Shown one piece after another: positions 1 to 35,808 of a stretch of DNA of 35,808 bases. Source of the stretch: Dehalococcoidia bacterium (GTDB lineage Bacteria; Chloroflexota; Dehalococcoidia; SZUA-161; SpSt-899). The DNA lies in the NCBI GenBank assembly GCA_028711995.1, contig JAQTRE010000018.1:1-35808 (forward strand), given 5' to 3'. Every line of letters starts with the position of its first letter. Within the stretch, counting starts at the first letter, position 1. Both the position numbers and the translations under genes were made by a program. The notes beneath the pieces are model-generated. The model did not search any database. It was not told where the DNA came from and saw only the letters and a program-made list of their open reading frames with translations.

Positions 1-944
1 CGCTGATCCAGAAGAAGGTGGCGTTCAAAGACCTGGGGCTGGCGGTGGTCGATGAGCAACACCGCTTTGGCGTAATGCAGCGTCTAGAATTACAACAGAA
101 GGGTACCCAGCCGCACGTGCTGGTGATGAGCGCCACCCCGATCCCGCGCACACTGGCCTTGACGCTTTATGGCGATCTGGACGTATCGGTGATCGATGAG
201 CTGCCACCGGGCCGAAAGGAAATCAAGACCAAATGGCTCAGCCCCAGGCAGCGGCAAAGCGGGTACCAGTTCGTGCGCAAGCAAATCAGAGAAGGACGCC
301 AGGCATTCATCGTCTGTCCGCTGGTGGAGGAATCGGAGAACATCGAGGCCAAAGCCGCCACCACTGAATACGAGCGTCTCTCCAGAGAAGTCTTCCCCGA
401 TCTTAAACTGGGGCTGTTGCACGGTCGCATGTCCGCCACGGAAAAAGAAGAGGTGATGGGCCGGTTCCGGGACCGGGAGATCGATATCCTGGTATCGACT
501 TCGGTAGTCGAGGTGGGAGTGGACATTCCCAATGCCACGGTGATGCTGGTGGAAGGCGCAGATCGGTTCGGGCTCTCTCAACTGCACCAGTTCCGGGGAC
601 GGGTCTTCCGAAGCAGCTATCAAAGCTATTGCATGCTCCTCTCCGAAAATCCGTCCCCCGAAGCCAGGGAGCGGCTGTCCCTGATGGAGCAAATCCACGA
701 CGGCTTCCGGCTGGCTGAGGAGGATTTGAGACTGCGAGGCCCCGGAGAGTTCTTCGGCACCCGCCAGAGCGGCCTCCCCGACCTCAAAATGGCCCGCCTC
801 ACCGATGTTCGTCTCCTGGATCTGGCCCGCAGAGAGGCCATGCGGCTGTTTGAAATCGATCCCCGTCTGGAAAAGCCGGAGCATCAGGCACTGTCCAGAG
901 AGGTGGCCCGATTGTGGGCAGGAGCAGAGGAAAGGGAGCCCTGA
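1..944 (+). CDS. recG: ATP-dependent DNA helicase RecG, C-terminal part (5' end outside window)
   Basis: RecG unwinds branched DNA (stalled forks, recombination intermediates) in the cytoplasm. Reading frame 3 is open from the window edge: the first codons read LIQKK and run straight into VAFKDLGLAVVDEQHRFGV, so the gene starts upstream and the GTG at 18 is internal. Visible parts are helicase motif II (DEQH), motif III (MSATPIPRT), then the second RecA-like domain with the LHGRM, VVEVGVDIPNAT and QLHQFRGRV motifs, and the conserved C-terminal region (EDLRLRGPGEFFGTRQSG). About 313 residues are present, roughly the last 40 percent of a normal RecG. It ends 103 bases before the convergent response regulator gene. 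The family assignment is secure; only the N-terminal wedge domain and Walker A are missing because of the window edge. Confidence 0.96.
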   Translation, partial: LIQKKVAFKDLGLAVVDEQHRFGVMQRLELQQKGTQPHVLVMSATPIPRTLALTLYGDLDVSVIDELPPGRKEIKTKWLSPRQRQSGYQFVRKQIREGRQAFIVCPLVEESENIEAKAATTEYERLSREVFPDLKLGLLHGRMSATEKEEVMGRFRDREIDILVSTSVVEVGVDIPNATVMLVEGADRFGLSQLHQFRGRVFRSSYQSYCMLLSENPSPEARERLSLMEQIHDGFRLAEEDLRLRGPGEFFGTRQSGLPDLKMARLTDVRLLDLARREAMRLFEIDPRLEKPEHQALSREVARLWAGAEEREP

Positions 945-974
945 ATCTCACCTGTCCAACAGAGGATGAAAACG

Positions 975-995
975 GCGATTGTCAAATACAATCGC
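975..995. terminator. Hairpin at the recG / response-regulator convergent junction
   Basis: A perfect 8-bp inverted repeat, GCGATTGT / ACAATCGC with a CAAAT loop, lies between two convergent genes. There is no clear T-run on either side, so it is at best a weak bidirectional terminator or an mRNA 3'-end stabiliser. Confidence 0.4.
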
Positions 996-1047
996 TGCTG
1001 ATCAAGCCATCACTGACAGGCAAGCGACTCGGGCCTGAATATGTCTG

Positions 1048-1794
1048 CTACGCACTCAGCTGATGCCGTATAGTCTGTAAATTCGGCAGCCCATCCGTTG
1101 AGCCAGGAGGTTTGGCTAGCCGGTATCCTATGCCCGGTTCGGAGACGATCAACCGGGGGTTGTCCGGCGAATCGCCCAGCTTGACTCGAAGACGACCGAC
1201 ATAGGCAGTCAGATAATCGTTTCCATCGGCATAATCTTTTCCCCACACAGTCTCTACCAGAACCTGGTTCGATACGATTTGGCCCACATTTCTAGCCAGG
1301 AAAAACAGGAGATTATGCTCTGTGGGAGTCAGTGGAACTTCTCTTCCCTTCACGCGTACTCGATTGGCAGCAAAATCGATGCACACCGTTCCCAAGTGAA
1401 GGGCCTGTTTGGTTTGATCCAACCCGCCCACATCGGAACGCCGCAGTACGGCTTTCACCCGGGCGATCAGCTCGGTGTGGCTGAAAGGCTTGGTGACATA
1501 GTCATCCGCTCCGGCATCGAGGCCCTCGATCTTGTCGATTTCCCTTCCTCTCGCTGTCAGCATCACAATGGGCACGTCCGAAAACAGGCGGATCTTGCGG
1601 CAAACCTCAATCCCGTCGAGGTCCGGTAAGCCGACATCGAGAATGACGATATCGGGGCATTCTGTCTCCGCCATGTCGATGCCCTTGCGACCCCGGCTGG
1701 CACAAGAAACCTGTGCACCCCCCCAGCGAAGTTGGAAGCACAGAGAAACGGCCTCGGCTATCTCCGGTTCATCTTCGATGATCAGTACTTTCAT
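1048..1794 (-). CDS. OmpR/PhoB-family response regulator
   Basis: A two-component transcription regulator of 248 residues. The N-terminal receiver domain (about 1-120) begins MKVLIIEDEPE, with acidic residues at 8-9, phospho-acceptor Asp53 (VILDVGLPD), Thr80 and Lys102 (TKPF). The C-terminal winged-helix DNA-binding domain (about 135-235) includes LTPTEHNLLFFLARN and YLTAYVGRLRVKLGD. I chose the ATG at 1794 because the family starts exactly there. A TTG at 1824 would add ten non-conserved residues, and a GGAG sits only about two bases from that TTG. It is the last gene of a minus-strand operon behind two histidine kinases, so one or both probably phosphorylate it. Target genes cannot be read from the window. 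KdpE is a close relative, but there is no kdp gene here, so no symbol is given. Confidence 0.92.
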   Translation of the reverse strand: MKVLIIEDEPEIAEAVSLCFQLRWGGAQVSCASRGRKGIDMAETECPDIVILDVGLPDLDGIEVCRKIRLFSDVPIVMLTARGREIDKIEGLDAGADDYVTKPFSHTELIARVKAVLRRSDVGGLDQTKQALHLGTVCIDFAANRVRVKGREVPLTPTEHNLLFFLARNVGQIVSNQVLVETVWGKDYADGNDYLTAYVGRLRVKLGDSPDNPRLIVSEPGIGYRLAKPPGSTDGLPNLQTIRHQLSA

Positions 1795-1850
1795 TCTCTG
1801 GTTACTTCCCGTTGGATTATCCAAGGCTCCCCTGGATTAATAGAACTTCG

Positions 1851-3410
1851 TTAACCTTTTATGCCGGTTTGGATCGACTCAGGCGCCGGCACAGCATGGC
1901 TCAGGGAGGCCTCAACATCCCGCACGAATTCCGCCCTCTCAGCAATAGGAATGGTGAAGCTGAAACGGGAACCGCGTCCCTCCTCACTCTCTACCCAAAT
2001 CTTACCCCCGTGCTGCTCGATAATCTTCTTCGCGATCGCCAGCCCCAGACCGACCCCTTTACTCCTTCGTTTCCTGGCGCTCTCCAACCGTTGGAATCGT
2101 TCAAACACAGAATGCAGGGCCTCCTTCGGGATGCCTATACCCTGATCGGCAACATCGACTTTGAGTTTTCCGTCAACCCGACCGGCCTCAAGGGTGATCC
2201 GGGTTCCTTTGTCAGAATAGGCCGCCGCGTTGGCGATCAAATTCGTAATCACCTGTCCGATGCGCACCTCGTCCGTGTTGACGGCAGGGAGATCTGACGG
2301 CACATTGATCTCAAAGCGATGTTCCCTGGTCAGCGTCTGAAGCTGATGATCGATCTGGCCCAGTATGGAGGACAGTCTACTTTGCTTGACGTCCAGTTTC
2401 ATGGTGCCTGCCTCCATCTGCGACATCTCAATGAGGTCATTGACGATATGGGTGAGCCTGTCGACAGACTGGCAGATCTCCTGCAGGAATTCCATCTGCG
2501 TCTCATCATCCCACTTAACGTCCGGTTGGATCAGGGTACTGGCCAGCCCTTTGATCGCGGTAAGAGGCGTTCGCAGTTCGTGTGAGACACTGGCGAGGAG
2601 AACTGTCTTGAGTCTATCCATCTCCTCCAGGACTTTCAGTCGAGCCCTCTCATTTTCCGCCCGCTTCTGATCGGTGATGTCCACCACGATAGCTCGAACT
2701 CCCCGGATCTGGCGGTCTCTTAGAAGCGGGCCGGGGTAAACCATAATGGGAAAGGATGTCTTATCTTTTCGGATCGCCACAAATTCAGTCGATCTGAGTT
2801 CTTGCCCCTCCAGGATCTGATGCATCTGTTGCATTACCCGGGTGTGGTCTTCATCGGCCACCAGATCAAGGACATTTACGCCTGCTTGCAGATTGATCTC
2901 CGCGTAGCCGAACATCTTCAAGCCAGCCGGGTTGATATAGGTGACGTTGCCCGATTCATTCATTTCGGTAAGACACTGAGGCAACAATTCGCACATCTGC
3001 CGGAATCGCCTCTCGCTCTCCACCAGTTGTTTTTGCATCTGGCCGCGGTAAATCCCCATCTCTATGGCGATGTTCAGATCTCTGTCCTGAAATGGTTTGA
3101 CCAAGTATCCCATGGGTGCGGTAATCTTCGCCCGCTGGACGGTTTGCTGATCGGCATAGGCCGTCAGGTAGATCACCGGAATATCCTGCCGGGCTCGAAT
3201 TGCCGCCGCGGTCTCTATGCCGTCCATGCCTCCATTGATGCGGATATCCATCAGAATCAGGTCGGGAGCCAGTTCCGCAGCCAGCCGGATGGCATCCTTG
3301 CCGTTATGGGCGACCGCCGGAACCACGTACCCGAGATCCCGTAGCCGCATCTGAATATCCTTGGACACAATCGCTTCGTCTTCAACAACCAGAACACAGA
3401 TGTCTCCCAT
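1851..3410 (-). CDS. Hybrid sensor: receiver - PAS - histidine kinase
   Basis: A 519-residue cytoplasmic signalling protein with no membrane segments. Domains in order: receiver (about 3-120; Asp55 in LILMDIR, Thr83, Lys105 in LVKPF), PAS (about 133-250, with [12 protein letters not shown]), HisKA (about 265-335; phospho-acceptor His277 in [10 protein letters not shown]) and HATPase_c (about 375-490; N box near N390-N394, G1 DQGIGIP at 422-428, G2 GVGLGLAI at 452-459). The receiver stands in front of the kinase, which suggests it accepts phosphate from the HisKA_2 kinase encoded just upstream and then controls its own kinase or passes phosphate to the OmpR regulator downstream. The start ATG has GAGAGGTG five bases upstream. 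It begins 13 bases after the upstream gene stops, so the genes are very likely cotranscribed. No cofactor-binding residue is obvious in the PAS domain. Confidence 0.93.
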
Positions 3411-3423
3411 AATTCACCTCTCA

Positions 3424-5538
3424 TCAAGATGGATCGCCCTGCGGAATGGTGATCCTGAATGTGGTTCCAAGGGTCCTGTCCACCTCGACCGACGCACTCA
3501 GTTGGGAGGAGAGACTGGTCACCAGTTGCAGCCCCAGCGTCTCGGTATTGTAGATATCCAGGCCCTCAGGTAATCCGATGCCATTGTCAGCCACCACTAA
3601 AGTCAGATGGTGATCGCTCGTCATGGCCACCCGAATATCGATTGCCGGAGCATATTTATTGGAAGGATCCCTTTGCCAACCCTCCGGGAAGGCATATTTC
3701 AGCGAGTTGGTGATCAGCTCGTTGACCATCAGCCCGCACGGCACCGCTGTGTCAATGCTCAAGAAGATGTTCTCCGCATGCAGATTCAGCGCAATCCCAC
3801 TCGAGCCATTGGCATACGTCCTGATGAGATTATCGGCCAGACTACGGAGGTACTGCTTGAAGTCGATCTTCGCCAAATCACCAGAGCGATACAACTGCTC
3901 GTGGATCAGCGCCATCGACTGAACCCGTCTCCCGCTTTCCTCGAACAGCAACCGAGCCTCCTGATCAGTGATGCTGCGTTTCTGCAGATTCAGCAGGCTG
4001 GCGATAATCTGAAGGTTGTTCTTCACCCGGTGATGGATTTCCTTCAGCAGAACCTCCCGCTCGGCAATTCTCTCCTCCAGCACTGCGTTCTTCTGGTGGA
4101 GATCCTGTTGGGAGCGTTTCAGCGCGTCAGTCATTGCGCTGAACGATCGGGATAACTGTCCGACTTCATCATTTGACGACGATTCCACCGGGTAATCCCA
4201 ATCCCCTTTCATGATCTGCTCCGCCCCCTTTCGCAGTCTGACAATGGGGACGGATATTGCCCTGGACAGAAAGACGGCCATTACATTGCATAACACCAGC
4301 AGGCCGAGCATCGCTATCAGAATCGTCCGAGTCAAATCCCCAACCGGTTTCACGATTTCGGCATGGTTCTTCTCCACCACCATCGTCCAGGGAGTCCCGG
4401 GTATCTGGTGATATACCCCGAGAACACTGTCGCCCATGTAGTTATGGGAGGAGACGACGGCATATTGCGTTTCATCGCCGATACCAGGCGACACAGATAC
4501 CTGCTGCTTGAGTACCGCATCCTGAAGAAATCGCGAAGGGGTAAGCATCAGCCCTTCTTCATCGATGAGGTACACCTCGCCGGTGTCTCCCAGGCCGCTT
4601 TTATCGCCGGTGATGAAGTTGAGTTCGTCTTGCCCGCCCAAATACACCATCACGCCTTTCAACTGGTTCCCCGCGAAAAACGGGGCCGACACTCCCAGCA
4701 CGAAAGTGTCGTTAGCCAAGGCTTCCGATTGGATATCAGGCCGGAGCAGTGAAAATCTGCCGATATAGGGCCCTTCCCTGCCTTTGAGATAAACGTCCTG
4801 ACGCCGCATATCAATAAAGTCCCATTCCATGTCGCTCAGATCAATACTGCGCCAGTTAAGGGTGTTCAGGTTAACCTTGCTGAGATCAATCTTGCTGAGA
4901 TCGAATTTGGTCCAATCCACATTGCTCAAGTCAACCTGGCTTAAGTCGACCCGGCTGATATCGACCTGGCTCCAGTCCAGTCGGGCGAAGTCAACCTGGC
5001 CCAGATCAAGGCGCGACCAATCGATCTGGCTATAATCCACTTTTGACCAATCGATCTCAGTTGGATCAACAGCCGACCAGTCGATCTGACTGTAGTCCAC
5101 CGCAGCCCAGTCTGATATGATCTGATTCGCGGGACTCTGGCCAGCCTGGTCCTCTGCGCGAACCGATGATGCCACCACATATCCCTCCGCAGCCACGTAC
5201 AATGCCTGCCAGACATAAGTGCTGGAGGCGGTGATACTTTGCACGATGGTGCGAATCGAACCGTCATCTGCGAAAGAGAAGGCCGTCTCGCGTTGCCCAG
5301 CCTCCAGTCCGGTATAGTACAGGGTTGCCTGATCGGCCAGCACCTGAACATTAGCCAGCTGGTAATCCACAAAATTCTGGACACTGCGGGCCCGCGATTG
5401 CGATATGGTTAACAGGTTGTCCTTTGCCTCACGCGTGAGAGCGTCACTGGCTATCTGCCTTCCGATGAAGGCAGCTGTGCTTCCTGAGAGCACTGCCGCT
5501 GTCAGAACCACAAGGAGAATCTTGTTGCTGATGCGCAT
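3424..5538 (-). CDS. Membrane HisKA_2 histidine kinase with pentapeptide-type repeats inside its extracytoplasmic sensor domain
   Basis: A 704-residue sensor kinase. TM1 is about 5-27; an extracytoplasmic Cache-like domain spans about 30-400; TM2 is about 403-425; HAMP about 425-478; a HisKA_2 dimerisation/phosphotransfer helix has the EIHHRVKNNLQII motif (phospho-acceptor probably His503); HATPase_c follows with N-box VNELITNSLKYAF (605-617) and DNGIGLP (651-657). Residues 147-246 are 20 unbroken pentads of the form [VIL]-D-[WYLF]-S-x; 142-146 (SDWAA) may be a 21st. They fall in a loop after the first Cache strands (GYVVASS, 119-125), and the Cache sequence resumes after them (GPYIGRF). The repeat resembles pentapeptide-repeat proteins but has many Trp/Tyr at the central position. 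It is the first gene of the signalling operon. Domain calls are firm; the ligand and the role of the repeat are unknown. Confidence 0.92.
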   Translation of the reverse strand: MRISNKILLVVLTAAVLSGSTAAFIGRQIASDALTREAKDNLLTISQSRARSVQNFVDYQLANVQVLADQATLYYTGLEAGQRETAFSFADDGSIRTIVQSITASSTYVWQALYVAAEGYVVASSVRAEDQAGQSPANQIISDWAAVDYSQIDWSAVDPTEIDWSKVDYSQIDWSRLDLGQVDFARLDWSQVDISRVDLSQVDLSNVDWTKFDLSKIDLSKVNLNTLNWRSIDLSDMEWDFIDMRRQDVYLKGREGPYIGRFSLLRPDIQSEALANDTFVLGVSAPFFAGNQLKGVMVYLGGQDELNFITGDKSGLGDTGEVYLIDEEGLMLTPSRFLQDAVLKQQVSVSPGIGDETQYAVVSSHNYMGDSVLGVYHQIPGTPWTMVVEKNHAEIVKPVGDLTRTILIAMLGLLVLCNVMAVFLSRAISVPIVRLRKGAEQIMKGDWDYPVESSSNDEVGQLSRSFSAMTDALKRSQQDLHQKNAVLEERIAEREVLLKEIHHRVKNNLQIIASLLNLQKRSITDQEARLLFEESGRRVQSMALIHEQLYRSGDLAKIDFKQYLRSLADNLIRTYANGSSGIALNLHAENIFLSIDTAVPCGLMVNELITNSLKYAFPEGWQRDPSNKYAPAIDIRVAMTSDHHLTLVVADNGIGLPEGLDIYNTETLGLQLVTSLSSQLSASVEVDRTLGTTFRITIPQGDPS
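4801..5115 (-). repeat. 15-bp-period coding repeat (20-21 pentapeptide units) within the sensor kinase gene
   Basis: Successive 15-base units encode units such as IDWSK, VDYSQ, IDWSR, VDLSQ, VDLSN and IDLSK. A looser 30-base period, alternating Trp and Tyr/Leu units, is visible in the first half. Units differ at synonymous and third positions, so the array is old and under protein-level selection rather than a fresh slippage product. Confidence 0.9.
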
Positions 5539-6009
5539 TTTATTGACTCATGTCAATTGCTGACGAGTGAACTGCGGGCACTATGCTCTCTGATAGAGTA
5601 AACACCAGCAAAAGCTTGAATGCCTCAGTTGTTGTCGACAGACCTTGAATATAGGGTCCATAGATACTAGAGTAAGCTAGAACTTGACAATAAGAAACCG
5701 TGTGGGCCCGGCAATCTTGTGGGGGCTTCCCCTGAATTTTGGCTGTGTACCTTCAGAACAGGCGTGGCTGATGAGAATGACGTTCTCCACCGCTGTCTTC
5801 ATCAACGCAATGCAGGTGCTCTACAAGATGGGGACTCCATCGGTGCAAAGATGGTGATCCCCCTCTGTACCCTCACCCCAGGTGAACGGTGACTCAGTGT
5901 GCTAAAATAGCTACAAACTACGGACTCGGGAGCCTCTGGTCACGGGCAAGGAGAATCTTCGCACCAGCGATGATGGGCACGTGGCAGGGGTCCTCAGAAG
6001 GGGGAAAGA
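5539..6009. other. 471-bp divergent intergenic region, no gene supported
   Basis: This region separates the minus-strand signalling operon from the plus-strand rubrerythrin fusion. It must hold both promoters. For the plus gene see the candidate at 5881-5908. For the minus operon a TATATT (minus strand, around 5650) with a poor -35 is the best I see, at low confidence. A 57-codon open frame at 5684-5857 (+) has no ribosome binding site and resembles no family I know. No tRNA, riboswitch or repeat is visible. Confidence 0.5.
5881..5908 (+). promoter_or_regulatory. Candidate promoter for the rubrerythrin-thioesterase gene
   Basis: An extended -10 (TGC followed by TAAAAT, 5903-5908) has a weak -35-like GGTGAA 16 bases upstream. 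It would give a 5' untranslated region of about 95 bases before the ATG at 6010. The match is modest. Confidence 0.35.
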
Positions 6010-6897
6010 ATGCAGTTGGAAGGCAGTCAAACAGAGCGGAATCTACGAAACCTCCTGGCGGGTGAGCTTCAAGCCTATTTCAAATATACTCGGATGGCGC
6101 AGGTGGCCAAGGAGGCAGGACAACAACCGGTGGCCGATATATTTGCGGCCACAGCCCAAAACGAAATGGAGCATGCCATCCACTGTTTCAGACTTCAGGG
6201 TGGGCTGAAAGATATTCAGTCCAGTCTGAAAGCAGCAATACGGCAAGAACATGAGGAAGCCGTGAATATTTATCCCGAAGCGGCCAAAATTGCCGAAAAA
6301 GAGGGGTTTGCCAAGATTGCCGACTTTTTCCGGAAGATGGGGAAAACTGAAAACACTCATGAGGACCATTTTGCCCGGATTTTGGAAACCCTGGAGTCCG
6401 GTGGTCAAATAAAGGGCAGAACCGTGGGGCATTCCGCAACGTATATGGCCCAGATTATGCTGCCGAATCAGACCAATCCTGCCGGCAATGTCCACGGCGG
6501 CGAACTCATGAAGATGATGGACAATGCCGCCGGTGTGGCAGCTGCCCGTCACTGCAACAATCCGGTGGTAACGGCCAAGGTAGATGATCTTCAGTTCTTG
6601 GTCCCGGTGAAGGTTGGCGACGTAGTGATCCTCCATTCTCGACTCGTGTTTGCCAGCCGTTCCTCTATGACGGTCAGGGTAGAAGTGGAAGTGGAAAAAC
6701 TCTACACCGAAAAACGCATCCATGCCCTCACAGCCAGTTTTATCATGGTCGCTCTGAACAAAGATGGAGGCGCGATTGAAGTGCCGCCGCTGATTATCAG
6801 TACCGAGGAAGAGAGGATCCTATTTGAGGAAGCCAAGGCAGAATATGAGGCCAGAAGGGCAGGGGCTGTCCCAAAGAAAGAGGCGGCAAGGGGATGA
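6010..6897 (+). CDS. Rubrerythrin-like diiron domain fused to a hotdog acyl-CoA thioesterase
   Basis: A 295-residue protein in two parts. Residues 1-130 match rubrerythrin from its first residues (LEGSQTERNL) and keep diiron ligands Glu19 (AGELQAY), Glu52 and His55 (NEMEH), Glu83, and Glu114 and His117 (ENTH). The ligand equivalent to Glu97 of Desulfovibrio rubrerythrin appears to be Asn86. The usual C-terminal rubredoxin-type Cys4 domain is absent. In its place residues 135-260 form a YciA/BACH-type hotdog fold with the NPAGNVHGGELMKMMDNAAG signature (candidate catalytic Asn156 and Asp171), ending in a charged helix. The start ATG has AGAAGGGGGAA just upstream. Rubrerythrins reduce peroxide in anaerobes; YciA-type enzymes hydrolyse acyl-CoA. 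The joined function is unknown. The frame is continuous with no linker anomaly, so this is a real fusion rather than two genes. Confidence 0.9.
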   Translation: MQLEGSQTERNLRNLLAGELQAYFKYTRMAQVAKEAGQQPVADIFAATAQNEMEHAIHCFRLQGGLKDIQSSLKAAIRQEHEEAVNIYPEAAKIAEKEGFAKIADFFRKMGKTENTHEDHFARILETLESGGQIKGRTVGHSATYMAQIMLPNQTNPAGNVHGGELMKMMDNAAGVAAARHCNNPVVTAKVDDLQFLVPVKVGDVVILHSRLVFASRSSMTVRVEVEVEKLYTEKRIHALTASFIMVALNKDGGAIEVPPLIISTEEERILFEEAKAEYEARRAGAVPKKEAARG

Positions 6898-6971
6898 CTG
6901 TTCCAGTCATCTTTCACCCTTCCGGCGAAGGCGCTAGCCATGAATCGCTGTCTACGAATGAAGCGTCTGTA

Positions 6972-7000
6972 TTGCTTACTCAACCGCCCACTTGTATAAT
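6972..7000 (+). promoter_or_regulatory. Sigma-70-type promoter of argS
   Basis: TTGCTT (6972-6977), a 17-base spacer and a perfect TATAAT (6995-7000). Transcription would begin near 7007, only about 8-9 bases before the ATG at 7016. This excludes the upstream in-frame TTG at 6992, which lies inside the promoter. Confidence 0.75.
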
Positions 7001-7015
7001 GAGAAACGTTTTCCC

Positions 7016-8677
7016 ATGATCAGACAGAGAATCACCCAACTACTGGAGCAGGCTGCTCTTCAGGCGCAGGTCGAAGGACTGATACCGCAAGTTTCCTTGC
7101 CGGAAATCCTCCTCGAACATCCGCAAAACCCGGAACACGGGGATTATGCGGCAACGGTTGCCCTAAAGCTGGCGCGGGTAGCCAAGATGAACCCCCTGGG
7201 TATCGCCGAAGCTATTGTCAAAGCCCTGCCTCCTGTCATCGAAGGCGTCGATAAAGTAACCGTTCTGCGCCCCGGATTCATCAACTTTGTGTTGACCAGG
7301 GATTGGTTAACTGGGCACGTTGATGAGATCATCAACCAGGCAGAGCGCTACGGCGATTCGTCTCTGGGGAAAGGCTCCCGAATACAGTTGGAGTTTGTCT
7401 CCGTCAATCCCACCGGACCGCTCCATGTGGGTCATGGACGGGGAGCAGTGCTGGGCAGCACGCTTGCCAGAGTCCTGAGCGCCGCCGGATACACCGTGGA
7501 GAAAGAATACTACATCAACGACGCCGGCAATCAGATCTTCAATTTTTTTGCCTCCCTTCATGCCCGCTATCTGAAGGTGCTGGGTCAGCCTGCACAGCTA
7601 CCGGAAGACGGGTATCGCGGAGAGTACGTGATTGAAATCGCCCGCGAGATCGTGAAGGAAAAAGGCGATCGCTTCCTCAAACTGGACCCCAAGGAAGCCA
7701 TTAAGACAGTGGGCCGGATTGGGTTCGATAAAGTCATCGCCGCCATCAAAGACGATCTGAAGCTTCTGGACGTGGAGTTCGATGTCTGGTTCAGCGAACA
7801 GACGCTTTACGATTCCGGCCAGTTCGAGCGCGTCCTGGCTTTGCTCAAGAAGGACAACCACGTCGAAGAAAGGGAGGGGGCGCTCTGGTTCGTCTCCACC
7901 GGGCTGGGCGAGGATAAAGACAACGTTCTGATTCGCTCCAGCGGAGTCCCCACCTATTTTGCCGCCGACATTGCCTATCACCACAACAAGTTTGTGGAAC
8001 GGGGATTCGACCGGGTCATCGATGTCTGGGGCGCCGATCACCAGGGACATGTTTCCCGGATGAAAACCGCTATTGGAGCGCTGGGAATCGATCCGTCCCG
8101 GCTGGAAATCCTGATCTCCCAGATGGTCAGCCTGCGCCGAGGCGAAGAGGTGGTCAAGGTTTCCAAGCGCACCGGGCAACTTATCACGTTGCGAGAAGTC
8201 GTCGAAGAGGTGGGCCCGGACGTCTGCCGTTTCTTCTTCCTCTCCCGATCGGCATCCAGCCAGATGGATTTCGATCTGGAACTGGCCAAACAGGAATCGA
8301 TGGACAATCCGGTATATTATGTCCAGTACGGGCATGCGCGCATCGCCGGCATCCTTCGACTCGCCCAAGAAAAGGGACTCGACTACACCCGGGGAGATGT
8401 AACGCTTCTAACCGATGACGCCGAATTGGAGCTGATCAAGAAATTGATCCTCCTGCCGGAAATCATCGAGCTGGCGGCAACCGGCCTTGAGCCTCACCAC
8501 CTCCCTCACTACGCCCAGGACATGGCCACCGCCTTCCACAATTTCTACGAAAAATGCCGCGTGATCACTGAGGACGAGCCCCGGACGTTAGCCCGGTTGA
8601 AGCTAATGGAAGCCGCACGAATCGTTCTGGCCAAGACGCTCCGACTGATGGGGATGAACACCCCGGAGCGAATGTGA
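7016..8677 (+). CDS. argS: Arginyl-tRNA synthetase
   Basis: Class I aminoacyl-tRNA synthetase charging tRNA-Arg in the cytoplasm; 553 residues, normal for bacterial ArgS. The N-terminal Add1 domain (about 1-115) includes NPEHGDYAA. The HIGH motif is HVGH at 137-140 within NPTGPLHVGHGRGA. The KMSKS loop is replaced by VVKVSKRTG, as is common in this family. The C-terminal DALR anticodon-binding domain follows VYYVQYGHARI and ends LRLMGMNTPERM. I set the start at the ATG at 7016 because an excellent promoter ends at 7000; the alternative TTG at 6992 would be untranscribed. The transcript leader is so short that no classical ribosome binding site fits. The gene is convergent with the gamma-carbonic-anhydrase-like gene 38 bases downstream. 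Confidence 0.96.
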   Translation: MIRQRITQLLEQAALQAQVEGLIPQVSLPEILLEHPQNPEHGDYAATVALKLARVAKMNPLGIAEAIVKALPPVIEGVDKVTVLRPGFINFVLTRDWLTGHVDEIINQAERYGDSSLGKGSRIQLEFVSVNPTGPLHVGHGRGAVLGSTLARVLSAAGYTVEKEYYINDAGNQIFNFFASLHARYLKVLGQPAQLPEDGYRGEYVIEIAREIVKEKGDRFLKLDPKEAIKTVGRIGFDKVIAAIKDDLKLLDVEFDVWFSEQTLYDSGQFERVLALLKKDNHVEEREGALWFVSTGLGEDKDNVLIRSSGVPTYFAADIAYHHNKFVERGFDRVIDVWGADHQGHVSRMKTAIGALGIDPSRLEILISQMVSLRRGEEVVKVSKRTGQLITLREVVEEVGPDVCRFFFLSRSASSQMDFDLELAKQESMDNPVYYVQYGHARIAGILRLAQEKGLDYTRGDVTLLTDDAELELIKKLILLPEIIELAATGLEPHHLPHYAQDMATAFHNFYEKCRVITEDEPRTLARLKLMEAARIVLAKTLRLMGMNTPERM

Positions 8678-8715
8678 ACCCGCGATATCTGTAGCGAGAG
8701 TTTAAGACTCTTCCC

Positions 8716-9258
8716 CTACATCACCTTCGCCTGCCGCATGATCCGGACCATTCCCACAGCGTACTCGTACCGGTCCGTGAACCAGGCAAGCTGATCTGGC
8801 GGCACCTTTCCCTTGATCTTAGCCGGCACACCGGTGAGAAAGGAACGAGCAGGAATTACTTTGCCTGTGGCAGTAACCACCGCGCCAGCCGCTATGAGGC
8901 AATCCTCTTCGATCTCCACATCCTCCAGCACGCATGAATTGGTGCCGATGAGCACATTGTTCCCGATGCGCTTCCCATGAACCACTGCCCCATGCCCGAT
9001 GACCACGTTGTCCCCTACAATCAGAGGCGAGTAACGCCCCGTCGGTATCTCATGAGGGCTTCCGGCATGAAGCACACAGTTGTCCTCCACCAGCACCCAC
9101 CTGCCGATCTTGATCATGCCTACGTCGCCCCGGATCACCGCCCCGGGAAACACGATGGTATATTCGCCGATCTCCACATCGCCGATAACATGTGCCGACG
9201 GATGAACAAAGGCAGATTCGGCAATCCTCGGCGCTTTACCGTCCCATATCTCGATCAT
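8716..9258 (-). CDS. Gamma-carbonic-anhydrase-like hexapeptide-repeat protein
   Basis: A 180-residue left-handed beta-helix protein of the gamma carbonic anhydrase / PaaY / YrdA family. Hexapeptide repeats run from about 15 to 145 (AHVIGDVEIGEYTIVFPG and similar). Residues expected for metal and active site are present: Arg43 and Asp45 (IRGDVG), Asn60, His64 (NCVLHAG), His89 and His94 (IGHGAVVHG). Family members bind Zn or Fe as trimers; some hydrate CO2, while PaaY-like ones are thioesterases, so activity is not certain. The ATG at 9258 is chosen because upstream in-frame sequence runs into the promoter and an intergenic repeat. AGGAGA lies about 13 bases upstream, which is long. The gene is convergent with argS and divergent from trpS. 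Confidence 0.88.
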   Translation of the reverse strand: MIEIWDGKAPRIAESAFVHPSAHVIGDVEIGEYTIVFPGAVIRGDVGMIKIGRWVLVEDNCVLHAGSPHEIPTGRYSPLIVGDNVVIGHGAVVHGKRIGNNVLIGTNSCVLEDVEIEEDCLIAAGAVVTATGKVIPARSFLTGVPAKIKGKVPPDQLAWFTDRYEYAVGMVRIMRQAKVM

Positions 9259-9295
9259 CTTCAGATTGACTCTCCTTGCCCGTGTTGTCTCCTTT

Positions 9296-9324
9296 ATGTT
9301 AGACTTCTCTAGAGAAATTGACAA
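9296..9324 (-). promoter_or_regulatory. Promoter of the gamma-carbonic-anhydrase-like gene
   Basis: On the minus strand: TTGTCA (9324-9319), a 17-base spacer, TAACAT (9301-9296). Predicted start near 9289, giving a leader of about 30 bases with AAGGAG in it. This supports the ATG at 9258 over longer frames. Confidence 0.65.
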
Positions 9325-9336
9325 GAATGGCTGTCT

Positions 9337-9428
9337 AAACCCCCTCAATCCCCCTTTAGCAAAAGGGGGAAGCAAGTTCGGGAGGGGGACACCCCCAAAC
9401 CCCCGGCAGGAAGTATCCTGCACCTCTT
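9337..9428 (+). repeat. Dispersed intergenic repeat family A, copy 1
   Basis: Three small palindromes in a row: CCCCCTTTAGC/AAAAGGGGG, a GGGGG-ACA-CCCCC hairpin, and GCAGGA-AGTA-TCCTGC followed by CACCTC. Similar sequence recurs at 23961-24047, 24494-24576 and, in part, 29329-29385 and 34531-34567, always in the same orientation. It lies in the divergent gap between the carbonic-anhydrase-like gene and trpS. Confidence 0.75.
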
Positions 9429-9484
9429 TATGGGAGGCTTCTTGCAACAAGGGGGGAATGTGAAATGCGGGGACAGCCTGAAGG

Positions 9485-10468
9485 ATGTTGGAGATGAAAG
9501 GACGCGTATTTTCCGGGGCCAGGCCTACCGGAAAACAGCATATCGGAAACTATCTGGGCGCTATCCAGAATTATGTAAAGCTGCAGGACGACTACGAATG
9601 CATCTACTGCATCGTCGATATCCATGCCCTGACCACCCTGGAGGACGTCAGTCAGTTGCAGAACAATATCCGCGAAATGATGCTCGACTGGCTGGCCGCC
9701 GGGCTCGATCCCCAGAAGAGCATACTCTTCGTTCAGTCGCACGTGCCCCAGGTGATGGAACTCCACACCTTGCTCAGCATGGTCACGCCCCTGAGCTGGC
9801 TGCTTCGCGTGCCCACCTTCAAGGAAAAGGCCCGGCAGCAGCCCCAGAATGTCAATTACGGATTGGTGGGCTATCCAGTTCTCCAGACGGCTGATATCGT
9901 GCTTTACAAGGCCGATACCGTTCCCGTTGGAGAGGATCAACTGCCTCATCTGGAACTGGCTCGCGAGATCGTGCGGCGGTTCAATATGCTGTTCAAACCC
10001 GTTTTTCCCGAACCCCAGGCCAAGCTGACCAACTATCGCACCGTCGTCGGACTGGACGGTGCAAGCAAGATGAGCAAGAGCCTAGATAATCACCTCGAAC
10101 TGGCGGCTACCCCCGAAGAAACAGCCAAGCGCATCTCCGGGGCTTTCACCGATCCGGAGCGCAAATTCCGCAAGGACCCCGGACGTCCCGAGGTCTGCAA
10201 TGTTTATACGCTCCACGGCTTCTACAACCCTGATCGGCAGGAAGAAATCGGGCGGGGATGCCGCGGCGCAGCCATCGGGTGTGTGGATTGCAAGAAGCTG
10301 CTGGCTCAGGGCATCAACACAGCAATGGAACCATTCCGCGAAAGAAGAGCTGCATTCGCCGCCAGATCCGGCTATGTGGAAGAGGTAGCCGCCGATGGCG
10401 CCAAGCGGGCTGATCTCATCGCCAGGGAAACCCTCCGGGAAGTCAAAGAGGCAATGTGTCTGCTATGA
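9485..10468 (+). CDS. trpS: Tryptophanyl-tRNA synthetase
   Basis: Class I synthetase charging tRNA-Trp; 327 residues, the usual bacterial length. The HIGH motif is HIGN at 19-22 in TGKQHIGNYLGA; the KMSKS motif is KMSKS at 195-199 in LDGASKMSKSLDN. Other family marks are VGYPVLQTADIVLY and VGEDQLPHLELARE. A C-terminal GCVDCKKLL segment is seen in one TrpS subclass. Starts at 9485 (ATG) or 9494 (ATG) are both possible: AAGG touches the first and GGAG touches the second, so neither site is well spaced. Its last 13 bases overlap the next gene, implying cotranscription. No tryptophan leader or T-box structure is seen upstream. Confidence 0.96.
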   Translation: MLEMKGRVFSGARPTGKQHIGNYLGAIQNYVKLQDDYECIYCIVDIHALTTLEDVSQLQNNIREMMLDWLAAGLDPQKSILFVQSHVPQVMELHTLLSMVTPLSWLLRVPTFKEKARQQPQNVNYGLVGYPVLQTADIVLYKADTVPVGEDQLPHLELAREIVRRFNMLFKPVFPEPQAKLTNYRTVVGLDGASKMSKSLDNHLELAATPEETAKRISGAFTDPERKFRKDPGRPEVCNVYTLHGFYNPDRQEEIGRGCRGAAIGCVDCKKLLAQGINTAMEPFRERRAAFAARSGYVEEVAADGAKRADLIARETLREVKEAMCLL

Positions 10469-11280
10469 AGCCTACCCACCTGCCTACCTCCCGGAGCGGA
10501 CTTGATCCTCTGAGCGTAGCCACCCAAGCCGCCCGAGATGCCGGGGATATCCTCAAAAGCTATTTCTCAAACAAGAAAGAAATACAAAGCAAGGGGAACA
10601 GAAACCTGGTCACCAATGCCGATCTTCTGGCGGAGAAAAGTGTCCTGGCGCGGCTCAAGGATGAATACCCCGAGCACAGCATCCTCTGTGAGGAATCGGG
10701 GAAAAGCGATAAGTCGAGCCCATACTGCTGGATCATCGATCCTCTGGACGGCACCACCAACTATGCTTTCGGCATCCCTCTTTTTGCTGTATCCATCGCC
10801 CTGGCTTATAGAGATGTTCCTGTGGTAGGTGTCGTCTACGACCCCTTGAGGAACGAAATGTTCCGCGCTGAGAAAGGAAAAGGGGCGTTTTTGAACGATT
10901 CCGCCATCTCCGTGAAGCGAGAGCAGGACCTCAAGATGAAGATCATCGGCCTGGACCTCGGTTACGATGACGCCAAGACCAAGGAGTTACTCTCAAAGGT
11001 GCTCAGCCTGTGGTCGGCGGATACTACCTTTCGCATCACCGGGTCGTCTGCGCTAGGACTAACCTACGTGGCCTGCGGTCGGCTGAGCGTCTACTTTCAT
11101 CGCAGCCTCTATCCGTGGGATATGGCCGCCGCAATGCTGCTGATACGGGAAGCAGGGGGAATCGCCACCGACTGGCAGGGAAACCCTTCCTCCGTCTGGG
11201 ATGGCCATATCTTCGCCTGCGGAGACATCAACGCCCATCGGGGAGTTCGAGACATCTTAGCCCAATCCGGGCAGGGCTGA
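10456..11280 (+). CDS. Inositol-monophosphatase-family (SuhB-like) phosphatase
   Basis: A 274-residue Mg-dependent, Li-sensitive-type phosphatase fold. Motif 1 IIDPLDGTTNY (Asp95 and Asp98 as metal ligands), Glu79/Glu80 in CEESG, and motif 2 YPWDMAAAMLLIREAGG (metal-binding Asp) are all intact. Substrates in this family include myo-inositol phosphate, fructose-1,6-bisphosphate, PAP and histidinol phosphate, and the sequence alone does not decide. It overlaps the end of trpS by 13 bases, with AAAGAGGC just before the ATG at 10456; Met4 at 10465 is an alternative start. Its 3' end overlaps the convergent DUF123 gene by 53 bases. Confidence 0.9.
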   Translation: MSAMKPTHLPTSRSGLDPLSVATQAARDAGDILKSYFSNKKEIQSKGNRNLVTNADLLAEKSVLARLKDEYPEHSILCEESGKSDKSSPYCWIIDPLDGTTNYAFGIPLFAVSIALAYRDVPVVGVVYDPLRNEMFRAEKGKGAFLNDSAISVKREQDLKMKIIGLDLGYDDAKTKELLSKVLSLWSADTTFRITGSSALGLTYVACGRLSVYFHRSLYPWDMAAAMLLIREAGGIATDWQGNPSSVWDGHIFACGDINAHRGVRDILAQSGQG

Positions 11281-11683
11281 CTTCATCAAGGGCGGCCTGA
11301 AAACGGCTGAGGGTTGGCCTTTCCGATAGATAGACCAGATGCGAAGGGCATCGGCAATCAGATGAGCCGAAGCCTTTGACCGGAATCTGCGCCCCCTTCA
11401 GGAGAAGGGCAGCCTCCGCAAATCGACACTCCAGCCTTTCCGCCGACGATGCATACCAAACCTCAACGATCCGCGATTGCGCCAGCAGGTAATCGATGTG
11501 CCAGTGAAGTTTCTTATTCCCCTTCAGATGTCTGTTGATCCGACCCATCAACCCACCCAGCGCGCTCCCTGCATAAAGATAATATCCTTGACGGAATGAG
11601 AAGGCCCCCAGTTTCCCCACAGTGATGACTGCGTCCCGATCCAGAGAGATGAGGAGAATATAACTGCCCCTTTCCGGCTTCAC
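11228..11683 (-). CDS. DUF123 / GIY-YIG-like nuclease-domain protein
   Basis: A 151-residue protein starting with GTG. Family marks: GSYILLISL, the GIY-YIG-type core GYYLYAGSALGGLMGRINRHL, then KKLHWHIDYLLA, a late Glu in RFAEAALLL, and GFGSSDCRCPSHLVYL. DUF123 proteins occur alone or fused to endonuclease III and are thought to be DNA-repair nucleases; biochemical function is unproven. The start codon has no clear ribosome binding site, and an ATG three bases upstream is followed at once by a stop. The last 53 bases overlap the convergent SuhB-like gene, so the C-terminal 17 codons are read on both strands. Confidence 0.85.
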   Translation of the reverse strand: MKPERGSYILLISLDRDAVITVGKLGAFSFRQGYYLYAGSALGGLMGRINRHLKGNKKLHWHIDYLLAQSRIVEVWYASSAERLECRFAEAALLLKGAQIPVKGFGSSDCRCPSHLVYLSERPTLSRFQAALDEVSPARIGLRCLELPDGR

Positions 11684-11818
11684 ATCACGGATTCTAGGCG
11701 CACCGGGGGATGCAAGTCAAATGAGGAGGTTCAAATACTTTGGATGGGCAGGAACAGATCATGTGTTGACGCGCCCTGAGACACAGTTGTAAAGTAGAGG
11801 CAAGTAAAATATAGCGTT

Positions 11819-11885
11819 TGTCATTCCGGGTCAAGCCCGGAATCCAGTTTATTTGCTCTGGATTCCCGCTTTCGCGAGAATGACA
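11819..11885. repeat. Dispersed palindromic repeat, family C (double hairpin with TGTCATTC ends)
   Basis: Outer arms TGTCATTC and GAATGACA enclose an inner GAATCCAG / CTGGATTC pair, and each half forms its own hairpin (CCGGGTCAAGCCCGG on the left, CGCTTTCGCG on the right). A half copy lies at 29405-29432. This type is a common bacterial intergenic repeat. Nothing else is seen in 11684-11901. Confidence 0.7.
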
Positions 11886-11901
11886 CAGACCAATTAGAAT
11901 C

Positions 11902-12039
11902 CTATCCCTTGCTCACCTTCCGCACACTGTTGCTCCGACACTTCGGGCACGTCCGCTCCTCCATCTCGGCCTTCTGAGGTTTGGGGAGGGAGTATTCATT
12001 TCCACAGCGCAGACACTTGAAGTTCTCTTGTTCGGACAT
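11902..12039 (-). CDS. 45-residue zinc-ribbon protein
   Basis: A short gene. It encodes MSEQENFKCLRCGNEYSLPK at its start, with Cys9-x2-Cys12 and a second knuckle Cys31-x2-Cys34 in TCPKCRSN, ending KVSKG. The paired CxxC knuckles 18 residues apart are the pattern of a rubredoxin-like or zinc-ribbon fold that binds one metal. A good ribosome binding site (AGAGGT) is 4 bases before the ATG. It follows hdrA on the same strand after a 148-base repeat-containing gap and precedes the DUF123 gene. Function unknown; such ribbons often act as regulators or protein adaptors. Confidence 0.78.
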   Translation of the reverse strand: MSEQENFKCLRCGNEYSLPKPQKAEMEERTCPKCRSNSVRKVSKG

Positions 12040-12061
12040 GATACCTCTTTTTAGCGGTCAG

Positions 12062-12171
12062 ATGTCTTTGCGAGGAGGCCGCTCAAACGGACGACGCGGC
12101 AATCTCTTTTGAGGGCAGAGAGATCGCCACGCGGAGTTTATCCTGAGCTCACCGAAGGGCTCGCGATGACA
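12062..12171. repeat. Dispersed palindromic repeat, family B, copy 1
   Basis: Begins ATGTCTTTGCGAGGAG and ends CTCGCGATGACA; inner arms GGCAATCTC and GAGATCGCC pair. A second copy is at 24591-24679. This is a widespread style of non-coding palindrome in bacterial genomes. Confidence 0.72.
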
Positions 12172-12187
12172 AGACAACACTGACCTC

Positions 12188-14629
12188 CTACGCTTTCGCC
12201 CTGGCCTTGACCTTCGCGCTCTCTTTCAGCCGCTCCTCAGCCAGCACCTTCTGGGTGTACACAATTTCCTCCGGCTTGACCTTCTGGCGCATCTCCTCGA
12301 TCTCGTTCATCACCCGGGCGAACTTCTGGCCCTCGGCGGCACTGATCCATTCCAGTTGCAGCCGCTCCGGTCGAATGCCCAGCTTCTCCAACTTATCCCA
12401 GAGCCGGTCCATCCGGCGCACGGTCCAAGTGTTCGCATTGATGTAGTGACAGTCTGCCAGATGGCAGCCGGAAACTAACACCATCGCCGCGCCAAGTTCA
12501 AAAGCGCGCAGGATGAATTTCTCGGAGACACGCCCGCTGCACATGGTTCGAATGATGCGGGCGTTGGAAGGATACTGCAATCGAGAAGTCCCTGCGTTGT
12601 CTCCTCCCGCATAGGAGCACCAGTTGCAGGCAAAAACAACCACCCTTTCCCCGGCATTCCCCTCAACAGATGACTCCGTCTGAGCCATGATCGCCTCATC
12701 ACTGAAGTGTCGGATGCTGATGGCATCAAAGCGGCATTCGGCAGCACATGTACCGCAACCGGCACACATGGCCTCGATCACCTCGGCAGGGGTCTTCTTT
12801 TCCTTATCGAACTTGATTGCCCCATAAGGACACACGCGAGCGCAAACACCGCAAGCAGTGCACTTCTCCTTATCCACCGAAGCGGTAATGGCCTCTACCG
12901 TAAGATCATCCGAATTCAGGATGATGGAAGCCCTCGCGGTTGCCGCGCTGGCCTGGGTTACGCTGTCCTTGATATCCTTGGGCGATTCCACGCACCCCGC
13001 CAGGAAAATACCCGGCGTCGAAGCGTCCACAGGCTTCAGCTTGGGATGCGCCTCCAGCAGGAAACCATCGCTGGTCTTGGAGAGATTCAACAGCTGCCGG
13101 AGCTGATTGCCGTCCTTGCGCGGTTCCAGCCCCACGGCCAGAACCAGCATATCCAGTTCGTATTTCTCCAGCCTTCCGGCAGTGGTATTATCCACGCTCA
13201 CCGTCAGATTTCCGGACTCCGGATTTTCCGTCACGCTGCCAGGCAAGCCCCGGATATACCGAACGCCCAGCGCCCGGCTTCGCTTCAGGAGATCTTCAAA
13301 TCCCTTGCCGAAAGCCCGCAGATCGATATAGAACACGAAGACCTCGCTGTCCGGGTAGTGTTCCTTCAAAAGGAGGCTGTTCTTGATGGTGGCCATGCAA
13401 CAGATATTGCTGCAATAGGGATTCCCTCGATTCTCCATACGAGAGCCGACGCACTGCACAAATCCGATGCGCTTGGGCACCTTGAAATCGCCGGGACGTA
13501 TCAAATGGCCCTCGGTAGGTCCGGCCGCATTGATCAGCCGCTCGAACTCAAGGCTGGTAACCACATTCTCGAAGCGCGTATAGCCGTACTCATCCATCTC
13601 CGTCGGGTCATACACATCCATTCCGGTAGCCACAATGATGGTGCCGACATCAAATTGGATGATCTCATCCTGCATATCGAAATCGATGCAGCGCTTCTGG
13701 CACTTCTCCATGCACTTGCCGCAGGCAATGGGGTTGCGGCCGAGGCAGTTGGCCGGATTGATCACATAGGCTGAAGGAACCGCTTGAGGAAACGGTTTGT
13801 AGATGGCCTTGCGAGTGCCCAGCCCAACCTGATATTCATCCGGGCTGGTTACCGGACAGACGACGGCGCAATCGCCACAAGAGGTGCAGGCCGTCTCGTC
13901 CACAAAACGGGCTTTCTGGCGCACTTTCACATGGAAATTGCCGATGTAACCCGTGACCTGTTCGACCTCACTCAAGGTCAGTAGCTTTATCCTTGGATGT
14001 CGACCGACATCCATCATTTTCGGTCCGAGTATTCAGATGGAGCAATCCATGGTGGGGAAGGTCTTATCCAGTTGCGCCATGATCCCACCGATGGAAGGTT
14101 CTTTCTCCACTAAATAGACCTGATGGCCGGTATTGGCCAAATCCAGCGCCGCTTGAATACCGGCGATTCCGCCGCCGATGACCAGAGCCGCATCGGTGAC
14201 CGGCACCCTGCTCTCAACTTGAGGTTTCAAGAAATGCGCCTTGGCGACGGCCATTCTGACGGTGTCTTTGGCTTTCTGGGTGGCAGCTTCTCGATCCGAG
14301 GAATGCACCCAGCTCACGTGCTCCCGGATGTTGGCCACTTCGAGCAGATAGGGATTCAATCCCGCATCGGCGACGCAGGCCCGAAAGGTCGGCTCGTGAA
14401 GGCGGGGCGAACAGGTGGCCACTACCACGCGATTCAAATTGTGTTCGCGAATGTTCTTTTTAATTGCTTCTTGACCGGGATCCGCGCATGTATACGAACT
14501 GCCAGCCGCTACTGCCACATCCGGCAAGCCCTCGGCATATTGCCTCACCGCCTCCGTATCCACAAAGCCGGCGATATTGGATCCGCAATCGCAAACGAAA
14601 ACCCCGATCCTCAGATCATCTTCACTCAT
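12188..14629 (-). CDS. hdrA: HdrA-type electron-bifurcation flavoprotein with C-terminal MvhD domain; probable selenoprotein (TGA at 14033-14035 read as Sec)
   Basis: One 813-residue gene read through a single in-frame TGA (codon 199). Before it: [18 protein letters not shown], an FAD-binding [14 protein letters not shown] and FPTMDCSI. After it: [19 protein letters not shown], which continues the HdrA family without a gap. The TGA takes the place of the second Cys of CxxC, giving Cys196-Ser-Ile-Sec199. Downstream are a ferredoxin motif (Cys248, 251, 254, 258), more cluster Cys (295-310), the NAD(P)/FAD-like fold, two [4Fe-4S] motifs (590-600, 622-632) and an MvhD domain (about 660-780: [21 protein letters not shown]). 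HdrA bifurcates electrons between ferredoxin and a disulfide-type acceptor via FAD. Its ATG overlaps the hdrCB stop by 4 bases. A hairpin fitting a SECIS element follows the TGA. The alternative is a nonsense mutation, but both halves are otherwise intact. Confidence 0.88.
13994..14013 (-). promoter_or_regulatory. Candidate bacterial SECIS element in hdrA mRNA
   Basis: On the minus strand GGATGTC-GGTC-GACATCC forms a perfect 7-bp stem, extended to 8 bp by a U-A pair, with a GGUC loop. The loop starts 27 bases after the TGA, inside the 16-37 range expected for SelB-binding elements, and the GGU in the loop is the expected feature. It lies inside codons for [10 protein letters not shown], so coding constraint also acts on it. 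Confidence 0.78.
14033..14035 (-). other. In-frame TGA, probable selenocysteine codon (hdrA residue 199)
   Basis: The only stop codon between the two halves of hdrA, preceded by codons for DCSI and followed by codons for ILGPK. Family members normally carry Cys here (DCSxCIL...PKM). Ordinary translation would give a 198-residue N-terminal fragment and an orphan 609-residue protein starting at 14017. Confidence 0.85.
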
Positions 14630-15789
14630 GATATGAACTTCCTCCCCGGCCAGAGCGCACTGGCAGCAAAACGAGAGATGTCTTCGATCTCTATCTGAAG
14701 CTCCTGGCCAAGCTTTTCATCGTTCATGGCACACGTCAAATGGATCTTGCATTTTGGGCAAGCGGTCAACAGCATATCAGCGCCGGTGGCTTTTGCTTCC
14801 CTCAACAGCTCCAGCTGTATCTGCTTGTTGGTGGCCCCGCAGTTGATCCAGGATTGAGTGCCGCAACACACCGCCATCGATCGATGATGATTCATCTCCA
14901 CCACCTCCAGCCCCGGGATCGCCTGGAGGATGGAGCGCGGCGCATCATAGATACCGGACATCCTCCCCAATCGACACGGATCGTGGAAGGTGACTTTCCG
15001 GTTAACGCTATTGAATTTCAGCTTGCCATTTTTGACGGCCTCAGCGATCAGTTCAGTCATATGGACGACTTCGAATCCCGTATTGCCCAGAAGTCGCGGA
15101 TATTCGACCTTCAGCGTATGATACCCCTCCGCACATGACACTACCACCCGTTTAGCCCCAGTTTTAGCAATGGCCGCAATATTATGTCGAGCCAGGTTGA
15201 CGAAACCCTCAACATCTCCGATATTGAGCAGATCATGGCCGCAACAGCGCTCATCGGGTGAAAGCGCCGGCACAATACCCAGATGATTCAGGATAGCCAC
15301 CGACCCCTTGGCCGCCCTCAGCGTCTTCACATCGAGATCGGAAAAGAAAGTGTCAAAATAGGGCGCACACCCGACGAAATAGAAGACGTCCGAGGTATCG
15401 GCGATTTGCAGTTGCTTCACCACCCAGCCCAGGCGATCCTGCTTCAGATCATCGCTGGCCATGATGCGCATCAGGGATTGCAGGGCTCCCCCGTGAGTGC
15501 ATTGGCCCGTCTTGCCAATCTCATAGGCATCGGCGCGCAGCGACCGGACAAAGTCGGAATAGCGGACGCCGGATTGACACACCTTCTCGCAGGCGGCACA
15601 GGTGAGACACGACCATATCTGCCCATCCTTCAACACCTCCGACTCACCACCGTGAAGGGCATCGTAGACCAGCATTCGCGGCGAAAAATCGCAGTCATAG
15701 CGGGATACCGGACAGACAGCGGTACACTTCCCGCAATCCAGGCATCCGTAAGCCTTGGTGTCAGCAGCAATCCTCTTTATTTCCTTCAT
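14626..15789 (-). CDS. HdrC-HdrB-type fusion: two [4Fe-4S] motifs plus two CCG domains
   Basis: A 387-residue iron-sulfur protein. The N-terminal HdrC-like part has two ferredoxin motifs (Cys16, 19, 22, 26 in [12 protein letters not shown]; Cys61, 64, 67, 71 in [11 protein letters not shown]). The HdrB-like part has two CCG domains: Cys141 ... Cys182-Cys183 ... Cys219, and Cys272 ... Cys308-Cys309 ... Cys344-x2-Cys347. The first CCG domain lacks the final Cys (CAEG instead of CxxC), so only the second is complete for a non-cubane cluster. In HdrABC the B subunit reduces a disulfide; here the substrate is unknown, as methanogen cofactors are not expected in a bacterium. Its stop overlaps the hdrA start (ATGA), indicating translational coupling and a shared complex. 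Confidence 0.9.
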
Positions 15790-15844
15790 GTAAAAAGCCC
15801 GTATTCTCTAATCCGTAATGAAGAAGGTTTCGTTCAAAACAACA

Positions 15845-15920
15845 TTCACCACAAAGAACGCCAAGACCGCTGAGAATGCATATATTTGACCTCTGCGCAC
15901 TCTGTGTTCTCGGCGGTTAA
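15845..15920. repeat. Imperfect inverted repeat in the mvhD-hdrCB gap (family D)
   Basis: Arms around AACGCCAAGACCGCTGAGA and CTCTGTGTTCTCGGCGGT are related inverted copies. A single related arm (TTCTCAGCG...CTCTGCGGT) is at 28507-28536. It makes up most of the 127-base gap between the mvhD-like and hdrCB genes and does not contain an obvious promoter or terminator. Confidence 0.5.
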
Positions 15921-16396
15921 GATAAGCCGGTGAAATCCCAGTCCGATTCGATCTGTTTGCGGGGATACTTGACCGGGCTCGGACCTATGTCCCGAGTGCG
16001 CTTCACAAAAGCATCGACTCTTCTGGCCAGAAACTCGCCATCGCCCACCGGCACTTCAACCAGATGCACCCTTTTGGACCCCATGCCCAGCAGGTTCAGC
16101 ATCTTCTTGGTTTCCGCCACCGATCCCTTGGTCTGATCGATGCCAAACTTATAGTGGCAAGTCCCCGAGGAACACCCCAGCAGGACCACACCATCAGCGC
16201 CCATCTCAAAGGCTTTAAGCAGCAGACCGGTGTTCACCCGCCCCAGGCACATCACCCTCATAAGCCGCACATTGGAGGCATAGGATATCCTGTTTATCCC
16301 GGCTGCTTCCAAAGCGCTGTATGCTCCCCAGTTGCAGACAAAGCCTACGATGCGGGGCTCAAATCCCTCCGATACTGTCACACTCTCCCCGAACAT
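15917..16396 (-). CDS. MvhD-type hydrogenase iron-sulfur (delta) subunit-like protein
   Basis: A 159-residue protein of the MvhD/FlpD family, which carries a [2Fe-2S] cluster and passes electrons to HdrA. Conserved Cys21 (FVCNWGAY), Cys50 (RVMCLGRV), Cys75 and Cys80 (GCSSGTCHY) are present. The usual second Cys of CNWC is Gly24. The MvhD domain fused to the HdrA in this operon keeps CNWC, so the two copies differ at that position. It is the first gene of the hdr operon, with AGGACGG before the ATG at 16396 and a strong promoter upstream. No hydrogenase large or small subunit lies nearby, so the electron donor to this module is not a neighbouring [NiFe] enzyme. Confidence 0.88.
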   Translation of the reverse strand: MFGESVTVSEGFEPRIVGFVCNWGAYSALEAAGINRISYASNVRLMRVMCLGRVNTGLLLKAFEMGADGVVLLGCSSGTCHYKFGIDQTKGSVAETKKMLNLLGMGSKRVHLVEVPVGDGEFLARRVDAFVKRTRDIGPSPVKYPRKQIESDWDFTGLS

Positions 16397-16658
16397 TCCG
16401 TCCTTCTATGCCATATCTGAACCGACATCCCAAACAGTGCATGGTTCAGGTTATGTTTACTCCAAGGGAATTCTATCACAGTACGTTTGCTCACTCAACT
16501 TAGCCAGTCTTCAGCCGACTGTGGGTTTTTCTCTTTGCTCAAATGATGCTCCCGTATCGGAGGTGCGGCCTCCCCTCGGAAGGCATGTTGGTAGCGGCAG
16601 TTGAGAAATAAGAAGCAAGGGCAAGCCCCCTATCTGCAGGGCAGACACCGGAGCTACA
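16397..16658. other. 262-bp intergenic region between hdr and ABC-exporter operons
   Basis: Holds the hdr promoter (16470-16498) and, in its leader, an inverted repeat CTGAACC / GGTTCAG (16417-16423 and 16443-16449, 19-base loop) that could be a leader hairpin or an operator. No gene is supported. Confidence 0.5.
16470..16498 (-). promoter_or_regulatory. Promoter of the hdr operon
   Basis: Minus strand: TTGAGT (16498-16493), a 17-base spacer, TAGAAT (16475-16470). Predicted start near 16463, giving a leader of about 67 bases. Confidence 0.65.
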
Positions 16659-17342
16659 CTATATCGATGGAATGTGGCAGTGCTCGAGTTTTGCGTTGCT
16701 GAGTTGAACAACTCTGCTGGAACTCTTGGCGACATTCAGATCATGGGTGGCAATGATGAAAGTTGTCCCCAGTTCGCTGTTCAACCGACGCATGAGGTCG
16801 ATGATTTCCTGCCCTGTTTTATGATCTAGGTTTCCTGTTGGTTCGTCCACCAGAACCAACAGAGGACTATTGGCCAGGCCCCGTGCCATGGCAACCCTCT
16901 GTCTTTCGCCGCCGGAAAGCATTGCCGGAGTGTGGCGCGCCCTGCCCTTCAGACCTACTATATCCAGCAGCTCTGTTGCTTTGCTCGCGCGCTCTTTGGC
17001 GCCCATTTTAAGAGGATACATCGGAATCTGTATATTGGAATGGGCGTCCAGGGAAGGAATGAGGTTATGCAGCTGGAAAACAAACCCGATCCTCTCCGAC
17101 CTGAAACGACTAAGATCTCTGACTTCAGATAGATCAAAGCCGTCTACGGCTACTCTGCCGCTTGTTGCCTTGTCCAGGGCGCCGATGATGTTGAGCAAAG
17201 TCGTTTTGCCACTCCCGGACGGTCCCAGGATCGAAATGAATTCTCCCTTCTCCACTACCAGATCGACCTCCTCGAGAGCTACGATTTTCCCGTTGAGGTA
17301 CGTTTTCCCCAGCTTTTCAGTCTGAACCAAAACTTTATTCAT
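16659..17342 (-). CDS. ABC exporter ATPase, MacB/LolD type
   Basis: A 227-residue ATP-binding subunit. Walker [11 protein letters not shown]-loop in [14 protein letters not shown], signature [15 protein letters not shown], Walker [14 protein letters not shown] and the H-loop ATHD are all intact, and LIPSLDA...NIQIPM is typical of the LolD/MacB/FtsE branch. The start is the ATG at 17342 ([15 protein letters not shown]), which overlaps the permease stop by 8 bases; longer in-frame starts would lie inside the permease gene. These ATPases drive permeases that move lipoproteins, peptides or drugs by a mechanotransmission mechanism rather than by classical transport. Confidence 0.93.
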
Positions 17343-18483
17343 GGCGCAACGCTTCCACAGGGGATAAGCGCAATGCTCGATGGGCAGGGAATACCCCGCC
17401 AAGAGCTCCCAGAACTAGGGCTACGGCTAGGCCAACAAGAAAAGCATCAGCGGTAAAAGAGGGATTCACATAGTCCTCCACCGAGGGGAGAGAGGTGGTT
17501 GCCCAGATCGTCAATATCCCCAGCAGGCTGCCGATAACAAATCCCAATAAGCTCAGAATCATCGATTCGCTGAAGATCATCCTCAGAATATCGAATTGAC
17601 TCCAACCCACGGCCTTCATAATCCCGATTTCCCTGGTGCGTTCTGAAACTGACATGAACATCGTGTTGATGATTCCCACACTGCCCATCATTATAGCGAT
17701 TGCGGCTAGTACCCAGGCCAGTGTTTTTCCGAACTCGGCAGTAGCCGAAGTTTCCAGGAGATCGGCAGAGGGTTTCACCTTCAAATAACGCCACTGGGAT
17801 TCTATCTCTTGAGTGATCTTATCTTGGTCAGCTCCGGACAATAAATAAATGGCCACCAGCGCCACTTTCCCCTCTTTCCCCAGAATTACTTGGCCCTCCT
17901 CCAGTGTAATCACAGCGCCACCATCAAGATAGAGATTCCCTGTCTGATAGATGCCTACCACCGTGAAATCTGCTCCCGACTCCATCCGGAATATCTCCCC
18001 AACTTCAATCCCCAGGTCATTCATAGCCAGCCTTCCCAGGACTATTTCACCGGGACTTCGGACATACCTCCCTTCAATGGTGTGGCTTTCTCCCAGGTAC
18101 AAGTCCTCATCTTGAGGGATGACTCCAAACAGGTTGAAAGAGGCTGTATCCGGAAGGCTGACGGAGGCGAGCAGGAACCCGGTGGTTCGTTCCACTCCTT
18201 CAAGCTGGGCGATATCCTTAATGCGGGATTCAGGAATTGAGCCGCCTGTGGGACCGGAGAGTCCTCTCTGAGTAGCCACGAGATCGGCTTGAGTTATCTG
18301 TGCAGTGGCGCCAAGTTCCTCTTTGAGATCAGTGGCCAGAGCAAATAAGGCCATGATGACGGCAATACTGATACCGATACCCAAGACGGTCAGCGAACTC
18401 CTGAGGGGACGGGCCAGCAGATTCTTTCCAACTAGAGAAAACAGCATGTTAATAACTGGCAGAAATGATGGGATGGTTTTCAA
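17335..18483 (-). CDS. ABC exporter permease, MacB/FtsX family
   Basis: A 382-residue permease with one N-terminal TM segment (about 28-50), a large extracytoplasmic MacB periplasmic-core-type domain (about 55-245) and three C-terminal TM segments (about 255-375). The intervening motif VSERTREIGIMKAVGWSQFDIL is the FtsX-domain hallmark, and the tail is [15 protein letters not shown]. The start appears to be TTG at 18483: GGGGTGG lies about 7 bases before it, whereas the internal ATG at 18447 has no binding site. It sits between a surface-protein gene (86 bases upstream) and the ATPase (8-base overlap), so the three probably act together. The cargo cannot be named. Confidence 0.9.
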   Translation of the reverse strand: MKTIPSFLPVINMLFSLVGKNLLARPLRSSLTVLGIGISIAVIMALFALATDLKEELGATAQITQADLVATQRGLSGPTGGSIPESRIKDIAQLEGVERTTGFLLASVSLPDTASFNLFGVIPQDEDLYLGESHTIEGRYVRSPGEIVLGRLAMNDLGIEVGEIFRMESGADFTVVGIYQTGNLYLDGGAVITLEEGQVILGKEGKVALVAIYLLSGADQDKITQEIESQWRYLKVKPSADLLETSATAEFGKTLAWVLAAIAIMMGSVGIINTMFMSVSERTREIGIMKAVGWSQFDILRMIFSESMILSLLGFVIGSLLGILTIWATTSLPSVEDYVNPSFTADAFLVGLAVALVLGALGGVFPAHRALRLSPVEALRHE

Positions 18484-18569
18484 ATCGATGCCACCCCATC
18501 ATTATATCGAATCACCGTGAGGTAATGGAGACTGTGCTACTCACTCGAACGGATAGAGCCGCACAGTCT

Positions 18570-21050
18570 TCATTGGCTAATTTCCGGCACTGCCCTGCGT
18601 CTTCGGAGTGATAGCACCATAACAACAGCAGCTATTACTAGTACGCCTGCGATTATACCACCGATCAGCGCCCAATGGGTCTCACTTTTTTCAGAAGATG
18701 TGGCCACCAGAGCAAAGTATGAGAGGCCATTTGCGGAAGTGCCGACAAAGACCGCCTGATTCTCTTGATAGCCGGTGAACACTGTGGGCAGTACTTCACA
18801 AGCTCCCTCACTGATACGGAATATCTTGACATTATCCGTGCCCTGATTGTCTGCCCAGGCCCTGTTCACTTTCATGGTGATTGTTGCAGTACCTATGCTG
18901 TCATCGGTAAGATTTATTTTGTCAACCTTGATCCCATAAGCCGTATCTGCTATATTTGCGCCGCTCCGTGCTGCCGCTAACTCAAATCCAGACCCGACAG
19001 GGAGTTCTTCCATCGCGGTCACCTTGATGTTTCCCTCCTGCTGGGCATTGGCGTCATCGATACTGATACTTACTGCACAGCGACCGACGTCCGGGGCTGT
19101 ATTACTAAAGTCGAACGTCTGCTCCGGAATTTCTATCCTGCCAGTTGTTCCCCTCGATATAGTTTGCTCTGTCAACGGCGGCGGCAACAAATAGAGCACT
19201 CCAGTCCCGATCACGGCATCCGCACTCCCAGCATTTCCGGAAGAGCCTACGGCACACTGCAATGGAAGGTATCTGACAAACCGCTCAAAATCCTCCCGAT
19301 CTTGCCTGCTCATATATTCAGAAGATGCCTGAGAGACTATCGCATTGAATATCTGACTGAGATTGGAGTATGCCAGAGATGTTTTGGTATCTAGCAGTAA
19401 GGCCATCACCCCTCGATATTCCTCCGCCTCATCCAGTGAAAGTATTTCTTGCTCACTGGCCGCCACTGCCGCTTCTAGGGCACCGGTAGTCGTGCCGATG
19501 ACCAGGTAGTGAGTGTTATCAATGTCAAGGAAGAGCCAGCCTGGAGAGCCATCATCTGTCTTCATGGCATTGTTGGTGATTCGTGTAGCTTCCACGCCGC
19601 CAATGGATGTTGCAGACGTGCGCAGCCTATCCGGAGTCTCATCTTCCGACGTACTCTCCTCGATTATCTTGTTGATGGCATCAATAATGGCAGTCAGATG
19701 ATTATTCACTTCGGCCGGATTCTCTACCTCAAAAAGCAAGAGCAAATCCGGGAATGTTGAGCCGTATTCATCGAAACTCAGGGGCAGTAAGGCCAGCGAG
19801 TATTCCCCTGTCATCCAGCCAAAGATATCCCTATTGATGTTCAACCCTACCTTTTTCTCCACCCAACGACTGAGCGCATCCGGGCTGGCAATATCATCCT
19901 TGGTCATGCCTTCAGGAAAATCGGACTCATCATCTATATTGGCGGTGACGCCTTTCAGGTATTTGGCAAGCGAGTCTTCAGCCCCATACCAGGACGCATT
20001 CACATTCTGACCTGAAAGAAAGAGCCACGCATCGCTGGGAACTATCCTGGCGCTGCGGAGCAGGTCGTTTTCTGCGATTGGCGGCGTCATCCCTTTGGAC
20101 AAAGGATAGTAAGCGGTTGTGACCATGCCATTGCTGGCGAACTGAAGTGAGGCGGCAATGCAAGAGGGAATACTATTGCCAAAAGCCTCAAACATGAAGT
20201 TGTCTTCGGCAGGAATTTGCGAAAGACTCTGCTCCCAGAGGTGCGCATAGTTGTAGTAGAGCATTCCTGCTCGATCCGGCAAACTGGCTTGGGCTTTCCG
20301 AAAATCTGGACTGCCACCCAGAGAGGCGTCTGTATTGGGAGTTATCATCAAATCCAGGCTTTCCTCAAGGAAGCTCTGATTGTTGGAGAATACAATATAT
20401 TCCTCAGGGAAAGCCCAGTAAGTCTCTTCCTCCGGCGTGTAGACAACATCTATTCCCTTGTAATCACCTGAGGGATGAGTGGGAAACTCTTCATCCTCTA
20501 GAGCAGAAGCGAGCTTATCAAAGAAAAAGGCATCGGACGCATCTTTATCCATTGTTCCGATAAGGAAAACCATTTCAGCATCTGTCTGTTCCTCCCTGGC
20601 GGGAACCGGAAGGCTCATTCCCATCGCCAGCTCCGGTCCCAGCCAGGGAAAAACATCCTGTTCGATATCGATGCCGCTCTCGTCCTGAGCTTGTTTTAAT
20701 AGTTTATCCCATTCGGTTTGAACATCCGGATTCTGCCACCAGTTGTTCAGGAAGGACCGGAATTTTGCCAATTGACCCTCGCTTGGATCCAGGTCGACGG
20801 TGAGATAGTAGTCAATATCTGCAGGCAGAAGCTTGGCAGTTTGCTCACCTTGATCTGCAGCCAAAGCAGTAGCACCAGCAGGACGTGCTAAACCCAGCAG
20901 GCCTAATACCAGTGATACCACTACCAACAAAGATAGCACCTGCCACGACATTCCGCACAAGCCTTTGCCGTCCCTTTGCCTCGGTTCCATCGCATGATGA
21001 CGCATGCTGAGTTTGCCCTTCACCGCATTATCGAAAGCAAACATTTCCAT
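18570..21050 (-). CDS. Large membrane-anchored surface protein, DUF3352-like with PGF-pre-PGF-like C-terminal region
   Basis: An 826-residue exported protein. A hydrophobic signal or anchor at 37-54 follows an unusually long basic N-terminus; possible cleavage after ARPAGA (about 60). The body (about 70-610) has the DUF3352 style (LLPADIDYYLTVDLDP, YWAFPEEYIVFSNN, DDGSPGWLFLDID). Residues about 660-785 (ITMKVNRAWADNQ, IFRISEGACEVLPT, GLSYFALVAT) resemble the PGF-pre-PGF region of archaeal-style surface proteins. A C-terminal TM (793-815) and an RRRR stop-transfer motif end the protein, as in sortase- or archaeosortase-like sorting tails, though no PGF/LPxTG box is seen. AAGGAGG precedes the ATG. 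It heads the exporter operon. DUF3352 function is unknown; a role in envelope maintenance or as cargo or partner of the exporter is only inference. Confidence 0.82.
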   Translation of the reverse strand: MEMFAFDNAVKGKLSMRHHAMEPRQRDGKGLCGMSWQVLSLLVVVSLVLGLLGLARPAGATALAADQGEQTAKLLPADIDYYLTVDLDPSEGQLAKFRSFLNNWWQNPDVQTEWDKLLKQAQDESGIDIEQDVFPWLGPELAMGMSLPVPAREEQTDAEMVFLIGTMDKDASDAFFFDKLASALEDEEFPTHPSGDYKGIDVVYTPEEETYWAFPEEYIVFSNNQSFLEESLDLMITPNTDASLGGSPDFRKAQASLPDRAGMLYYNYAHLWEQSLSQIPAEDNFMFEAFGNSIPSCIAASLQFASNGMVTTAYYPLSKGMTPPIAENDLLRSARIVPSDAWLFLSGQNVNASWYGAEDSLAKYLKGVTANIDDESDFPEGMTKDDIASPDALSRWVEKKVGLNINRDIFGWMTGEYSLALLPLSFDEYGSTFPDLLLLFEVENPAEVNNHLTAIIDAINKIIEESTSEDETPDRLRTSATSIGGVEATRITNNAMKTDDGSPGWLFLDIDNTHYLVIGTTTGALEAAVAASEQEILSLDEAEEYRGVMALLLDTKTSLAYSNLSQIFNAIVSQASSEYMSRQDREDFERFVRYLPLQCAVGSSGNAGSADAVIGTGVLYLLPPPLTEQTISRGTTGRIEIPEQTFDFSNTAPDVGRCAVSISIDDANAQQEGNIKVTAMEELPVGSGFELAAARSGANIADTAYGIKVDKINLTDDSIGTATITMKVNRAWADNQGTDNVKIFRISEGACEVLPTVFTGYQENQAVFVGTSANGLSYFALVATSSEKSETHWALIGGIIAGVLVIAAVVMVLSLRRRRAVPEISQ

Positions 21051-21098
21051 TCTCCTCCTTGGAGCGCTATTTCGGACTGAACTGGATTCCCTCTACTA

Positions 21099-21127
21099 TA
21101 TATAACACAAAACGCCCCTGTTGTCAT
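21099..21127 (-). promoter_or_regulatory. Promoter of the surface-protein/exporter operon
   Basis: Minus strand: ATGACA (21127-21122), 17-base spacer, TATATA (21104-21099). Both hexamers match the consensus at 5 of 6 positions. Predicted leader about 42 bases, ending in a strong AAGGAGG. Confidence 0.7.
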
Positions 21128-21185
21128 GAGGTAAAAAGCCTATAATATAAGGGCCAAGAGCATGCAATTCAGCGAGGATTGAAAG

Positions 21186-21839
21186 TCAGCCTGCCAGGAA
21201 CGCGATCCCCGATTCGAAAAAGTAGCCGCCGAGTCCTACCAGAGCAACGCCGCAGACCATGAGGAGCCCTGAATACACGGTCTGGTTGATGATGGTTCTC
21301 CTGCCAGTGGCGACAATCAAAGCAACCGCCGCATACCAGGTCAAATCCGCCAGGATGTGTCCGGTGAAGAAGGAAGCCACTCCCGCTGCACCTAATCCCA
21401 ACGACCACAAAAGATAGGCCAATCCGATAGTCGCCCACCAGAGGAACCAGTAAGGATTGGACATGCTGATCACGATTCCGGCGAGGATCACCTTCCTGTT
21501 TTGAACCACGCCCGTCGATGTCTCCAGCGGCAAAGGAACCTTCTTCCACCCTTGACGGGCCATCCCAAATCCCATCAGGATCAGAACGCCTCCGCCGATC
21601 AATCCGACCACGGCAGCGAAGGTATCGCCCTGGATGAACTGATCGAGGCCGAGCACCACGGCAAGGATCAGGGAAAGCTCCAGAATGGCATGCCCAACGA
21701 TGATCAGCGGGCCGACCCAGAAGCCGGACTTGGCGGAGGCACTGATAGTATACGCCAATAGCGGTCCGGGCATCATCGCGCCGGAGAAACCGATCAGAAA
21801 AGCGGTGGTGAAAATGACCAGGATAGTGGCTTCAGGCAC
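21186..21839 (-). CDS. LysE/RhtB-family amino acid exporter
   Basis: A 217-residue inner-membrane protein with about six TM helices. It starts VPEATILVIFTTAFLIGFSG (GTG) and carries the family motif SGAMMPGPLLAYTIS in the first loop and ISMSNPYWFLWWATIG later. LysE-type proteins export basic or neutral amino acids or related metabolites. I chose the GTG at 21839 because the protein family begins here and because a good promoter ends 7 bases before it, so longer in-frame starts (as far as 22097) are not transcribed from it. The mRNA would be essentially leaderless and no ribosome binding site is needed or seen. It lies 97 bases downstream of the MFS gene on the same strand. Confidence 0.87.
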   Translation of the reverse strand: MPEATILVIFTTAFLIGFSGAMMPGPLLAYTISASAKSGFWVGPLIIVGHAILELSLILAVVLGLDQFIQGDTFAAVVGLIGGGVLILMGFGMARQGWKKVPLPLETSTGVVQNRKVILAGIVISMSNPYWFLWWATIGLAYLLWSLGLGAAGVASFFTGHILADLTWYAAVALIVATGRRTIINQTVYSGLLMVCGVALVGLGGYFFESGIAFLAG

Positions 21840-21846
21840 GAGTTTG

Positions 21847-21875
21847 AGTATAGCAGAGGCGAAAATAGGGCGCAA
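21847..21875 (-). promoter_or_regulatory. Promoter giving a probable leaderless lysE-type transcript
   Basis: Minus strand: TTGCGC (21875-21870), 17-base spacer, TATACT (21852-21847), then seven bases to the GTG start codon. The predicted transcription start coincides with the start codon. Confidence 0.65.
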
Positions 21876-21936
21876 TGAAAAAGGAGTCCGCATCCGTAGG
21901 GGTAATACCGTGCGATTACCCTTCTGTCGTGCCGAG

Positions 21937-23181
21937 TCAGGGGTCGGATGAAGCTGCGCTTGCCGGTTTGAGCCTGGAAGCGCCGATGGCCCCGATGGCG
22001 GCCACTCCCGCCGCAAAAAGATAGGCGGGAAGCAGCGAACCCGCCGCATCTGCCATCCCCCCTGCGATAATCGGCCCAAGCGCTTGCCCAACGCCAAAAA
22101 ATAGAGTGATAAATCCGAGAGTCGCCGGAGCCATCTGTGCGCCCATCATTTCCCCGCACATGGCCGTCATAATCGCCGGGATGCTCCAGGCGGTCAGTCC
22201 GAACAGGATCGCCGAGATCATAAAGCCGTTCGGCATGGTCCAGAGTCCGAACAAGCTGAAGGCCGCCGCATGGAGGGTATAGATGATCATCAGCACCCGC
22301 CTCCGGCCGATCCGATCGGAGACATATCCCCACAGCGGGCCGCAGGAGAAGCTCACCCAGCCCATCATCATGTAAAGGCTGCCGGCCATTTCATCCGTGT
22401 ACCCGCGCTCATTGGCCAGTTGTTCCCGGAAGAACGTCATATAGATGATGTAAGAAAGGCCAAAAGCAATGTACACCAGCCCGATCTGCCATACCGCCCT
22501 GGAGCGATAAACCTTGCTCCATTCAAAGACGCCTGGCCGCCGAATCACCGCAGGATCATCATCTTTGAATCCCAGCGGCTTCAAACCCTTCTCGGAAGGT
22601 TGATTCCTCAATAGCACCCAGGACAGAAGAGCCAGTGCGATCGTTATGGCGCCGAAAACGTACCAGCAGGCCCTCCATCCCTCATCGTAACGAGAAAGGA
22701 TTACAGGAACAGTTGTGCCGACCACCACCAACCCCAGCGAAGACCCACTGACAATCACTCCCGAAGCGACGCCGAGCCTGCGAGGCGCCACCCAAGAGGC
22801 CACCAACCCGACTACAGGGATATTGCCCGCGCCACTGCCCATACCGGTGAGCAACTGAGCAGCCATCACAGCCGTAAATCCATTGGCCATGCCGGTGAAG
22901 ATCATGCCTGTGCCAGCCACAGCCAATCCGCCAGCAATGACAGCTCTGGGTCCAAAGCGTGTAGCGAGGGCTCCGCCGATCACCGAAAGGGCCAGATAAC
23001 CGAGCAGACTGGCGGTAATGATCGCTCCGGCTTCGGTATTGCCGATGTCCAAGCCCTCTTTCATCTCCGGCAGCACCATCGCGTAACCGAAGCGCGCCAG
23101 TCCCAGAGAGCCGAACACCGCCAGCATCCCCATGCCCAGCATGAGCCAGCCGTAGTGAAATCGAGGGGAAGAAGTGGTCAT
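21937..23181 (-). CDS. Major facilitator superfamily transporter
   Basis: A 414-residue inner-membrane transporter with 12 predicted TM helices in two halves separated by a charged loop (about 195-225, GLKPLGFKDDDPAVIRR). The first half has the loop 2-3 motif GGALATRFGPRAV and the second half its partner GYVSDRIGRRRV. The N-terminus RFHYGWLMLGMGMLAVFGSLGLARFGYAMVLP (shown here only as its pattern HYGW...GLARFGYA) is typical of the YbfB/OFA-like MFS group, which includes oxalate/formate and monocarboxylate antiporters. The substrate is undetermined. The ATG at 23181 has only a weak AAGGAT about 13 bases upstream. No neighbour fixes its role, though carboxylate export would suit the amino-acid-oxidising block next door. 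Confidence 0.86.
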   Translation of the reverse strand: MTTSSPRFHYGWLMLGMGMLAVFGSLGLARFGYAMVLPEMKEGLDIGNTEAGAIITASLLGYLALSVIGGALATRFGPRAVIAGGLAVAGTGMIFTGMANGFTAVMAAQLLTGMGSGAGNIPVVGLVASWVAPRRLGVASGVIVSGSSLGLVVVGTTVPVILSRYDEGWRACWYVFGAITIALALLSWVLLRNQPSEKGLKPLGFKDDDPAVIRRPGVFEWSKVYRSRAVWQIGLVYIAFGLSYIIYMTFFREQLANERGYTDEMAGSLYMMMGWVSFSCGPLWGYVSDRIGRRRVLMIIYTLHAAAFSLFGLWTMPNGFMISAILFGLTAWSIPAIMTAMCGEMMGAQMAPATLGFITLFFGVGQALGPIIAGGMADAAGSLLPAYLFAAGVAAIGAIGASRLKPASAASSDP

Positions 23182-23231
23182 TAAATGAATTTATCCTTGG
23201 AATCGCTTCGGAGGTTTCCGTTCCCATTCGA

Positions 23232-23302
23232 TCCTTCGACAAGCTCAGGATGAACGGAGACGAGCAAATAGATGATTAACCGTTCGTGGTGAGCCTGTCG
23301 AA
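23232..23302. repeat. Imperfect inverted repeat (CTTCGACAAGCTCAGGATGAACGG type)
   Basis: Left arm CCTTCGACAAGCTCAGGATG and right arm GTGGTGAGCCTGTCGAACC are inverse copies with a few mismatches. This palindrome type is widespread in bacterial intergenic DNA. It fills most of the 132-base gap between the MFS gene start and the NQO-type gene end. Confidence 0.65.
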
Positions 23303-23313
23303 CCATGAACGCA

Positions 23314-23913
23314 CTACGAATCTCTCGGAAAAACCCGATCGACGGTCTGCCCAACCTCCTCCAGCCATTGTCTTCGCTGTTCTGAGGTGCTGGTAACTAC
23401 CACAGAGAACATCCGCCGATGAAAATCTGTCAGCCCGCAAAGGCCAAAGATACAATTCCTCCAGATTGTTTCCAGCGGATCACCGAAAACGGCCTTCTCT
23501 CTCTCCGATTCAGTGTTGGAAGTATTAAACACAATGGCCGCTCTGGCTTTCAACAACCCGACAGGCACCCCTTCGCCGGAATCGCCTTCCAAAAACTCAT
23601 AGGCAACCCCCGGACGGATCACTCGATCCACCCACCCTTTTAATATCGCCGGAGGCTGGCCCCACCAGTTGGGATGAATAATGACGATGCCCTCCGTACG
23701 AGCAATCTCCTCACAGTGCATGGTTACCACCGCAGGCAGGAAGGCGTTTTTGAGGATTTCTCCACCGCTGAGCACCGGATCGAATCGCTCCTGATACAAA
23801 CCATGGAAAAACACCCGATGACCATTGGCTTCCAGACGCTCCATCGTCGTTTGCGCAATAGCATGATTAAAGCTTCCTACTTTAGGGTGAGCAAGGATGA
23901 CGGATATTATCAT
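23314..23913 (-). CDS. Flavodoxin-fold NAD(P)H:quinone oxidoreductase family protein (NQO1/MdaB/KefF type)
   Basis: A 199-residue FMN/FAD-dependent reductase. The phosphate-binding start MIISVILAHPKVGSFNHAIA, LYQERFDPVL, the flavin-contact segment IIHPNWWGQPPAILKGWVDRVIRPGVAYEF and NTSNTESEREKAVFGDPLE are family marks. Such enzymes reduce quinones by two electrons or act as regulatory subunits. The start is the ATG at 23913 because the conserved fold begins there; AGGAAG lies about 11 bases upstream. Further upstream in-frame codons run into a dispersed repeat. It is on the same strand as the MFS transporter but separated from it by an inverted repeat. Confidence 0.88.
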   Translation of the reverse strand: MIISVILAHPKVGSFNHAIAQTTMERLEANGHRVFFHGLYQERFDPVLSGGEILKNAFLPAVVTMHCEEIARTEGIVIIHPNWWGQPPAILKGWVDRVIRPGVAYEFLEGDSGEGVPVGLLKARAAIVFNTSNTESEREKAVFGDPLETIWRNCIFGLCGLTDFHRRMFSVVVTSTSEQRRQWLEEVGQTVDRVFPRDS

Positions 23914-23960
23914 AAAGCTGACGCTTCCTGTTTGTTGGAGGCTCGGTGATGGAATTCCGG

Positions 23961-24047
23961 TCAACCCCCTGACCCCCAATCTTAGGGGAAGAACAAGAAA
24001 AATTAGGGGACACCCCTAAAACCCGGACAGAGAAGGGTCTCTGCATT
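23961..24047 (+). repeat. Dispersed intergenic repeat family A, copy 2
   Basis: CAACCCCCT...CTTAGGGGAAG, then TTAGGGGACACCCCTAAAACCC, then a diverged copy of the terminal hairpin (GGACAGAGAAGGGTCTCTGCA). It lies directly after the ACT-domain gene; copy 3 lies directly before it. Confidence 0.72.
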
Positions 24048-24059
24048 CTCACTCGCCCC

Positions 24060-24455
24060 TTATAGCGACTTCAGAATCTGCTCAGCCTTCTCCAGATTAT
24101 CCGGCTTTATCACCACCACTGCCTGTTTGGTCGCTGGGTCGGTGTAGGCATAGAAGTACTTGAGATTGATCCCGGCCTTGGTCAGCGGCTTTACTACGTT
24201 ATTCAGCATCCCGCCCGGCACATCCGGCATGGAATAAGCAAGGAGCGTATCCAGCCGGGTGGTGAATCCAGCCTCGCGCAACGATTCCTGGCTCTGCTCG
24301 GCATGAGGCAGCACCATTCGCACAATCCCGAACTCGCCGCTATCGCTGATGGAAAGGGCACGGATATTGATCTGCGCCTTCTCAAGCGCTCCAAGGATAT
24401 CCTCCAATCTGCCTGGCTTGTTTTCGACAAAGACAGAAATCTGCTTTACTCTCAT
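24060..24455 (-). CDS. Double ACT-domain protein linked to the IorAB-PaaK cluster
   Basis: A 131-residue small-molecule-binding protein built from two ACT domains: about 1-68 (MRVKQISVFVENKPGRLEDI) and about 70-131 (AYSMPDVPGGMLNNVVKPLTKAGINLKY...YTDPATKQAVVVI). There is no attached enzyme domain, so it is likely a stand-alone amino acid sensor. The ATG at 24455 has AAGGAGG 9 bases upstream, a strong site; longer starts run into a repeat. ACT proteins of this sort are often found beside iorAB and paaK, where they may sense aromatic or branched amino acids and tune the pathway. It is flanked by family A repeats on both sides. Confidence 0.88.
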   Translation of the reverse strand: MRVKQISVFVENKPGRLEDILGALEKAQINIRALSISDSGEFGIVRMVLPHAEQSQESLREAGFTTRLDTLLAYSMPDVPGGMLNNVVKPLTKAGINLKYFYAYTDPATKQAVVVIKPDNLEKAEQILKSL

Positions 24456-24493
24456 GGCTGAGTCCTCCTTGAGTCTTTTATGAAAGGATATAA

Positions 24494-24576
24494 TCAACCC
24501 CCTGGCCCCCACTCTTGGGGGAAAGAGAGTTTAGGGGACACCCCTAAAACCCCGGCAGGAAGAATCCTGCACCTCT
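24494..24576 (+). repeat. Dispersed intergenic repeat family A, copy 3
   Basis: CAACCCCCTGGCCCCCACTC, TTGGGGGAAAG, TTTAGGGGACACCCCTAAAA and GGCAGGAAGAATCCTGCACC follow in order, giving three potential hairpins. It is the copy closest to copy 1 at its right end (CAGGAAG-ATCCTGCACCTC). It is followed after 14 bases by family B copy 2. Confidence 0.75.
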
Positions 24577-24590
24577 TTGAACTCTTGCTC

Positions 24591-24679
24591 ATGTCTTTGC
24601 GAGGAGTCCTTCCAAAGAAGGACGACGAAGCAATCTCAAGACAATACGCGGAGATTGCTTCACTTCGTTCGCAATGACA
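24591..24679. repeat. Dispersed palindromic repeat, family B, copy 2
   Basis: ATGTCTTTGCGAGGAGTCCT ... GACGAAGCAATCTC and its inverse GAGATTGCTTCACTTCGTTC with GCAATGACA at the end form a long imperfect hairpin. It ends 5 bases before the paaK stop codon and may serve as a 3' hairpin for that transcript. Confidence 0.75.
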
Positions 24680-24683
24680 TATT

Positions 24684-25991
24684 CTATTTCAACTCATCCC
24701 GATTGACCACCCGCTTGGACTTGCCTTCGTAGCGGGTGATGGTCTTAGGCTCCACCAGCTTGATCTTGGCGGTAATGGCCAGCACGCTATCCATCTCGTC
24801 ACGGAGCCGCTTTTCCAGGTCCTTCATCTTGGACATCTCATCGGAGAAGATGCCTTCCGATACTTCCACCCATATCTCCAAATAGTCCGACTTGAACCCT
24901 TCCTGCCGATCCACCACGATCATATAGTGCGGCTCCACACCCTCGACCGCCAGCAGCACGCTCTCTATCTGAGAGGGGAAGACATTGACCCCTTTGATCA
25001 CCAGCATATCGTCGGTACGCCCCATCACACGGGTCATTCGAACATGAGTCCGGCCGCATTTGCATGGCTCAGGAGTCAGGCTGGTGATATCCTTGGTGCG
25101 GAACCGGATCACAGGCTGGGCTTCCTTGCTGAGAGTGGTCAGCACCAGTTCCCCTGCCGATCCGTAGGGCAGCGGTTCACCGGTGACCGGATCAATGATC
25201 TCCGCCAAAAAGTGGTCTTCCCAGATGTGCATGCCACACTGTTCCGTGCATTCCACGGAAACACCCGGCCCGATCACCTCGGTCAGGCCGTAGATGTTGA
25301 TAGCTTTGACGTGCATCTTTCCCTGGATTTCATCCCTGAGCTGATCGGACCACGGCTCCGCCCCGCAAATGGCCAGCCGAAGCTTGGTCTCCCGCCAGTC
25401 GATCCCCAACTCCTTGGCGGTCTCATGCAGGATCAGCGCATACGAAGGAGTACAGGTCAAAACAGTGGTACCCAGGTCTTGCAGCAAAAGCAACTGCCGC
25501 TTGGTATTTCCGCCGCTGGTGGGAAGTACCGCCGCCCCCAGGCGTTCGCCGCCGTAGTGGAAGCCGAGTCCGCCAGTGAAAAGTCCGTATCCATAGGAAT
25601 TCTGCATCACATCGCCTGCGGCCATGCCTGCAGCAGCCATCGATCGGGCCATCACTTCCGACCACATATCGATATCTCCCTGAGTATAAGGAGCCACAAT
25701 CGGCTTGCCAGTGGTGCCGCTCGATGAATGAAAGCGAACCACTTTGTTGAGCGGAACACACATCAATCCAAAAGGATAATTGTCTCGAAAGTCGGCCTTG
25801 CTGGTAAAGGGCAACTTGGTAATATCGGAGAGCTTCTTGATATCGGCGGGTTTGACGCCTTTCTCCTTTAAGGTTCGCTGGTAGAAAGGCGACTTCTCAT
25901 ATACGTGAGCCACCTGCTTCTTCAGCCGCTCCAGCTGGAGTTTCTCCAGCTCGACTCTGGACATCTTTTCAAGCTGAGGATCTCGTATCAT
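24684..25991 (-). CDS. paaK: Phenylacetate-CoA ligase (AMP-forming)
   Basis: Forms aryl-acetyl-CoA from arylacetate, ATP and CoA, or could run in reverse to conserve energy; 435 residues, normal length. Family marks: YEKSPFYQRTLKEKG, the P-loop-like FHSSSGTTGKPIVAPYT, GLTEVIGPGVSVECTEQCGMHIWEDH, the RFRTKDI hinge-type motif, CKCGRTHVRMTRVMGRTDDMLVIKG and a C-terminal Lys in YEGKSKRVV. Its start overlaps the iorB stop (ATGA), so iorA-iorB-paaK are translationally coupled. In anaerobes this trio handles arylpyruvates or other 2-oxoacids from amino acids. Substrate range beyond phenylacetate cannot be read. Confidence 0.94.
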   Translation of the reverse strand: MIRDPQLEKMSRVELEKLQLERLKKQVAHVYEKSPFYQRTLKEKGVKPADIKKLSDITKLPFTSKADFRDNYPFGLMCVPLNKVVRFHSSSGTTGKPIVAPYTQGDIDMWSEVMARSMAAAGMAAGDVMQNSYGYGLFTGGLGFHYGGERLGAAVLPTSGGNTKRQLLLLQDLGTTVLTCTPSYALILHETAKELGIDWRETKLRLAICGAEPWSDQLRDEIQGKMHVKAINIYGLTEVIGPGVSVECTEQCGMHIWEDHFLAEIIDPVTGEPLPYGSAGELVLTTLSKEAQPVIRFRTKDITSLTPEPCKCGRTHVRMTRVMGRTDDMLVIKGVNVFPSQIESVLLAVEGVEPHYMIVVDRQEGFKSDYLEIWVEVSEGIFSDEMSKMKDLEKRLRDEMDSVLAITAKIKLVEPKTITRYEGKSKRVVNRDELK

Positions 25992-26599
25992 CTGGACACC
26001 CCTTTTTCTTTCATCGATTGGGTCACCTGGGCTCCCTTGTGGAACGCCTGAATGCTGGAATCAAGGAATTTCGGAGGGACCTTGCGCCGGATATCTTCCA
26101 GCCACAACTCATCCTTCAGATCAAGAAATGCGGCTATCGCCCCCATCATCACCATGTTCAGCGCTCTGGGATTTTTGACTTCCTCTCCAATCCGCGCAGC
26201 CGGAAGCAGATAGACTTTCTCGGTATAATGAGCCAGGATCGACTTGATCTTGTCCCATCCCGGATAAGGAACTCCGCCGCTCATCGATGAGACGGGAATG
26301 ATGGTCACATCGGCAACGATGGCCACACCGCCCGGGCTCAAATACGAAGCCCAGCGAGCCGCCTCGATCTCTTCGAAGCCTATCAGGAAATCCACTTCCC
26401 CCTTCTTGATCATCGGGGAGAAGACGTTCTGGCCCCAGCGGACATTGCTGACCACGCTGCCGCCTCGTTGCGCCATTCCCAGAGAATCGGTTTTCTTCAC
26501 ATCGTATCCGGCCTTCATACCGATCTCCGCCAGAGCATCGCTCGCCAAGATCACGCCCTGCCCGCCAACTCCCACCATCAATACATTTACATCTTTCAT
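25988..26599 (-). CDS. iorB: Indolepyruvate ferredoxin oxidoreductase, beta (gamma-domain) subunit
   Basis: A 203-residue small subunit. It begins MKDVNVLMVGVGGQGVILAS, the hallmark GVGGQG of 2-oxoacid oxidoreductase gamma domains, followed by KKTDSLGMAQRGGSVVSNVR and a C-terminal helical part (ALNMVMMGAIAAFL). It pairs with IorA to oxidise aryl pyruvates to aryl-acetyl-CoA, reducing ferredoxin. The ATG at 26599 overlaps the iorA stop by 4 bases (ATGA); upstream in-frame starts (26662) lie within the iorA Fe-S region and are rejected. It is coupled in turn to paaK. Confidence 0.95.
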   Translation of the reverse strand: MKDVNVLMVGVGGQGVILASDALAEIGMKAGYDVKKTDSLGMAQRGGSVVSNVRWGQNVFSPMIKKGEVDFLIGFEEIEAARWASYLSPGGVAIVADVTIIPVSSMSGGVPYPGWDKIKSILAHYTEKVYLLPAARIGEEVKNPRALNMVMMGAIAAFLDLKDELWLEDIRRKVPPKFLDSSIQAFHKGAQVTQSMKEKGVSR

Positions 26600-28398
26600 G
26601 ATTTCATCTCCACGATCGCTTCCTGCGGACATACCTGCTGACATACACCACACCCCACACACGCCGCCGCATCGATCTGTACCGCGTCATTTTGAATGAT
26701 GATCGCCGGGCATCCTACATCCAGACAGCCACGGCAATCGATGCACAGGTCAGGATCGACCCGGCGGGAAGTATTCTTCACCTTGAATTTCAAAGCGCAA
26801 AGACCCCGGACGATGACCACCGATGGCTCCTTGGCCGCCGTACTGGCCTTGATTGCCGCTTCGATTGCCGCCATGTCATAAGCGCTGACCACTTTGATAT
26901 CCTTGATCCCGATCCCTTCGCACAGCTTCTCCAGATTCACCTGCGGACCCTTCGATCCATCCATGGCCATGCCCGTGCCGGGGTGGCCCTGACCGCCGGT
27001 CATGGCGGTGGTGCCGTTATCCAGGATGATCACCGTGTTGGCGCTCTGCTTGAAGACCATATCGGCCAGGCCAGTGATGCCGGAGTGCATGAAGGTGGAG
27101 TCACCGATCACAGACACTGTTTTGTTGGGAACCCCGGCCTTCTCCATCCCGATGGCATGCCCGATGCTCGCTCCCATACAGGCGCAGGTATCCAGCGCGC
27201 CGAGCGGCTCGTAGACGCCCAGGGTGTAGCATCCAATATCGGCGGCGATCACCATTTCTTTCTCGGTGAGCGGCCTCAACACGGGCGAGGGCTTGATGCT
27301 GCTATCGAATCCGAGTTTGCGCAAGATCATCTCCGGCCCCACATGCGGGCAACCGGCGCAGAGCTGCGGTCGGCGAGGCGGAATCTGAACCGCCGGAGGC
27401 GGCTTTGAGGCGACTACAGGAGCCGGAAGCAGCCCGGCTTTGACCGCCGCCGCTTCCACGATCTCCGGATTGAATTCCCCGATAATGGGGAAGAACTCCT
27501 TCCCTGAAACTTTGATGCCCAGCATCCGCACCTCTTCTTCGAGGTACGGGTCATTCTCTTCGATAACGATCACCCGGTCGACCTCAGAGGCGAACTTGCG
27601 GATCATGTTGGCTGGAACGGGATAGGTGGTAACGAGTTTAAGAAACGAGGCATTCTTGAAGACTTCCCGCGCGTATTGATAAGCCACGCCGCTGGTGATC
27701 ACGCCGAGCTTGCGGTCGCCCCGGATGATCTGGTTCATGGGGAAATCCTCCACCCAGGCTTTTAATTTAGTGATCCGCTCCTCCATGTTGGTGCGCCGCA
27801 CCCGGGCGTTCGAAGGAACCATTACGTACTTGGCACTGGAACGCATAAACCCCGGCTTCTTGGTTTCGGCCGGGCGGTCTTTGGTAATATCCACAATGCT
27901 CTTACAGTGGGAGATTCGAGTGGTGCTGCGGAAGAGAACCGGCGTATCAAACTCCTCGCTGATCTTGATGGCCCACTGCATCAGCTCATAGACTTCCTGA
28001 CTGTCGGTGGGCTCCAGCATCGGCACCTTGGCCATCTTGGCCAGATGGCGATTGTCCTGTTCCCCCTGCGAGCTGTGCTCGCCCGGATCGTCGCAGGAGA
28101 TGACCACGATTCCGGCGTTGGTGCCGGTGGTGGAAAGGGCAAAGAAGGGATCGGCCGCCACGTTCAGGCCAACATGTTTCATGCTGACCATCGTTCGGAC
28201 TCCCCCGTAGGCCGCCCCCATCCCTACCTCCATCGCCACCTTCTCGTTGATCGACCATTCCGCATAAACGCCCTTGAACTGAGAAAAGGATTCCAGAATC
28301 TCAGTGCTGGGCGTGCCGGGATAGGCTGTGGCGAAGCTCACGCCGGAGTGATACGCTCCAAGCGCCATCGCCTCGTTTCCAGATAAGAGTTGTTTCAT
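26596..28398 (-). CDS. iorA: Indolepyruvate ferredoxin oxidoreductase, alpha subunit
   Basis: A 600-residue thiamine-diphosphate enzyme subunit. The N-terminal pyrimidine-binding domain starts LLSGNEAMALGAYHSGVSFA and includes TAYPGTPSTEI and DDPGEHSSQGEQDNRH. The TPP-binding domain has CAGCPHVG, DIGCYTLG and GDSTFMHSGITGL with DNGTTAMTGGQGHPG. The C-terminus has two ferredoxin motifs: Cys552, 555, 558, 563 (CIDCRGCLDVGC) and Cys580, 583, 586, 590 (CVGCGVCQQVC). With IorB it decarboxylates 2-oxoacids to acyl-CoA. The ATG has TAGGAGAA just upstream. It starts a coupled iorA-iorB-paaK unit after the liv genes on the same strand, which fits uptake then oxidation of amino acids. Confidence 0.96.
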   Translation of the reverse strand: MKQLLSGNEAMALGAYHSGVSFATAYPGTPSTEILESFSQFKGVYAEWSINEKVAMEVGMGAAYGGVRTMVSMKHVGLNVAADPFFALSTTGTNAGIVVISCDDPGEHSSQGEQDNRHLAKMAKVPMLEPTDSQEVYELMQWAIKISEEFDTPVLFRSTTRISHCKSIVDITKDRPAETKKPGFMRSSAKYVMVPSNARVRRTNMEERITKLKAWVEDFPMNQIIRGDRKLGVITSGVAYQYAREVFKNASFLKLVTTYPVPANMIRKFASEVDRVIVIEENDPYLEEEVRMLGIKVSGKEFFPIIGEFNPEIVEAAAVKAGLLPAPVVASKPPPAVQIPPRRPQLCAGCPHVGPEMILRKLGFDSSIKPSPVLRPLTEKEMVIAADIGCYTLGVYEPLGALDTCACMGASIGHAIGMEKAGVPNKTVSVIGDSTFMHSGITGLADMVFKQSANTVIILDNGTTAMTGGQGHPGTGMAMDGSKGPQVNLEKLCEGIGIKDIKVVSAYDMAAIEAAIKASTAAKEPSVVIVRGLCALKFKVKNTSRRVDPDLCIDCRGCLDVGCPAIIIQNDAVQIDAAACVGCGVCQQVCPQEAIVEMKS

Positions 28399-28418
28399 AA
28401 CGTTCTCCTAGATATCCA

Positions 28419-28450
28419 ATTATACCCAAATCGACGGAAAACCGAGTCAA
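28419..28450 (-). promoter_or_regulatory. Candidate promoter of iorA-iorB-paaK
   Basis: Perfect TATAAT on the minus strand (28424-28419) about 20 bases before the ATG region, with TTGACT (28450-28445) upstream. The 20-base spacer is too long for a standard promoter, so the -35 assignment is doubtful. The leader would be about 14 bases and include AGGAG. Confidence 0.45.
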
Positions 28451-28465
28451 CCAGTGAAATTCCCG

Positions 28466-28536
28466 ATGGGCGACCACAAGAGTCGCCCCTACAAACCGTA
28501 ATTCGAAATTCTCAGCGTCCTCTGCGTGCTCTGCGG
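28466..28536. repeat. Intergenic palindromes between livF and iorA
   Basis: A perfect hairpin GGGCGAC-CACAAGA-GTCGCCC (28467-28487) is followed by a family D arm (TTCTCAGCGTCCTCTGCGTG, ending CTCTGCGGT). The first may act as a terminator-like hairpin after livF, but no T-run follows. Confidence 0.55.
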
Positions 28537-28545
28537 TAGAACCTG

Positions 28546-29304
28546 CTACGCCACCGACTTGCCTAAATACGCCTGCCTCACCTGGTCATTGCCCAAAAGC
28601 TCCTTGGCCGTCCCCTCGATGGTGATCTTCCCCCGCTCCATCACATATCCGCGGTCGGCGATCTTCAACGCCGCCGTGGCATCCTGCTCCACCAGCAGGA
28701 CCGTCAAGCCTTCATCTCGCAGACGGAGCAGGAGCTTCAAAATCTGCTTCACCAGATTCGGTGCCAGGCCCAGAGAGGGTTCATCCAGAAGCAATATCTT
28801 CGGGGAAGACATCAGCGCCCGCCCGATGGCCAGCATCTGCTGCTCGCCCCCGCTGAGACTACCGGCCTTCTGGCTGGTCCGTTCCTTCAGAATGGGGAAC
28901 AGACTGTAAATCCGTTCCAGCTTCGATCGAAAGGAAGGACTGCGCTGAAATAAACTCAGCGGCCCGATGGCCTTGAGCCCGCTCCTGGCGCATTCGGAGT
29001 ACGCGCCGAGTGTCAGATTATCCTCCACCGACATCGCTCCGAATATCTGCCTTCCCTCAGGCACATATCCCAATCCCAGCCGGACCATATCATGGGAAGC
29101 CAGACCGTTGAGACGGTCCTCCCCCAACCATATCCTCCCGCTTTTCGTGGGGACTATGCCGGTAATGGCGTTCATCAGGCTCGTCTTGCCCGCACCGTTG
29201 GCTCCGATCAGGGTGACTATTTCCCTCTCGTTCACCGTGAGAGAAGCCTCCCTGACAGCAGTAGAGCGGCCATAGGCAACGAATACTTTTTCGACTCTGA
29301 GCAT
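28546..29304 (-). CDS. livF: Branched-chain amino acid ABC transporter ATPase LivF
   Basis: A 252-residue ATPase. Walker A GANGAGKTS, Q-loop and LGYVPEGRQIFGAMSVEDNL, signature LSGGEQQMLAIGRAL, Walker B ILLLDEPSLGLAP and H-loop VLLVEQD are intact. It is slightly longer than the usual 233-237 residues because of an insert after the Q-loop region (about 98-122, SECARSGLKAIGPLSLFQRS). It powers amino acid import with LivG. The ATG at 29304 has only a loose GGGG upstream. It is separated from livG by 147 bases that hold repeats, unlike the tightly packed livG-livM-livH, yet it is on the same strand and completes the importer. Confidence 0.93.
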   Translation of the reverse strand: MLRVEKVFVAYGRSTAVREASLTVNEREIVTLIGANGAGKTSLMNAITGIVPTKSGRIWLGEDRLNGLASHDMVRLGLGYVPEGRQIFGAMSVEDNLTLGAYSECARSGLKAIGPLSLFQRSPSFRSKLERIYSLFPILKERTSQKAGSLSGGEQQMLAIGRALMSSPKILLLDEPSLGLAPNLVKQILKLLLRLRDEGLTVLLVEQDATAALKIADRGYVMERGKITIEGTAKELLGNDQVRQAYLGKSVA

Positions 29305-29328
29305 ATCAGAAACCCCTGACTAAATCCT

Positions 29329-29432
29329 GTCAACCCCCGATCCGGTCGAGGGCAGGCCCCCGACAGAAAGCGTATCCTGCACCTCGAAAGGTACGATATT
29401 TATATGTCATTCCCGACCCGATCGGGAATCCA
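29329..29432 (+). repeat. Partial family A repeat (copy 4) followed by half a family C palindrome
   Basis: TCAACCCCCGATCC ... CAGGCCCCCGACAG, then GTATCCTGCACCTC, the right end of family A (to about 29385). From 29405 TGTCATTCCCGACCCGATCG and the inverse GGGAATCCA form a family C half-element. They fill the livF-livG gap. Confidence 0.6.
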
Positions 29433-29451
29433 CTTTCTCCGAACCCGGACC

Positions 29452-30228
29452 TTACAACTCGTCCTCGTCATCACCCAAATAGGCGGCGATCACCTTCTTA
29501 TCTTTTTGAATCTGCGCCGCAGTCCCCTCGGCGATCTTCTTGCCGGTATCGAGCACAATCACCCATTCGGCAAGGCCCATCACCAGCGGCATATCGTGTT
29601 CCACCAGAATCACAGTAATCCCATCATCTCTGATGCGACGGATAAGATCGCTGAGCTCCTGCTTCTCCAGCCGATTGAGTCCGGCCCCGGGCTCATCCAT
29701 TAGAATCAGCTTCGGCTCGGTGGCAAGGGCTCTGGCTATGGCCAGCAGTTTCTGCTGACCCAATGGCAGATTCAATGCATTCTCGCCGCCATGCTGGCCA
29801 AGACCAACCATGTTCAAATACTTGAGGGCATTCAGCCTGATCTGATCTTCCTCCCGATGCGCCTTGGGCAGCCGAACCGCAGCCTCCAGGAATCCGTAAC
29901 TTGAGCGAACATGCCGACCGGTCATCACATTCTCCAGCGCCGTCATATTGCCGAACAGATGAACATGCTGAAAAGTCCTCACAATACCAAGCCGGGCCCT
30001 CTTGGCAGCCGAGAGCTTATTGATCACCTTGTTCTCAAAGATGATCTCTCCGCTGGTGACCTGAAAGACCCCGGCGATGAGATTAAACAGGGTTGTCTTG
30101 CCTGCCCCGTTCGGACCGATGATGGCCGTAATCTTTCCGGTCTCAATTTGAAGATCAACGTGATCTACCGCCACCAGCCCGCCGAAGGCCCGCGTCACTC
30201 CTCTGGCTTCCAGAATGGGCTCACTCAA
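29452..30228 (-). CDS. livG: Branched-chain amino acid ABC transporter ATPase LivG
   Basis: A 258-residue ATPase. Walker A GPNGAGKTTLFN, RTFQHVHLFGNMTALENVM (LivG-type Q-loop region), Walker B LILMDEPGAGLN and H-loop LVEHDM are present. The signature is LPLGQQKLLAIARAL, the LSxGxQ variant common in LivG. The start is TTG at 30228: GGGAGAG lies about 8 bases upstream and the TTGA overlaps the livM stop, giving translational coupling. In-frame codons further upstream lie inside livM. It energises import together with LivF. Confidence 0.93.
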   Translation of the reverse strand: MSEPILEARGVTRAFGGLVAVDHVDLQIETGKITAIIGPNGAGKTTLFNLIAGVFQVTSGEIIFENKVINKLSAAKRARLGIVRTFQHVHLFGNMTALENVMTGRHVRSSYGFLEAAVRLPKAHREEDQIRLNALKYLNMVGLGQHGGENALNLPLGQQKLLAIARALATEPKLILMDEPGAGLNRLEKQELSDLIRRIRDDGITVILVEHDMPLVMGLAEWVIVLDTGKKIAEGTAAQIQKDKKVIAAYLGDDEDEL

Positions 30229-31283
30229 GGTTCTGTCTCTCCCTTTGTGCGATTGAAAAGCGATCCGATTTGAAATCCCTTTGCGGCTGCATACCAACCT
30301 TTGCCAGTACGCCAGAGCAACTTGGGAAGGAAGAAGATGCCGTCCCGCTGGTAGGCATTCTTCAGGGCTACGAATAAGCCTTCCGGCATGAAAATCAGGA
30401 TGAGGATCAGAATAAGTCCGGAGATGACCATATTCCACTGGCCGTAATGGATCAAAATCTCATCATCCAGAATGTGAAGAACACCTGTGCCGAAGATGGC
30501 TCCCCATATACTGGCCAGCCCTCCGAAGACGGCCATCACCACCATATCCACCGAAACCATCGGATTGAACTGACCGGGGCTCACGTGTCCCGAATGATGA
30601 GCAGCCAGACTTCCCGCAATGGATGCAAATACGGCGCTCAGTACAAAGATTTTGATCTTGAACCCGATCACGTTGATGCCGAGCGACTCAGCCGCAGATT
30701 CGCTTCCGTGAATGGCTCTGAGAGCTCTGCCGGTTCGGGAATTGACGATATTTTGAGCTATGATCAGAATAGCCAGACAAATCCCCCACACCAGGAAATA
30801 CTGCCGGAACAGGGAATCGAACTCAAAGCCGCCGATGGAAAGATAGGGCACGTCGCTCATGCCTTCCGGACCGCCGGTGTAACCACTCTGCAACTCGGCC
30901 AGTTTCCAGATAATATAGCCCACAGCGAGCGTGGCCAGAGCCAAATAATTGCCCCTCAGCCGAAAGATTGGCCCCAGCATAAAAGCCAGCGTGGCAGTCA
31001 TACAAGCCCCAAGAGCCATAGCTGCCCAGGGATTCACATCGTAGGTCTTGCTGAAAATTGCCGAAACATACATTCCTGTCCCGAAGAAAGCTGCCTGCCC
31101 CAGCGATACCTGGCCGGTGTAGCCCATGAGTAAGCACAAGCCGACAGTGACCATGGTGTGCCACCCGATCACAATAGCCAACTGCTTATACTCACCCAGA
31201 AACCAGTCAAACGGCACCAGAATGAGAAACACCAGCAGCACGGCAAGAAAAAACCGTTGTCCTCTGATCTTCGCCTCCGGCAT
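30225..31283 (-). CDS. livM: Branched-chain amino acid ABC transporter permease LivM
   Basis: A 352-residue inner-membrane permease with about 9-10 TM helices. LivM marks: LCLLMGYTGQVSLGQAAFFGTGMY, FRLRGNYLALATLAVGYII, NSRTGRALRAIHGSESAAESLGIN (the cytoplasmic coupling loop) and VSVDMVVMAVFGGLASIWGAIFG (all family segments, quoted in part). The start is the ATG at 31283, two bases after the livH stop; longer frames overlap livH. AAAGGACA about 10 bases upstream can serve as the binding site. A C-terminal tail of about 45 residues follows the last helix. It forms the membrane channel with LivH. Confidence 0.93.
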   Translation of the reverse strand: MPEAKIRGQRFFLAVLLVFLILVPFDWFLGEYKQLAIVIGWHTMVTVGLCLLMGYTGQVSLGQAAFFGTGMYVSAIFSKTYDVNPWAAMALGACMTATLAFMLGPIFRLRGNYLALATLAVGYIIWKLAELQSGYTGGPEGMSDVPYLSIGGFEFDSLFRQYFLVWGICLAILIIAQNIVNSRTGRALRAIHGSESAAESLGINVIGFKIKIFVLSAVFASIAGSLAAHHSGHVSPGQFNPMVSVDMVVMAVFGGLASIWGAIFGTGVLHILDDEILIHYGQWNMVISGLILILILIFMPEGLFVALKNAYQRDGIFFLPKLLWRTGKGWYAAAKGFQIGSLFNRTKGETEP

Positions 31284-31285
31284 AA

Positions 31286-32350
31286 TCAACTTGTCCTTTC
31301 CTCCTCCGCCAGTTTGCTGGACCGCAACAGCAGAATTGCCAGCAAGATACCCATCGCCCACACATCTTTATACCCGGAAATGAAAGGCCCCCAGCTCAGT
31401 CCCACTATCAGATTCATGGTGATGCCAATAAGAAGTCCTCCCACCACCACAGCGATATGGCTCTTGAACCCTCCGAGAGAGGCCGCGAGGAATCCGTAGA
31501 GCCCCAGGACGAAGCCACGCTCGTAGTCCATGCCGGTTTTTGGAGTCATAACGGCCCCGATCACCGCTCCGATCATCGCAGCCAGAATGAAAGCAATCAA
31601 AGCCATCGTTTTGGGATTAACACCCACCAATCCCGCACCGACGGGATTGACGGCGCATGCTTTAAGCGACTTGCCGAGCATGGTGTAAGAGAAAAACAAC
31701 TGAAGGAGAACGGTGATTATCACCAGCGCGCTCACAATCCATAGCGTCTGGGTAGAAACAATAGCTCCCATAAACTCCAGAGACCCTCTGTCCCAATATA
31801 CAGGAGTGCGCTGACCAGAGATACCCCACATTTCTCCCGCAATTCCCTTGATGCAGAGGGAAGCGCCAATTGTAATGATGATCAGGCTCACATTTGACGG
31901 CTTCCTGGCAGGACGAATGGCAAGAAGATAGAGTATCCCACCGGCAAGGCCAACCACGGCTACAGGTATTATGGAAGACAGGGCAACATTCAACTCCGCA
32001 GTCGCTAATTTGCCGAAGAGGAGGAGAGTCAACGGAATGCAGCCCAAGACGGAAACAATTGAAATGACTGCGATGACAGGATGAATCCTCTTGCTTCTTG
32101 TGGAATACAGGAACATGGCGAGTGCCAGCGCAGCCAGAATCGCCACCACAATCTTGGGCCCAGTGGGAACATGAGCGGAGTCGACGCTCATGTAAGACAT
32201 CATTCCGCCCAGCATGACAAACTCGCCCTGAGCAAAGTTGATGATGTTGGTGACAGAATAAATGATGGTGAACCCCAGACCGATCAGCGCGTAGATGCTG
32301 CCGTCCTGGATGCCAAACACCAGATATTGAAAGAACTCTTCAGATGACAT
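31286..32350 (-). CDS. livH: Branched-chain amino acid ABC transporter permease LivH
   Basis: A 354-residue inner-membrane permease. LivH marks: GIQDGSIYALIGLGFTIIYS, NIINFAQGEFVMLGG, TMLGKSLKACAVNPVGAGLVG (coupling loop) and GYERGF-like GMDYERGFVLGLYGFLAASLGGF. It is longer than the usual 290-300 residues because of an extra pair of helices near 65-125 (IVVAILAALALAMFLYSTRS, VIAVISIVSVLGCIPLTLLL). The ATG at 32350 has a weak AAGA site. It is 109 bases downstream of livK, after a strong hairpin, and 2 bases upstream of livM. Confidence 0.93.
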   Translation of the reverse strand: MSSEEFFQYLVFGIQDGSIYALIGLGFTIIYSVTNIINFAQGEFVMLGGMMSYMSVDSAHVPTGPKIVVAILAALALAMFLYSTRSKRIHPVIAVISIVSVLGCIPLTLLLFGKLATAELNVALSSIIPVAVVGLAGGILYLLAIRPARKPSNVSLIIITIGASLCIKGIAGEMWGISGQRTPVYWDRGSLEFMGAIVSTQTLWIVSALVIITVLLQLFFSYTMLGKSLKACAVNPVGAGLVGVNPKTMALIAFILAAMIGAVIGAVMTPKTGMDYERGFVLGLYGFLAASLGGFKSHIAVVVGGLLIGITMNLIVGLSWGPFISGYKDVWAMGILLAILLLRSSKLAEEERTS

Positions 32351-32397
32351 TCTTCAACCCAGTCTCCCGCCGATTCTCCTGCCCGATGATATAACAA

Positions 32398-32426
32398 CGA
32401 GGGGGAAAGTGCAACTTTCCCCCTCG
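32398..32426 (-). terminator. Strong hairpin between livK and livH
   Basis: CGAGGGGGAAAGT and its perfect complement ACTTTCCCCCTCG form a 13-bp stem with a 3-base loop. On the minus strand it is followed by TTGTTATAT, only partly T-rich. It probably ends or slows part of the transcription after livK and protects livK mRNA, giving more binding protein than permease. Confidence 0.75.
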
Positions 32427-32459
32427 CTCAACTCTATGTAATACGCTGTCTCCCGGACC

Positions 32460-33995
32460 TTACGGGGCAGGAGCTACGGTCCAATCGCCATCGACGATCT
32501 GGATCATGGCCAGAGAACCGGGAGCCATTCCAAGGTGATCTTCTGAAGACATGGTGAAGACGCCACTGATTCCGACAAAATTCGTGGTCTTCTCCAATTC
32601 ACCCCTGATGAAAGCACGAGCATCCTGAGAACTCAAACCCTCGGGCATCTTCTTCAAAGCCATCGTAACCATCTGGAACGCATCATACATATGCCCGCCA
32701 AAAGTATTGATTGTGCCTGCGCCGAACTTGCCCTCGTAGTCAGCTTTGTATTTATCAAGAACCGCTTTCTGGGAATCACTTGCCGGCACAGAATCCACAA
32801 CCAGCAGCTTGCCGGCCGGGAAGATCACTCCATTGGCCGCATCGCCGGCCTGCTCGATGAAAGCGGGATTGGCAATTCCGTGACTGCAGAACAAGGGAAT
32901 GGACATCTTCAGCGTTTTCATATCGCGGGCCACCATCGCGCCTTCCTTATCCGTAGACCAGTTGACAACTGCCTGGGCGCTAGTTCCTTTAATATGAATC
33001 AGCTGCGACTCCGTGCTGGTGTCGGCCGCATTAAACGTCTGGTTATCCACAATGGTTATCCCGTACTTTGATGCCTCGGACTCCAAGTACTTCTTGCCTC
33101 CGGCACCAAACGCCGTGGTATCGGTGAGCAGAGCCACTTTCGTCATCCCCTTCTGCTGCAGATAGTAATAAATTTCAGCGACCACTTCCCTTTCAGTTTG
33201 CGGGGTCTTGAACACCCAATAGCGATCCGCCACCGGCGTGACAATATCGATGCTCGCCGCACAGGATACATTCGGTATCTTTGCCTGATTCACGGTGTTG
33301 ATGATCGCCAGGCTGGAACCTGTAACTGTGGGACCAAGAATCGCCAGAACCTTGTCCTGTTCGATCAAGCGTGTTGTCAATGTGAGAGCCTTTTCACTAT
33401 CGGTTGCGTCATCATAGATGACAACCTCCAGCTTATGACCATTGATACCCCCGGCAGCATTGACCTGATCTGCCATCATCTTGGCGGTGTTTTCTTCAGG
33501 TATGCCCAAAGCCGAACCGCGCCCGGTCGTAGAGAGAATCGCGCCGATCTTATAGGTGGACTTGCTAGGATCGATGGTTGCCGCAGGTGCTCCGCCGGCG
33601 GCCAATGCTGCCAAGCCGTCTTTGACACACTGGACCGTCTCATCAGTTATCCTTCCCTGGCTCATCGGAGCCACGGTGACTAAGTCCATCCCAAAGGCAG
33701 CGGAAAACGCGGGATTGTCTATTAGCTCGTCACCAACACATTTCCTCAACAAGGCCTCTGTGTCCGGATTGTCCAACAAATCCCCAATGGACGATTCAAT
33801 TGTAAGCTCCTCATCGCCTGCAGGGGCAGGGGTTGTCGCTGCAGGAGCAGGGGTTGTCGCTGCAGGAGCAGGAGTCGTTGCCGCTGGCGCAGGAGTCGGA
33901 GTATCTTCGTCATCATCACCGCAAGCAATCGTGCCGACCGCGACCAGCGATAGAATCAGCGTCAACACAAGCATCCATTTGATCATCTTCTTCAT
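32460..33995 (-). CDS. livK: Branched-chain amino acid ABC transporter substrate-binding lipoprotein LivK
   Basis: A 511-residue lipoprotein. Signal peptide KKMIKWMLVLTLILSLVAVG with lipobox GTIAC and lipidated Cys25, then an acidic patch and a Pro/Ala/Thr linker of three PAPAATT units (about 34-58). An extra segment of about 85 residues (about 63-145), containing two Cys, precedes the periplasmic-binding domain. That domain starts YKIGAILSTTGRGSALGIPE and runs to the end with VVIYDDATDSEKALTLTTRL, ILGPTVTGSSL and NTFGGHMYDAFQMV. It captures amino acids, probably branched-chain or aromatic, for LivHMGF. AGGAGG lies 14 bases before the first ATG and closer to none. It has its own promoter upstream and a strong hairpin downstream. 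Confidence 0.93.
   Translation of the reverse strand: MKKMIKWMLVLTLILSLVAVGTIACGDDDEDTPTPAPAATTPAPAATTPAPAATTPAPAGDEELTIESSIGDLLDNPDTEALLRKCVGDELIDNPAFSAAFGMDLVTVAPMSQGRITDETVQCVKDGLAALAAGGAPAATIDPSKSTYKIGAILSTTGRGSALGIPEENTAKMMADQVNAAGGINGHKLEVVIYDDATDSEKALTLTTRLIEQDKVLAILGPTVTGSSLAIINTVNQAKIPNVSCAASIDIVTPVADRYWVFKTPQTEREVVAEIYYYLQQKGMTKVALLTDTTAFGAGGKKYLESEASKYGITIVDNQTFNAADTSTESQLIHIKGTSAQAVVNWSTDKEGAMVARDMKTLKMSIPLFCSHGIANPAFIEQAGDAANGVIFPAGKLLVVDSVPASDSQKAVLDKYKADYEGKFGAGTINTFGGHMYDAFQMVTMALKKMPEGLSSQDARAFIRGELEKTTNFVGISGVFTMSSEDHLGMAPGSLAMIQIVDGDWTVAPAP
33820..33882 (-). repeat. Three 21-bp tandem repeats encoding the livK linker
   Basis: Units of GCAGGAGCAGGGGTTGTCGCT (with few changes) at 33820, 33841 and 33862, followed by a partial unit. 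They encode the PAPAATT linker and are nearly identical at DNA level, so copy number is likely to vary by slippage. Confidence 0.85.
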
Positions 33996-34041
33996 TATTC
34001 GGTCTTAATCCTCCTGTTTAGATTGGACACAACTGCCCGCT

Positions 34042-34070
34042 ATTATAGCGGATGAAAAGGAATGCTGCAA
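34042..34070 (-). promoter_or_regulatory. Promoter of livK
   Basis: Minus strand: TTGCAG (34070-34065), 17-base spacer, perfect TATAAT (34047-34042). Predicted leader about 40 bases containing AGGAGG. Confidence 0.6.
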
Positions 34071-34103
34071 CAAGCAAGTAGGCCCAAAAATGACCGCCAT
34101 TGC

Positions 34104-34520
34104 TTATCCGGTGGGGATGGTAGTGCCGGTGGCCCTGGCAATGAGCTTACCCTCCTGATTGGTGACCGTCATCTCAGATATGCCCACTCGCCTGCCGCTC
34201 TTCAGCACTCGACACTCTGCAATCAGTTCGTCCCCCACTTTGGCCCCGGCGATGAAATGCAGATTGAATTGCGAGGCAACGCTGGGAAATGCCATCGAAT
34301 TGGAGGCATAGGCAAAGGCTTGGTCGGCCACAGCCATGATAATACCGCCAAACGTCATTCCGTTGAAGTTCTGGTATTCCGGCAACACCTTCATCGATAC
34401 CCTGGCATAACCGGGGGAAAGCTCCGCCAGCTTCATCTGCAAAAAAGAGGCGATGGGCTCATCCAGCGCCTTGGCTTTCAGTTCCGTCACGGTATCGGCT
34501 TTGTTTTCCTGTTTTGGCAT
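34104..34520 (-). CDS. PaaI-type hotdog thioesterase
   Basis: A 138-residue hotdog protein. The PaaI motif NFNGMTFGGIIMAVADQAFAY is at 51-71: Asn53, Gly54 and Asp66 are kept, while the His of the usual HGG is Phe57. PaaI family members hydrolyse aryl- or acyl-CoA thioesters as tetramers. GTGAGGT lies about 9 bases before the ATG. It sits between an aminotransferase and livK in an amino-acid catabolic block with paaK, so a role in clearing dead-end acyl-CoA or releasing free acid is plausible but unproven. Confidence 0.88.
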   Translation of the reverse strand: MPKQENKADTVTELKAKALDEPIASFLQMKLAELSPGYARVSMKVLPEYQNFNGMTFGGIIMAVADQAFAYASNSMAFPSVASQFNLHFIAGAKVGDELIAECRVLKSGRRVGISEMTVTNQEGKLIARATGTTIPTG

Positions 34521-34530
34521 AAGATGTCTA

Positions 34531-34567
34531 CCTCACCCCCCCGGCGTGAAAGCATTCCTGCACTCTC
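34531..34567 (+). repeat. Degenerate partial family A repeat (copy 5)
   Basis: CTCACCCCCCCGGCGTGAAA and GCATTCCTGCACTCTC resemble the right half of family A. It lies in the 82-base gap between the aminotransferase and the thioesterase. The match is weak. Confidence 0.4.
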
Positions 34568-34602
34568 GCGATGCCTCTTCCATCTAGAGGGAGGGAAATC
34601 AA

Positions 34603-35790
34603 TCAGCAAATCCCAAACTTCCGGGCCGCCTGCTCGAAACCTTTGAGCGCCCCTTTGATGGTGGCGTCATCAACGCAATAACACAGCCGGAAATACCCCG
34701 GCGCGCCGAAACCGCTGCCGGGAACCGCTAGCACCTTGAATTGCGCCAGCTCTTTTACGAAGGCGACGTCATCTGGGATCGGCGACTTAGGGAACATATA
34801 GAACGCCCCCTGCGGCCTGACCAGCGAGTACCCCATTCGGGTGAGGCTCCCGTAGAGCAGATCGCGCTTGGCCTGATAGTCGGCAACAGAAATCGTCACA
34901 TTCTGCAAATGCTGAACGATGTGCTGCATCAGAGCCGGGGCATTCACAAACCCCAGTATTCGATTGCAGTAGATCGCGCCCGCCATCAGATCATCGTGAT
35001 CGGCACACTGAGGATGAACGGCCAAGTATCCAATTCGCTCACCCGGCAACGCCAGGTCCTTCGAGTGCGAGGTGGCCACTATTGTACTGGGATAATACAG
35101 AAACGGCGAAGGATACTCCAGCCCGTCAAAGATAATCTTGCGATACGGCTCATCAGCGATGAGGAAAATCTGAGTTCCGTACTGGGCCTCCTTCTTCCGA
35201 AGCAACTGCCCCAGCGCCTTCATGAAGTCCTTGCTGTAGACGACGCCCGTGGGATTGTTGGGCGAATTGATGATCAGCGCCCTGGTCCCAGCCCCGATGG
35301 ATTCCTCCAGCTTATCGAGCCTGGGAACAAAGGTTTCGTCGGTGGGCAGGATTTTCACCACCCCACCGTGATTATCAACGTAGTTCAAATATTCCACAAA
35401 GAAGGGCGCAAACAGGATGACTTCTTCACCCGGGTTGAGGATCGTCTTCAGGACCACGTTCATCGCGCCCGCCGCCCCACACGTCATCAAAATATCGTTA
35501 GCGCTGAAACTGATGCCGGTCTCTTTTTGCAGCTGCTTGGCTACGGCATCCCTGGTCTCCAGATATCCGGCGTTCTCCATATATCGATGCATGCCCGGAG
35601 AAGGCTGGTCCACCAGCCTTTTGAGTTCCCGGCGAAACTCGGCAGGAGGCTCCATGATGGGATTTCCCAGGGATAGGTCGAATACGTTTTCCGCGCCATA
35701 GCGCTGCTTGAGGACGGCTCCCTCTTCAAACATGCGCCGAATCCACGATCCCCGGGCCATGTTCTCTTTGATCTTATTGGAGATGGACAT
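34603..35790 (-). CDS. Class I/II (fold type I) PLP aminotransferase
   Basis: A 395-residue PLP enzyme. LSLGNPIMEPP and the glycine-rich CGAAGAMNVVLKT, INSPNNPTG (Asn178), IADEPY (Asp213, Tyr216), the PLP Lys244 in SHSKDLALPGERIGY and a C-terminal Arg in GYFRLCY are all visible, so it looks active. The family includes aspartate and aromatic aminotransferases. Its place at the head of the liv-ior-paaK block suggests it makes the 2-oxoacids that IorAB oxidises. The ATG at 35790 has AAGAAGG about 7 bases upstream, so the gene is complete; its promoter lies beyond the window. Confidence 0.92.
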   Translation of the reverse strand: MSISNKIKENMARGSWIRRMFEEGAVLKQRYGAENVFDLSLGNPIMEPPAEFRRELKRLVDQPSPGMHRYMENAGYLETRDAVAKQLQKETGISFSANDILMTCGAAGAMNVVLKTILNPGEEVILFAPFFVEYLNYVDNHGGVVKILPTDETFVPRLDKLEESIGAGTRALIINSPNNPTGVVYSKDFMKALGQLLRKKEAQYGTQIFLIADEPYRKIIFDGLEYPSPFLYYPSTIVATSHSKDLALPGERIGYLAVHPQCADHDDLMAGAIYCNRILGFVNAPALMQHIVQHLQNVTISVADYQAKRDLLYGSLTRMGYSLVRPQGAFYMFPKSPIPDDVAFVKELAQFKVLAVPGSGFGAPGYFRLCYCVDDATIKGALKGFEQAARKFGIC

Positions 35791-35808
35791 CGTTTACCTT
35801 CTTTCCTT

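Follow-up and report, generated by a model that had tools for sequence, protein, structure and literature searches.

A pentapeptide-type repeat array inserted in the extracytoplasmic dCache_1 sensor of a Dehalococcoidia histidine kinase

The minus strand at positions 3424-5538 of the window (the whole analysed stretch, 35,808 nucleotides from a Dehalococcoidia bacterium) encodes a sensor histidine kinase of 704 amino acids, in which an array of 21 pentads (residues 142 to 246; positions 4801-5115, minus strand) is inserted in the dCache_1 domain. The reading that we favour, with a probability of roughly 0.6, is that this array forms an extracytoplasmic pentapeptide beta-helix, carried by the membrane-distal Cache module and serving as a contact or ligand arm that feeds a phosphorelay. 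If this rod is a sensing surface, it would provide kinases with a new means of detecting signals that are large or bound to a surface.

The domain order detected with the Pfam profiles is TM, dCache_1 (split by the array), TM, HAMP, HisKA_2 and HATPase_c, all coordinates referring to the minus strand. A first hydrophobic, transmembrane segment (residues ~6-26; positions 5461-5523; Kyte-Doolittle maximum of 2.28) precedes the dCache_1 domain, which is matched with 48.9 bits (cut-off 45) in two stretches flanking the array. The N-terminal piece (residues 33-141; 5116-5442) corresponds to the long helix and the first hairpin of the membrane-distal module. The C-terminal piece contains the residues 247-389 (4372-4800); the profile resumes at position 93 past the array, and residues 242-389 are aligned with profile positions 93-240. 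This match covers both Cache modules and is flanked by two transmembrane segments, the second hydrophobic segment being localized at residues ~401-423, just before the HAMP domain (residues 423-474; 4117-4272; 47.2 bits). The kinase core that follows HAMP, predicted to be on the cytoplasmic side, is composed of HisKA_2, the phosphoacceptor domain (residues 500-575; 3814-4041; 105.9 bits, E-value 1.2e-30), where the H-box IHHRVKNNLQII is present, and of HATPase_c (residues 603-700; 3439-3732; 39.9 bits, E-value 6.5e-10), which contains the N-box NELITNSLKYAF and the motif DNGIGL. In kinases of the Cache-HAMP type, the Cache sensor is located outside the membrane. Because the dCache_1 domain and the array lie between the hydrophobic segments 6-26 and ~401-423, both are placed outside the membrane. 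The split dCache_1 domain between two hydrophobic segments agrees with the initial annotation, which had described an insert in an extracytoplasmic Cache-like domain. The same location makes its proposal of a DNA-mimicking module unlikely.

The pentads follow each other without interruption: residues 147-246 constitute 20 unbroken units fitting [VILMF]-[DNE]-[WYLFIMP]-x-x, whereas the longest run was three when either the full protein or the segment alone was shuffled (5,000 times each). Over the 21 units, the first position is occupied by V (9), I (6), L (3), F, M and S (one each), the second by D (18), N (2) and E (1), and the third by W (8), L (7), Y (2), P, F, I and M (one each); the fourth position is a serine in 12 units, and the net charge of the array is -12. 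The profile Pentapeptide (PF00805) recognizes the kinase with 23.9 bits, above the Pfam cut-off of 20.2. The uninterrupted pentapeptide-type array described initially is thus borne out by the register, the shuffles and the profile score. Its strict formulation, [VIL]-D-[WYLF]-S-x, holds only in part: the five-residue register never slips, but the pattern is broken by the units VDPTE, LDLGQ, VDFAR, VDISR, VDWTK, FDLSK, VNLNT, LNWRS, MEWDF and IDMRR. As in the pentapeptide repeat proteins of PF00805 (Alr5209, 6OMX; MfpA; Qnr; HglK), the array displays an aspartate at i-1, a hydrophobic residue at i and a serine at i+1, and it is likewise uninterrupted, with 20 to 21 contiguous repeats where eight are asked for. 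It differs from the A-D/N-L of these proteins by V, I or L at i-2 in 18 of the 21 units and by W at i in eight, and it is nested in a Cache sensor while these proteins are mostly free-standing. The pentapeptide consensus revised in 2019, (A/C/S/V/T/L/I)(D/N/...)(L/F, also I/M/W)(S/T/R...)(x), admits I, M and W at i and V, L and I at i-2 (PMC7337050). The units of the array are within this consensus, with the exception of VDPTE and of the two Y-centred units.

The insertion is clean. When 20 pentads were cut in silico and the last one kept, the two separate dCache_1 stretches (48.9 bits) became a single match of 68.7 bits (profile positions 2-240). Three further dCache kinases with an array were detected in the same genome (G000; 3.3 Mb, 240 contigs), and the dCache_1 profile is taken up again at position 92-94 in each of the four array kinases, so that position 93 coincides with the start of the last pentad. 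The insertion site is a loop of the membrane-distal module just before its distal helix, and in other dCache domains the helix that follows this loop lines the ligand pocket. The array kinase shares with dCache_1 kinases in general (PF02743) the N-terminal TM helix, the order dCache_1, TM, HAMP and kinase, and the position of the motif x-D-[LMF]-S before the distal helix, and is distinguished from them by 105 residues of pentads at profile position ~92/93.

The three paralogues, designated by their contigs, differ by their arrays. C141 contains 21 pentads and a HisKA_2 domain; C48 contains 17 pentads and a HisKA domain, its PF00805 score (15.5 bits) being under the cut-off of 20.2; C40, which has several PAS domains, contains about seven regular pentads followed by a degenerate stretch. 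The copies with 21, 21 and 17 units are ~45-50% identical and their pentad register is intact. The similarity between pentads of the window protein peaks at a lag of four units (p = 0.0002 from shuffles of the pentad order; 0.004 over lags 1 to 8), as it does in C141 (p = 0.003; 0.013 after lag correction), and both show a second signal at lag 2. In the C48 array lag 2 is the sole signal, with none at lag 4. When this array was slid ungapped along the two 21-pentad arrays, an offset of four pentads was the best (scores of 246 and 273) and offsets of one and three were the worst; MAFFT similarly placed a single gap of 20 residues ahead of it. The first four pentads of the window kinase (residues 142-161; 5056-5115, minus strand) would therefore represent an extra coil absent from C48. 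The difference between 21 and 17 units equals exactly one coil, in line with a variation in steps of four which the initial annotation had proposed to look for, and such a difference alone has one chance in four of occurring. Taken together with the lag 4 signal, it fits, at the level of the sequences, a coil of four pentads.

The fold was also approached by comparison and modelling. By sequence, the array alone matches in the PDB the entries 4yfo (E-value 8e-13), 3du1 (4e-6) and 6omx (8e-5), quadrilateral beta-helix proteins of designed or natural origin, the best match belonging to the designed beta1 family. AlphaFold2 models from a single sequence had a mean pLDDT of 39.8 for the sensor and of 61.8 for the array alone (block means up to ~72), and Foldseek found no beta-helix match for these low-confidence models in the PDB and BFVD; their outcome weighs neither for nor against a beta-helix. 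The five-turn beta-helix initially proposed is consistent with the lag of four and the four-pentad step, and is absent from the AlphaFold2 models and the Foldseek results. Both models show a three-residue helical turn per pentad and no recognized strands. Nearly every pentad has bulky residues at both inward positions, and the inward volume per pentad is ~343 cubic angstroms, compared with 255 for A-D-L-x-x; a coil would therefore need extra width, and a wider or otherwise altered coil is possible in view of this composition. The helical turns, the inward volume (one third above that of A-D-L-x-x) and the lack of a Foldseek match to known pentapeptide proteins could also suggest another repetitive fold, in which each pentad would make a short helical turn and the shape would be wider than, or different from, the quadrilateral helix. 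We consider it quite unlikely, since the recurrent helical turn comes from low-confidence models of one sequence, V, I or L at i-2 and W at i are within the revised consensus (PMC7337050), and four pentads per turn are suggested by the lag and the length step. The variant fold that the first reading had deduced from the central tryptophans and the Val/Ile residues is weakened likewise, the consensus admitting both, and retains in its favour the unusual bulk at both inward positions.

A tree built after removal of the arrays groups the four array kinases in one clade (support values 100/99). Two array-free dCache kinases of the family are closest to this clade (99/97 for the resulting group of six), and array-free kinases of the class branch next. 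Within the clade, C40 diverges first, followed by C48 and then by the window kinase with C141, and the difference between 17 and 21 pentads maps to one branch. From this clade and its array-free neighbours, a single origin of the array, after the split from the array-free kinases and before the duplications, is the simplest scenario; as for its direction, the tree is compatible with either gain or loss. The nearest array-free relative, a dCache-HAMP-PAS kinase (L022/L014, genome G006), has the N-terminus and the dCache_1 domain in common with the array kinase, but possesses a single native GLDFSD motif and no array. Its dCache_1 match (L022) is continuous, with 55.8 bits.

The last pentad of the window array, IDMRR (residues 242-246; 4801-4815, minus strand; dCache_1 position 93 onward), falls on the native motif x-D-[LMF]-S that precedes the Y/F helix in the array-free relatives. 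In these relatives, a single G-x-D-[MFK]-[SA] unit is found where the array ends: GLDFSDWEVF in L022, GLDKSEDSLF in L029, GKDKSDDLYF in L034, GVDMAQTDFYIKG in L065 and GMDMALTDFFREG in L049; the last pentad of C48 and the residues that follow it are SDLSQTDVYIKG. The aspartate is conserved in all nine sequences aligned, whether or not they carry an array. Because the unit occupies the same site in array-free relatives and its aspartate is invariant, the last pentad corresponds to the Cache motif itself, whose repetition could have produced the array. We tentatively propose, as a scenario somewhat short of even odds, that the beta-helix, instead of being acquired as a ready-made domain, grew in place in an ancestral kinase from one native x-D-[LMF]-S-x motif, now the last unit of the array, and that whole coils were added later, during duplication. 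Growth in place fits the result of the profile search, in which no other pentapeptide protein exceeded the PF00805 cut-off in G000. It is also possible that the likeness of D-L-S in the Cache loop to the pentapeptide consensus is due to chance. If the array did grow in place, it would offer a case in which the emergence of a solenoid domain within a sensor can be traced, and the series of one native motif, ~7 regular, 17 and 21 units would allow the origin of a repeat domain to be reconstructed.

The DNA of the array has a tandem periodicity of 15 and 30 bases. This periodicity, the degenerate copy C40 and the confinement of the arrays to one genome of the set searched would be expected if tandem repeats had expanded neutrally in a tolerant loop to give a poorly structured segment. 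Such neutral growth is highly improbable: the register is kept over 21, 21 and 17 units in paralogues that are only ~45-50% identical, and two positions out of five bear hydrophobic residues of the buried type, unlike disordered linkers. DNA identity among pentads is only ~50% and the amino-acid pattern holds; the intact register combined with this low identity therefore indicates selection. The degeneration of the C40 array, a point against the favoured reading, suggests that regularity is dispensable in some copies.

Around the array, the paralogues retain a complete and conserved dCache_1 domain. Two of the paralogues have whole arrays that are 50% identical and pentads 2-7 that are strongly conserved; in the first eight pentads of the two longest arrays, the central residues are identical and the exposed positions are more variable. 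An intact Cache domain, arrays of differing length, and a constant core under a more variable surface would also suit a rod that acts as a spacer, setting the spacing or crowding of sensors at the cell surface while sensing stays in the Cache pockets. This role seems unlikely, as a rod on the distal loop, beside the pocket helix, leaves the distance between pocket and membrane unraised, and the conservation of pentads 2-7 in arrays that are 50% identical exceeds the needs of a spacer. In the favoured reading, the beta-helix would be a rigid arm that makes contacts or binds a ligand. A partner, a surface polymer or a metal ion bound to the rod would shift the distal Cache module, and this shift would reach the HisKA_2 core by way of the proximal Cache module, TM2 and HAMP. 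Metal binding by the Asp-rich faces is no more than a reasonable guess from the net charge.

Two genes on the same strand could provide the following steps. A receiver-PAS-HisKA-HATPase protein, the likely phosphorelay partner, is encoded 13 nt downstream of the array kinase (1851-3410, minus strand), and an OmpR-type response regulator (receiver and Trans_reg_C), the likely output, 26 nt further downstream (1048-1824, minus strand; both from Pfam). From this gene order, we infer a phosphorelay: phosphate would pass from the HisKA_2 core to the receiver domain of the neighbouring receiver-PAS-kinase, and the OmpR-type regulator would be under the control of the latter protein. C141 also has a receiver-PAS-kinase gene directly downstream, and C48 is followed by a single receiver gene and then by a receiver-PAS-kinase gene. 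The C141 array kinase is adjoined by a second HisKA_2 kinase (L142:6232-7476, minus strand), in which PAS domains but no Cache sensor were seen; its core is 58% similar to that of the window kinase, and the C141 core is equally similar.

Other array kinases were sought in 8 genomes of the family, 18 of the order, 393 of the class and 400 sampled genomes of the phylum, and none combined an array with this sensor. In the larger searches at most four candidates of each genome were scored, and among the candidates scored in ~740 sampled genomes of the phylum no further array kinase was found. A DNA pattern (I/V-D-W, I/V-D, I/V-D-W at five-residue spacing) applied to 383 genomes of the class and 400 of the phylum recovered pentad arrays only in G000, on the contigs C18 and C141. 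These negatives are weak alone, since the pattern was strict enough to overlook two arrays of G000 itself, those of C48 and C40. A search for Cache domains with inserted pentads, which the initial annotation had suggested, thus yielded the four kinases of G000 and none in the relatives searched. The two remaining matches of the phylum (L149 and L150) correspond to a short frame and to a probable shadow frame, respectively. L071 (G500) corresponds to a simple repeat located antisense to a protease gene, and L028, L036, L042 and L085 to ordinary pentapeptide proteins that lack a Cache domain. Two scans of viral sequences detected no relatives of the array kinase. The 54 viral matches to the IDW-pentad DNA pattern belong mostly to a single family of phage proteins, which has three IDWD units and no arrays, the remaining ones being short or shadow frames. 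The plasmid matches listed are confined to the later portion of the kinase and leave the array uncovered.

Several other repeats were encountered. L071 and L085 (G705) contain simple 15-base repeats in which another strand or frame reads as the pentads SQVTL and AQISL, a source of false pentapeptide matches. Most viral IDW-pattern matches (loci L088-L141) come from a recurrent protein of ~700-800 amino acids with a short TIDWDSIDWDNVDWD stretch. In L050 (G028, same class), a minus-strand frame encodes domains of the secreted type and terminal tandem FDMT[LT] pentads, a different aromatic pentad array which runs off the contig end.

Cache domains have been described as the largest superfamily of extracellular sensors in prokaryotes, and the same survey mentions large insertions without specifying their kind (PMC4822843). 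In the literature searched, no paper combined pentapeptide repeats with Cache domains in kinases and solenoid inserts in Cache domains were undescribed, in agreement with the initial remark that no kinase with such an insert was known. Extracytoplasmic pentapeptide helices are represented by the luminal domain of SV2, which is part of a membrane protein (PMC8145042), and by YjbI, a secreted protein that acts on two-component systems of the envelope and has a cyanobacterial relative with calcium bound along one of its faces (PMC12864828). The SV2C luminal domain and YjbI would resemble the array, if it forms the predicted beta-helix, in their location outside the cytoplasm and, unlike it, neither is part of a kinase.

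Two further genes of the window deserve mention. The frame at 6010-6897 (plus strand, 295 amino acids) combines a rubrerythrin/ferritin-like domain (residues 11-124) with a 4HBT hotdog thioesterase domain (residues 159-230), a seemingly unusual fusion. The gene at 12188-14017 (minus strand) encodes an HdrA-like iron-sulphur protein with a C-terminal FlpD domain (methyl-viologen-reducing hydrogenase delta).
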